NCBI GenBank assembly: GCA_036495095.1
Contig: DASXNK010000026.1
Location: 1-43,212 of the forward strand
Direction of reading: 5' to 3'
Source of the DNA: Candidatus Dormiibacterota bacterium
GTDB taxonomy: Bacteria; Chloroflexota; Dormibacteria; Aeolococcales; Aeolococcaceae
Length of the DNA: 43,212 nt
Below are positions 1-43,212 of this stretch, one piece after another. The notes beneath the pieces were generated by a model that saw nothing but the letters and a program-made list of their open reading frames with translations, was not told where the DNA came from and searched no databases. Numbering within the stretch: position 1 is the stretch's first letter; each line of letters starts with the position of its first letter. Both the position numbers and the translations under genes were made by a program.

Positions 1-366
1 GTCGAGCGCACCGACGACGCGCTGATCGTCCGCGCCTCGGTCCCAGGGTTCGACCCCGACGAGGTGACGGTCACGGTCGACCAGGGGGTGCTGACCATCG
101 AGGCCCAGCACCAGCAGGAGGACGAGAAGAGAGAGCAGAACTTCGTCCGCAGGGAGCGGTTCGTCGGGCGCATGTACCGCCAGATCGCGCTTCCCCAGGA
201 GGTGAAGGGCGATCAGACTCGCGCGGAGTTCAGCAACGGCGTGCTGACCGTGACCATCCCGCTCGAGCAGAAGTCCGAGCCGAGGAGGATCCCGGTCCAG
301 CCGGCCGGGGAGGCCGCGGCGTCACCGGCGCCCGCGTCGCAGGAGGCCGCGCCGGCCCAGGGCTGA
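1..366 (+). CDS. Hsp20/alpha-crystallin small heat shock protein, 3' part
   Basis: This is the C-terminal part of a small heat shock protein, an ATP-independent chaperone that holds unfolding proteins. The reading frame is open from base 1, so the gene begins outside the window. Visible are the end of the alpha-crystallin domain, with the family signature AEFSNGVLTVTIP (A-x-x-x-N-G-V-L), and after it an RIPV segment that fits the I-x-I/V motif used in oligomer contacts. An Ala/Pro-rich tail of about 20 residues follows. A GTG at 64 is internal to the domain and is not the start. A YceI gene follows on the same strand after a short gap. Family assignment is firm; full length is unknown. Confidence 0.93.
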   Translation, partial: VERTDDALIVRASVPGFDPDEVTVTVDQGVLTIEAQHQQEDEKREQNFVRRERFVGRMYRQIALPQEVKGDQTRAEFSNGVLTVTIPLEQKSEPRRIPVQPAGEAAASPAPASQEAAPAQG

Positions 367-436
367 CGGGATCGTCGAGGCGGCGGCTCCCCACCTCGGG
401 ATGCCGCCGCCACGTGGTCACAGAGGAGCACGCACC

Positions 437-1000
437 ATGGCACAGCTGGCGACCCAGTCCCAGGCCTCCCTGCCGCCCGCCGGGACCTGGGCGATCGACC
501 CCTCGCATTCCTCGATCGAATTCTCGGTGCGCCATCTGATGGCGGCGAGGGTCCGCGGGCACTTCACCCGGTTCTCGGGCACGGTGGTGGTGGGGGAGAC
601 CCTCGAGGAGTCCTCGGTCGCCGCGGAGATCGACGCCGCGAGCATCGACACCCGCTCGCCGGACCGCGACGCGCACCTGCGCTCCGCCGACTTCCTCGAC
701 GTCGAGCACCACCCCACGCTCACCTTCCGGAGCACCGCGCTGCGCCACGCCGGCGGTCAGGAGTGGCGCATCGACGGGGAGCTCACCATCCGCGGGATCA
801 CCCGGCCGGTGACCCTCGACGCGACGTACCACGGCAGCATGCGCGATCCCTGGGGCAACGAGCGCCTCGGCGCGCACGCCACCACCACCATCGACCGCGA
901 TGAGTACGGCCTCACCTGGAACCAGCCGCTCGAGACCGGCGGCCTGCTGCTCGGAAAGAAGGTCGAGATCGAGATCGATGTCGAGGCGGTCCGCAGCTGA
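437..1000 (+). CDS. YceI-like family protein
   Basis: A 187-residue YceI-family protein. The family has a lipocalin-like beta barrel that binds long isoprenoid or amide lipids. The fold signature is clear: WAIDPSHSSIEFSVRHLM near the N-terminus, VRGHFTRFSG, the SPDRDAHLRSADFLDVEHHPTLTF core, and DEYGLTWNQPLETGGLLLGKKVEIEIDVEAV at the end in family order. The ATG at 437 is chosen because GAGGAG lies about eight bases upstream and the domain starts soon after; an in-frame upstream start at 401 has no such site. There is no clear signal peptide, so a cytoplasmic location is likely. The next gene starts 11 bases after the stop, suggesting co-transcription. The natural ligand cannot be told from sequence. 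Confidence 0.93.
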   Translation: MAQLATQSQASLPPAGTWAIDPSHSSIEFSVRHLMAARVRGHFTRFSGTVVVGETLEESSVAAEIDAASIDTRSPDRDAHLRSADFLDVEHHPTLTFRSTALRHAGGQEWRIDGELTIRGITRPVTLDATYHGSMRDPWGNERLGAHATTTIDRDEYGLTWNQPLETGGLLLGKKVEIEIDVEAVRS

Positions 1001-1011
1001 GGAGCGTGGCC

Positions 1012-1560
1012 ATGGAAGAACGGCACATCGACAGCGGCCACGCCCGCCTCGGCCGTGGACGTGCGAGCGGCGCGGCGCGCGAGGTCGCGAAGCCGCGCTG
1101 GCATGAGGGCGTCGATTCCGGCGGGGCGCTGAAGGAGGGGATCGCGGTTCCCTTCGGCACCCGGCTTCGCGCCGTCGACGGCTCGGCGCTCGGCCGCATC
1201 GAGAGGATCGGAGTCGATCCCTTCGGTGCCGTCAATGCCTTCCTCACCCCCACGAGCATGTACCCCGCGGCGGCGATGCGGTCGGCGTCGGAGGCGACGC
1301 GCACCGTCGTGGTCGATCCCACCGAGCGCCGCCGCGTCGTCGTCGTCCGCGAGCTCGGACGTGCGACCAGGCTGTGGTCGACCGACGACGTGGAGTTCAG
1401 GCTGTCGGGGATCCGCCTGCCCATCGATGCCCGCCGGCCGGCGAGCGTCATCGTCCGTCCGCGTCCGTGGGGGGAGAGGCGCGAGCTCCAGTGGAGCACG
1501 GTCTTCGTCGACGGTGGCGGGCTCCCGGTGGCGATGTACTGCCGCAGGCGGCCCGGCTGA
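1012..1560 (+). CDS. hypothetical protein with a possible PRC-barrel-like segment
   Basis: A 182-residue protein that I do not recognise with certainty. The stop of the YceI gene and a GAGGAG ribosome site (999-1004) sit directly upstream; the ATG at 1012 is seven bases from that site, whereas the GTG at 1006 would be too close. The stretch GTRLRAVDGSALGRIERIGVDPFGAVNAFL is shaped like the short beta strands of a PRC-barrel repeat (residues about 46-76), and the basic C-terminal half could hold a second divergent repeat. No membrane segment, signal peptide or catalytic motif is visible. Short spacing suggests an operon with the YceI gene, perhaps a stress unit with the upstream Hsp20. The PRC-barrel idea is a guess from pattern. 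Confidence 0.6.
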   Translation: MEERHIDSGHARLGRGRASGAAREVAKPRWHEGVDSGGALKEGIAVPFGTRLRAVDGSALGRIERIGVDPFGAVNAFLTPTSMYPAAAMRSASEATRTVVVDPTERRRVVVVRELGRATRLWSTDDVEFRLSGIRLPIDARRPASVIVRPRPWGERRELQWSTVFVDGGGLPVAMYCRRRPG

Positions 1561-1629
1561 TCCTGCGTCTCGATGACCACCGGCCACTGCTTGCCTCGGC
1601 CCATCCACTGTGCCAGTCTGCCGGGACGC

Positions 1630-2736
1630 TCAGCCGGTGCGGACGACGTACACCCCGCAGGGTGCGAGGCGGACGACGCTGCCGGCGATGCTGCCGACCA
1701 CCAGGCGGCGGGGGCCGCGCACCCCCCTGCTCCCGACCACGATCAGGTCCGCGACCTCCTCCTCCGCGATCGCGAGCAGCACCTGCACCGGGTCGCCGCG
1801 CCGGGCGTGGGTGACGACGTCGACCCCGGCGGCCCGGATCGGCGCCGCCACCCTGGCCAGTGTTGCCTCGGCATCGTGCGCGGTGGTCACCTGCCAGCCC
1901 AGGTCGGAGAGGCTGTCGGGCACCGAGCGCAGATCCTCGGGAGGGCCGGCACCGCCACCGAGCCCATGGGCGCTGACGAGATGGAGGCGCGAGCCGAAGC
2001 GCGACGCCAGGGTTACCGCCTGCCGGACCGCCAGCTCCGCGGTGGCCGAGCCGTCGGTGCCGGCCAGGATCGTGCGCAGCTCTCCGCCGGACGGCCGCGA
2101 CACCGCGTCGGCCCGGGCGCGGGGCTGCGCCGACGCGACCGCGTGCCGCACCGCCCCGCCGACGAAGACCAGCGAGCCGGCCGCGGTCTCGCGGAGCAGC
2201 CGGTTCAGGTCCCGGCCGATGCCGCGGCGCGCGGGCAGCTCGACCCGGAGCTCGAGATGGGGCCCATCGCGAGCCGACTCGCTGTCGCCGAGCCCGCGGA
2301 TGACCCGGATCGCCCGCGGGTTGTCGGCCATCACCACGGCGCTGAAGCGCCGGACCCCCTCGTGGCGCGCCCTCCACGCGAGGCGTTCGAGCAGCACCCG
2401 TCCCAGGCCGCGCCCGTGCCACTCGTCGACCACCGCCACCGCCACCTCGGCGATCTCCGCGTCCTCGGCGGAGCGGATGTAGCGAGCGACCCCGACGGTC
2501 TGGTCGCCGTCGAGCGCGATCAGCGCCTCGTGGTCGTGATGGTCGACCTCGGTGAAGTAGGCGAGCATCGCATCGCTGATCTGGGGCATCGCGGCGAAGA
2601 AGCGCCGGTACCGCGACTCCGGACTCAGGCGGTGGAAGGTGGCGCGCAGCCCGTCCTTGTCATCCGGGTCGATCGGGCGAACCCGCACCGTCGACCCGTC
2701 GCGAAGCCGGACCGTCCGAACCCTGCGGCCTGTCAT
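1630..2736 (-). CDS. GNAT acetyltransferase fused to a universal stress protein domain
   Basis: A 368-residue two-domain protein. Residues 1-150 form a GNAT acetyltransferase: the RDGSTVRVRPIDPDD start and RLSPESRYRRFF are typical of protein-lysine acetyltransferases of the Pat/Pka group, and HGRGLG at about 107-112 is the acetyl-CoA pyrophosphate loop. Residues 221-366 form a UspA domain: ILAGTDGS at its start and the ATP-binding G-2x-G-9x-G-S motif (GSRG at 335-338, GS at 348-349). A loop rich in Ala and Arg joins the two. The ATG at 2736 follows GAGGTG; the in-frame start at 2760 lacks support. A reasonable inference is acetylation of protein lysines tuned by ATP or energy state, as mycobacterial PatA is tuned by cAMP through a different fused domain. 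Substrates are unknown. Confidence 0.88.
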   Translation of the reverse strand: MTGRRVRTVRLRDGSTVRVRPIDPDDKDGLRATFHRLSPESRYRRFFAAMPQISDAMLAYFTEVDHHDHEALIALDGDQTVGVARYIRSAEDAEIAEVAVAVVDEWHGRGLGRVLLERLAWRARHEGVRRFSAVVMADNPRAIRVIRGLGDSESARDGPHLELRVELPARRGIGRDLNRLLRETAAGSLVFVGGAVRHAVASAQPRARADAVSRPSGGELRTILAGTDGSATAELAVRQAVTLASRFGSRLHLVSAHGLGGGAGPPEDLRSVPDSLSDLGWQVTTAHDAEATLARVAAPIRAAGVDVVTHARRGDPVQVLLAIAEEEVADLIVVGSRGVRGPRRLVVGSIAGSVVRLAPCGVYVVRTG

Positions 2737-2791
2737 CGCCACCTCGCGGCAGGCTAGCACGGAGGCCCGGATCCGCCGCTCCGAGGTGCGC

Positions 2792-3600
2792 TCAGCCGGT
2801 CACTCCCGCGGCGGTCGCCGCGAGCTCGATCGGCGCCAGGTCCTCCACGTTGCAGATTCTCATGGTCACGCCGTCGGCGCCCGCGTCGATGAGCTCCTGC
2901 AGCCGCGCCGCCAGCTGGTCGGGGGTTCCCGAGATCAGCTGGCGTGCGAGCTGGTCGGCGTCGAGCCCGCGGAGCATCGGCGGGGGAGAGGCGGCCAGCG
3001 ACTCCAGGCGCCGGCGCACCCCGGCGGCGGTCTCGTCGATCACCACGGTGCCGGCGTGGGCGGTCTTCACGATCTCCGCGATGTCCCGGCCCTCGGCCTC
3101 GCAGTGCTCGGCGAGCACCTCCATCTTGTGCCGCACCGTGGCCGCGTCACCGATGACGTTGCACATGTCCGCGTGGCGTGCCACCAGTCGCAGGGTGCGC
3201 CGCTCCCCGTTCCCGCCGATGAGAATCGGCACCCGTTCGCGCACCGGCCGCGGGATGTTGTGCGCACCATCGACCCGGTAGTGGCGGCCCTCGAACGAGG
3301 ACGTCGGCGAGTCGAACATCGAGCGGCAGATCCGCACCGCCTCCTCGAGCCGGTCCAGCCGCTCGCCGATGGGCGGGAACTCGAAGCCGTAGGCGCGGCT
3401 CTCGTCGTCGTTCCACGCGGCGCCGATGCCGAGGATGGCACGACCTGCCGAGATGACGTCCAGGGTGGTCACGGTCTTCGCCAGGTGCGCGGGGTTGTGG
3501 TAGATGACCCCGGTCACCAGGGTCAGCAGCTGGAGGCGCTCGGTGCGCGCGGCGAGGCCGCCCAGGGTGGTGTCGGGACGTGCAGGCCGAGGAAACGCAT
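2792..3600 (-). pseudogene. LLM-class F420-dependent oxidoreductase with internal deletion and frameshift
   Basis: The long open part (3517 down to 2792) encodes about 241 residues of a luciferase-like monooxygenase of the F420 type (VTTLDVISAGRAILGIGAAWN, PILIGGNGERRTLRLVARHAD). Its apparent GTG start lies inside the barrel. Upstream, a perfect Shine-Dalgarno (AAGGAGTG, 3604-3611) precedes an ATG at 3600 that begins MRFLGLHVP, the usual start of this family, but this frame stops after 26 codons. The other frame reads DTTLGGLAARTERLQLLTLVTG, the normal family sequence just before the long frame. So the true start and the true body lie in different frames, and roughly 60-70 residues of the first barrel strands and cofactor pocket are missing between them. 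I infer a decayed gene. A restart at 3517 would lack the N-terminal barrel. Confidence 0.8.
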
Positions 3601-3775
3601 GGTCACTCCTTGAGTCGGGGAGTCGGGCGGTCCTGGGGTCACGGTAGGACCTGGAGCGCGCTCGACGTCAAGCGACGCTGACGGTTGTGGTGCCGGCCGC
3701 CATCCGCGGCGGCGGATCGATGGGCGTTCGCGATCGGTGCGGCGCGCTCGCCGGGCTACAACCACGTCGAGGCCG

Positions 3776-4867
3776 ATGCACACCACCCAGCCACACGACC
3801 CGCCCGCCGACGACTCCGACGGCCCGGCCCCCGAGGCCGCGGCGCCACCCTCGCCGCTCGCGGTCGTGGAGGGAACCGGCCCGCCCCGGGTGCGCCCGCG
3901 GACCAGGCCCTCGCGGCCGCTGTCGTTCGTCCCCATCCCCGAGAATGGCGCGACGGCGGCACCCGCGGCCGCCCTGCCCGGGACCGCCCGGCTCCGCTTC
4001 GTCCCGATGGACGCGTCCGGCGACGCCGAGATGGGCGCCGAGGCGACGGTGCTCCCGCTGCGGCCGGCGGGGTGGTCGGAGCGGGAGCCGGGGTGGCGGG
4101 GCCGGGCCGCGGTGGAGACCGATGCCGTCGTCACCGGAACCGCGGCAGCCGTGGCGGGGCCGGGACGGCCGGGGCGGACCCGCGTCGTGGTGGCTGGCAC
4201 GATCTCGCTGATCGTGGTCCTCTGCACCACGGCGCTGCTCCGTCACCTGGTGGAGCGGCCCACCGGCGCGCCGGTTCAGCCCGCGGTCGCCTCGGCGGCG
4301 CAGGCGGCGGCGCCGGCGCCTGCCCGTGCCACCGGATCGCCGGAGGCGTCGCAGGCCACCGGGGCGGCCTCCACCCCGGCGCCGCCGCCCCCGACGGCGG
4401 CGCCCGCACCGGGCGCCGCACTCCTGTCGACCCCGGCGCCCGCCGCGCCTCGTCCCACGCCGCCGCCGGCGCCGTCGCCCCGGCCCACCCCGGCCACCCC
4501 GACCCCCAGCCCGACCGGAGCGCCCTCGGCGACGCCGGCGCCCCCGCCGCCGTCCTGGGAGTACAGCGGCAGCACCGGGGTCACCAACGCCTGCCACGGC
4601 GGCGCCGTGGAGTTCGGCGGCTGCACCTACACCATCACGGTGACGGCCGGCGGCGGCGGCACCCTGTCCGCGGTCGTCGCCGGCGACACCTCGTCCTCTC
4701 TGAAGCTGAAGATCCGCGACGCCGCCGGCCACAGCCTCGCAACCCGGTACGTCCAGCCCGGGCAGGCGTCGCTGGTCCTGGCGGTCCGGCCCGGCACCTA
4801 CCGGGTGACCGTCCAGGAGCTCAGGTCGGCGACCTCGTCGTTCTCGCTGGTGGTGTCCGTCTCCTGA
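3776..4867 (+). CDS. single-pass membrane protein with Pro-rich linker and secreted beta-sandwich-like domain
   Basis: A 363-residue protein of unknown function. It has an acidic, proline-rich N-terminal region of about 130 residues with no start-proximal signal peptide, one membrane helix (VVVAGTISLIVVLCTTALL), a long Ala/Pro/Thr linker of about 110 residues, and a compact C-terminal domain of about 100 residues beginning WEYSGSTG. Two cysteines in the last domain (NACHGG and GGCTYT) could form a disulfide. The strand-rich, glycine-punctuated pattern ending in a TYRVTVQEL-type strand resembles bacterial pre-peptidase C-terminal beta sandwiches, but this is only a likeness. The linker suggests the domain is held away from the membrane through the wall. 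The ATG at 3776 is preferred over a GTG at 3737, though neither has a strong ribosome site. Confidence 0.68.
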   Translation: MHTTQPHDPPADDSDGPAPEAAAPPSPLAVVEGTGPPRVRPRTRPSRPLSFVPIPENGATAAPAAALPGTARLRFVPMDASGDAEMGAEATVLPLRPAGWSEREPGWRGRAAVETDAVVTGTAAAVAGPGRPGRTRVVVAGTISLIVVLCTTALLRHLVERPTGAPVQPAVASAAQAAAPAPARATGSPEASQATGAASTPAPPPPTAAPAPGAALLSTPAPAAPRPTPPPAPSPRPTPATPTPSPTGAPSATPAPPPPSWEYSGSTGVTNACHGGAVEFGGCTYTITVTAGGGGTLSAVVAGDTSSSLKLKIRDAAGHSLATRYVQPGQASLVLAVRPGTYRVTVQELRSATSSFSLVVSVS

Positions 4868-4873
4868 GGCCGC

Positions 4874-5896
4874 CTACATGGCGGTGGCCATCTCCCTGGC
4901 GGCGAGCGCCTCGCAGCAGGTCCCGACGATCAGACGGGTGACCACGTACGGGTCCATGTTGGCGTTGGGCCGCCGGTCCTCGATGTAGCCGCGGCCCTCG
5001 CCGGCCACCTGCCAGGGGATGCGGACCGAGGCGCCACGATCGCTGACCCCGTACGAGAACGCGTTCCACGGAGCCGTCTCGTGCTGGCCGGTGAGCCGCT
5101 CCTCGATGCCGTGGCCGTAGGACCTCACGTGCTCCAGCGGATTGGCCGCGAGCGCCTCGCAGGCGGTGATGACGGCGTCGTACGTCTCGCGCATCGAGAG
5201 GGTGCTGAAGTTGGTGTGGGCTCCGGCTCCGTTCCAGTCCCCGGGCATCGGCTTGGAGTCGATGCTGAAGACGACGCCGTGGTCCTCGGCGATGCGGTGG
5301 AGCAGCCAGCGGGCCAGCCAGAGGTGGTCGCTGACCTCGAGCGGAGCCACCGGACCGATCTGGAACTCCCACTGTCCGGGCATGACCTCGGCGTTGGTGC
5401 CGCAGATGGCGAGCCCGGCCTCGATGCAGGCGGTGGCGTGGTCCTCGCTGATCCTGCGGCCGAACGAGAGCCCTGCGCCGACGCTGCAGTAGTACGGGCC
5501 CTGCGGAGCGGGGAACCCGCCCTCGGGGAAGCCGAGCGGCCTGCCGTCCTTGAACAGCGTGTACTCCTGCTCGATGCCGAAGATCGGCTGCTGGCTCTCG
5601 TATCTGGCCACGACCTCACGCAGCAGCGCCCGGGTGTTGGTGGGATGCGGGGTCATGTCGGTGAGCAGCACCTCGCACATCACCAGGATGTTGCTCCCGC
5701 CCCGGATGGGGTCGGCGACGATGCACACCGGCTGGAGCACGCAGTCGCTCGCCCTGCCGGGAGCCTGGTTGGTGCTCGAGCCGTCGAAACCCCAGATGCC
5801 CGGCTGCGCGCCGTCGGGGAGGATCTTCATCTTCGAGCGAAGCTGTGCCGTGGGCTGGGTTCCGTCGATCCAGATGTACTCGGCTTTGTAGGTCAT
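4874..5896 (-). CDS. glnII: glutamine synthetase type II (GSII)
   Basis: Makes glutamine from glutamate, ammonia and ATP in the cytoplasm. The 340-residue length and sequence are those of the eukaryotic-type GSII rather than the larger GSI: WIDGTQPTAQLRSK near the start, the WGFDGSSTNQA substrate loop, FGIEQEYTLF metal-binding glutamates, the NGAGAHTNFST nucleotide-binding segment, and EDRRPNANMDPYVV in the C-terminal glutamate-binding region. GSII lacks the adenylylation site of GSI, so control is probably transcriptional or by feedback. The ATG at 5896 is chosen because homology begins there; the longer frame to 6019 adds an unrelated extension. There is no Shine-Dalgarno, but TACGCT lies six bases before the start, which suggests a leaderless mRNA. 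The gene stands alone, convergent with the upstream secreted protein. Confidence 0.95.
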   Translation of the reverse strand: MTYKAEYIWIDGTQPTAQLRSKMKILPDGAQPGIWGFDGSSTNQAPGRASDCVLQPVCIVADPIRGGSNILVMCEVLLTDMTPHPTNTRALLREVVARYESQQPIFGIEQEYTLFKDGRPLGFPEGGFPAPQGPYYCSVGAGLSFGRRISEDHATACIEAGLAICGTNAEVMPGQWEFQIGPVAPLEVSDHLWLARWLLHRIAEDHGVVFSIDSKPMPGDWNGAGAHTNFSTLSMRETYDAVITACEALAANPLEHVRSYGHGIEERLTGQHETAPWNAFSYGVSDRGASVRIPWQVAGEGRGYIEDRRPNANMDPYVVTRLIVGTCCEALAAREMATAM

Positions 5897-5931
5897 GACC
5901 CGAGCGTAGGAGACGGATGGGGCATCCGACA
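5897..5931 (-). promoter_or_regulatory. putative leaderless promoter of glnII
   Basis: On the minus strand TACGCT (5903-5908) ends six bases before the ATG at 5896, placing transcription start on or next to the start codon. A weak -35 candidate, TGTCGG (5926-5931), lies 17 bases further upstream. No ribosome site is present, in line with a leaderless message. Confidence 0.45.
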
Positions 5932-6009
5932 CGTTCGGTGAGCATGAAGTCCCGGCCCCTCTTCCTGTGCACACGACGCGATGCAGGCCGTGCCTCGGCC
6001 AGGACCGGG

Positions 6010-6039
6010 TTGTCATCAATATTACGAATCAGTTAGGAT
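6010..6039 (+). promoter_or_regulatory. candidate plus-strand sigma70-type promoter in the 411-bp gap after glnII
   Basis: The only AT-rich patch of the gap 5897-6307 holds TTGTCA (6010-6015), an 18-base spacer and TAGGAT (6034-6039), the same spacer length as the arsR promoter. No convincing plus-strand gene follows before the oppositely oriented SRPBCC gene, so it may drive a short non-coding RNA ending near the hairpin at 6266-6298, or be a chance match. The rest of the gap shows an imperfect inverted repeat around two CCATGG sites (6132-6172) and nothing else I can name. Confidence 0.3.
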
Positions 6040-6265
6040 CGGCCGCCCCAGGCCGCCGGCGGCACCGACGACCGCGAACCTCCCCGAGCCGGATCTGCTC
6101 TCCCGTCGCATGAGAGGGCGGTCGGTGGGCTCCCATGGCGTGCCAATGAGCCATGGTGAGCCACCGGCGCCTGCGACGGACGCAGGCCGGCTCGTTTCGC
6201 TCCGGGGACCGGCCGCCCGCTCACCTGCCTGCGTACGGTCGCGCGCGACTGCGCCGTCCCGGTCT

Positions 6266-6298
6266 GACGGCGGAGGCCCGTTCGCGCGGGGCCTCCGC
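6266..6298 (-). terminator. hairpin terminator after the arsR-SRPBCC operon
   Basis: A perfect 12-bp inverted repeat (CGGCGGAGGCCC at 6266-6277 and its complement at 6287-6298) with a 9-base loop, starting ten bases past the stop of the SRPBCC gene. It has no T run on either strand, as is common in very GC-rich genomes, and could act in both directions. Confidence 0.65.
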
Positions 6299-6307
6299 CG
6301 CCACCGC

Positions 6308-6811
6308 TCAGGCCGGGAGCGACTCGCCGGTCTCGAGCAGCGTCTTGAGACCGCTGAGCACCCAGGCCCAGCCACCGCCCGCGCCCTGCTGCTCGTGGGC
6401 CCCGGCGACCAGCGACGCCATCTGCGGCGCGCCCTGGAGATCGTGGGTCACCGTCAGCCTGGTGACGCCGTCCCTGACCTCGCGGATCTCGTAGGTGAGG
6501 CGGGTGAACCCCTCCGCCGCGAGACCGGGCTCCATCAGCATGCGCCAGGTCTGGACGAGCCGGTGGGGCGGGTCCGACTCCACGACCTCGCCGTCCATAC
6601 CCACCTCGGGCGCGCCCATCTCCCGCATCTCGGCGGTCGTCAGCCAGCGGTAGCCGCCGCCCGGTCGCAGGTCGAACTCCGAAGATCCGCCATAGCCGTA
6701 CCGCTCCGTCCACTCGGGCTTGGTGATCGCGTCCCAGATCGCCTGCGGCGTCGCCCGGATGTACACGCGGTAGACCTGGGTGGTCACGTCCGTCTCGGTC
6801 GTCGGGGTCAT
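6308..6811 (-). CDS. SRPBCC/AHSA1 (START-like) domain protein
   Basis: A 167-residue protein of the Aha1-C-terminal-like branch of the SRPBCC (START/Bet v1-like) superfamily, which forms a helix-grip fold with a hydrophobic pocket. Visible landmarks are YRVYIRATPQAIWDAITKPEW at the start, the GGGYRW and GEVVESDPPHRLVQTWR strands, and the long C-terminal helix GGGWAWVLSGLKTLLETGE. The start ATG at 6811 overlaps the stop of the arsR gene in an ATGA, with AAGGAG inside the end of that gene, so the two are translationally coupled. ArsR-SRPBCC pairs are common in high-GC bacteria; the SRPBCC member is thought to bind a small hydrophobic compound, but the ligand here is unknown. A longer frame to 6886 is only the unread part of the arsR region. 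Confidence 0.9.
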   Translation of the reverse strand: MTPTTETDVTTQVYRVYIRATPQAIWDAITKPEWTERYGYGGSSEFDLRPGGGYRWLTTAEMREMGAPEVGMDGEVVESDPPHRLVQTWRMLMEPGLAAEGFTRLTYEIREVRDGVTRLTVTHDLQGAPQMASLVAGAHEQQGAGGGWAWVLSGLKTLLETGESLPA

Positions 6812-7131
6812 GCGTTCTCCTTCTCCAGCTCGTTCTTGAGCTCGACGAGGGCCGACACGCGGCCCTCGGTGTACTTGTCGATCCACCGGTCGTGGATCAG
6901 GCGGATCGGCACCGGGTTGAGGAAGTGCAGCTTCTCCCTGCCCGACCGGCGGGCGACGACGAGGCCGGCGTCCTCGAGGAGGCGCAGGTGTTTCATGACC
7001 CCGAAGCGCGTCATCTCCAGCTCCGACTCCAGCTCCGTGAGCGTGCGGCCGTCACGCGTGAAGAGGAGGTCGAGCAGGAAGCGGCGCGTGGGGTCGGCGA
7101 GCGCCTTGAACACCCGGTCGTCGTCGGTCAT
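6808..7131 (-). CDS. ArsR-family winged-helix repressor
   Basis: A 107-residue ArsR-type regulator: MTDDDRVFKALADPTRRFLLDLL is the classic first helix pair, TLTELESELEMTRFGVMKHLRLLEDAGLVVARRSGREKLHFLNP is the recognition helix and wing in family order. The metal-binding ELCVC motif of the arsenic sensors is absent and there is no cysteine in the protein, so it does not sense metal in the ArsR/SmtB way; it belongs to the branch paired with SRPBCC proteins. The ATG at 7131 is chosen because it fits the conserved N-terminus and lies at the expected start of transcription; starts at 7152 and 7167 fall within the operator and promoter. Autorepression through the 20-bp palindrome at 7143-7162 is very likely. 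Confidence 0.92.
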   Translation of the reverse strand: MTDDDRVFKALADPTRRFLLDLLFTRDGRTLTELESELEMTRFGVMKHLRLLEDAGLVVARRSGREKLHFLNPVPIRLIHDRWIDKYTEGRVSALVELKNELEKENA

Positions 7132-7167
7132 GGGCTCATCATACGTGACCATATGGTCACGTGTCAA
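7131..7167 (-). promoter_or_regulatory. arsR promoter with a 20-bp palindromic operator filling the spacer
   Basis: On the minus strand a consensus TTGACA (-35, 7162-7167) and TATGAT (-10, 7138-7143) are separated by 18 bases. The perfect palindrome ACGTGACCATATGGTCACGT (7143-7162) fills the spacer exactly and touches one base of each hexamer. The ATG at 7131 follows the -10 by six bases with no ribosome site, so the message should be leaderless. A repressor bound to the palindrome would block RNA polymerase completely. The natural ligand is the ArsR protein encoded just downstream. Confidence 0.85.
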
Positions 7168-7211
7168 GACGTTGCCCCGCCTGCGCCGAGCTCCTCACCG
7201 GAGCGGCGCGC

Positions 7212-8762
7212 TCAGGCCGCCACCTCCACCGCGGCCGCCGGCACCGCCTCGATCACGGGCGGGGCGGGCAGCGTCTCGTAGCTCTCCGCGTCGAAGTGGC
7301 GCACCAGCCTGCGGAAGCGGAAGCTGAAGTCGGGCCAGAGCGTGGTGTTCCTGCCATTGCCGTCCAGATACCAGCTGGCGCAGCCGCCCGCGGTCCACAC
7401 CGTGCCGGCCATGGCGCGCTGCACCCGGTCGTTGAAGGCGGCCTGTGCCGCCGGCCGCACCGCGATCGCGCCCACCGACCATGCGCGCATGTGGCGCAGC
7501 GCCTCGACCACGTATCCCGCCTGCGCCTCGGCCATCAGAACCACCGAGGTGTGGCCGAGCCCGGTGTTGGGGCCGAGCAGCAGGAACAGGTTGGGGAAGC
7601 CGGCCACCGTGGTCCCCCGGTGCGCCGCCATGCCGCCGGCCCACACCTCGGCGAGGCTGCGGCCGTCGCCGCCGCGTACCCGACCGGCGATCGGCACGTC
7701 GGTGACGTGGAACCCGGTGCCGAAGATGATGGTGTCGACGGCGCGCTCGCGCCCGTCGCGGGTGACGATCGAGTGCTCGCGCACCTCGGCGATGCCGTCG
7801 GTGACCACCTCGACGTTGTCCCGGGAGAGCGCCGGGAGGTAGTCGTCGGAGATGAGGATCCGCTTGCAGCCCGGCGCGTAGTCGGGGGTGAGCCGGGCGC
7901 GCAGCCGGGGGTCGGGGACCTGCCGCCGGAGGTGCATGCGGGCGACCGCCTCGACCACCGGCGCGAGCCGGGCGCGCACCAGCGGCAGCGCATAGAGCTC
8001 GCGTCCCCAGTAGATCGCGTTGCGCATCAGCCGCTGCGCCGCCGGCAGGCGCCGGTAGACGGCGCGCTCGGCGCCGGTGATCGGGCGCGCCGGGCGCGGC
8101 ATGATCCACGGCGGGGTGCGCTGGAAGACGTGCAGGGCGCCGACCCGGGGCTGGATCCTGGGCACGAACTGGATCGCCGAGGCGCCGGTGCCGATCACCG
8201 CCACCCGCTCGCCGGCGAGGTCGTGCTCGTGGTCCCAGGTCGCGGAGTGGAAGGTCGTGCCCCGGAAGCGGTCGAGTCCGGGCAGGCGGGGGATCGACGG
8301 CTCGCTGAGCGGTCCCGCGGCGGTCACCAGCACCCGCGCCGAGAGCGGGCCCTGCGTGGTCTCGATCCGCCAGCGCTGGGTGCGCTCGTCCCACGCCGCA
8401 TCCCGCATCTCGCAGTTCAGGTGGACGTGGGGGAGCACGCCCTGCTCCTCGGCGACGCCGCGCAGGTAGGCCTGGATCTCGGGCTGGGGCGAGAAGGTCG
8501 AGCTCCACTCCGGGTTGGGCGCGAAGGAGAACGAGTAGAGGTGGCTGGGCACGTCGCAGGCGCAGCCGGGGTAGGAGTTGTCGCGCCAGGTGCCGCCGAC
8601 GTCGCCGCCGCGCTCGAGGACGACGAAGTCGCGGTTCCCCTCCTGGAGGAGGCGGACGGCCATCGCCAGGCCCGAGAAGCCGCCGCCCACGATGGCGACG
8701 TCGACCGCCGCGGGCAGCGGAGCCGCCTCGGCCGGGGCGGGGGAGTGCTCGACGGTGGTCAT
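7212..8762 (-). CDS. flavin-containing monooxygenase, Baeyer-Villiger type
   Basis: A 516-residue FAD- and NADPH-dependent monooxygenase that should insert oxygen into ketones or similar carbonyl compounds. The FAD-binding loop VGGGFSGL lies at 25-32, the Baeyer-Villiger fingerprint F-x-G-x-x-x-H-x-x-x-W is present as FRGTTFHSATW at 166-176, and the NADPH-binding loop IGTGASAIQ follows at 190-198. Further family landmarks are GGTWRDNSYPGCACD, IIFGTGFHV and FLLLGPNTGLGHTS. No signal peptide, so cytoplasmic. The ATG at 8762 has GGAGG about 12 bases upstream; an in-frame ATG at 8786 would add eight residues. It is divergent from a TetR gene and its promoter lies inside a three-copy repeat array, so TetR control is likely. 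The substrate cannot be deduced. Confidence 0.93.
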   Translation of the reverse strand: MTTVEHSPAPAEAAPLPAAVDVAIVGGGFSGLAMAVRLLQEGNRDFVVLERGGDVGGTWRDNSYPGCACDVPSHLYSFSFAPNPEWSSTFSPQPEIQAYLRGVAEEQGVLPHVHLNCEMRDAAWDERTQRWRIETTQGPLSARVLVTAAGPLSEPSIPRLPGLDRFRGTTFHSATWDHEHDLAGERVAVIGTGASAIQFVPRIQPRVGALHVFQRTPPWIMPRPARPITGAERAVYRRLPAAQRLMRNAIYWGRELYALPLVRARLAPVVEAVARMHLRRQVPDPRLRARLTPDYAPGCKRILISDDYLPALSRDNVEVVTDGIAEVREHSIVTRDGRERAVDTIIFGTGFHVTDVPIAGRVRGGDGRSLAEVWAGGMAAHRGTTVAGFPNLFLLLGPNTGLGHTSVVLMAEAQAGYVVEALRHMRAWSVGAIAVRPAAQAAFNDRVQRAMAGTVWTAGGCASWYLDGNGRNTTLWPDFSFRFRRLVRHFDAESYETLPAPPVIEAVPAAAVEVAA

Positions 8763-8789
8763 GGCCTGCGCGTCCTCCACGTTCATCCA

Positions 8790-8843
8790 GGTTACGCTGC
8801 TGTAGGTTACGCAAGCGTAGGCTACGGTGGTGTAACCTGTCAA
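8790..8843. promoter_or_regulatory. monooxygenase promoter and three tandem 15-bp repeats, likely TetR operators
   Basis: Three head-to-tail 15-mers, GGTTACGCTGCTGTA (8790-8804), GGTTACGCAAGCGTA (8805-8819) and GGCTACGGTGGTGTA (8820-8834), each made of a TACGC/GCGTA-like dyad. On the minus strand TTGACA (8838-8843), an 18-base spacer and TACGCT (8814-8819) form the monooxygenase promoter, so two repeats lie in or across it. The flanks GGTTAC and GTAACC also make a larger inverted repeat. Confidence 0.7.
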
Positions 8844-8879
8844 GCCAGGGGAAGGCGCGTCAGCGCTCAGAGGAACGTC

Positions 8880-9473
8880 ATGGCGATGCGGATGAGCGGC
8901 CCGGAGCGGCGGGAGCAGATCCTCGACGCGACCCGGTCGATCGTGGGCGGCCGCGGCTTCCACGCGGTCTCGATCGAGGCGGTGTCCCGGGCGGCGGGGA
9001 TCACCCGGCCGATCGTGTACGAGCACTTCGAGAGCCTCGGCGGCCTGCTCAACGCCCTGGTCGTCCGCGAGAGCGCGCGGGCGCTGGCCCAGGTCTCGGC
9101 GGCGCTGCCCGCCACCCTCGGCGCTGGCGACCCCCGCGAGGAGCTGCTGGCGGCACTGCGCGGCTACCTCGACGCGGTGCGGTCCGACCCGATCACCTGG
9201 CGGCTGGTGCTGATGCCTCCCGAGGGCGCCCCGGAGCTGCTCCGCGAGCACATCGCCGCGGGCCGCGCGATGGTGGTCGCGCGGCTCGCCGAGGCGGTGC
9301 GCCCCGGGTTCGGGCCGGGGGGCGAGTCGCCCGATCCCGAGCTCACCGCCCGGATGATGTCCGCGCTCGCCGACGAGGGTGCGCGGCTGCTGCTCACCGA
9401 CCCCGACCAGTACCCGGTCGAGCGCATTCTCGCGCAGACCGGCTGGATCCTCGACCAGCTCGGCGCGGGGTGA
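8880..9473 (+). CDS. TetR/AcrR-family transcriptional regulator
   Basis: A 197-residue TetR regulator. The N-terminal HTH runs from about residue 8 to 55: REQILDATRSIVGGRGFHAVSIEAVSRAAGITRPIVYEHFESLGGLLNALV is the standard arrangement of helices 1 to 4, with the recognition helix ending in IVYEHF. The C-terminal ligand domain is helical and gives no clue to the inducer. The ATG at 8880 follows AGAGGA with five to six bases of spacing. It is divergent from the Baeyer-Villiger-type monooxygenase, and the 117-bp gap contains the 15-bp repeat array and both promoters, so it probably represses the monooxygenase and itself in the absence of a ketone or lipid-like inducer. That link is inference from position. 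Confidence 0.92.
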   Translation: MAMRMSGPERREQILDATRSIVGGRGFHAVSIEAVSRAAGITRPIVYEHFESLGGLLNALVVRESARALAQVSAALPATLGAGDPREELLAALRGYLDAVRSDPITWRLVLMPPEGAPELLREHIAAGRAMVVARLAEAVRPGFGPGGESPDPELTARMMSALADEGARLLLTDPDQYPVERILAQTGWILDQLGAG

Positions 9474-9504
9474 CCGGCGCGTCCCCGGCTGGCATCATCG
9501 GGGG

Positions 9505-9627
9505 ATGAGCGACCAGGAGACCCGCGTCTGCTACCTGTGCAAGAAGAGGACGCCGGCGGCGGACCGCCGCTGCGCGCACTGCGGCGCCATCCTCATCCGC
9601 CCCTCAGCAGGCGGTACCGGCGGATGA
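9505..9627 (+). CDS. small zinc-ribbon protein
   Basis: A 40-residue frame holding two paired cysteine knuckles, CYLC and CAHC, 15 residues apart, which is the layout of a zinc ribbon. The start ATG at 9505 has only a G run upstream, so translation strength is uncertain. The gene lies 31 bases after the TetR gene and its last 35 bases overlap the 3' end of pgi on the other strand. Such miniature zinc ribbons are often missed; function is unknown. The regular cysteine spacing argues against a chance frame. Confidence 0.55.
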
Positions 9628-11224
9628 GGGCGTTCGTCGACGAGTCGTGAGAGAGCTCCGGCTCCGCCGGGCTCCGCAGCTCGTCGAGGATGCGCACCGC
9701 CAGCAGCTTGCCGAGCTCGACCCCCCACTGATCGAAGGAGTCGATCCCCCAGATGGCGCCCTGGGTGAAGACGCTGTGCTCGTAGAGGGCCACCAGCGCG
9801 CCGAGCAGCCGGGGGGTGAGGCGCTCGGCGAGCAGGACGTTGCTCGGCCGGTTCCCCTCCATGACCCGGTGCGGCACCACCCGCTCGTCTGACCCCTCGG
9901 CGCGCACCTCGTCCTCGGTCTTGCCGAACGCCAGCGCCTCGGCCTGGGCGAAGACGTTGGAGATGAGGATGTCGTGGTGCTCGCCGAGCGGGTTGAGGCT
10001 GCGCGCGAATCCGATGAGGTCGGCGGGGACCAGGGTCGTCCCCTGGTGGAGGAGCTGGTAGAAGCTGTGCTGTCCGTTGGTTCCCGGCTCGCCCCAGTAC
10101 ACGGCCCCGGTGTCGTAGTCGACGCGGTGGCCCTCGAGGGTGACGTGCTTCCCGTTCGACTCCATGGTGAGCTGCTGGAGGTAGGCGGGGAAGCGCTTCA
10201 GGTACTGGTCGTAGGGGAGCACCGCCGCCGTCTGGGCGCCGAAGAAGTCGCGGTACCACACCCCCAGCAGCGCCATCAGCACGGGCAGGTTCTCGCCGAG
10301 GGGCGCGGTGCGGAAGTGCTCGTCCATCTCGTGGAAGCCGGCCAGCATCTCGCGGAACCGGTCCGGACCGATCGCGATCATGGTGGACAGCCCGACCGCC
10401 GAATCCATCGAGTACCGGCCTCCGACCCAGTCCCAGAACCCGAACATGTTGGCGGTGTCGATGCCGAACGCCGCCACCCGCTCGGCGTTGGTCGACACCG
10501 CGACGAAGTGGCGTGCCACCGCGGATTCGTCGCCGAGGCGCTCGACGAGCCAGCGCCGCGCCGAGGTGGCGTTGGTCAGCGTCTCCAGGGTGCCGAAGGT
10601 CTTCGAGACGACGATGAAGAGGGTCTCCTCGGCGGCCAGGTCACGGGTCGCCTCGACCAGGTCGGTGGCGTCGACGTTGGAGACGAACCGGAAGTCGAGG
10701 TCCCGGTCGGAGTAGTGACGCAGCGCCTCGTAGGCCATCACCGGGCCGAGGTCGGAGCCGCCGATGCCGATGTTGACCACGGTGCGGATGCGGCGGCCGG
10801 TGTGCCCCGTCCAGCGGCCCGAGCGCACCGCGTCGGCGAGCTCGCTCATCCGGTCGAGGACCTGGTGCACCTCGGCGACCACGTCGACGCCGTCGACCAC
10901 CAGGGTCCGGTCGCGGGGCATGCGGAGCGCGACGTGGAGCACGGCGCGGTCCTCGGACACGTTGATGTGCTCGCCGCGGAACATCATGTCGCGGTGCTCG
11001 GGCACGCCGCTCTCCTCGGCGAGCGCGACCAGGAGGCGCATGGACTCGTCGGTGACCCGGTTCTTGGAGTAGTCGAGGTGGATCCCGGCGGCGTCCGCGG
11101 TGAGCCGCTCCCCGCGCCCCGGGTCGGCGGCGAACAGGTCACGGAGGTGGCGGCCCTCGATCTCGGCGTGGTGCCGCTCGAGGGCTCTCCACGCGGCGCG
11201 CTCCCGCAGCCGGGCCAGGGTCAT
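9593..11224 (-). CDS. pgi: glucose-6-phosphate isomerase
   Basis: Interconverts glucose 6-phosphate and fructose 6-phosphate in glycolysis and gluconeogenesis. The 543-residue length is that of the long (E. coli/eukaryotic) PGI type. Both family signatures are present: [14 protein letters not shown], and [18 protein letters not shown] with the catalytic lysine at its end. The sugar-phosphate loop reads [10 protein letters not shown], where the usual second threonine is glycine but the Ser, first Thr and last Thr are kept. [16 protein letters not shown] carries the catalytic glutamine/histidine region. The ATG at 11224 has GGAG eight bases upstream within the 13-base gap after the DinB/maleylpyruvate-isomerase gene, so the two are likely co-transcribed. 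The 3' end overlaps the small zinc-ribbon gene. Confidence 0.97.
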
Positions 11225-11237
11225 GGCCGGCGCTCCG

Positions 11238-11879
11238 TCATGCCGGCTCGGCCCCGAGCCGGCCCGCCAGCGTCGGCAGGCCCTCCCCGGCGAGCCCGAC
11301 GAGCCCGGCGGGGCGGCCGGTCATGGCCAGCAGCAGCGACACCGCCGGCCCGGTCACGTCGGGCCCGGTCCCCGTCGACCACTCCTGGTCGGTGGCGCGC
11401 AGGGTGAGGCCGGCGATCCGCCTCTTGGTCCCCAGCAGCAGGTTGGAGCCCTTGTAGAAGTCGGCGCTGCGGGCCACCACCTCCGCCGGATAGGCGTGGG
11501 CGATGCCGAGCGGGCGGCGGATGTCCTCGCCGTGGAGGACGCACTCGCCGATCATCGCGTCGATCGGCCCGGGGGGATGGCTGGTGGCGCTCAGCTGCGC
11601 CCGGAAGCGGCCGAGCGCGTCGGCGCCGCTGTCCCCCCGCTCGGCGACGACCTCCCTGGCCACCATCGCGTTGAAGCGGAAGCCGGAGCCGGCGAGCCGC
11701 ACGAAGAACGCCGGCGGGGTGAGCTTCGCGGTCGCCGTCATGTGGGCGAGGACGTCGCGCACCGACCACCCCGTGCAGAGCGAGGGCGTCGCCCAGCGCG
11801 ACTCGGGCAGAGGCTCGAGGTCGGCGGCGAGGGCGGCGCGCTCGGCGTGGATGAGCGGCCAGGGGTCCGAGGCAGCCAC
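11238..11879 (-). CDS. maleylpyruvate isomerase/DinB-like four-helix protein
   Basis: A 213-residue member of the DinB/maleylpyruvate isomerase N-terminal family (often annotated TIGR03083). The start reads [41 protein letters not shown], with the W-x-x-P-S-L-C-x-G-W-x-V-x-D-V-L-A-H pattern typical of the group; the histidine of LAHM and the later H of [11 protein letters not shown] match positions that bind a divalent metal in family members. In Actinomycetota some members use mycothiol as a cofactor, but the substrate of this one cannot be told. The GTG at 11879 has GGAGG seven bases upstream. It lies directly upstream of pgi in a probable two-gene operon. Confidence 0.85.
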
Positions 11880-12110
11880 TGGTGTCCTCCGATGTCAGCG
11901 AGGCGTCGAAACCGCCTGTCGCATTGTGCACGGCAGCCGGCCACCGGTGTGGTGAGTTGGCTGTCACCGGCAGTCACGTCGACAGTCAGGGCTTTGATCA
12001 CCGACTCCGGGTTCACCCGTGTTGACAGCGGGTTTCCCATTGCTCGACCTCGACATTCGACCATGGTTGCGTCAGCATGGGCGCGCGCTCGCGAGCGACG
12101 AGAGGGGGCC
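11880..12110. other. 231-bp divergent intergenic region
   Basis: This gap lies between two divergently transcribed genes. It contains the ribosome site of the DinB-like gene at its left end and the GAGAGGGGG site of the glycine-rich protein gene at its right end. A TTGACA occurs at 12022-12027 on the plus strand, but no matching -10 stands at the usual distance. I see no RNA gene or clear operator. Confidence 0.5.
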
Positions 12111-13325
12111 ATGAGGAGGCCGACCGTGTCCGTCGAACACATCACCATGCGTGCCCGAGCCCTGCTCGGGTGCGCCGCCACCGCCGGGCTGCTCGCCGCG
12201 GCCGGTGCACTCCTGCCGCCGGCGTCGGTGCGGGGGGCCACCGACGGGTGCAGCACCACCACCGGCACCACCACCTGCAGGTACGCGACCCCCGGAGAGC
12301 ACAGCCTCGCCGTGCCCCCGGGGACGGCGGTGCTGCGCATCGGCGCGACCGGCGCGGCCGGCGCCGGCGGTGCCACGGGCGGACGGGCCGGGATGGGCGG
12401 CGCCGGCGGCGCCGGGGCGGTGGTCACCGCCGACGTCCCCGCGCCTCCGGGGGTGACCACCCTCTACGTCGAGGTCGGCGGCCCCGGCGGCGCCGGCGGG
12501 CCGGCCACCGGTCACGGCGACGGGGGCGCCCCCGGGCTGAACGGCGGCAACGGTGGCGGGAGCGGCACCGGGGGCGGCGGCGGTGGAGGAGGGGGCGGCT
12601 CCGACGTCCGCACCTGCGCGGTGGCGGCCTGCTCGTCCGCGGCGTTCGGCACCGCCGCCGATCCGCGACTGCTGGTCGCCGGTGGTGGCGGCGGTGGCGG
12701 TGGCAACGGCACCGGCGGCCGCGGCGGTGCCGGCGGCAACGGGGCCGGCGCTCCCGGACCGTCGGGCGCCGTCTACCCAGGCGGCGCCGGAACCGCCGGC
12801 ACCGAGAGCGGCGGGGGCGGCGGCAGCACCGCCGGAGGCTCCGCCGGCGGGTCCGGCAGCGACGCCGGAGGGGCTGGCGCCGCCCCGGGTGGCGGCTTTG
12901 GCGGCACCTATCCGTTCGGTCAGGGCGGCGGCGGAGCCGGGGGCGGCGGTCTCTTCGGTGGCGGCGGCGGTGGCGGCAGCCAGGGCGGGAGCGGCGGCGG
13001 CGGCGGGGGCGGGTCCAGCCTCGTGCGCCCCGGCGCCAGCCGTGCCACCGCCACCGTCGGGGCCGGGGCGACGCCGGCGGTGACCATCACCTTCGCGGCG
13101 CCGGCGGTGCCCAACCCCGTCACCACGACGGCCACGACGACGGCCGGCGGGGGCGTCTCGTCGACGTCCACCACCAGCAGCGCCGTCGCCACCGCATCGG
13201 GGACCGCGGGCGGGGCGTTGTCGCCACCTGCGACCGGAACTCCGCAACCCTGGGACGGGGCGGCGCTGGTCGTCGCCGGAGCCGCGGTCGTGGTGATCGC
13301 TCTCGCCCGGCGGCGCCGGCGGTAG
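12111..13325 (+). CDS. secreted glycine-rich protein with LPXTG-like C-terminal anchor
   Basis: A 404-residue surface protein. A basic start and a hydrophobic stretch (ALLGCAATAGLLAAAGALLPPASVRGA) form a signal peptide. Residues about 45-90 read like the small beta domain seen ahead of glycine-rich regions (CRYATPGEHSLAVPPGTAVLRI). The body, about 230 residues, is an extreme Gly/Ala/Ser-rich region with long glycine runs. The end has the layout of a sortase sorting signal: PPATG, a hydrophobic helix (GAALVVAGAAVVVIALA) and a final run of arginines. The motif is P-P-A-T-G rather than L-P-x-T-G, so anchoring by a sortase is plausible but unproven; a sortase-like gene lies at 34482. The ATG at 12111 follows GAGAGGGGG. 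Function may be a flexible wall or sheath component. Confidence 0.8.
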   Translation: MRRPTVSVEHITMRARALLGCAATAGLLAAAGALLPPASVRGATDGCSTTTGTTTCRYATPGEHSLAVPPGTAVLRIGATGAAGAGGATGGRAGMGGAGGAGAVVTADVPAPPGVTTLYVEVGGPGGAGGPATGHGDGGAPGLNGGNGGGSGTGGGGGGGGGGSDVRTCAVAACSSAAFGTAADPRLLVAGGGGGGGGNGTGGRGGAGGNGAGAPGPSGAVYPGGAGTAGTESGGGGGSTAGGSAGGSGSDAGGAGAAPGGGFGGTYPFGQGGGGAGGGGLFGGGGGGGSQGGSGGGGGGGSSLVRPGASRATATVGAGATPAVTITFAAPAVPNPVTTTATTTAGGGVSSTSTTSSAVATASGTAGGALSPPATGTPQPWDGAALVVAGAAVVVIALARRRRR

Positions 13326-13385
13326 GGAGCGCCGCTGGGATCAGCCGCCGGCATGAGCTCGGCCCATCGGTGACAATGACGGCTC

Positions 13386-14066
13386 ATGGAGATGGAGGGC
13401 GGGGCTGACCAGGGCGCGCCGCGGGCCGCGCTGCTGGTGGTGCCCCGGCTGCGGGGCGTCATCCACCAGTACGCGTTCTTCGCCGCGCTGCTCATCGGCG
13501 CGACCCTGATCGGGGTGGCGTCCTCGGGACGTGCCCGGACGGCGGTGGCGATCTACGCCGCCGGCCTCGCCGGCTGCCTGGGGACGAGCGCGCTGTACCA
13601 CCGCGGCCACTGGTCGCCCGGGGTCCGGGCATGGCTGTGCCGCCTCGACCACTCCATGATCTTCGTCCTCATCGCCGGCACCTACACGCCGGTCTGCATG
13701 CTCGCCCTCTCCGGCACCCTGGGGACGGCGATGCTCGTCACCGTCTGGGTGGGCGCCGCGGTCGGCATCGTCATGACCCTGGTCTGGTGGCGGCCACCGG
13801 CGCTCGCCGAGGTGCTGCCCTACATCGTGCTCGGCTGGGTGGCGATCGTCGCCCTGCCCCAGCTCGGCGCCGCGCTGGGATGGCTGGCGCTGCTGCTGCT
13901 GTTCGCCGGCGGCGCCCTCTACACCGTGGGGGCGGTGATCTACGGGCTGGAGCGGCCCGACCCCTTCCCGAAGGTCTTCGGCTACCACGAGATCTTCCAC
14001 TGCTTCACCATCGCCGCAGCGGGCGCTCACCTCGCGGTGGTGACGCTCCTCCTGGCGCGCGCCTGA
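13386..14066 (+). CDS. hemolysin III/PAQR-family membrane protein
   Basis: A 226-residue polytopic membrane protein of the hemolysin III (YqfA/PAQR) family. About seven hydrophobic helices are visible. The zinc-site motifs of the family are all present: S-x-x-x-H as SALYH, the RLDHSMIF aspartate, and the GYHEIFHCFTIAAAGAH segment near the end with the paired histidines. PAQR-type proteins resemble ceramidase-like hydrolases; in bacteria they are linked to membrane lipid homeostasis, and the name hemolysin is historic and does not imply toxicity here. The start could be 13386 or the second ATG at 13392; neither has a strong ribosome site. It stands alone and converges with the alpha/beta hydrolase gene. 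Confidence 0.93.
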   Translation: MEMEGGADQGAPRAALLVVPRLRGVIHQYAFFAALLIGATLIGVASSGRARTAVAIYAAGLAGCLGTSALYHRGHWSPGVRAWLCRLDHSMIFVLIAGTYTPVCMLALSGTLGTAMLVTVWVGAAVGIVMTLVWWRPPALAEVLPYIVLGWVAIVALPQLGAALGWLALLLLFAGGALYTVGAVIYGLERPDPFPKVFGYHEIFHCFTIAAAGAHLAVVTLLLARA

Positions 14067-14084
14067 CCGGCCGGCGGCACAAGG

Positions 14085-15284
14085 CTATGCGGGGGCGTCC
14101 GCGGAGAGCGAGGTGAGCAGCTCGCCGAGGGGTCTGCAGAACTCGTCGTTGTCCCAGTAGTCGTGGGCGGGCAGGCCGCCGCCGCCGGCGACGCTGGCGA
14201 CGTTGTCGACCCTGACGTCGCGCACCGGGATCGGCCTCCGCTCACCCGTGTCGGGGTCGTAGCTGAAGAACAGCCCGGGGGCGCCGGCGGCCAGCGGCTC
14301 GCCCAGCCGCCAGGTCGCGGGTGGTGCGAGCGGGTCGGCGATCGGGTCGCGCTCGTCGTAGAAGTTGATCCAGGGACCGCGCATCGCCCGCAGGTTGGCT
14401 CCGTCGGTGCCCCAGCCGAGCAGCTCGACGTACTTCCGCAGCGGGCTCCCCGCGGTCACCAGCGCGGCGGTGCGGTCGAAGAGCGGCGGCGGCAGCTGGG
14501 CGAGGACGTCGAACGCGAGCACGGTGCCGTTGCTGTGGCCGTTCACCACAACCCGGTCGACGTCGGCGCGGAGGAGCAGGCGGAGGAGCGCCTCCCGGAC
14601 GAAGGCGCGCACCCGCTCGCGCAGCTCGTTGCGTGCGACGTAGGCGGCGACATCGTCCTCGACCTGGCGGAGGACGCCGAGCAGGCCGGTGGGGCGGGGG
14701 GGCGCGTCCGCCGGTGGGCTCCGGCGCAGCAGCCCGGGGAGGAGGTGGTGCTGGACCGGGTCCACGTCGGTGCGGACCCGCAGCGACGGCCGGGCCGACG
14801 GCGGGGCGTCGGCCTCGGTCTGGTGCCCGAAGACCGCTCCGACGTCGCGCACCGCCGTCCGCACCAGTCCGGAGATGGTCGCGTAGTGGGTGATCGAGGA
14901 GAGCCCGAGCGCGGCCACGTCGATCAGCGCCGCGGGGTCCGGGCCCTCCTCCTCGAGGTGGGAGTACACCAGCGCCACGTGGGCGACGCCCCGATCCGCT
15001 CCGGAGAGCCGCTGCCAGGCCGCCGAGGCGTCGGTGCGCCAGCGTCCGCCGTCGGTGAGCAGGCGGCCGAGTCGCACCAGCCCGGGCTCGACGGCGTGGC
15101 TCTCGGGCGGCCAGGTGCTCTGCACGTACACCGGTCCGCGATCGCGGTTGGGATCGTCGCCCAACCCCTCGCCCAGGGCGCCGCGAAGCCTCTCGTGGAG
15201 GTCGTCCGCATAGCCGGGCACCCCTGCGGCCGGCGGCTGCTGGAAGCCGATCCCGTGGATGGTGAGGAGGCAGGTGAGCGCCAT
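14085..15284 (-). CDS. alpha/beta hydrolase-fold protein
   Basis: A 399-residue probable serine hydrolase. The N-terminus CLLTIHGIGFQ is the first strand and oxyanion region, and VVNGHSNGTVLAFDVL contains the nucleophile elbow G-H-S-N-G in the middle of the protein. A candidate acid is in NFYDERDPIADPL and a candidate histidine in PAHDYWDN near the C-terminus, in correct order for a Ser-Asp-His triad. This architecture, with a long insert between first strand and elbow, is seen in lipase-like hydrolases of unknown substrate. No signal peptide is present. It is the last gene of a minus-strand run that begins with the MacB-like gene at 19591, but the 90-base gap upstream leaves co-transcription uncertain. 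Confidence 0.82.
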   Translation of the reverse strand: MALTCLLTIHGIGFQQPPAAGVPGYADDLHERLRGALGEGLGDDPNRDRGPVYVQSTWPPESHAVEPGLVRLGRLLTDGGRWRTDASAAWQRLSGADRGVAHVALVYSHLEEEGPDPAALIDVAALGLSSITHYATISGLVRTAVRDVGAVFGHQTEADAPPSARPSLRVRTDVDPVQHHLLPGLLRRSPPADAPPRPTGLLGVLRQVEDDVAAYVARNELRERVRAFVREALLRLLLRADVDRVVVNGHSNGTVLAFDVLAQLPPPLFDRTAALVTAGSPLRKYVELLGWGTDGANLRAMRGPWINFYDERDPIADPLAPPATWRLGEPLAAGAPGLFFSYDPDTGERRPIPVRDVRVDNVASVAGGGGLPAHDYWDNDEFCRPLGELLTSLSADAPA

Positions 15285-15374
15285 CGCCGCAGGGAATCGT
15301 AGCCGCCCCGCGCCGCGATGACCGGGCCCGGCGTCAGCGGACGTCGCCGAGGAGCGCCAGCGTGGCCACGCCGG

Positions 15375-16526
15375 TCATCGCCGCCGATGCTCCCGGCCGG
15401 CGCCGATGAGGCGGGAGGGACCCAGCGCGGCGGCGTCGACCCCGTGGGCGGCCAGGTCGGCCGGGATCGCCTCGCCCCGGACCACCGCGGCGGCGACCCG
15501 GGCCAGCGCCGGCGCCGTCTGCAGCCCGTAGCCACCCTGTCCGGCGACCCAGTGGAAGTCCTCGGCGCCGTCGAGGTGTCCGACCACCGGTTCCCCGTCG
15601 GCGGAGAACGAGCGCAGGCCCGCCCAGGAGCGGGCGACGCTGCGGATCCCGAGGGTGGTCATCGCGTTGACGGCCTCGATCGCGCGAGCGATCTCCACCT
15701 CGTCGGGGCGGGCGTCGTGGGGCTCGACCGGGGTCGCGTCGGCGGGCGAGACCAGCACCGACTCGCCCTCGCCCCTGAAGTAGAACGACTCGTCGGCGGC
15801 GAGGGTGAAGGGCCAGCCCGCGGGCGAGGCCGCGAGGCGGCCACGGGTCAGGAAGATCGACCGGCGTCGCGGCTCGATGCCGAGCGCGGGCAGCCCGGCG
15901 AGCCGTGCGACCGGGTCGGCCCACGCGCCGGCGGCATTCACCACCGCCCCCGCGACCACTCGCGTCGAGTCCGTGTCCACCGTCCACGACGCCCCCTCGC
16001 GGCGGATGGCGTGCACCCGCCCGCCGAGCACGACCCGGCCGCCCCGGCCCCGCAGCCGCATCGCGTACGCGTGCAGCAGCCCGGCGACGTCGAGGTCGCC
16101 GGCGGTCTCGTCGATGGCCGCGCGGACGAGGATCTCGGGGCGGAGCGTGGGGGAGAGGGCGATCGCGTCGGCCACCGGCAGGTCGCGCACCGCGCCGCCC
16201 GGCTGGGTGGCGAGGATCCGCTCCAGCGCCGGCTCGCCGCCGGCTCCGGCGACGTAGAGCGCCGCCCGGGGCGCGAGCAGCGGCCGTCCCGCCTCCTCGG
16301 ACAGGGCGCCGAAGCCGGCGAGGCTTGCCGTGGTCAGCCGCCGCACCATCGTGGGTCCGTAGCTGGGCACGTAGGAGGCCGCCGACCGCCCGGTGGCGTG
16401 CAGCCCCAGCTCGGGCTCGGCCTCGATCAGCACCACGCGGCGATCCAGGGCGAGCTCGGAGGCGACGGACATCCCGGCGATGCCGCCGCCGATGACCACC
16501 ACGTCGGCATGCATCGAGCCGCCCAT
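15375..16526 (-). CDS. FAD-dependent oxidoreductase, DAO family, DauA-like
   Basis: A 383-residue flavoprotein of the D-amino-acid oxidase family. DVVVIGGGIAGMSVASEL is the FAD-binding dinucleotide fold at the very start, followed by LHATGRSAASYVPSYGPTMVRRLT, which closely follows the pattern of D-arginine dehydrogenase (DauA). GAVVNAAGAWAD is the second family landmark, and VAGQGGYGLQTAPALARVAA closes the FAD domain. DauA-type enzymes are dehydrogenases rather than oxidases. It lies 77 bases downstream of the fused ETF gene on the same strand, so I infer that electrons from amine oxidation pass to that ETF. The ATG at 16526 and another at 16514 are both possible; a GTG at 16547 is less likely. 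Substrate is not certain. Confidence 0.87.
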   Translation of the reverse strand: MGGSMHADVVVIGGGIAGMSVASELALDRRVVLIEAEPELGLHATGRSAASYVPSYGPTMVRRLTTASLAGFGALSEEAGRPLLAPRAALYVAGAGGEPALERILATQPGGAVRDLPVADAIALSPTLRPEILVRAAIDETAGDLDVAGLLHAYAMRLRGRGGRVVLGGRVHAIRREGASWTVDTDSTRVVAGAVVNAAGAWADPVARLAGLPALGIEPRRRSIFLTRGRLAASPAGWPFTLAADESFYFRGEGESVLVSPADATPVEPHDARPDEVEIARAIEAVNAMTTLGIRSVARSWAGLRSFSADGEPVVGHLDGAEDFHWVAGQGGYGLQTAPALARVAAAVVRGEAIPADLAAHGVDAAALGPSRLIGAGREHRRR

Positions 16527-16603
16527 GTCCACGAGTATGTGGGGCACCCGCCGGACCGGTGGCGGACGTCACCCCGCTGTCACGCACCAGCAGGCGCTCG
16601 ACC

Positions 16604-18430
16604 TCAGCCGGCGCGCCGGCTGACCCGACGACCGGCGCCGAGCTCCCCGACCAGCAGCGGCGCCACCTCCTGCCAGGGCGCCACCAGCCCGATGTCGGCA
16701 GCCTCGAAGATCGGCGCCTGCGGGTCGGGGTTGACCGCGAGCACGGTGCCGGCGCCGCGGGTGCCAACGATGTGGTTGAACCTGCCGGCGACACCGAGGG
16801 CGACGTAGAGCCGCGGCGAGATGCTGAGGCCGGTGATCCCCACCTGGCGGGAGCGGGGCAGCCAGCCCCGGTCGGTGACCCGCCGGGTGGCTGCCAGCTC
16901 GGCGCCCAGCACCTCGAGCAGCGGGCGCAGCGCGGGATAGTCCTCGGGGGGCACCCCCCCGCCGACCCCGACCACCACCTCGGCGCGGGCGAGGGCGTCG
17001 GGGTCGTCGTCGTGGTGGCGGGCGGTGATCTCCACCCGGCGGCGCGGCGACGCGACGATCATGGGGTCGACCCGGGCCAGGCCGCCGTCGCGCGGGGCGA
17101 GCAGCGGCAGGCTGCCGGGGCGCACCGTCGCCATCTGGGTGCAGGAGACGGCGGTGATCGCCGCCACCAGGCTGCCCCCGAAGGCGGGCTTCCATCCCAC
17201 CAGCCGGCCGTCCTCGATGTCGAGGTCGACGGCGTCGCCGACCAGCCCGGCCCCGATCCGCGCGGCGACCCGGGAGCCGACCTCGCGGCCCCACATCGTG
17301 GCGGGGAGGAGCAGCGCCCAGGGCCGGCGATCGGCGCACCATCCGGCGACGGCGGCGGCGACGTCCTCCTCGACCGCGGCGCCGGTGATCAGCACCAGCG
17401 CGTCGGCGCCCCAGCTCGCCCACTCCGGCGCCATCCCGCCGCTGCCGAGCACCACCACCTCGCCCGCCTGCTCGGCGGCGAGCCCGGCGGCGGCGCCGAG
17501 CAGCTCGCGGGTCGCCCGCGGCCGGTCGGGATCGGCGAGGACGGCGATGCAGGGGCCGCCGGGGGCGCCGGCGGACCCGGGCACGGGGGCGGCGCCGCCC
17601 CAGCCGCCGCCGGCGTCGAGTGCCCGCCGCTCCTCGAGCAGGGCCACGGCGCGGCGCACCTGCTCGCGGACGGGGCCGTCGAGGCGCACCCGCAGCCGCT
17701 CGGCGGCGAGGTGGCGCACCCGCCCCACCCGGGTCGGGCTGCCCGGTTGCCCCCACGGCCCGGGGCCGAGCGCGGCGGCGTCGAGACGCCGGATGCGCTC
17801 GGCGGCGACCTGGGCACGCAGCTCCGGCGCCACCTTGGTGGGCTCACAGAGCCGTTCCGCACAGGAGATGACCGCGGGGAGGGCGGCGGTGAGCTCGACG
17901 CTGCCGTCGTCGGTCTCGCAGCGGACCCGCAGCCCCCCACCGGCCACCTCGAGCTCGCGGACCGCGGCGAGCAGGGGCAGGTCGAGCAGCTCGGCGAGCT
18001 CGGCGGGCACCTGCCCGGTGTCGGAGTCGACCGAGCTGCGGCCGCAGACCACGAGGTCGAAGGGGCCGAGCCGCTCCAGCGCGGCCGCGAGCGCGCGCGC
18101 CGTGGCCAGGGTGTCGCTGCCGGCGAAGGCGGGATCGGTGATCAGCACGCCGCCGCCGGCGCCTCCGGCGATCGCCTCGCGGAGGCAGTCCTCGGCGGCG
18201 GGCGGTCCGAGGGTGACCACGGTGCAGCTGCCGCCGTCGCGGGCGAGGGTGATCCCGGTGGTGACCGCCCGCCGGCAGTACGGGTTCATCTCCAGCTCGA
18301 GGCCGTCGCGCACCAGCCGGCCGTCGGGTCCCAGGGCCATCGCCTCGAAGCGCGGCACCTGCTTGACCACGACGGCGACGCGAAGCCCCCCCCGGTGGCC
18401 AGCCTCGCTGTCAGGGCGCACGTCCACCAC
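16604..18430 (-). CDS. fused electron transfer flavoprotein, EtfB-EtfA in one chain
   Basis: A 608-residue protein that joins both ETF subunits. Residues about 16-265 are EtfB: LRVAVVVKQVP at the start, LEMNPYCRRAVTTGITLARDGG, and CGRSSVDSDTGQVPAELAELL, the AMP-binding loop. After a Gly/Ala/Pro linker, residues about 295-600 are EtfA, ending with the FAD domain GITGLSISPRLYVALGVAGRFNHIVGTRGAGTVLAVNPDPQAPIF. In that signature the usual Q-H is N-H, a variant seen in other ETFs. ETF carries electrons from flavoprotein dehydrogenases to the quinone pool. The gene precedes a DauA-like dehydrogenase. The start is uncertain: GTG at 18430 is used, but ETF homology begins some 15 residues later. No frameshift or stop separates the halves. 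Confidence 0.9.
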   Translation of the reverse strand: MVDVRPDSEAGHRGGLRVAVVVKQVPRFEAMALGPDGRLVRDGLELEMNPYCRRAVTTGITLARDGGSCTVVTLGPPAAEDCLREAIAGGAGGGVLITDPAFAGSDTLATARALAAALERLGPFDLVVCGRSSVDSDTGQVPAELAELLDLPLLAAVRELEVAGGGLRVRCETDDGSVELTAALPAVISCAERLCEPTKVAPELRAQVAAERIRRLDAAALGPGPWGQPGSPTRVGRVRHLAAERLRVRLDGPVREQVRRAVALLEERRALDAGGGWGGAAPVPGSAGAPGGPCIAVLADPDRPRATRELLGAAAGLAAEQAGEVVVLGSGGMAPEWASWGADALVLITGAAVEEDVAAAVAGWCADRRPWALLLPATMWGREVGSRVAARIGAGLVGDAVDLDIEDGRLVGWKPAFGGSLVAAITAVSCTQMATVRPGSLPLLAPRDGGLARVDPMIVASPRRRVEITARHHDDDPDALARAEVVVGVGGGVPPEDYPALRPLLEVLGAELAATRRVTDRGWLPRSRQVGITGLSISPRLYVALGVAGRFNHIVGTRGAGTVLAVNPDPQAPIFEAADIGLVAPWQEVAPLLVGELGAGRRVSRRAG

Positions 18431-18445
18431 GATACCGCCCGGTCC

Positions 18446-19591
18446 TCAGGCCTCGCGGCGCATCCACCAGACCGTGACCGCGCATCCCAGCAGGCCGGCG
18501 GCGACCACCGCGCCGAGCGCCCAGCGGAGCAGGCCGACGCCGCCGTTGGTGTCGGCGGCGGTGGTGACGGTGAAGTCGCTGGCGAAGGGGTTCGAGTTGT
18601 GGTGGGTCTGGAGGAGCAGCGTGTTCACCTCCTGGTAGGCGGTGAAGACCGCGTCCGCGCTGGGGGCGGCGACGAGGATGCTGTCGACCGCACCCGCCCC
18701 GCCGACCAGCCCCTGGGCGGTGGTGATCGGCACCAGCGCCAGCTCGTCGGCGGTGGCCTGGGCGGCCGGCGCTCGGAGCACGCCGACCACCGTCAGCGCC
18801 GTGGCCCGGACCTCGACGGTGTGCCCGAGGGCGCCGCCCGAGGGAAAGAGCGCCTGGGCGGCGAGGCTGCCGAGCACCACGACGCGAGCGCCGGAGGTGA
18901 CCTCGGCGGCGCTGAAGGAGCGGCCCTGGGCGACCTGGCGGTGGACGGTGGGCAGCCAGCCGGGGGTCGACCCGGTCAGCGTCGCGGTGACCCGGTGCTC
19001 GCCGGCCACCACCGGCTCGCTGCGCTCGACGAGCGGCGCGACCGAGCTGGCGTCGGGCACCACGGTGGGATCGGCGAGCGCGGCGGCGTCGGCCATGGTG
19101 AGGCTGCCGGGACCGCCCGAGCGGGGCAGCACGGTGACCAGGTCGGGGCCGGGGGCCGGGCCGCGGCCGGTGACCAGGAGCGCCCCTGTCGCGGCCACCG
19201 CGGCCACCGCGCAGGCGGCGGCGAGGGCGCGGGCGCGCCGCGACCCGGGCCGCGGCCGGCGCAGTGCCACCGCAGCGGGAGCCGGGGAGGCGGCGGCCGG
19301 CGCCTCGACGACCGGCGCCAGCGCCAGCGCCAGCGCCGTCGCCGGCGGGGGCGCGGGGGCGGACGGCGTCGGACCCGCCGCCGGCGGCCGCGGGCGCCGC
19401 GCCGGGCGGGGTCGCGGCGCCGCCGGGACCGGCAGGGTGCGCAGCGCCGCCGGCTCGGGGCCGGTGCCGGGATCGATGTCGGCGAGGGCGTCGCTGACCA
19501 GCTCGGCTGCCGAGGTGGGGCGGGGCCTGCGCCCGCGCACCGGTGCCCCGGGCGCGCGCGGACGCGGCGGCGTGTGTCGCTCGGTGGCCAC
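18446..19591 (-). CDS. membrane protein with MacB-like periplasmic core domain
   Basis: A 381-residue membrane protein. The first 115 residues are Pro/Ala/Arg-rich with no homology I can see. A membrane helix (ALAAACAVAAVAATGALLVTG) leads to a domain of about 190 residues with the pattern of the MacB periplasmic core: GSLTMADAAALADPTVVPDASSVAPLVE, GWLPTVHRQVAQGRSFSAAEVTSGARVVVLG, and VEVRATALTVVGVL. A single C-terminal helix ends the protein. MacB and related ABC permeases have three further membrane helices and a paired ATPase; neither is present here, so this is an ectodomain on two anchors. It starts at a GTG and its stop is 15 bases before the fused ETF gene. A transport role should not be assumed. 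Confidence 0.75.
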   Translation of the reverse strand: MATERHTPPRPRAPGAPVRGRRPRPTSAAELVSDALADIDPGTGPEPAALRTLPVPAAPRPRPARRPRPPAAGPTPSAPAPPPATALALALAPVVEAPAAASPAPAAVALRRPRPGSRRARALAAACAVAAVAATGALLVTGRGPAPGPDLVTVLPRSGGPGSLTMADAAALADPTVVPDASSVAPLVERSEPVVAGEHRVTATLTGSTPGWLPTVHRQVAQGRSFSAAEVTSGARVVVLGSLAAQALFPSGGALGHTVEVRATALTVVGVLRAPAAQATADELALVPITTAQGLVGGAGAVDSILVAAPSADAVFTAYQEVNTLLLQTHHNSNPFASDFTVTTAADTNGGVGLLRWALGAVVAAGLLGCAVTVWWMRREA

Positions 19592-19767
19592 GCCCCTATA
19601 ACGCCCGGAGGACCGATTGCCTGCGCCGCCGCGAACTCGCGCGATCGGACCGAAGGGTCAGGAGGGGTAGGATCTCTTCACTCCACGACAGATGGTCGCC
19701 CCCGAGGAGCGGATGGATCCGCCTCCGCCCTGGCGGGAGGGCCCGGAAGGAAGAGAGGAGGTTCTGC

Positions 19768-20079
19768 ATGGTGGGGAACGACCGTTCGCGCACCCCCGCG
19801 CGACTCCGTCTGGCGGCGCTGCTCCTGGCCGCACCGCTCGCCGCGATGACCACGACCGTGGTCGCCGGCGCGGCTCCGGCTCCGGCGGCGCCGGTGGCGC
19901 AGACCGCGGCGGCGCCGGCCGCTGCTGATCCCGCGGTGGTGGTCGACCGCAGCAAGGGCCGTGACAAGGGCGACAAGGGCGGCGACCGCGGCGGCGACCG
20001 CCGCGGTGGCGACCGTGGTGGCGACCGTGGTGGCGACCGCCGCTGCGGCCTGCTGGCGGCGCTGCTCCTCGGCTGCTGA
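19768..20079 (+). CDS. small secreted protein with GGDR repeats
   Basis: A 103-residue protein with a clear signal peptide (LRLAALLLAAPLAAMTTTVVAGAAPA), an Ala/Pro segment, and a charged tail of five GGDR units preceded by KGRDKGDKGGDR-like residues. It ends CGLLAALLLGC, a short hydrophobic end flanked by two cysteines, which is unusual. The start ATG at 19768 has the strong site AAGAGAGGAGG six bases upstream, which supports translation despite low complexity. A strong hairpin follows the stop. I recognise no family. The mix of Arg and Asp on glycine suggests a flexible, highly charged extracellular peptide. A longer frame to 19543 has no support. Confidence 0.72.
   Translation: MVGNDRSRTPARLRLAALLLAAPLAAMTTTVVAGAAPAPAAPVAQTAAAPAAADPAVVVDRSKGRDKGDKGGDRGGDRRGGDRGGDRGGDRRCGLLAALLLGC
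19978..20040 (+). repeat. five 12-bp tandem repeats coding for GGDR
   Basis: Two copies of GGCGGCGACCGC (19978-20001), a CGC triplet, and three copies of GGTGGCGACCGT/C (20005-20040). The two groups differ at two bases per unit and the change is synonymous, as expected from separate local duplications. Copy number could vary between strains. Confidence 0.85.
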
Positions 20080-20090
20080 CCCCGACCTGA

Positions 20091-20114
20091 GGGGGGCCGC
20101 TCCGGCGGCCCCCC
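20091..20114. terminator. hairpin terminator between convergent genes
   Basis: A perfect 10-bp stem GGGGGGCCGC (20091-20100) and GCGGCCCCCC (20105-20114) with the tetraloop TCCG. It lies between the GGDR gene and the convergent AAC(2') gene and can serve both. There is no T run. Confidence 0.8.
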
Positions 20115-20123
20115 GCTCGACGG

Positions 20124-20657
20124 CTACCAGACGTCGCCGTCGCGCCAGTCGCAGGTGAGCTCGCCGGACAGGTCGAGGGGGGTCGTCACCGGCAGGACGA
20201 AGATGCAGCCGTCCTCCTCCGCGGTGGGCACGACCCCGGCGGGGGTGAGCGTCGACGACGGGCCCTGCCAGAGCGCCCAGCCACGCGCCGCGTAGAAGTC
20301 CGCGGCCTCGTCGGCGGCGGCCAGCGCGCCGAGGTCGTACCCGCCTCGCACCACCCGCTCCAGCGCGTCCATCATGGCCGCGCCGTGGCCGCGCCCGCGG
20401 CGGTCGGCGCGCACCCCGACGCCCTCGACGTAGCCGGTGCGCAGCGCCCGCCCGCGGTGCAGCAGCCGCCGCTGGACCACCGACGCGTGCCCGATCAGCT
20501 CGGCGCCCTCCCAGACCAGGGCGTGCACCCCGCCCAGCGAGTGCTCCCAGTCGTGGTCGGTCAGCTCGCCCTCGAAGACGGCCTGGAGCAACGCCCGGGC
20601 GGCCTCGAGGGTGGCGGCGTCCAGGTCGGCGGTGTGCGCGGTGCGAACCTCGGTCAT
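20124..20657 (-). CDS. aac(2'): aminoglycoside 2'-N-acetyltransferase, AAC(2')-I family
   Basis: A 177-residue GNAT enzyme that matches the chromosomal AAC(2')-I family of mycobacteria along its length: VRTAHTADLDAAT, DWEHSLGGVHALVWEGAELIGHASVVQRRLLHRG, LRTGYVEGVGVRADRRGRGHG (acetyl-CoA loop R-x-x-G-x-G), YDLGALAAADEAADFYAARGW, and the C-terminal ELTCDWRDGDVW, nearly identical to the mycobacterial end. Family members acetylate the 2'-amino group of aminoglycosides and may also act on cell-wall precursors or mycothiol-like amino sugars. The ATG at 20657 has GAGG nine bases upstream; ATG 20666 is in frame but too close. It is divergent from a methyltransferase. Nothing indicates a mobile origin, so it looks like an intrinsic environmental gene. 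Resistance activity is not shown by sequence alone. Confidence 0.93.
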   Translation of the reverse strand: MTEVRTAHTADLDAATLEAARALLQAVFEGELTDHDWEHSLGGVHALVWEGAELIGHASVVQRRLLHRGRALRTGYVEGVGVRADRRGRGHGAAMMDALERVVRGGYDLGALAAADEAADFYAARGWALWQGPSSTLTPAGVVPTAEEDGCIFVLPVTTPLDLSGELTCDWRDGDVW

Positions 20658-20713
20658 GTGCGTCATCCTCGCAGCGCGGGACCGCCGGGACCAGGTGCGA
20701 GGAGGGAGTGGCC

Positions 20714-21508
20714 GTGACCGGGCAGCCGTCGTTCGCCGGCGGGGCGCGGCCGTGGCTGGCCAGCCTGGGCGGGTTGCGCGAGGTGGTCCGCCAGGAGCTG
20801 ATGGCCGCGCAGCTGGGCGAGCAGCTCGGTGGGGTGGGGCGGCCGCCGCTGCGCGTGCTCGACGCCGGCTGCGGCCAGGGCACCCTGGCGCTGCGCCTCG
20901 CGGGTGGGGGCCACCGGGTCACCGGGCTCGACCCCAGCGAGGAGCTGCTGGCGCACTTCGCCGGCGCCCTGGCCGCGCAGCCCGCAGAGGTCCGCGACCG
21001 GATCACGCTGGTGCGCGGTGCCGGCGAGGACGCCCCGGCACTGGTCGGCGGGGACTTCGACGTGGTGCTCTGCCACGGCGTGCTCATGTACTGCGACGAC
21101 CCGGCGCCGCTTCTGGCCGCGCTCACCGCGGTGGCCCGGCCCGGCGGGCTGGTGTCGCTGCTGGTGCGCAACGGCATGGCGATGGCGATGCGGGCCGGCC
21201 TCGGCGGCAGCTGGGCCGAGGCGCTGGACGCCTTCGACCGTCGCGACTACGTCAACCGGCTGGGGCTGCGCGCCCGCGGGCACACCCTCGAGGAGCTCGA
21301 CGCCCTGATGGCCGCCCACCGCTGGGCGCGCTGCGGTTGGTACGGGGTGCGGGTGTTCACCGACCACCTCGACTCCCCCGTCCCCGACGCGGCCGAGCTG
21401 GAGCTGCTGGTGCGCGCCGAGGACCGGGCCGGGCGCCGCGACCCCTACCGGTCGGTGGCGGCCCTGCTCCACGTCCTCTACACCGGGCCGGCGAGCGGGT
21501 CGCCGTAG
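20714..21508 (+). CDS. class I SAM-dependent methyltransferase
   Basis: A 264-residue methyltransferase. Motif I is VLDAGCGQGTLALRLA, motif II is VTGLDPSEELLA with the acidic residue, and DFDVVLCHGVLMYCDDPAPLLAALTAVARPGGLVSLLVRN covers motifs post-II and III. This run, including the LMYCDDP and LVRN pieces, is similar to CmoM/SmtA-type tRNA methyltransferases (5-carboxymethoxyuridine methyl ester formation), but the match is by eye and the substrate is unsure. The GTG at 20714 has AGGAGG eight bases upstream; the GTG at 20708 would be too close. It is divergent from aac(2'), with only 56 bases between the start codons, so the two promoters must overlap or lie in the genes. Cytoplasmic. Confidence 0.88.
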   Translation: MTGQPSFAGGARPWLASLGGLREVVRQELMAAQLGEQLGGVGRPPLRVLDAGCGQGTLALRLAGGGHRVTGLDPSEELLAHFAGALAAQPAEVRDRITLVRGAGEDAPALVGGDFDVVLCHGVLMYCDDPAPLLAALTAVARPGGLVSLLVRNGMAMAMRAGLGGSWAEALDAFDRRDYVNRLGLRARGHTLEELDALMAAHRWARCGWYGVRVFTDHLDSPVPDAAELELLVRAEDRAGRRDPYRSVAALLHVLYTGPASGSP

Positions 21509-21565
21509 GAATCGGCCCCCCCGGTCGTTGTTCAGTGGGCGTGGCGCTCACCAGGAGGTCGCGTG

Positions 21566-22561
21566 ATGCGCGAGGAGCAGACGGCGGGGCCGGTCCCGGG
21601 GATCGCCGCGCGGGTTCGTGAGCACCGCCGCCGCCAGGGGCTGACCCAGGGGCAGCTCGGCGCCCGTGTGGGCCGTTCGGCGATGTGGGTCGACCGCCTG
21701 GAGCACGCCGACCTGGAGTGGGCGGCCGGGCTGGAGCGCGGTCTGGTCGACGTCGAGGAGCTGCCCGTGCTCGCCGATCTCGCCGCCGGCCTCGGGGTGA
21801 CCGTGGCCGAGCTCGCCGGCGCCCGCGCTGCCACCCCTGCCGCCGCCGCCGTCCGCCCGGCGCCCGCTGCATCCGCGCCCGTCGCGGTGCGCCGGGCCGC
21901 CCAGCGGCCGCCGCGGCCCCGCCGCCGTCCCGGAGTGCCGGTTCGCACCCTCGCCGCGGGGGCGGGGATCGGGGTCGTGGTCACCGCCGTCGCGGTGGGG
22001 CTGGGACGGGCCGGCGGGAGCGGAGACCGGCACCCGGCCGTCGCCGCGGTCGCGGTGGTCGCCCCCGCCCTCGTCACCCCGCTGGCGACGGTGGCGCCGG
22101 CCCCGGCGGCCACCGACCCGCCGGTGCCCACCGAGGCTCCCGCGCCCACGGCGGCGCCGCCCGCCCCCGCGCCCCGCACCCCGGCGCCGACCCCCCGGCC
22201 CACCGCCCGGGCGGCGGTGGTGACGGCCACGCCGTCGCCCCGGGTGCCCGGCGCCGTGGCCGTCTTCCCCTCGCAGGTGCTGATGGTGGTCCCGGCGGGC
22301 AGCCAGTCGAACCCGACGATCACCTTCACCGTCAGCAACCACGGCTCCGCGGCGCTGACCCTGGGCGCGCTGCGGCTCACCAACCCCGGCTTCCAGGGGG
22401 TGCGGGACACCTGCAGCCGCGCCTCCCTCGCCCCCGGGGGGATCTGCAACGTCACCCTCAGGGTGGCGCCGGCGGCTGCGGGGCGGTACACCGGCGCGCT
22501 GGTGGTGCCGGTGATCGACGGCACCACCTCCACGGTGCCGCTCGAGGTCGACGCCCGCTGA
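21566..22561 (+). CDS. membrane-anchored HTH protein with extracellular Ig-like domain
   Basis: A 331-residue protein in three parts. Residues about 12-80 are an XRE/Cro-type HTH (IAARVREHRRRQGLTQGQLGARVGRSAMWVDRLEHADLEW, then LADLAAGLGVTVAEL). A membrane helix follows near 125-145 (LAAGAGIGVVVTAVAVGLG), then a Pro/Ala-rich spacer of about 80 residues and a C-terminal beta domain of about 100 residues (VFPSQVLMVVPAGSQSNPTITFTVSNHGSAALTLGALRLTN), an immunoglobulin-like or choice-of-anchor fold with one probable disulfide (DTCS and GICN). The layout recalls RodZ. The ATG at 21566 has AGGAGG seven bases upstream. It converges on eccD, next to the type VII locus; a link to secretion or wall sensing is only a guess. 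Confidence 0.82.
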   Translation: MREEQTAGPVPGIAARVREHRRRQGLTQGQLGARVGRSAMWVDRLEHADLEWAAGLERGLVDVEELPVLADLAAGLGVTVAELAGARAATPAAAAVRPAPAASAPVAVRRAAQRPPRPRRRPGVPVRTLAAGAGIGVVVTAVAVGLGRAGGSGDRHPAVAAVAVVAPALVTPLATVAPAPAATDPPVPTEAPAPTAAPPAPAPRTPAPTPRPTARAAVVTATPSPRVPGAVAVFPSQVLMVVPAGSQSNPTITFTVSNHGSAALTLGALRLTNPGFQGVRDTCSRASLAPGGICNVTLRVAPAAAGRYTGALVVPVIDGTTSTVPLEVDAR

Positions 22562-22580
22562 GGTCGCCGGCGGTGACCCG

Positions 22581-23948
22581 TCAGCCGAGCCGGCGGCCGA
22601 GGTCGCCGATGGCCGTGTACACGCCGAGCGCGCCCATCGCCAGGGGCACCAGGGCCACCAGCGCCAGCGACTCGACCCGGCGCAGCCGGCTGCGGATCAG
22701 GGCGGACGAGCCGCCCCGGCCGCCGGCCAGCACCAGGCCGACCAGCAGCACGAAGGTGGAGAGCAGCAGCGCCACCCCGATCCCCGACGCGGCGTCGCCG
22801 CCGATGCGCACCGCCAGCCCCAGCTCGAGGCAGAGGCTGCCGGCGAGGGCCGCGATCAGCGGCGGCAGCCCCTGGCCGAGGAAGCGCTGGCGGCGGCTGC
22901 CGAGAGCAGCGGCGAGGGCGGCGGTGCCGGCGAGCGCGAGCTCCCAGGGCTCGGTGCTCAGCGCCAGCACCGCCAGCGATCCGGCGAGTGCCGCGGACGT
23001 CCCCGCGCTCAGCCAGGCGAGCAGGCGGTGGGACGCGTCGACCCGGGTGGCGACGTCCTCCTCGCCGAGCCCGGGCTCGCGGCTGGTGACCGCGCCGCCG
23101 AGGTGGAGGGCGGCGACCAGCAGCGGCAGCTGGGCGGCGGCGCAGACCGACAGAACCGCGAGCACCGCGGCCACCTGGCCCGCCGAGGCGCCCAGCGCCA
23201 GCCCCGCGGCGACGACCACCCCGGCGGGCAGCGCGGCCACGGCGAGGGCCGCCGCCGGGCCACGCGCCGCGGGCACGGCGAGGCCGGCGAGCGCGGCCCC
23301 CGCGGCCACCCCGAGGGCGGCGCCGGCCGCGCTCCCCGCCGGCCCCCCGGGATCGAGCAGCGCCCCGGCGATGCCGCCGGCGAACCCTGCCGGCACCACC
23401 CCGCTCAGCGCCAGGAGCGCCACCCCGACAGCGCCCGCCCGGGGCGCGGCCAGGCGCGCCCCCGCGGCCGCGACCGAGGCGATGCCGAGGGCCAGGCCGA
23501 CGCGCATCCCGAGGGGCAGGTCGTGCACCGCGACGGCGGTGGCGAGCAGCAGCGCCGCAGCCGCGGCGAGGGCCATGACGGTGCGCCGGGCGGTCGCCGT
23601 CCAGAGGCCGCCGCGCAGGTCGACGGCGCCGGCGACGGCGTCGACCAGGTCGGTGACGCTCGCGGGCTCGATCTCGGCCAGGGGGCGGAGATACACCATG
23701 TCGCCGTCGCCCACCCCCGCGGCGGCGAGGCCGGCGGCGAGGCTCAGCGGCGCCTCGCCGAGCCGGCTCAGCCCCCAGCCGGTGCCCAGCGCCGCCTCGG
23801 GGTCGGCGGAGACCATCCGCACCAGGTCCGGGAGCAGCTCCGCCAGGGGGACGTCGGCGGGCAGGCTCAGGTCGACCGCCGACGCCGGGCCGGCGACCGT
23901 CACGGAGAGGAAGCGCGCCGCGCTCCCCAGTGGCGCCGGCGGCGACAT
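22581..23948 (-). CDS. eccD: type VII secretion membrane protein EccD
   Basis: A 455-residue EccD. Residues about 10-95 are a ubiquitin-like domain (FLSVTVAGPASAVDLSLPADVPLAELLPDLVRMV, later LRPLAEIEPASVTDLVDAVAGAV), as in YukD/EccD. From residue about 115 there follow about 11 hydrophobic helices, the family number, with the RLRRVESLALVALVPLAMGALGVYTAIGDLGRRLG end being typical. EccD lines the membrane channel of the ESX core in the inner membrane. The ATG at 23948 has no ribosome site; TACGAT ends six bases before it, so a leaderless message is likely. It is divergent from eccC. The reading frame continues far upstream on this strand but only as an antisense shadow of eccC. Confidence 0.9.
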   Translation of the reverse strand: MSPPAPLGSAARFLSVTVAGPASAVDLSLPADVPLAELLPDLVRMVSADPEAALGTGWGLSRLGEAPLSLAAGLAAAGVGDGDMVYLRPLAEIEPASVTDLVDAVAGAVDLRGGLWTATARRTVMALAAAAALLLATAVAVHDLPLGMRVGLALGIASVAAAGARLAAPRAGAVGVALLALSGVVPAGFAGGIAGALLDPGGPAGSAAGAALGVAAGAALAGLAVPAARGPAAALAVAALPAGVVVAAGLALGASAGQVAAVLAVLSVCAAAQLPLLVAALHLGGAVTSREPGLGEEDVATRVDASHRLLAWLSAGTSAALAGSLAVLALSTEPWELALAGTAALAAALGSRRQRFLGQGLPPLIAALAGSLCLELGLAVRIGGDAASGIGVALLLSTFVLLVGLVLAGGRGGSSALIRSRLRRVESLALVALVPLAMGALGVYTAIGDLGRRLG

Positions 23949-23972
23949 GCCGGTATCGTACGCGCCGCCACG
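23949..23972. promoter_or_regulatory. 24-bp divergent eccD-eccC promoter with overlapping -10 hexamers
   Basis: On the minus strand TACGAT (23955-23960) ends six bases before the eccD ATG. On the plus strand TATCGT (23954-23959) lies 13 bases before the eccC GTG. The two hexamers cover the same bases, since TATCGTA is nearly self-complementary. Any -35 elements must lie in the coding starts of the neighbouring genes; none is strong. No Shine-Dalgarno stands before either start. Confidence 0.5.
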
Positions 23973-26900
23973 GTGACCAGCAGCCTTCCCGCCGGGCCCG
24001 CAGCCGGGGCCGTCCTGCGGCGTCCCCCACGCATCCCGCCACCGCCGGTGCCGTCCGGTGAGGTCCGCCTCCCCGCGCCTCCGGCGCTGCCCCCCAGCCA
24101 GGGCGGGCCGCTGAGCTGGCTGCAGTACGCGTTTCCGGCGGTGGGCAGCCTCGGGGCGATCCTGTTCGTGCTCATCAACCCCCGCCCGCTCTTCATCGCG
24201 GGCAGCGCCCTCTTCGCGCTGTCGTCGGTGGCGATGGGAGTCGGCCTGGTCCTGCAGCAGCGCAGCAGCCACCGGCGCGGGCTCGGCGACCAGCGCCGCC
24301 GCTACCTCGAGGAGCTCGACCGCCTCCGCCGCACCGCGGTCGAGACCGCCGCCGGGCAGCGCCGCGCCGCCGCCTGGAACCATCCGGAGCCCGAACGGCT
24401 GTGGACGCTGGCCTGCAGCCGGGCACGGGTCTGGGAGCGCCGCCGCGACGACCCCGACTTCCTCGCGGTGCGGCTCGGCCGGGGCCGGCGTCCGCTGGCC
24501 ACGCGGCTGCGGCTCGACGAGGGTGGAGCCGCCGCCGTCGACCCGGTCTCGCTTGCCGAGGCGCAGCGCATGGTCGCCCGCCACGGCGCCGTGGACGGCC
24601 TGCCGATCACGCTCGACCTCGCCGCCGGCGGCCTCGTCGAGGTCGGCGGCGGCGGGCCCGCTCGAGCGCTGCTCCGGGCGCTGGTGGCCCAGGTCGCGAC
24701 CCTCCACGCCCCCGACGACCTGGTGATCGCGGTCTGCGCCGGCCCCGAGGCGGCCGCCTCCTGGGAGTGGGTGAAGTGGCTGCCCCACGCCCGGCACCCC
24801 GACGTGGTCGACGCCGCCGGCCCGGCTCGGCTGCTCGCCGCCGACGCCGCCACGCTGCTCGCCCTGCTCGACTCCGAGCTGGCGGGGCGGCGCCAGGCGG
24901 CGCGGGCCAGCACCGCCGGCAGCCGGCCGCCCCACCTCGTGGTGGTGGTCGACGGCGGCGGCGACCCGGAGCCGCTCTCCGCCCTCGCCGCGCTGCCCGG
25001 GGTCACGGTGCTGGTCAGCAGCCGAGGCGAGGCGCCGCCGGCGGGCGGGGGCACCCGCATCGCCATCCGGGACGGCGGCCGCCTCGAGGCGGCGACCGGC
25101 GGCGCCGAGAGCGCCACCGGCGAGGTCGACGGCGCCTCGGTGGCGGTCTGCACCGCGCTCGCTCGCCGCCTCGCCCCGCTCCGGCTCTCCGCCGCGGAGC
25201 GCTCGGCGGTGACCGCCACCGGCATCGACCTCCCCAGCCTGCTCGGGGTGGGCGACCCCGGCACCCTCGATCCCGCCTCCACCTGGGCGGCGCGGCCGGC
25301 GGAGGACCTGCTCCGCATCCCCGTCGGCCTCGGCACCGAGGGGCAGCCCGTCCTCCTCGACCTCAAGGAGTCGGCGTTCGGGGGGATGGGTCCCCACGGC
25401 CTGGTCATCGGCGCCACCGGGGCGGGGAAGAGCGAGCTTCTCCGCACCCTGGTCACCGGGCTGGCGCTCACCCATCCGCCCGACCTGCTCGGCCTGGTGC
25501 TCGTCGACTTCAAGGGCGGTGCCACCTTCGCGGACCTCGCCGGGCTGCCCCACGTCGCCGGGATGATCACCAACCTCGGCGCCGACCTCGCGCTCGTCGA
25601 CCGGGTGAAGGACGCCCTCTTCGGCGAGCAGAACCGCCGCCAGGAGCTCCTCCGCCAGGCCGGCAACCTCGCCGGGATCCGCGAGTACCGGGCGCTGCGC
25701 GAGCGCCGGCCGGAGCTGGAGCCGATGCCCTACCTGCTCGTCGTCGTCGACGAGTTCGGCCAGCTGCTCGGCGCCCGCCCGGATTTCCTCGAGCTCTTCG
25801 TCTCGGTGGGCCGGCTGGGACGCAGCCTGGGGGTGCACCTCCTGCTCGCCTCCCAGCAGCTCGACGAGGGACGGCTGCGCGGGCTCGAGGGACACATCAG
25901 CTACCGGGTCTGCCTGCGCACCTTCAGCGCGGCGGAGAGCCGGATGGTGCTGGGGGTGCCCGACGCCTACGAGCTGCCCCCGCTGCCCGGGTCCGCCTAC
26001 CTGAAGGTCGACACCACCGTGTTCCAGCGGTTCCGCGCCGCCCTGGTGTCCTCCCCGCTGCGCCGCCGCGCCGAGGCCGCCCCGGCACGGCGGGCCAGCC
26101 TGCTGCCCTTCACCGCGGCGCCGGTGCTCGAGCCATCGCCTGCCGGCGCGCCGCCCGCGACCGCCGGCGGCGGCGCGGCCGGCGGCGAGACCGTGATGCA
26201 GGCGGTGGTCGAGCGGCTGCGCGACGCCGCGCCGCGGGTGCACCAGGTCTGGCTGCCACCGCTCGAAGCCGTGGTCAGCCTCGACCAGGTGCTCCCCGGG
26301 GTGGCGGTCGACGGGCCCGCGGCGGCGGCGCGATGGGCGGGAGCGGGCCGGCTGGCGGTGCCGCTGGGGCTGGTCGACCGGCCGCTGGAGCAGACCCGGG
26401 GGGTGCTGAGCGTCGACCTCGCCGGGCGGGAGGGCCACCTCGCCGTGGTGGGCGCACCGCAGACCGGCAAGAGCACTCTCCTCCGCAGCCTGGTGCTCGG
26501 GCTCGGGCTCACCCATTCGCCCCGCGACCTCTGGATCCACGCCATCGACTACGGTGGCGGCGGCCTCGAGCAGCTCCTCCGGCTTCCCCACGTGGGCACG
26601 GTGTGCGGCCGCGCCGACCCCGAGCGGGTGCGCCGCACCGTCGCCCACGTCGCCGCCGTGCTCGAGGAGCGAGAGCATGTCTACCGGCTGCGGGGGATCG
26701 ACTCCGCGGCCACCCTGCGGGCCTCCCGCACCTCCGGGCAGCTGCCCCCCGAGCTCGCCGCCGACGTGGTGCTCCTGGTCGATGGCTGGGCGGCGCTGCG
26801 CCAGGACCACGAGGACCTGGAGCAGCTGCTCGTCGACATCGCCGGCCGCGGCCTCGGCTACGGGGTCCACCTCGTGCTCAGCGCCGGCCGCTGGGCGGAC

Positions 26901-27944
26901 ATCCGCAGCACCCTCCGCGACAGCATCGGCGGCCGTCTCGAGCTCCGCCTCAACGACCCCGCCGAGTCGATGGTGGACCGGCGCGCCGGGGCCGCCCTTC
27001 CCGCCGGGGTCCCGGGCCGGGGCCTGGCGGTGGACCGGCACCTCTTCCAGGTCGCGCTGCCTCGGCTCGACGGCCGCCCCGAGCGCGACGGGCTGGCGGC
27101 CGCCACCGAGGCCGCGGTGGCCGCGGCGGCGGAGCTGTGGCAGGGTGCCGGCGCCGCCGTGCCGATTCGCGTCCTCCCCGCGCTGCTCACCACCGACGCC
27201 CTGCCCCGGCCCGGCGAGGATGGCGAGCCCGGGGTGCCGGTGGGCGTCGCCGAGCCCGCGCTCGCCCCGCTCCGCCTCGACCTCCTCGGCGACGAGCCCC
27301 ACCTCGTCGTCTACGGCGACGGCGGCTCGGGGAAGAGCTCGCTGCTGCGCACGTACCTGGCCGGGCTGTGCGCCCGCCACCGCCCCGAGCAGGTGTCGGT
27401 GCTGCTCGTCGACTACCGGATGCGGCTGCGGGAGGTGGTGCCGCGGACCCACCTCCACGCCGACGCGGGGACCCCGGCCGCCGCCCGCGAGGCGCTGCTG
27501 CAGCTCCGCGAGCTGGCCGAGAGCCGGATGCCCTCCGGCTCGCTCGAGCCCGACACCCTCCGCCGCCGGCTTTGGTGGAGCGGGCCCGACGTGGTCGTCG
27601 TCGTCGACGACTACGACCTGGTGTCGACGCCGTCGGGCAACCCCCTGCTCCCCCTCGTCGACGTGCTCGCCCAGGGCCGTGACCTCGGCATCCACCTGGT
27701 CACCGCCCGCCGCGCCGGCGGTGCCGCCCGGGCGCTCTTCGAGCCTCCCCTGCAGCGGCTGCGCGAGCTCGGCGCGCCCGGGATCATCCTCGCCGGCGAG
27801 CGCCAGGAGGGGGCGCTGGTCGGGCCCTTCCCCGCGGCACCCCGGCCGCCCGGCCGGGGCATGTACGTGCGCCGTGGCCGCCGCCCGGCGATGCTGCAGA
27901 TCGCCCTCCTGCCCGAGGACGAGCGCGAGCGGACCCTGGGGTGA
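23973..27944 (+). CDS. eccC: type VII secretion ATPase EccC, single chain with three FtsK/SpoIIIE domains
   Basis: A 1,323-residue motor of the ESX (type VII) secretion core. Two membrane helices lie at about 50-68 and 73-94, after a Pro-rich cytoplasmic start. Three ATPase domains follow, with Walker A loops GATGAGKSE (near 480), GAPQTGKST (near 827) and GDGGSGKSS (near 1115). Domain 1 has a full Walker B with catalytic acid (LLVVVDEFGQLL, D593/E594), and is the one whose activity drives secretion in known systems. Domain 2 has VDGW and domain 3 VDDYD at that place, so both look weaker; domain 3 usually binds the C-terminal signal of WXG100 dimers. The GTG at 23973 is the only good start downstream of the promoter. 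In many mycobacteria EccC is split in two; here it is whole. Confidence 0.95.
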   Translation: MTSSLPAGPAAGAVLRRPPRIPPPPVPSGEVRLPAPPALPPSQGGPLSWLQYAFPAVGSLGAILFVLINPRPLFIAGSALFALSSVAMGVGLVLQQRSSHRRGLGDQRRRYLEELDRLRRTAVETAAGQRRAAAWNHPEPERLWTLACSRARVWERRRDDPDFLAVRLGRGRRPLATRLRLDEGGAAAVDPVSLAEAQRMVARHGAVDGLPITLDLAAGGLVEVGGGGPARALLRALVAQVATLHAPDDLVIAVCAGPEAAASWEWVKWLPHARHPDVVDAAGPARLLAADAATLLALLDSELAGRRQAARASTAGSRPPHLVVVVDGGGDPEPLSALAALPGVTVLVSSRGEAPPAGGGTRIAIRDGGRLEAATGGAESATGEVDGASVAVCTALARRLAPLRLSAAERSAVTATGIDLPSLLGVGDPGTLDPASTWAARPAEDLLRIPVGLGTEGQPVLLDLKESAFGGMGPHGLVIGATGAGKSELLRTLVTGLALTHPPDLLGLVLVDFKGGATFADLAGLPHVAGMITNLGADLALVDRVKDALFGEQNRRQELLRQAGNLAGIREYRALRERRPELEPMPYLLVVVDEFGQLLGARPDFLELFVSVGRLGRSLGVHLLLASQQLDEGRLRGLEGHISYRVCLRTFSAAESRMVLGVPDAYELPPLPGSAYLKVDTTVFQRFRAALVSSPLRRRAEAAPARRASLLPFTAAPVLEPSPAGAPPATAGGGAAGGETVMQAVVERLRDAAPRVHQVWLPPLEAVVSLDQVLPGVAVDGPAAAARWAGAGRLAVPLGLVDRPLEQTRGVLSVDLAGREGHLAVVGAPQTGKSTLLRSLVLGLGLTHSPRDLWIHAIDYGGGGLEQLLRLPHVGTVCGRADPERVRRTVAHVAAVLEEREHVYRLRGIDSAATLRASRTSGQLPPELAADVVLLVDGWAALRQDHEDLEQLLVDIAGRGLGYGVHLVLSAGRWADIRSTLRDSIGGRLELRLNDPAESMVDRRAGAALPAGVPGRGLAVDRHLFQVALPRLDGRPERDGLAAATEAAVAAAAELWQGAGAAVPIRVLPALLTTDALPRPGEDGEPGVPVGVAEPALAPLRLDLLGDEPHLVVYGDGGSGKSSLLRTYLAGLCARHRPEQVSVLLVDYRMRLREVVPRTHLHADAGTPAAAREALLQLRELAESRMPSGSLEPDTLRRRLWWSGPDVVVVVDDYDLVSTPSGNPLLPLVDVLAQGRDLGIHLVTARRAGGAARALFEPPLQRLRELGAPGIILAGERQEGALVGPFPAAPRPPGRGMYVRRGRRPAMLQIALLPEDERERTLG

Positions 27945-27967
27945 GCCGGCCGGCGGCCGAGGGCTCA
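27942..27967. terminator. hairpin spanning both convergent stop codons
   Basis: TGAGCC (27942-27947) pairs with GGCTCA (27962-27967), and inside it GGCC pairs with GGCC around a GGC loop, with a three-base bulge. The left arm contains the stop codon of eccC and the right arm the stop codon of the lipoprotein gene, so one hairpin can end both transcripts. There is no T run. Confidence 0.5.
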
Positions 27968-28525
27968 GAGGCGGCCGGCGACGATGGTGGCGAGCCCGAC
28001 CAGCAGCCGCGGCGAGACGTCCCTCACGCTGGTGGCGATGGACACGAGATCGGCTCCCCGGGCGAGGACGACCTGGACCCCGAGGCCCCCGAGGGTCGAG
28101 CTGCGAGCGGCGTCGCCCACCCCGCTGAGAGCTGTCCCGCCGATCTGGTCGACTGCCTGCCGGGCCTCGGCGGGAGACGCCTGCACCGCGACCTGCAGGG
28201 TGAGCACCGGCACCCCGCTCTGGTCCGATGCCACCGTGTAGGTGCATCTCGAACCGGACTGAGCATCGGGCTCGGAGGCGGCGGTGATGGGACCTCGACC
28301 CAGGGCCGTCTGGACCTCGGCCGGCGACAGCAGCCGGCAGGCGTCGCCGAAGTCTCGCGCGGGCGCGACCACCCCGCCCGGCGGCGCCGAGGACGAGCCT
28401 GCGCCGGTACCGGGGGCCGGCGCCGAGCCGGCACCGCCGCAGCCCGAGAGCGCCAGCAGGACCGCGGCAGCGAGGAGCAGCCGGCGTCCCGCGTGCAGCG
28501 GGCGCGGACGCGAGGGCTCCCGCAT
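27965..28525 (-). CDS. lipoprotein, possibly DUF3558-like
   Basis: A 186-residue lipoprotein. The signal peptide LLLAAAVLLALSGC has a clear lipobox (L-S-G-C), so it should be anchored on the outer face of the cell membrane. After a Gly/Ser/Pro-rich spacer the mature part starts DACRLLSPAEVQTALGRGP, the pattern of actinobacterial DUF3558 lipoproteins, with a second cysteine in GSRCTYTV that probably pairs with the first. The start ATG at 28525 follows GGAGAG by eight bases and lies four bases after the stop of the arrestin-like gene, so it is the last gene of the type VII accessory operon. Its role is unknown; a place outside the secretion core is inferred from location and lipid anchor. Confidence 0.82.
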   Translation of the reverse strand: MREPSRPRPLHAGRRLLLAAAVLLALSGCGGAGSAPAPGTGAGSSSAPPGGVVAPARDFGDACRLLSPAEVQTALGRGPITAASEPDAQSGSRCTYTVASDQSGVPVLTLQVAVQASPAEARQAVDQIGGTALSGVGDAARSSTLGGLGVQVVLARGADLVSIATSVRDVSPRLLVGLATIVAGRL

Positions 28526-28529
28526 CTGA

Positions 28530-29387
28530 TCACTCTCCGTTGTAGACGTTGATCTCCAGCGCCACCGAGTCTCGCCCGCCGGCGGCGCCACGGGTGACCG
28601 CGCAGACCCGCCAGCGCACGGCGGTGCGTCGCAGCACCATGGTGGGAGAGATCCCGCGGGGGATCGGCAGCTCGAAGGGGATCCAGGTCGAGGACCGCGC
28701 CTCCCCATCGACCGGCACCAGGTGGCGCTCGACGATCCACTCTCTCGGGTTGCCGGAGATCGCCTCCTCGCGGCGGCGCAGCTCGATGCTGATCGGTGCC
28801 GGGGGCCGTGCGTCGGACTCGGTCACCCTCACCTGTCCGTCCAACCGCTCGCCCGGACGGGCGTGTCGCCGGCCCAGACGAAGGTCGAGCAACGGCCGGC
28901 GCGCCGCCGAGACGATCCCCTGAGCCTCGGTGCCGCGGTTCGCCGCCCGCGGGGACAGCACGGTGATCGCGAGGCGGGAACGCCGGGTCGGTGCGTCCAC
29001 GCAGCGGAGGCGCGCCTGGAGCCGGTACGAGACCCGGGTGCGGCGCGCCACCCCCGACGGCGGAGCGTCGGGCGGGATCGGAAGCGAGGCCAGCTCCTCG
29101 TGATATGTCCCCGCGCCGAGGCGCCCGATCGGGTGCAGCGTCGTGGACGCCGCGGTGCTGCGCACCACCAGTGGATCGCCGTCGATCACCTCCCGGACGG
29201 TCCGGCGGAGCACGACCCGGGCGTCGCGCGGCGTCACCGCGACGGGTGCGTCGGTGCGCACCCGCACCAGCAGCCGGCCGCCGAGCTGCGGGGGCTCGAC
29301 CAGCTCCAACGAGAGCCGTGGGCGGGGACGCAGTCGAAGGGCCCCGAGAACCCTCCGGGCGACGTGTCCCAGGCCCGAGGGTCGCAT
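28530..29387 (-). CDS. arrestin/Spo0M-like two-domain beta protein
   Basis: A 285-residue soluble protein that I do not recognise by name. It appears to have two similar beta-sandwich halves. Each has an early G-x-x-L-x-x-x-V strand (LGGRLLVRVRTD; GERLDGQVRVTES), a strand with alternating charged and hydrophobic residues (RVVLRRTVRE; ISIELRRREE), an E/F-L-x-I-P turn (ASLPIPPDAPPS; FELPIPRGISPTM) and a closing Y/W-R-V/L-x-A strand (VSYRLQARL; VRWRVCAVT). That order is the one found in arrestin-fold and Spo0M proteins. There is no signal peptide. ATG 29387 follows GGAGGAG; the longer GTG start at 29426 overlaps the previous gene and lacks a ribosome site. It lies between the LysM-bearing protein and the lipoprotein gene. 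Fold assignment is by pattern only. Confidence 0.68.
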   Translation of the reverse strand: MRPSGLGHVARRVLGALRLRPRPRLSLELVEPPQLGGRLLVRVRTDAPVAVTPRDARVVLRRTVREVIDGDPLVVRSTAASTTLHPIGRLGAGTYHEELASLPIPPDAPPSGVARRTRVSYRLQARLRCVDAPTRRSRLAITVLSPRAANRGTEAQGIVSAARRPLLDLRLGRRHARPGERLDGQVRVTESDARPPAPISIELRRREEAISGNPREWIVERHLVPVDGEARSSTWIPFELPIPRGISPTMVLRRTAVRWRVCAVTRGAAGGRDSVALEINVYNGE

Positions 29388-29422
29388 CGCCTCTCCTCCG
29401 GCAGCGACCAGCGGCGGTCCGA

Positions 29423-31123
29423 TCACGGCGCCGGCTGCGCGATCGACGGGACGACGAGCACCTGGCCAGGATGGATGAGAGAGGGGTTGGCGCCCACCTG
29501 TGGGTTGGCACGGTACAGCACCTGCCAGAGGTCGCCGTCACCGTACGTCCGCTGGGCGACGTGCCACAGCGAGTCGCCCGGGCGAACCGTGTAGGTCCCA
29601 CCTCCGATCACCTGAGGTGGTGGTGGCGGGGGAGCCGGCGCCGGCGGTGGCGCGCCCGGGGTGGTGACCACCGGCAGCGGCGTCGATCCCGGCGTCGCCG
29701 TCGCCGCGGAGGCGGTCCATCCGTTGGTCGCGCCGGCGAAGCTCTTGACCGGGAGCTTGAAGGTACCACTGCGCAGGTTCCTGGGCGACTGCTGCCAGGT
29801 GTTTCCCGCCACCACCTGGCGCTGGGTGACGCCGGGGTCCGCCGGGATCACCAGCCCGGACTCGTGCGGCAGGGTGGGGGCGGGAACGTGCACGCCGCCG
29901 GGTGACACCTCCCAGTCCGCCGGCCGCAGCCCGGCCAGGCCGGGGGTGCGGGAGCCCGCCACCAGCAGCCCGCGCGGACCTGGCTGTACGTCATAGGCCG
30001 GTCCGCCGGGTTTCAGAGTGACCTCCCCGGGGGTTCGGGCCGTGGCGACCAGCAGGCCGCTGGAGGTGGGGGAGAGGTCATACCCCGGGCCGCCCGGAGT
30101 GAGGCGGATGCTCGGTCCCGCGGTGACGGGGTCGGCTCCGCCGACGAGCTCGAGGGTGCGGCCGGGTGCGGGCACCTCGATCGACGGCCGAAGGCCCGTT
30201 GCCGGCGGGAACTCGGTGACCGTGGACCGGGTCGCACCGAAGCGGCCGGCGCCCCATTCGCCGAGCGCCGATGCTCCTCCAGAGATGGCTCCGCTCAGAC
30301 CGACATCGAGCAGGGTGTCCGGTCCCAGGGGCTTCCCCTCGAAGGCGAGAGCGCTGAGGTCGCTGCCGAACGCGGCCGAGGCGCCGGCGGTGCCGCTGAT
30401 CGCCCCGGCCGCCATGACCGGGTGCGCCTCCTGGAACGCCGAGAACCCCGGGATCCTGCCCGCGACGGGACCGGCGAGGATGAGCATGTCGGCGCCGAGC
30501 AGGGCGTGGGCGAGGTCGGCCGGGCCCCAGCCGTCCCAGAAGTCGAGATGGTTGGGGTTGTGGACCATCTTCTCGACGCCGGTGGCGACGAGGCTGATGC
30601 CGAAGTTGATCACCCACTTTCCGAAGGTGCCGCCGAGCACGGTCTCGAGGAACGCCACCAGTGCGCTCGCCTGTTCCACCTCCGCGGCCGCCGCTCCGGC
30701 GGCGGCGACGTCCGAGAAGCCCAGGGTGACGATGCTGAAGCCGATGCCGACGGCGGCGGTCACTCCCAGCGCCAGGTAGAGCTCGTGCAGCTGATCGTTG
30801 GTGCTCTTGATCTGGGCGGCGAGCTCGTCGAGCTGTCGGGCGACCGCCTCGCACTGGGCCGCGCTGTCTCCCAGCGAGGTGCCGAGGCGAGCGGCCCATC
30901 CCTGGAATGCGTCGCTCGCCCCGCCTGCCCAGGCGGCGCGCACCCCGTGCACCCGCTGCCCGAGGTCGCGCTCGGCGGCGCGCAGGTCACTCGCCACCGC
31001 TCTCCACGCGGCTGCCGCGTGCTGGAGGATCTCGGGGTGACCTCCGGGGTTCCAGAGGTTGAACTCCCGGTGGATCTTCGGGGCTGGCGGCGGGGGCGGG
31101 GGTGGGCTCGGTGGCGGGCTCAA
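29423..31123 (-). CDS. WXG-type type VII substrate with C-terminal LysM domain
   Basis: A 566-residue modular protein. Residues 1-14 are nearly all proline. Residues about 20-115 are a helical hairpin of the WXG100 type, with the turn motif W65-A-G67 in RAAWAGGASDAFQGWAARL. Hydrophobic Gly/Ala-rich segments follow (about 115-150, 170-183, 203-222, 236-255). Residues 337-395 hold two copies of a 29-30-residue repeat (LTPGGPGYDLSP..GLLVATARTPG and LKPGGPAYDVQP..GLLVAGSRTPG), with a partial third. After a proline linker, 510-560 form a LysM domain (TYTVRPGDSLWHVAQRTYGDGDLWQVLYRAN), which binds peptidoglycan glycans. It starts at a TTG, with AGGGG seven bases upstream. It sits between an EspC-like gene and the arrestin-like gene. 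No toxin domain is visible; a wall-bound T7 substrate is the best reading. Confidence 0.83.
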   Translation of the reverse strand: MSPPPSPPPPPPPAPKIHREFNLWNPGGHPEILQHAAAAWRAVASDLRAAERDLGQRVHGVRAAWAGGASDAFQGWAARLGTSLGDSAAQCEAVARQLDELAAQIKSTNDQLHELYLALGVTAAVGIGFSIVTLGFSDVAAAGAAAAEVEQASALVAFLETVLGGTFGKWVINFGISLVATGVEKMVHNPNHLDFWDGWGPADLAHALLGADMLILAGPVAGRIPGFSAFQEAHPVMAAGAISGTAGASAAFGSDLSALAFEGKPLGPDTLLDVGLSGAISGGASALGEWGAGRFGATRSTVTEFPPATGLRPSIEVPAPGRTLELVGGADPVTAGPSIRLTPGGPGYDLSPTSSGLLVATARTPGEVTLKPGGPAYDVQPGPRGLLVAGSRTPGLAGLRPADWEVSPGGVHVPAPTLPHESGLVIPADPGVTQRQVVAGNTWQQSPRNLRSGTFKLPVKSFAGATNGWTASAATATPGSTPLPVVTTPGAPPPAPAPPPPPPQVIGGGTYTVRPGDSLWHVAQRTYGDGDLWQVLYRANPQVGANPSLIHPGQVLVVPSIAQPAP

Positions 31124-31126
31124 CGG

Positions 31127-31435
31127 TCAGCCCCTGCCGACGCCGGAATGGTCGGCGCGCTCGTAGTTGGCTGCCCCCTGGCGGAGGTTGGTGGCGGCGT
31201 CCTGCAGCAGCGTCTCCAGCTGGGCGAGGCCGCTGAGCGCGCTGGTGACCGCCTGCTGGTACTGGTTGTACACCTCGTTCGAGGGGCCGACGACGCCGAA
31301 TGCCCTGTCGACCAGCCGGGCCGGACCGCCGAACCGGGCGGTGGACGAACGGACGGCCTCGGCCTGGGCTTCGAATCCGCCGGCCAGGCTGCGCAGCGCC
31401 GCGGGGTCGACGTGGAAGCCCGGATCAGTGGCCAT
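31127..31435 (-). CDS. EspC-like type VII secretion target
   Basis: A 102-residue helical protein of the ESX-1 EspC/DUF2580 type. It starts FHVDPAALRSLAGGFEAQAEAVRSS, continues with the FGVVGPSNEVYNQYQQAV turn, and the second helix ends in NYERADHSG, which contains the Y-x-x-x-D export signal of type VII substrates. It lacks a W-x-G turn, as EspC proteins do. The ATG at 31435 overlaps the end of the small membrane protein gene by 11 bases with no ribosome site, so translation is probably coupled. It is directly followed by the LysM-bearing protein, and EspC-like proteins are often partners of larger ESX substrates; pairing here is inferred from adjacency. Confidence 0.83.
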   Translation of the reverse strand: MATDPGFHVDPAALRSLAGGFEAQAEAVRSSTARFGGPARLVDRAFGVVGPSNEVYNQYQQAVTSALSGLAQLETLLQDAATNLRQGAANYERADHSGVGRG

Positions 31436-31631
31436 GGCTGAGCGCGGTCTGGACCACGCCTCCCACCGCCGTCCCCAGGGCGAGCACGGTGGCCACCCCC
31501 ACCCCGGCGACGAGGCGGGAGAGCGCCGGCGGGGCCATCGCCCGCGCCGCCTGCGAGCCCTCGCAGAGGGCTCCGAGGAGCCGGCGACGGCGCAACCGCC
31601 CGGCCTCGATGATGTCGTCGTCGCTCAGCAT
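31425..31631 (-). CDS. small single-pass membrane protein of the type VII locus
   Basis: A 68-residue protein. An acidic start (MLSDDDIIEAGRLRRRRLLGALCEG) leads through a basic stretch to one membrane helix (LVAGVGVATVLALGTAVGGVV) and ends SHGH. It starts right after the WXG100 gene at 31633 and overlaps the EspC-like gene by 11 bases, so it is part of the operon. I know no family for it. It might anchor or help export of neighbouring substrates, but nothing in the sequence shows this. The overlap and position within a tight operon are the main support for its reality. Confidence 0.68.
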   Translation of the reverse strand: MLSDDDIIEAGRLRRRRLLGALCEGSQAARAMAPPALSRLVAGVGVATVLALGTAVGGVVQTALSHGH

Positions 31632-31632
31632 C

Positions 31633-31929
31633 TCAGCCCCACATCGCGGCGTTGCTCGACTCGGCGAGCTGGTAGTTGTCGTTCGCGGTGCGCACCGCGC
31701 GGGCCATCTCCCGCAGCACCAGGTTGAGATCGCCGAGGGCGCCGTCCCAGCGCTGCTGCTTCGCCTGGTAGTCGGCGGAGGCGACGCCCTCCCAGCTGGC
31801 CACCAGCGGGGCGAGGTAGGCGCGGAGGTCGGCGAGCTGCTGGTCGATCTGGTTGGCGATGGCGTCGACGTCGGCCGCCGCCTCGGCGAGCGAGCCGAAG
31901 GTCACCAGGACGTGTCCCTGGTCGGGCAT
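31633..31929 (-). CDS. WXG100 family protein (EsxA/EsxB type)
   Basis: A 98-residue WXG100 protein, the size and shape of ESAT-6-like secreted substrates. Two helices are joined by the turn SWEGVASADY, carrying W-E-G. The second helix ends NYQLAE, matching the Y-x-x-x-E variant of the export signal. WXG100 proteins leave the cell as dimers through EccC. The start ATG at 31929 follows GGGAGAG by about six bases. The gene lies 22 bases after the other WXG100 gene, so the two probably form the heterodimer of this system. The C-terminal end is short (SSNAAMWG), as is common. Confidence 0.92.
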   Translation of the reverse strand: MPDQGHVLVTFGSLAEAAADVDAIANQIDQQLADLRAYLAPLVASWEGVASADYQAKQQRWDGALGDLNLVLREMARAVRTANDNYQLAESSNAAMWG

Positions 31930-31951
31930 GTCGTCTCTCCCTCAGAGGGCG

Positions 31952-32281
31952 TCAGCCGAGCCGGCCGGTGACCCCGGCGAAGCCCTGCTGGTTGTTCTCG
32001 TCGGCTCCCGCGTAGTTGCGGTGGGTCTGGAGCAGACCGTCACCGATCTCGCGGAGGACGGTGTTCAGCGCCGACGCGTCGTCGTGCCAGCGCTGCTTGA
32101 GGACCTGGAAGCTCCCCGCCGCGGCTCCCTGCCAGGTGCCGGCCAGCGGCTCGAGCCGCGCCAGGAGGGTGCTCAGCTGCCCCTGGATGGCGGCGTTCAC
32201 GTCGTGGACGTGGGTGGCCGCGACCTGCATGGTGGGGAGCTCGGTGCGGAAGCGCCCGCCTCCGCCGGTGCCCTGTGTCAT
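31952..32281 (-). CDS. WXG100 family protein, first gene of the operon
   Basis: A 109-residue WXG100 protein. The turn TWQGAAAGSF carries W-Q-G, and the second helix ends NYAGADE, which contains Y-x-x-x-D. The N-terminal 15 residues (TQGTGGGGRFRTELP) are a glycine-rich lead before helix one. The ATG at 32281 follows AGGAGG with about eight bases of spacing, the best ribosome site of the operon, which fits high expression of a secreted subunit. It is probably the dimer partner of the WXG100 protein at 31633. The longer frame to 32320 runs across this ribosome site and is rejected. Confidence 0.92.
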   Translation of the reverse strand: MTQGTGGGGRFRTELPTMQVAATHVHDVNAAIQGQLSTLLARLEPLAGTWQGAAAGSFQVLKQRWHDDASALNTVLREIGDGLLQTHRNYAGADENNQQGFAGVTGRLG

Positions 32282-32402
32282 TCGCCGTCCTCCTGGTGCG
32301 GGGCGGATCGCCCTTCCCAATGACGCCGGGAGGGCCGCCTTCCTACGGCCTCGGGGACGGCTTCGCGCGGTCTTAAGCGCTTCTTCGCCGGCGGGTGAGG
32401 CT

Positions 32403-32417
32403 CACCTCCCGGAGGTG
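32403..32417. promoter_or_regulatory. 15-bp palindrome upstream of the type VII operon
   Basis: CACCTCC, a central C and GGAGGTG form a perfect 15-base dyad in the 163-bp gap between the first WXG100 gene and the isochorismatase-like gene, 122 bases before the WXG100 start codon. It may be an operator for the type VII operon or a hairpin ending upstream transcription. No clear -35/-10 pair is seen in this gap. Confidence 0.4.
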
Positions 32418-32444
32418 GTGAGGGTGCATGCGAGACTCCTGAGC

Positions 32445-33089
32445 TCAGCCGGTGGGGGACAGCAGGTCGCGGAGGGTGGCGGAGTCGGTGAGCACCGCGT
32501 CCCCGGAGAAGCGGAGACCGGCGACCGAGCGCTCCGCGGCCTCCCGGTGGCCCGCGCCGCAGGCGTCCGTGACCACCACAGGGATGTAGCCGAGGTCGGC
32601 GGCGTGCCGCACGGTCGGCTCGATGCCGATCTCCATGGCGACGCCGACGACGACCACGGTGGTGATCCCGCAGTCGCGCAGCGCGATGTCCAGCCACGTG
32701 CCCTCGAACGCGGACATCGTGATCTTGTCGAACACCGCCTCCCGGTCCAGCGGCGCCACCTCGGGCGTGATCTCCAGCCCCGGCGATCCGCGGAGGAACC
32801 AGGGCCGCACCTCGTCGACCGTCGACACCCGCTGCCAGGCCATGGCCATCCGCAACTGGGAGACGCCCATGATCTCCTTCGGCAGCGACAGGTGGCGCGA
32901 GAAGAGCACCCGGACGCCCGCCCCCCGGGCGGCCTCGAGCACCCGCAGCACCGCGGTGGTCACCGCCGCGGCGCCGGCGATCTGGCTCACCACGCCGACC
33001 TGCATGTCGTAGACGAGCAGCGCCGTCCGCGCCGGATCGCAGATCTCCTCCAGGGACTGCGGGATGCTCAGCCCGTACGCCGTCTCCAC
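32445..33089 (-). CDS. isochorismatase-fold hydrolase lacking the usual catalytic cysteine
   Basis: A 214-residue protein with the isochorismatase/nicotinamidase fold. The catalytic aspartate is in LLVYDMQVG and the lysine in VFDKITMSAF. The nucleophile motif, in most family hydrolases G-V-x-T-x-x-C-V, reads GVAMEIGIEPT, with glycine in place of cysteine. True isochorismatases such as EntB and PhzD also have no cysteine at this place, so the protein may act on vinyl ethers or have another reaction, but it cannot use the cysteine mechanism of nicotinamidases. HAADLGYIPVVVTDACG is normal. The GTG at 33089 follows GAGGAGGAG. It diverges from a MarR gene with a 57-base gap, so MarR control is likely. 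Confidence 0.88.
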   Translation of the reverse strand: METAYGLSIPQSLEEICDPARTALLVYDMQVGVVSQIAGAAAVTTAVLRVLEAARGAGVRVLFSRHLSLPKEIMGVSQLRMAMAWQRVSTVDEVRPWFLRGSPGLEITPEVAPLDREAVFDKITMSAFEGTWLDIALRDCGITTVVVVGVAMEIGIEPTVRHAADLGYIPVVVTDACGAGHREAAERSVAGLRFSGDAVLTDSATLRDLLSPTG

Positions 33090-33146
33090 GCCCTCGCTCC
33101 TCCTCGGTGGCCGGAACCGGCCCGCCTGGGCTACGCTACGGCGACG

Positions 33147-33761
33147 ATGTCTGAGCGTCAAGCCACTCTGTCTCAACACCAAGATATGTTCCCAGGCCCG
33201 GCGGCGACCTGCTGCGTGCCCGGCGAGGACCACGTCGCCCGGGTCCGCGCCCAGTGGGCGCGCGAGGCGCCCGGGCTCGACACCTCACCGATGGCGGTGG
33301 TGGCCCGGGTCGGCCGTGCCCATGCCTACATGGACCACGCGCTGGAGGCGACGTTCGCCCGCCACGGGCTCACCCGCGGCACCTGGGACGTGCTCGCCGC
33401 GCTGCGCCGCCAGGGTGCGCCCCACCGGCTGTCGCCGACCGAGCTGTACCGGCAGCTGATGCGCACCTCGGGTGCGATGACCCACCGCCTCGCGCAGCTG
33501 GAGCGGGCCGAGCTGATCCGGCGCGTTCCCGACCCCGACGACGGCCGCGGCCTGCTGGTCGCGCTCACCCGCCGGGGTCGCACCCTGGTCGAGTCGGTGG
33601 GGCCGGCCCACATGGCCAACGAGCGCGCGCTGCTGCGGGGGCTCACCACCGACGAGCAGGAGCAGCTGGCCGGGCTGCTCGGCAAGCTGCTGCGCAGCCT
33701 CGAGCTGGAGCGGCCCACGCCGCCGCCGCGGAGCCCCGGTGGAGGCTCCGACCCGGAGTGA
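33147..33761 (+). CDS. MarR-family transcriptional regulator
   Basis: A 204-residue winged-helix regulator of the MarR type. The DNA-binding core is clear: HGLTRGTWDVLAALRRQG, RLSPTELYRQLMRTSGAMTHRLAQLERAELIRRVPDPDDGRGLLVALTRRGRTLVE, which holds the recognition helix and the wing with the D-x-R-G-x-x-V-x-L-T signature. About 45 extra residues precede the core, including a CC pair (TCCVPGED); these could be redox-sensitive, but that is unproven. The ATG at 33147 has no ribosome site; TACGCT lies at 33132-33137, so the leader is only a few bases long. It is divergent from the isochorismatase-fold gene and probably controls both. Confidence 0.9.
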   Translation: MSERQATLSQHQDMFPGPAATCCVPGEDHVARVRAQWAREAPGLDTSPMAVVARVGRAHAYMDHALEATFARHGLTRGTWDVLAALRRQGAPHRLSPTELYRQLMRTSGAMTHRLAQLERAELIRRVPDPDDGRGLLVALTRRGRTLVESVGPAHMANERALLRGLTTDEQEQLAGLLGKLLRSLELERPTPPPRSPGGGSDPE

Positions 33762-33813
33762 CGGATGCGTGGGTCGACGTGCTCGGCCGCTGGGTCGACT
33801 CCGGGGGCGCTCC

Positions 33814-34086
33814 CTAGTCAGAGGGCCGGGCCACCGGCTCGGCGCCGTCGCGGGGGTCGGGCTCGGCGAGGGCGTCGATCACCCAGGCGGGGAGGGGCAC
33901 GCCGCCGCCGGGGTCACGGAGCGCGGAGCGCCGGCGCAGCCGGGCCCGCAGCCCGCTCCAGCGATCGGCCAGCCAGTCGCCGGCCACCGAGCCGCGCGAC
34001 CGGGGGCAGCCGCGGCAGAGGCAGTGACGCGCATGCGGGCGCGCCGCAACCGTCGCCGGAGCGCGCCGGTCGCCGCCGATCTCCAC
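33814..34086 (-). CDS. small hypothetical protein with a CLCRGC motif
   Basis: A 90-residue frame with a GTG start at 34086 preceded by GGAG at eight bases. Three cysteines are close together in RHCLCRGCPRSRGS, which could hold a metal or be chance in arginine-rich translation. The rest is basic (LRARLRRRSALR) with a proline-glycine end. It has no homologue I recognise, and the codon pattern is ambiguous because overlapping frames on both strands are also open here. It is listed because of its ribosome site and the absence of any better gene between MarR and the riboswitch. Confidence 0.4.
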   Translation of the reverse strand: MEIGGDRRAPATVAARPHARHCLCRGCPRSRGSVAGDWLADRWSGLRARLRRRSALRDPGGGVPLPAWVIDALAEPDPRDGAEPVARPSD

Positions 34087-34347
34087 CTCATCCGCTCCTC
34101 GAAGCCCGGCCCGGAGGCGCCACCGGCGCCGCGGTGGGTGCCACCGTAGCCAGCCGCCGGGTCCCGCCGGATCGTCCGCGGCGCACAACGGGCCGTGCCG
34201 GCGGCATGTCGGTCGGGGGCGCGGCGCTGCCTCATCGCTGTCCGGGCCGCCGCGTTCGTCCCGTGCACCGGCGAGGCGCCGCCGTCACATCGGTGAACGG
34301 CGGATGACGCCCTCTTCACGCGGCTTTCGACGCGTTCGCGCAGCTTG

Positions 34348-34353
34348 TAGGCT
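34348..34353 (+). promoter_or_regulatory. candidate -10 of the riboswitch transcript
   Basis: TAGGCT stands 12 bases before the first aptamer bases. A weak -35, TTTCGA, lies 17 bases upstream at 34325-34330. Transcription would begin near 34360. The remaining stretch 34087-34347 shows no gene or clear site. Confidence 0.35.
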
Positions 34354-34365
34354 GCTCAGGTCGGC

Positions 34366-34443
34366 TTCAGGACAAGGGCAAAGCCTCCGCGAGGAGGTGA
34401 CGCAAAGCCACGGGTCTCACCGAGACAGCCGGGCCACCGAATG
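34366..34443 (+). promoter_or_regulatory. cyclic-di-GMP class I (GEMM) riboswitch aptamer
   Basis: The leader contains the conserved GEMM pieces in order: AGGGCAAA (34376-34382), a hairpin CCTCC-GCGA-GGAGG with a GNRA tetraloop (34384-34397), the GACGCAAAGCC core (34399-34409), a second hairpin GTCTC-ACC-GAGAC (34414-34426), then AGCCGGGCCACCGA (34427-34440). The GACGCAAAGCC string is the same as in the Vc2 c-di-GMP riboswitch. The second hairpin is shorter than in Vc2. The class I fold binds c-di-GMP, while some variants bind cyclic AMP-GMP, and I cannot tell which from sequence. It precedes the sortase-like gene by about 40 bases. Confidence 0.85.
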
Positions 34444-34461
34444 AGGTCATTGCGGGGCCGA

Positions 34462-34479
34462 CAGCACCAGGAGATGCTG
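34462..34479 (+). promoter_or_regulatory. possible Shine-Dalgarno-sequestering hairpin
   Basis: CAGCA (34462-34466) and TGCTG (34475-34479) can pair, leaving the ribosome site AGGAG (34469-34473) in the loop, seven to eight bases before the GTG at 34482. GCCGAC (34458-34463) can also pair with GTCGGC (34361-34366) ahead of the aptamer, so folding of the riboswitch could decide which pairing forms. This suggests translational control. Confidence 0.4.
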
Positions 34480-34481
34480 CC

Positions 34482-35255
34482 GTGCCGCCGTCGATGTCCG
34501 CGCGCTCCGAGGAAGGCACGCACACTCCCCGCAGGGGTCTCGGCGCCGGCCTCGCCACCGCCGCCGCCACCGTCGCCGTGGTGACCGCCTCCCTCGCCGG
34601 TGCCGGGCCCGGCGCCACCGCCCGCCACCTGGTCGCCTCGCTCCCCGCCGCCGCGCTGGTGTCCCCTGATGCCCGCGCCGCGATGGCGGGGGAGCCGGTC
34701 GCGCCGGCTCCGACAGCCACCCCCGAGCCCGCCGCCGCGGCCGTCACCGCCGCCGCCCCGGCGGCCGCGACGGCACCGAGCGTGGCCGTCGAGGCGCTGG
34801 CCGCCTCGCGTCCCGCGCCGGTCCCGCTGTCGGCCGCCTCCGAGGTGCCGGTCAGCACGCCGCCGCCGGCGCCGCAGCTGCTCAACATGCTGGTCAGCGA
34901 CGACGGCAGCCTGCGCACCGCGGTCGGCACCTACTCCGACTGCAGCGGCCGCACCCCGCTGACCCACGCCGTCGCCGCCATCGACACCTGCGTCGGCGGA
35001 CCCACCTACTTCGTGGGCCACAACCCCGGCGTCTTCACCCCGCTGATGAGCATGAGCACCGGCGACGTGATCACCTGGTACGACCGCGGCGGCGCCGCCC
35101 ACCGGATGCGGATCGTGAGCATCCGTGACGGCTGGGCCTCGGCCAACGGCGCGCCGGCGGCGACCCAGAGGGACGTCGTCGCCCAGCTCCAGACCTGCGA
35201 GACCTACTCGCCGACCGGCGCCTACGACCGCATCGTCGACCTGGTCGCCGCCTGA
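34482..35255 (+). CDS. sortase-like cysteine transpeptidase family protein
   Basis: A 257-residue protein with an N-terminal hydrophobic segment (LGAGLATAAATVAVVTASLAGAG) that is an anchor or signal, an Ala/Pro-rich spacer of about 80 residues, and a C-terminal sortase-type barrel from about 130. The histidine motif is FVGHNPGVFTPL (H180), the cysteine motif is QLQTC (C239, equivalent to T-L-x-T-C), and R250 in YDRIV follows at the distance expected for the catalytic arginine. GDVITWYDRGG is the usual strand between. Such enzymes join LPXTG-like proteins to the wall. The GTG at 34482 has AGGAGA seven bases upstream, downstream of a c-di-GMP riboswitch. The partner substrate might be the glycine-rich protein at 12111, which is not linked. 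Confidence 0.82.
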   Translation: MPPSMSARSEEGTHTPRRGLGAGLATAAATVAVVTASLAGAGPGATARHLVASLPAAALVSPDARAAMAGEPVAPAPTATPEPAAAAVTAAAPAAATAPSVAVEALAASRPAPVPLSAASEVPVSTPPPAPQLLNMLVSDDGSLRTAVGTYSDCSGRTPLTHAVAAIDTCVGGPTYFVGHNPGVFTPLMSMSTGDVITWYDRGGAAHRMRIVSIRDGWASANGAPAATQRDVVAQLQTCETYSPTGAYDRIVDLVAA

Positions 35256-35271
35256 CGCCGCGCTGCCGCGG

Positions 35272-36060
35272 TCAGCAGATCGACCGGGTGTAGCCCCCGT
35301 CGACGTTGTAGGCCACGCCGGTGATGAACCCCGCCCGCTCGGAGGCGAGGAAGATCACCAGCCCGGCGACGTCCTCCACGGTGCCGAAGCGCCCCACCGG
35401 CAGGAGCCGCGCGAAGGTGGTGAAGACCTCCTCGCGGGTGGCACCCGCGTCGGGGATGCGGGAGTCGGCGAGCCGGTCCCAGAGCGGGGTGCGGATCAGC
35501 GCCGGGCAGACTGCGTTCACCAGGATGCCGTATCCGGCGAGCTCATTGGCCATCGACTTCGAGAAGCAGAGCATCGCCGCCTTCGCCGCCTCGTAGTCGA
35601 CCAGCCCGGGGATGGGGGAGTGGGCCCCGACCGCGGAGACGTTGACGATCCGGCCGCGTCCCCGGCGGCGCATGTGCGGCACCACCCCGCGGGTGAACCG
35701 CACCGCGCTGTGCAGGTTGATGTCGAGGCAGGACCGCCAGTCGTCGTCGGCGGTGTCGAGCCCGCGGCCGAACCAGGCGTCGCCGGCGTTGTTCACCAGG
35801 CAGTCGATGCGCCCGAAGTGCTCGACGGCGGCGGCCACGACCCGCTCCACACCGGCGGCGGTGGCGACGTCGGCCTCGACGCCGAGCGCGTCCACCCCGT
35901 GGGCACGCAGCTCCGTCACCGCGGTCTCCAGGCCCGCGGCACCGCGGGCGCAGATGGCGACGGCGGCACCCTCGCGGGCGAACTCCTCCGCGATCGCCCT
36001 GCCGATCCCCCGGCTCGCGGCGGTGACGAGCGCGACCGTACCTCCGAGTCCCAGGTCCAT
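35272..36060 (-). CDS. short-chain dehydrogenase/reductase (SDR)
   Basis: A 262-residue classical SDR. The cofactor loop is TAASRGIGRAIA (T-A-A-S-R-G-I-G), NNAG is present, and the catalytic residues are in VSAVGAHSPIPGLVDYEAAKAA (Ser and Tyr-x-x-x-Lys). A C-R-G-A-type residue after the second strand (AICARG) and an acidic ADV favour NADP(H). Near the end come ALIRTPLWD and the GVAYNVDGGYTRSIC tail, typical of the 3-oxoacyl-ACP reductase-like branch. The ATG at 36060 has GGGGAG at six to seven bases. It is divergent from an acyl-CoA synthetase gene with a 31-base gap, suggesting a shared pathway for fatty or aromatic acids. The substrate is unknown. Confidence 0.93.
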   Translation of the reverse strand: MDLGLGGTVALVTAASRGIGRAIAEEFAREGAAVAICARGAAGLETAVTELRAHGVDALGVEADVATAAGVERVVAAAVEHFGRIDCLVNNAGDAWFGRGLDTADDDWRSCLDINLHSAVRFTRGVVPHMRRRGRGRIVNVSAVGAHSPIPGLVDYEAAKAAMLCFSKSMANELAGYGILVNAVCPALIRTPLWDRLADSRIPDAGATREEVFTTFARLLPVGRFGTVEDVAGLVIFLASERAGFITGVAYNVDGGYTRSIC

Positions 36061-36091
36061 GGTGAGCTCCCCTGGTGGCCTATCCTCCGTG

Positions 36092-37720
36092 ATGGTGAAC
36101 GAGAGCTGGGCCACTCTGTGGGAGAGCGTGGCCAGCGCGCTGCCCGACCATCCCGCGCTCGTCCAGGGTGAGCGGGCGCTGCGCTGGTCCGAGCTCGACG
36201 AGCGCGCCTCGCGCCTCGCCGCGGGGCTGAGCGCGCTGGGCACCGGCCGGGGCTCCCGGGTGGCCGTGCTCCTCCACAACCGGCCCGAGTACCTGGAGAC
36301 GGTGTTCGCCGCCTACAAGATCCGGGGCGCGCCGGTGAACCTCAACGTGCGCTACCGCGAGGCGGAGCTCGCCGAGGTGATCGACGACTCCGACGCCGAG
36401 GTGCTGGTCGTCGAGGGCGGGCTCGCCGGGCTCGCGGACACGGCCCGGGCTCGGTGCCCCGGGCTGCGCGCCGTCCTCCAGGTCGACGACGGCAGCCCCC
36501 GCCTCGACGGCGCCCTCGGCTACGAGGAGGTGATCGCCGGCCACCCGCCGATGCCGCGGATCGAGCGCTCCGGCGACGACGTCTTCATCCTCTACACCGG
36601 CGGCACCACCGGGCGGCCCCGGGGAGTGCTCTGGCGCCACCGCGACATCGTCGAGACCCTCTGCCTGGTGGCCTACACCCAGGCGGGCATGCCGGTGCCC
36701 GAGGACGCCGCCGCGGTGGCGGCGCGAGCGGTCGAGCTGCGGGCCGCAGGGGCGGCGCCGGTGTTCCTCGCCGCCTCGCCGCTGATGCACGGCACCGCCT
36801 TCTACCTGGCCCAGGTGCTCTGGCTGGTCGGGGGCACGGTGGTGCTGCTCGAGGGCCACGGCTTCGACGCCCACGAGATGTGGCGCGCGGTCGAGCGTCA
36901 CCGGGTCACCACCACCGCGATCGTCGGCGACGTCTTCGCCCGGCGGATGGTCGCCGCGCTCGACGATGCGGCGGCGGGCGGGCGTGGCCACGACACCTCC
37001 AGCCTGCGGCGGATCCTCAGCAGCGGCGCCGCCTGGACGCCGGCGGTGAAGCAGGCGCTGCTCGACCGCACCGCGGCGGCGCTGGTCGACCAGGTCGGCT
37101 CCACCGAGGGCGGGCCGACGATGATCCACCTGATGGCCCCCGGCGCTCGGGTGGAGCACTGCCGCTGGGTGCTCGGGAGCGCCGCCCGGCTGCTCCGCGA
37201 GGACGGGTCGCTGATCGACCCGGCGAGCGGCGAGGTCGGCCTGCTCGGCTTCTCGGCGCCGCGACCGCTCGGCTACCACAAGGACCCGGAGCGGTCGGCG
37301 AGCCTCTTCCGCGTCGCCGCCGACGGGGTCACCTACTGCGTGCCCGGCGACCACGCGTACGTCGACGCCGCCGGCGACGCGGTGCTCCTCGGTCGCGGCT
37401 CGCTCTGCATCAACACCGGCGGCGAGAAGGTGTACGTCGAGGAGGTCGAGGGCGCGATCCTCGCCCACCCCGAGGTCCTCGACGCCAACGTGGTCGGCCT
37501 CCCCGACGAGGAGTGGGGGAGCGCTGTCGTCGCCGTGGTGGCGCTGCAGCCGGGGGCGGAGGTGACCGAGGCGGAGATCCAGGCGGCGGTGCGGTCGCGC
37601 CTGGCCGGCTACAAGGTCCCGCGGCGGGTCGTGGTCGTCGACGAGGTGCGGCGCACGCCGGTGGGCAAGGCGCAGTACGCCTGGGCGCGCGAGGTGGCGG
37701 CCGCCGCGGTCGGCGGCTGA
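36092..37720 (+). CDS. acyl-CoA synthetase, AMP-forming (ANL superfamily)
   Basis: A 542-residue AMP-forming acyl-CoA ligase. The P-loop-like motif is YTGGTTGRPRGVLW, VGSTEGG is near the A5 motif, YCVPGDHAYVDAAGDAVLLGRGSLCINTGGEKVYVEEVE carries motifs A7 and A8 including the hinge, and RTPVGKAQY at the end provides the A10 lysine. It activates a carboxylic acid with ATP and loads it on CoA; the acid may be a fatty or aromatic acid. It is divergent from an SDR gene. The ATG at 36092 has no ribosome site, and TATCCT ends five bases before it, so the message may be leaderless. A GTG directly upstream at 36089 would add one residue. Confidence 0.93.
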   Translation: MVNESWATLWESVASALPDHPALVQGERALRWSELDERASRLAAGLSALGTGRGSRVAVLLHNRPEYLETVFAAYKIRGAPVNLNVRYREAELAEVIDDSDAEVLVVEGGLAGLADTARARCPGLRAVLQVDDGSPRLDGALGYEEVIAGHPPMPRIERSGDDVFILYTGGTTGRPRGVLWRHRDIVETLCLVAYTQAGMPVPEDAAAVAARAVELRAAGAAPVFLAASPLMHGTAFYLAQVLWLVGGTVVLLEGHGFDAHEMWRAVERHRVTTTAIVGDVFARRMVAALDDAAAGGRGHDTSSLRRILSSGAAWTPAVKQALLDRTAAALVDQVGSTEGGPTMIHLMAPGARVEHCRWVLGSAARLLREDGSLIDPASGEVGLLGFSAPRPLGYHKDPERSASLFRVAADGVTYCVPGDHAYVDAAGDAVLLGRGSLCINTGGEKVYVEEVEGAILAHPEVLDANVVGLPDEEWGSAVVAVVALQPGAEVTEAEIQAAVRSRLAGYKVPRRVVVVDEVRRTPVGKAQYAWAREVAAAAVGG

Positions 37721-37751
37721 CCAGGGTGGTGACGGCACCGCGCCCGGCTAG

Positions 37752-37780
37752 TTGACATACCTGATCGGCAAAGTCAGGAT
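37752..37780 (+). promoter_or_regulatory. promoter of the methanethiol oxidase gene
   Basis: TTGACA (37752-37757), a 17-base spacer and CAGGAT (37775-37780). The -35 is exact, the -10 matches at only three places. The start codon is 43 bases downstream of the -10. Confidence 0.55.
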
Positions 37781-37822
37781 TGCGCCTGAGTGCCGGTTTC
37801 GCGACGTCATCGAGGAGGCGAC

Positions 37823-39217
37823 ATGGGATTCGTCAGGCCCGACCAGTCCTTCTATCCGTCCGCGCGAGCGGCCGGTGAGGCACCGCCCGAGACCCACGGC
37901 TACGTCACCCTGCCCACCGCCCTCGACGACCCCCGGCCGGACGCGCTCGGCGTCGTCGACCTCGATCCCGGCTCCCCGTCCTACGGCACCCTGGTCAGCC
38001 GGGTCGAGCTGCCCCACAGCGGCGACGAGCTCCACCACTTCGGCTGGAACGCGTGCAGCTCCGCCCTCTGCCCCTACGCCCCCCATGCCCACGTCGAGCG
38101 CCGCTACCTGATCGTGCCCGGGCTGCGCTCCTCGCGGATCACCATCCTCGACACCAAGGACGACCCGCTCCACCCGAGGGTGGTGAAGGTGATCGAGCCG
38201 GAGACGCTGGCGCGGCGGGCGGGCTACTCACGGCCCCACACCGTGCACTGCGGCCCCGACGGCATCTACGTCAACGCCCTCGGCGGCACCTCGGACGGCG
38301 ACGGCCCCGGCGGCATCTTCCGCCTCGACCACGACAGCTTCGACGTGCTCGGCCGCTGGGAGGTCGACCGCGGCCCCCAGTTCCTCGCCTACGACTTCGC
38401 CTGGCACCTCGGCTACGACACCATGATCACCAGCGAGTGGGGAACCCCCGCGATGGTCGAGAACGGCGTGGTGCCCGAGCTGCTGCTGGGGAAGAAGTAC
38501 GGCCGGAGCATCCACGTCTGGGACCTGCGCCGCCGCAGGCACGTCCAGACCCTCTCGGTCGGCGAGGACGACCAGATGGTGCTCGAGCTGCGCCCCGCCC
38601 ACGACCCCACCAAGGCGTACGGCTTCGTCGGCGTGGTCACCAGCGTCGCCAACCTCTCCGCCTCGATCTGGCTCTGGCACCTCGCCGGCCGGAGCTGGGA
38701 GCTCACCAAGGTGATCGAGATCCCCGCCGAGCCCGCCGAGGCCTCGGTGCTGCCGCCCCTGCTCCAGGGCTTCGGCGCGGTGCCGCCGCTGGTCACCGAC
38801 ATCAACCTGTCCCTCGACGACCGCTTCCTCTACGTCTCCGCGTGGGGCACCGGCGAGTTCCTCCAGTACGACGTCTCCGACCCCTTCCACCCGCGGAAGA
38901 CCGGCAGCGTCCACCTCGGCGGCATCGTCCGCCGCGCCGCCCACGGCAACGGCGCCGCCCTCAGCGGCGGCCCGCAGATGGTCGAGGTCAGCCGCGACGG
39001 CCGGCGGGTCTATGTGACCAACTCGCTGTACCTCGCCTGGGACCAGCAGTTCTATCCCGAGGGCATCGAGGGATGGATGGTCAAGCTCGACGCCGACACC
39101 GAGAACGGCGGGCTGAGCCTCGACCCCGGCTTCCACATCGACACCGGCACCGACCGCGCCCACCAGGTGCGCCTCGCCGGCGGTGACGCGTCGTCGGACT
39201 CGTACTGCTACCCGTGA
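37823..39217 (+). CDS. methanethiol oxidase, selenium-binding protein (SBP56) family
   Basis: A 464-residue member of the SELENBP1/SBP56 family, now known as methanethiol oxidase, which converts methanethiol to formaldehyde, H2S and H2O2 and needs copper in bacterial MtoX. Typical stretches are HHFGWNACSSALC, RSSRITILDTK, YSRPHTVHCGPDGIYVNALG, DFAWHLGYDTMITSEWG, and the C-terminal TDINLSLDDRFLYVSAWGTGEFLQYDVSDP. The histidines and the SSC-like cysteine of the family are kept. No signal peptide is visible, unlike periplasmic MtoX. ATG 37823 has GAGGAG upstream. The stop overlaps the start of the following membrane protein gene in GTGA, so the two are translationally coupled. Confidence 0.93.
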   Translation: MGFVRPDQSFYPSARAAGEAPPETHGYVTLPTALDDPRPDALGVVDLDPGSPSYGTLVSRVELPHSGDELHHFGWNACSSALCPYAPHAHVERRYLIVPGLRSSRITILDTKDDPLHPRVVKVIEPETLARRAGYSRPHTVHCGPDGIYVNALGGTSDGDGPGGIFRLDHDSFDVLGRWEVDRGPQFLAYDFAWHLGYDTMITSEWGTPAMVENGVVPELLLGKKYGRSIHVWDLRRRRHVQTLSVGEDDQMVLELRPAHDPTKAYGFVGVVTSVANLSASIWLWHLAGRSWELTKVIEIPAEPAEASVLPPLLQGFGAVPPLVTDINLSLDDRFLYVSAWGTGEFLQYDVSDPFHPRKTGSVHLGGIVRRAAHGNGAALSGGPQMVEVSRDGRRVYVTNSLYLAWDQQFYPEGIEGWMVKLDADTENGGLSLDPGFHIDTGTDRAHQVRLAGGDASSDSYCYP

Positions 39218-39867
39218 GCGGCGTCTGGCCCTGGCTCGCCCTCGCGGCGGCCGGGGCGTTCCACGGACTGAACCCGGCGATGGGCTGGCTCTTCGCCGTC
39301 GGCCTGGGGATGCAGGAGGGGTCGCAGCGCGCGCTGCTGCGCGCCCTGCCCTTCATCGCCGCCGGCCACGCCCTGGCGATCGCACTCGTGGTGCTCGCGG
39401 TCGCCGCCGCCGGCATCGTCGTCGACCCCACCGCCCTGCGGCTCGGCGGCGCCGCGCTGCTGGTGGGGTTCGGCATCTGGCGGGGGGTGCGCTGGCGCCG
39501 CCACCCCCGCTGGGTGGGGATGCGGGTGGGGCCGCGCGACCTGGTGGCGTGGTCGTTCCTGATGGCCACCGCCCACGGCGCCGGGCTGATGCTCATCCCG
39601 GTGCTGCTCCACCTCCCGGGATACGCCGCCTACGCCCGCGTCCCCAACCCGCACGTGCTGGCGCTGGGCTGGGGCCCGACCACGGCCTCGACCGCGGCGC
39701 TCGCTGTCGCCACCCACACCCTGGCGATGCTCGCCGTCGCCACCGGCCTCGCCGTCCTCGTGTACCGGACCGTGGGGGTCGCGGTGCTCCGCCGGTTCTG
39801 GGTCAACCTCGACCTGCCGTGGGCGGCGTCGCTGATCGGCACCGGCGTCCTCATGGCGGTGCTCTGA
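39214..39867 (+). CDS. polytopic membrane protein coupled to methanethiol oxidase
   Basis: A 217-residue membrane protein with about six helices. The first helix contains AGAFHGLNPAMGWLFAVGLG, an H-x-x-N-P motif in the membrane, and the second has PFIAAGHALAIALV; MATAHGAGLMLIPVLL and VATHTLAMLAVATG add two further histidines within helices. Such in-membrane His motifs resemble nickel/cobalt (NicO/RcnA-like) transporters, but the canonical motif is not present, so I do not call it. Coupled translation with the copper-dependent methanethiol oxidase suggests metal supply, or transport of a thiol or sulfide; both are guesses. The GTG at 39214 overlaps the oxidase stop by four bases. Confidence 0.72.
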   Translation: MSGVWPWLALAAAGAFHGLNPAMGWLFAVGLGMQEGSQRALLRALPFIAAGHALAIALVVLAVAAAGIVVDPTALRLGGAALLVGFGIWRGVRWRRHPRWVGMRVGPRDLVAWSFLMATAHGAGLMLIPVLLHLPGYAAYARVPNPHVLALGWGPTTASTAALAVATHTLAMLAVATGLAVLVYRTVGVAVLRRFWVNLDLPWAASLIGTGVLMAVL

Positions 39868-39871
39868 CGCT

Positions 39872-39899
39872 GCTCCGCCGCCGCCGCCGGCGGTGGAGC
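39872..39899. terminator. bidirectional hairpin terminator
   Basis: A 12-bp stem, GCTCCGCCGCCG (39872-39883) with CGGCGGTGGAGC (39888-39899), with one G-T wobble and a four-base loop. It lies in the 42-bp gap between the convergent membrane protein gene and the Tad-like operon. Confidence 0.75.
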
Positions 39900-39909
39900 G
39901 GCTGGTGCG

Positions 39910-40428
39910 TCAGGGCTGGAGGACGGGCTGAACGCTCGAGGCGGTGAACGTGAAGGTGCGGGTCAGCGGCGGAGCCAGCCCCCTGGCGCCGTACGTCACC
40001 GTCACCGTCACCGCGGTCGGCGCCGCCAGTGACGGGGTGGCGTCGATGGTGACGCTCGCCTTGCCCGCCGGCGTCCCCGCCAGGTCCTGGAGGTGGGTCG
40101 TGCTGCTCGTGGTGCAGAGCAGGGCCGGGTCGACCGAGAGCTGCGGGGCGGCCCGGCCCACCGCGGCGGCGACGGTGCCGGGCGCGCCCGACTCGCAGTA
40201 CTTCCCGGCGACCAGCGGGTCGGCCACGTAGAGCGAGGTGGCGATCGACGCCACCCGGGCACCGCCGCGGGCGCCGTCGCTCACCGCCTCGTTCTGGAAG
40301 AAGAGCCAGCTGCCGCTGAGGATCCCGAACACCACGACGAGGGCGATCGGGCAGACGATGGCGAACTCCACCAGCGACTGCCCGGCCGCCGCCCTCCGCC
40401 GCGATCGCCGCTCGGTCCGGGTGCGCAT
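39910..40428 (-). CDS. TadE-like pilus assembly protein, third gene of operon
   Basis: A 172-residue minor-pilin-like protein. After a basic start (RTRTERRSRRRAAA) comes GQSLVEFAIVCPIALVVVFGILSGSWLFFQNEAV, the TadE signature with the conserved glutamate at position five of the hydrophobic helix, as in prepilin-like proteins cleaved before it. The rest is a secreted beta-rich domain with two cysteines (KYCESG and LLCTTS). It overlaps the TadG-like gene by ATGA, so translation is coupled. TadE-like proteins support type IVc (Flp/Tad) pili; the TadA ATPase and Flp pilin genes are not in the window. Confidence 0.87.
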   Translation of the reverse strand: MRTRTERRSRRRAAAGQSLVEFAIVCPIALVVVFGILSGSWLFFQNEAVSDGARGGARVASIATSLYVADPLVAGKYCESGAPGTVAAAVGRAAPQLSVDPALLCTTSSTTHLQDLAGTPAGKASVTIDATPSLAAPTAVTVTVTYGARGLAPPLTRTFTFTASSVQPVLQP

Positions 40429-42245
40429 CAGCCGATGATGGTCCCGCTCAGCGAGCTGAGCCCGGGGAGCGTGTAGGGGGCACCGTTGACGGTGATCGTC
40501 GAGTTGCCGTCGGTGACGAAGTCGTCGACGATGCAGGTGCCGTTGATGGTGACCGAGCCGCTCGAGGCGGTCTGGCTGGTGCCGGTTCCCATGCCGGTCT
40601 GGACGATGCCGCCCGGATAGTAGATCGTGCCCACGTCCCAGTACTCCTGGGGCAGGCCGCTGCCGTAGTTGGACAGCGAGTTGTTGTACACGGTGCCGTT
40701 GACGGTGATCGCCGCGCTGTCGCCGGCCTCGGCGTTGAAGCCGAAGTTGCCCGGGGTGCCGCGCGCCTGGAAGAACGCCATCCCGTTGTACATGCCGTAG
40801 GAGGGGGCGGTGAGGGTGACCGTGCCGGCGCCGCCGACGAGCATCGAGAAGTTGGTGCCCGTGCCCCAGTAGCCGTCGGGATTGAAGCTCCTCTGGTTCT
40901 TGGACACGACCCCGTAGAGCTGGTTGCCCGTGCCCGCGCACACCGGGCTGGTGCCGTTGACGTCGGCCGAGCCGGAGGGGAAGCAGGGGGCGCCGTTCCC
41001 GGTTCCGGTGGCGCTGAACACGCCGCCGGTCACCGAGCCGGGGACGTTGCCCGCCATCGGGTACGGGCTGCCGGTGGCGATGAGGATGTTGTATCCCTGC
41101 ACGGCGTTGCCCGCCGTGGGGGCGACGTCCAGCCCCCTGGTGAAGCGGAACACGCCCGGGTATCCGCCCGAGCTGGGGTCGAGGACGCCGCTGCAGTCGG
41201 CGAGGCTGGCCGACCCGGTGAGCTTCACCGGGAAGTTGTAGACCCCGGGCTGGAGCGCACCGTTCGCGGTTGCCTGTGCGATGGTCGTGTACACCGGCGC
41301 CGCAGCCTGCCCGGGGCAGAGGGCGACACCGGTATTGGTGATCGGATCGGTGATCGCGCTGCCCACCGGGTCGTTGACCTGGGCCTGGTTGACCACGTAG
41401 TGCTCGTAGGAGAGCCGGACGTTGCCCACCGAGCACGCGGGCCTGTTCCAGGGGCCCTGGGTGGCCTCGTTCCAGGTGTTGGGCCTGGCCACGTTGGCGG
41501 GCACGCTGCTGGTGCCGAAGCACCAGTCGAAGGGCATCCCGGTGACGCTGATCAGGTTGCCGTAGACCGACAGGTTGCTGTTGTCCTTGGCGTCGATGAC
41601 GTCGGTGTAGCTGTATCCGCCCGCCTGGGTCGAGGTCCACGGATTGTTGGGCACGGCGCTGTTCGCGAAGATGTCGCCGTGGACGCTGAAGGTGCCCTGG
41701 CCGTTGCCGAGGATGCTGTGCGGCCCCACCTTGTCGAGGGCGACGATGCCGACGTTCTTGCCGGGCTGCACGCCGTTGAGGGCCTTGGCGCTGGCCCTGG
41801 TGCTCAGCGTGTTGAACCCGAGGACCTGGGCGATGTAGGGCATCCAGGTGCTGTTGAGCTGCACCGAGACCCCGCAGGCGTAGGGCGGTGGGAAGCTGCC
41901 CGCAGAGGTGCTGATCGCCGCGCCGCGGTCGTTGCCCGCCTGGTCGACGTAGTCGGCGGTCCAGCTGGCGCCGATGGTGTTCGCGTTCTGGTCGATGATG
42001 TCCTGGATCACCGCATGGACATGCTGGTCGGTGGGCGGCGACGCTCCCTGCTCGCAGAGCGACTTGAGCGCGGCGGTGCCGGCGATGCTGGCGAAGTCGG
42101 CCGCGTTCTGCGCCCGCCGCGCCTGCACCAGGGCGTAGCCGCCGTCGATGGCCACCGCCATCATCCCGAGCAGCACGATGAGCGCGAGCGAGAAGATGAT
42201 CATCACCTGGCCGTGCTCGCCGCGCCGCCGCCGTGCGCACCTCAT
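40428..42245 (-). CDS. TadG-like protein with large secreted domain
   Basis: A 605-residue protein. The N-terminus GQVMIIFSLALIVLLGMMAVAIDGGYALVQARRAQNAADFASIAGTAAL is the TadG-like (PF13400-type) anchor, where the ADFA/AA pattern follows the membrane helix. The other 550 residues are secreted, rich in Asn, Gly, Ser, Thr and aromatic residues, with short V-N-G-T-x-type repeats (TINGTCIVDD, TVNGTVYNNS, TVNGAPYTL) that look like a beta-helix or polymer-like domain, and a few cysteines. No adhesin domain is named. It overlaps both neighbours by ATGA. The size is larger than many TadG proteins, so the secreted part probably gives the specificity of attachment. Confidence 0.85.
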   Translation of the reverse strand: MRCARRRRGEHGQVMIIFSLALIVLLGMMAVAIDGGYALVQARRAQNAADFASIAGTAALKSLCEQGASPPTDQHVHAVIQDIIDQNANTIGASWTADYVDQAGNDRGAAISTSAGSFPPPYACGVSVQLNSTWMPYIAQVLGFNTLSTRASAKALNGVQPGKNVGIVALDKVGPHSILGNGQGTFSVHGDIFANSAVPNNPWTSTQAGGYSYTDVIDAKDNSNLSVYGNLISVTGMPFDWCFGTSSVPANVARPNTWNEATQGPWNRPACSVGNVRLSYEHYVVNQAQVNDPVGSAITDPITNTGVALCPGQAAAPVYTTIAQATANGALQPGVYNFPVKLTGSASLADCSGVLDPSSGGYPGVFRFTRGLDVAPTAGNAVQGYNILIATGSPYPMAGNVPGSVTGGVFSATGTGNGAPCFPSGSADVNGTSPVCAGTGNQLYGVVSKNQRSFNPDGYWGTGTNFSMLVGGAGTVTLTAPSYGMYNGMAFFQARGTPGNFGFNAEAGDSAAITVNGTVYNNSLSNYGSGLPQEYWDVGTIYYPGGIVQTGMGTGTSQTASSGSVTINGTCIVDDFVTDGNSTITVNGAPYTLPGLSSLSGTIIG

Positions 42246-42703
42246 GGGGCCACCCCCGCCTGGGCGGTGACGGTGAATCCGGAGAGCAGAGGCACCCCGG
42301 AGATGATCTTCGACTGCACCGTGACCACCTCCATCGCAACGCTGGTCCGCGACCCCGGGAGGGCGTGGCGCAGCGCCACGCAGGCCGAGGCGCAGCTGGT
42401 TCCGTAGGTGACGTTGGCGAACGCGATCGAGCCCTGCTCGGCGTTCACGGCGTTGGTGACGTCGGTCTTCTCCTGGGCGAGCAGGATCCCCTTGCGCACG
42501 TCGTTGGCCGCGGTGACCGCACCCGCCCGGGCGGCGCCGTTGAGGGCGATGACGGTGTGCAGTGCCTGCCAGCCCACGTAGGCGAGCGCGAGCAGCAGGA
42601 TCAGCACCGGCATGGAGACGGCGAACTCCACCAGGCTCTGCCCGCCCGCCTCGCGGCGTCGCCGGGTCCACGGACGGGAACGACCAGGCAGGTTGCGCAC
42701 CAT
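42242..42703 (-). CDS. TadE-like pilus assembly protein, first gene of operon
   Basis: A 153-residue TadE-like protein. After a basic head (RRRREAGG) comes QSLVEFAVSMPVLILLLALAYVGWQALHTVIALNGAARAGAV, the TadE hydrophobic helix with the conserved glutamate. A pair of close cysteines, SCASACVA, lies in the secreted part. The start is not certain: ATG 42703, GTG 42706 and GTG 42697 are near each other and the only ribosome-like site is GGGG. It is the first of three genes with four-base overlaps. Confidence 0.85.
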   Translation of the reverse strand: MVRNLPGRSRPWTRRRREAGGQSLVEFAVSMPVLILLLALAYVGWQALHTVIALNGAARAGAVTAANDVRKGILLAQEKTDVTNAVNAEQGSIAFANVTYGTSCASACVALRHALPGSRTSVAMEVVTVQSKIISGVPLLSGFTVTAQAGVAP

Positions 42704-42754
42704 CACCCCACAGCCAGGGAGAGCGGCCGGGAACCGCTCGCGAGAGGGTCAGTA

Positions 42755-42768
42755 TGGGAGCGCTCCCG
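42755..42768. promoter_or_regulatory. CelR/CebR-like palindrome ahead of the tad operon
   Basis: TGGGAGCGCTCCCG contains the perfect 12-bp palindrome GGGAGCGCTCCC and differs at one end base from TGGGAGCGCTCCCA, the operator of the LacI-family cellobiose regulators CelR and CebR. On the minus strand it overlaps a -10-like CATACT (42751-42756), 52 bases upstream of the first tad start codon. No LacI-type gene is in the window. The rest of the gap 42704-42824 shows nothing else. Confidence 0.6.
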
Positions 42769-42824
42769 ACGCGCCTCCCTGGCGAGCGTGTGACGAAGTT
42801 CCGATCACGCCCCCGCTGCGCCGG

Positions 42825-43212
42825 CTATGCGGGCGCCGCCCGTCGCACCGCCTCTCGCGCGCTGTCGACCGCCTCCTCGGCTGCCTGCACCGCGGCCTGG
42901 TCGGCGGCCGCGGCCCGCTCCGCGGCCACCGCCTCCTCCTCGGCGGTCCGGGCCTCGGCGGCGAGGCGCTCGGCACGGGCGCGCTGCCGCGCCGCGGCGG
43001 CCGCCGACCGCTCGGCGTCTCGGCGGCGTTCGGTCAGCTCGCGCTCGGCACGCCGGGCCGCTGCCTCGAGCCCGGCGACCCGGCCGGCGGGGCGCGGTGG
43101 CGTCGGGGCGCCCGCGGGGGCGGCGCGGCGTCGGTCCCGGATCGCCTCGGCGACGGCGCCGGTGTCGGGCTCCGGCTCGCCCACCGGACCGAAGCCGGGC
43201 GGGTCGAGGTCG
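42825..43212 (-). CDS. Ala/Glu/Arg-rich coiled-coil protein, 5' end outside window
   Basis: At least 128 residues. The frame is open to the right edge and reads DLDPPGFGPVGEPEPDTG there, so the GTG at 43184 need not be the start. After a Pro-rich part, an uninterrupted helix with heptad-like Ala/Leu and Arg/Glu spacing runs for about 75 residues (GLEAAARRAERELTERRRDAERSAAAA and onward) to the end: a coiled coil or long helical rod. No family can be named. Ala/Arg/Glu runs are easy to form in GC-rich DNA, but the regular heptad pattern and the lack of interrupting prolines support coding. Confidence 0.65.
   Translation of the reverse strand, partial: DLDPPGFGPVGEPEPDTGAVAEAIRDRRRAAPAGAPTPPRPAGRVAGLEAAARRAERELTERRRDAERSAAAAARQRARAERLAAEARTAEEEAVAAERAAAADQAAVQAAEEAVDSAREAVRRAAPA

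Follow-up and report, generated by a model that had tools for sequence, protein, structure and literature searches.

The window, the 43-kb stretch of DNA that was analysed, is contig C26 of genome G000 (4.38 Mb, 96.6% complete). On its plus strand it carries a c-di-GMP class I (GEMM-I) riboswitch aptamer (34368-34442), and about 40 nt downstream of the aptamer end begins a gene encoding a sortase-like protein of 257 amino acids (34482-35255, plus strand). The reading frame starts with GTG and is preceded at a spacing of 8 nt by the Shine-Dalgarno sequence AGGAG (34469-34473). The upstream neighbour, a MarR-like gene as judged by eye, lies on the same strand and ends at 33761, and the downstream neighbour is an SDR gene on the opposite strand; the riboswitch gene therefore stands alone.

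Aptamer and ligand-position bases

Scanning the whole window with cmscan yielded a single Rfam match at gathering level, RF03167 (c-di-GMP-I-GGC) at 34368-34442 on the plus strand, which covers the full model (positions 1-80) with 60.8 bits against a cut-off of 59 (E = 4.6e-12). When the genome itself was searched, RF01051 matched the same nucleotides with 63.6 bits against a cut-off of 35 (model positions 1-87). The initial annotation had described a near-complete GEMM-I core in the leader and proposed an Infernal search with the Rfam GEMM models; the gathering-level matches to both models confirm this core and identify a complete class I aptamer whose only flaw is a weak P1, visible as mismatches in the covariance-model alignment. 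P1 contains non-standard pairs in the RF03167 alignment, and an alternative P1 of UUC/GAA with a bulge is possible. The loop of P2 is a GNRA tetraloop (GCGA). An aptamer arising by chance was ruled out by the E-value and by the six further copies in the genome.

Covariance-model alignment and Vc2 numbering place G34377 at the position of G20 of Vc2, and A34404 and C34437 at the positions which in the known Vc2 structure are those of A47 and C92. As all three ligand positions are canonical, c-di-GMP rather than cGAMP is the ligand expected from the sequence. That the aptamer senses a different cyclic dinucleotide, either 3',3'-cGAMP or the ligand of the GGC-variant class, is suggested by the GGC model being placed first by E-value in the Rfam scan, but we consider it very improbable on several grounds: RF01051 outscores RF03167 in bits, the position equivalent to A47 is an A in the window (GACGCAAAGC) and a G in the GGC consensus (GACGCGAAGC), and the residue equivalent to G20 is a G, whereas cGAMP binding follows the exchange G20A, which turns class I RNAs to this ligand (PMC6274999). 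G20 has been characterized as a selectivity factor and not as a hard filter (PMC9262584). The A at the A47-equivalent position is shared by the window and the other 15 leaders of alignment A5 (16 leaders), and together with the higher RF01051 score it led us to reject the GGC variant as the true class. c-di-GMP is thus retained as the expected ligand in what follows.

Leader architecture and direction of the switch

Sequence reading suggests a -10-like element (TAGGCT, 34348-34353, plus strand) and, separated from it by a 16-nt spacer, a possible -35 element (TTCGAC, 34326-34331, plus strand); TAxxxT is found in the matching position in most other leaders of the genome. Transcription is predicted to start at about 34358-34360, at the 5' arm of the leader. 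Further upstream, some 40-110 nt before the aptamers (e.g. at 34270-34300 in the window and at L009, L010 and L046), the 5-mer GTCAC/GTGAC accompanies 23 of 27 aptamers versus 7.8 expected from random stretches of the same loci, possibly as a shared transcription-factor site or as a general promoter feature.

The leader can form an extra helix, P0, in which the 5' arm GTCGGCTTC (34360-34368) pairs over 9 bp with the 3' arm GGGGCCGAC (34454-34462), both on the plus strand. P0 is present in 14 of the 16 leaders examined, the GTCGG of its 5' arm shows no variation across the 16 leaders of alignment A5 (L049, a CAP-gene leader, has GTCGA), and a compensatory double change from C-G to T-A occurs in the leaders L001 (identical to L008) and L043. 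The mean P0 helix score of 17.0 exceeded all 300 shuffled means (mean 14.7, sd 0.6) in a test that clipped some arms and is hence conservative, and most single leaders are not significant on their own. Next to P0, sequence reading reveals a hairpin, CAGCA-CCAGGAGA-TGCTG (34462-34479, plus strand), which holds the Shine-Dalgarno sequence in its loop and has equivalents in paralogous leaders (CAGCAC..GTGCTG and GACAGC..GCTGTC). The 3' arm of P0 overlaps a second hairpin that covers the Shine-Dalgarno sequence and frequently the start codon as well (L012, L010 and L060, with GGGGCC...ATGGCCCC), and in several sister leaders it can pair instead over the start codon (GGGGCC/GGCCCC). By eye, no terminator-like U run was seen, and control is therefore likely to be translational. 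Compared with Vc2 of V. cholerae (GEMM-I, RF01051), the window leader has in common the complete aptamer, the GNRA loop of P2, the canonical bases at 20, 47 and 92 and a surface-related target gene; it differs by the extra helix P0, the hairpin in the start region, the weak P1 and the sortase fold of the target.

Free-energy models without ligand put the P0 state on average about 5.6 kcal/mol above the non-P0 state in energy. Forcing P0 raised the accessibility of the ribosome site slightly, from 0.39 to 0.47, and enforcing the aptamer core hardly altered it. Because these folding energies are undecisive and Vc2 is an OFF switch, we infer a translational ON switch with only a slight preference over OFF. 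In such an ON switch, the leader (34360-34481) would act as a translational class I c-di-GMP riboswitch with a single target gene: c-di-GMP raised by GGDEF enzymes would stabilize the aptamer helix P1, the ligand-fixed P1 would break a 5' hairpin GUCGG/CYGAC, the freed GUCGG arm would pair with GCCGAC to form P0, and the GCCGAC strand could then no longer close the start region, which would open so that translation rises. In the opposite arrangement, ligand-bound P1 would take the 5' arm and the free GGGGCCGAC strand would close the start region; the sortase-like protein would then be made at low c-di-GMP, in motile or dispersing cells, perhaps for the processing or release of surface proteins. 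This OFF switch is somewhat less probable, yet it has precedents in Vc2, the best-studied GEMM-I RNA, which switches translation OFF and depends critically on how stable P1 is (PMC9262584), and in the repression via a class I riboswitch of the C. difficile protease that frees sortase-anchored proteins (PMC5270738). It would also agree with the CUCC common to P1 and extended P0 in many leaders, owing to which P1 and a long P0 compete. P1 is, however, compatible with a 6-bp core of P0, and the competition of the alternative hairpin GUCGG/CYGAC with P1 in several ligand-free folds suits an ON switch better. A Tad pilus, usually a sessile-state system, is moreover co-regulated in this genome (see below), which again speaks against OFF.

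A divergent protein with a predicted sortase fold

The encoded protein comprises a hydrophobic N-terminus, an Ala/Pro/Thr-rich linker (residues ~65-133) and a sortase-fold domain of about 125 residues (~134-257), with His180, Cys239 and Arg250 as key residues and a conserved pair Cys154/Cys170. Its designation as sortase-like had been based on the His, Cys and Arg pattern, and these three residues are indeed present and invariant in the seven paralogues of the genome. The proposed sortase profile search gave a match to PF04203 (Sortase) with E = 8.7e-5, whose 22.7 bits lie under the curated cut-off of 26.6. All four riboswitch-linked paralogues match this profile at E < 1, those in the whole-genome search under the cut-off, and an NCBIfam search returned no meaningful name. 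An AlphaFold (AF2) model built with 12 relatives reached a pLDDT of 85.2 and a pTM of 0.80. Foldseek against the PDB gave 86 matches with E <= 0.001, the best 50 of which are all sortases A, C or D; among the matches listed, the best E was 2.7e-6 with a probability of 1.00, and query TM-scores ranged from 0.53 to 0.66. As a sequence-only search of the PDB with the family profile found no sortase, assignment to the sortase fold is based on the AF2 model and the weak Pfam match. The sortase identity thus held at the level of the predicted fold and fell short of the family cut-off, and we refer to the window protein as a predicted divergent, secreted protein of sortase fold.

With sortases A, C and D (PF04203) the window family shares the predicted beta-barrel and the order of His, Cys and Arg. 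It differs from them in having HN for GHxT and QTC for TLxTC, in its score under the Pfam cut-off, in the Cys154/Cys170 pair and the long Pro/Ala/Thr-rich linker, in an Arg that is not universal and in the presence of several paralogues per genome. Arg250 is replaced in L046/L069, L072, L074 and L075, which include the riboswitch-linked copy of genome G010, and in the f3 group an Arg is found two residues earlier (SRDFIV). This loss, the PF04203 score and a genome without Gram_pos_anchor substrates would fit a sortase-fold relic or binding domain devoid of transpeptidase activity, such as a c-di-GMP-controlled adhesin or stalk cap. We regard such an inactive protein as unlikely, since His180 and Cys239 are invariant in every aligned relative, down to 48% identity, and the Arg is kept throughout the seven genome paralogues and in a distant riboswitch-linked family (SWGRLF). 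An active enzyme of this family would span the envelope on its Pro-rich stalk, membrane-tethered and secreted, and would use a Cys-His(-Arg) mechanism to act on proteins of the surface or of pili that lack classical LPXTG signals. In genome G010, a gene for a canonical-looking sortase (LTLITC; L046:549-1262, minus strand) adjoins the riboswitch-controlled sortase-like gene in divergent orientation.

The search of genome G000 for Gram_pos_anchor (PF00746) gave no match, with positive controls in B. subtilis and L. lactis, and LPXTG substrates were rejected on this basis (other signal types are possible). Nine canonical sortases that exceed the Pfam cut-off are also encoded in the genome. Because no Gram_pos_anchor protein was found despite these nine sortases, the link to wall anchoring drawn in the initial annotation is not supported, and the score below the Pfam sortase cut-off and the missing Arg in several relatives likewise count against it.

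Recurrence of the riboswitch and of its target class

The genome contains seven c-di-GMP-I aptamers (own-genome covariance search) and 23 GGDEF domains, which, judged from their sequence, can supply c-di-GMP. Four of the seven aptamers (window, L009, L012 and L013) sit 37-42 nt before paralogues of the window protein with 51-53% identity along the entire sequence (63-67% in the core); the copy at L009 is flanked by two GGDEF-EAL proteins. Since paralogous leaders share descent, these are not four independent observations. Further aptamers stand directly before a TadE-TadE-TadG operon (L010:494-3518, plus strand; Pfam), before a gene for a 92-aa stand-alone sigma-70 region 4 protein, possibly a second tier of control (L008:1029-1304, plus strand), and before a gene without a named family (L011). 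The seven copies would form a regulon in which four drive sortase-like paralogues and one a Tad/Flp-pilus operon. The initial annotation had mentioned neither the four-fold paralogous repetition nor the Tad-pilus operon with its riboswitch of this class, nor that the pairing returns in a distant branch of the phylum (described below). At L011:12645-12726 (plus strand), Rfam reports Ms_AS-4 above its cut-off, an sRNA family described from Actinobacteria.

The aptamer occurs in 16 of the 110 genomes of the class, and the three genomes of this genus together hold 19 of its copies. Aptamers before the same sortase-like family were found in sister genomes and relatives (L046, L060, L061 and L062), namely in the sister genomes G001 and G002 and in G010 of another genus, and also in the soil Chloroflexi MAGs CF_96, CF_93, CF_134 and RYN_343, the nearest named records, which are assigned to Chloroflexota and mark the host as part of a soil MAG lineage. 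Other genes behind aptamers encode a TadE-like protein (L063, genome G002; by eye), GH5 cellulase-like proteins (L047 and L051), CAP-domain proteins (L048 and L049), a pectate-lyase-like protein (L050) and, below cut-off, a WxL-like protein (L059) and a possible response regulator (L058). At L057 (genome G001), an aptamer whose leader is of the sortase type precedes a reading frame that is broken or very short, possibly a decayed sortase-like copy.

The window sortase-like family has seven members in genome G000, occurs in 28 of the 110 genomes of the class and is scarcely found outside it. No aptamer at gathering level precedes the paralogues L032, L033 and L034, and the close paralogue L029 (contig C17) is likewise without aptamer. 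The protein tree needs 3 changes to explain the aptamer label, compared with 8.1 on average for shuffled labels, and this together with L029 fits duplication of leader and gene as a unit, with losses. The copy of genome G104 (family f4) is near-identical to the G002 copy, and its contig may have been misplaced.

Among 400 Chloroflexota genomes drawn, 89 carry a c-di-GMP-I aptamer. Applied to the fetched loci, the window-family profile gave weak matches directly behind aptamers in the distant family f8 and in one f40 genome. The proteins of this second family (A6) share the motifs LLAHN-LAG ... QTCI ... SWGRLF and match PF04203 with E-values of 2.3e-6 to 0.009 and up to 27.8 bits, one of them over the cut-off; profile-profile comparison with the window family (hhalign) gave a probability of 83% and E = 9e-6, and brought the His and Cys motifs of the two families into register. 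A census identified A6 in 17 genomes, and Rfam places c-di-GMP-I aptamers immediately before the gene at 13 of the 19 loci checked, namely at 12 of the 15 f8 genes of full length and at one f40 gene; at 10 of these 13 loci they are in tandem. At L151-L161 (family f8), the tandem aptamers lie about 170 nt apart before the A6 genes, a two-sensor arrangement. Both families are small secreted sortase-like proteins encoded directly behind c-di-GMP-I aptamers; A6 belongs to a distant Chloroflexota branch and differs by its mostly tandem aptamers, the lack of a Pro-rich linker and a longer stretch between the His and Cys motifs. The recurrence of the pairing with A6 is the best evidence that it is functional and no accident of paralogy. 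Taken as a whole, a translational c-di-GMP riboswitch (ON), a sortase-fold envelope protein and a regulon of seven form the explanation that we consider probable.

Sortases are usually taken as housekeeping enzymes or are co-transcribed with their pilins, and to our knowledge surface anchoring is scarcely known in Chloroflexota. Full-text literature searching, of incomplete coverage, found no riboswitch-controlled sortase, in keeping with the rarity that had been surmised. GEMM regulons are rich in genes of unknown function (PMC3766115). In C. difficile, class II c-di-GMP riboswitches raise the sortase substrates CD2831 and CD3246, and a class I riboswitch additionally lowers Zmp1/PPEP-1, the protease that releases sortase substrates; riboswitch control of the sortase gene is not described in the consulted portions of these reports (PMC6200980, PMC5270738). 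Common to both systems are c-di-GMP riboswitches on sortase-linked surface biology. In C. difficile the substrates and the protease are controlled, whereas here, in Chloroflexota, a class I RNA precedes the sortase-like protein itself and no sorting-signal substrate was found in the genome. What is new is the target, an unusual class that recurs behind an otherwise ordinary aptamer; the surface enzyme itself, beyond its cargo, appears to be under direct c-di-GMP control. We also entertain, as a speculative and rather doubtful extension, a distinct, c-di-GMP-dedicated group of stand-alone sortase-fold enzymes (HN...QTC) that spans Chloroflexota, came under the riboswitch on two or more occasions and processes or cross-links surface polymers of a non-LPXTG kind, for instance the co-regulated Tad/Flp pilus. 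If this were true, c-di-GMP would set the surface architecture via the enzyme rather than the cargo. A sortase-fold protein that is itself a repeated riboswitch target, with four cases in one genome and others in a distant branch, would tie the sessile/motile messenger to the envelope chemistry of Chloroflexota, and the predicted c-di-GMP regulon of these uncultured soil bacteria would comprise sortase-like, Tad-pilus, CAP, GH5, WxL-like and pectate-lyase-like genes.

Two further features of the window were noted. The C-terminal part of a reading frame at 39910-42339 (minus strand) is TadE/TadG-like (GQSLVEFAIVCPIALVVVFG); it lies near the riboswitch and is not under its control. At 29423-32320 (minus strand), a cluster encodes WXG100/PPE-like proteins, one with a LysM domain, which are possible type VII secretion substrates outside Actinobacteria.
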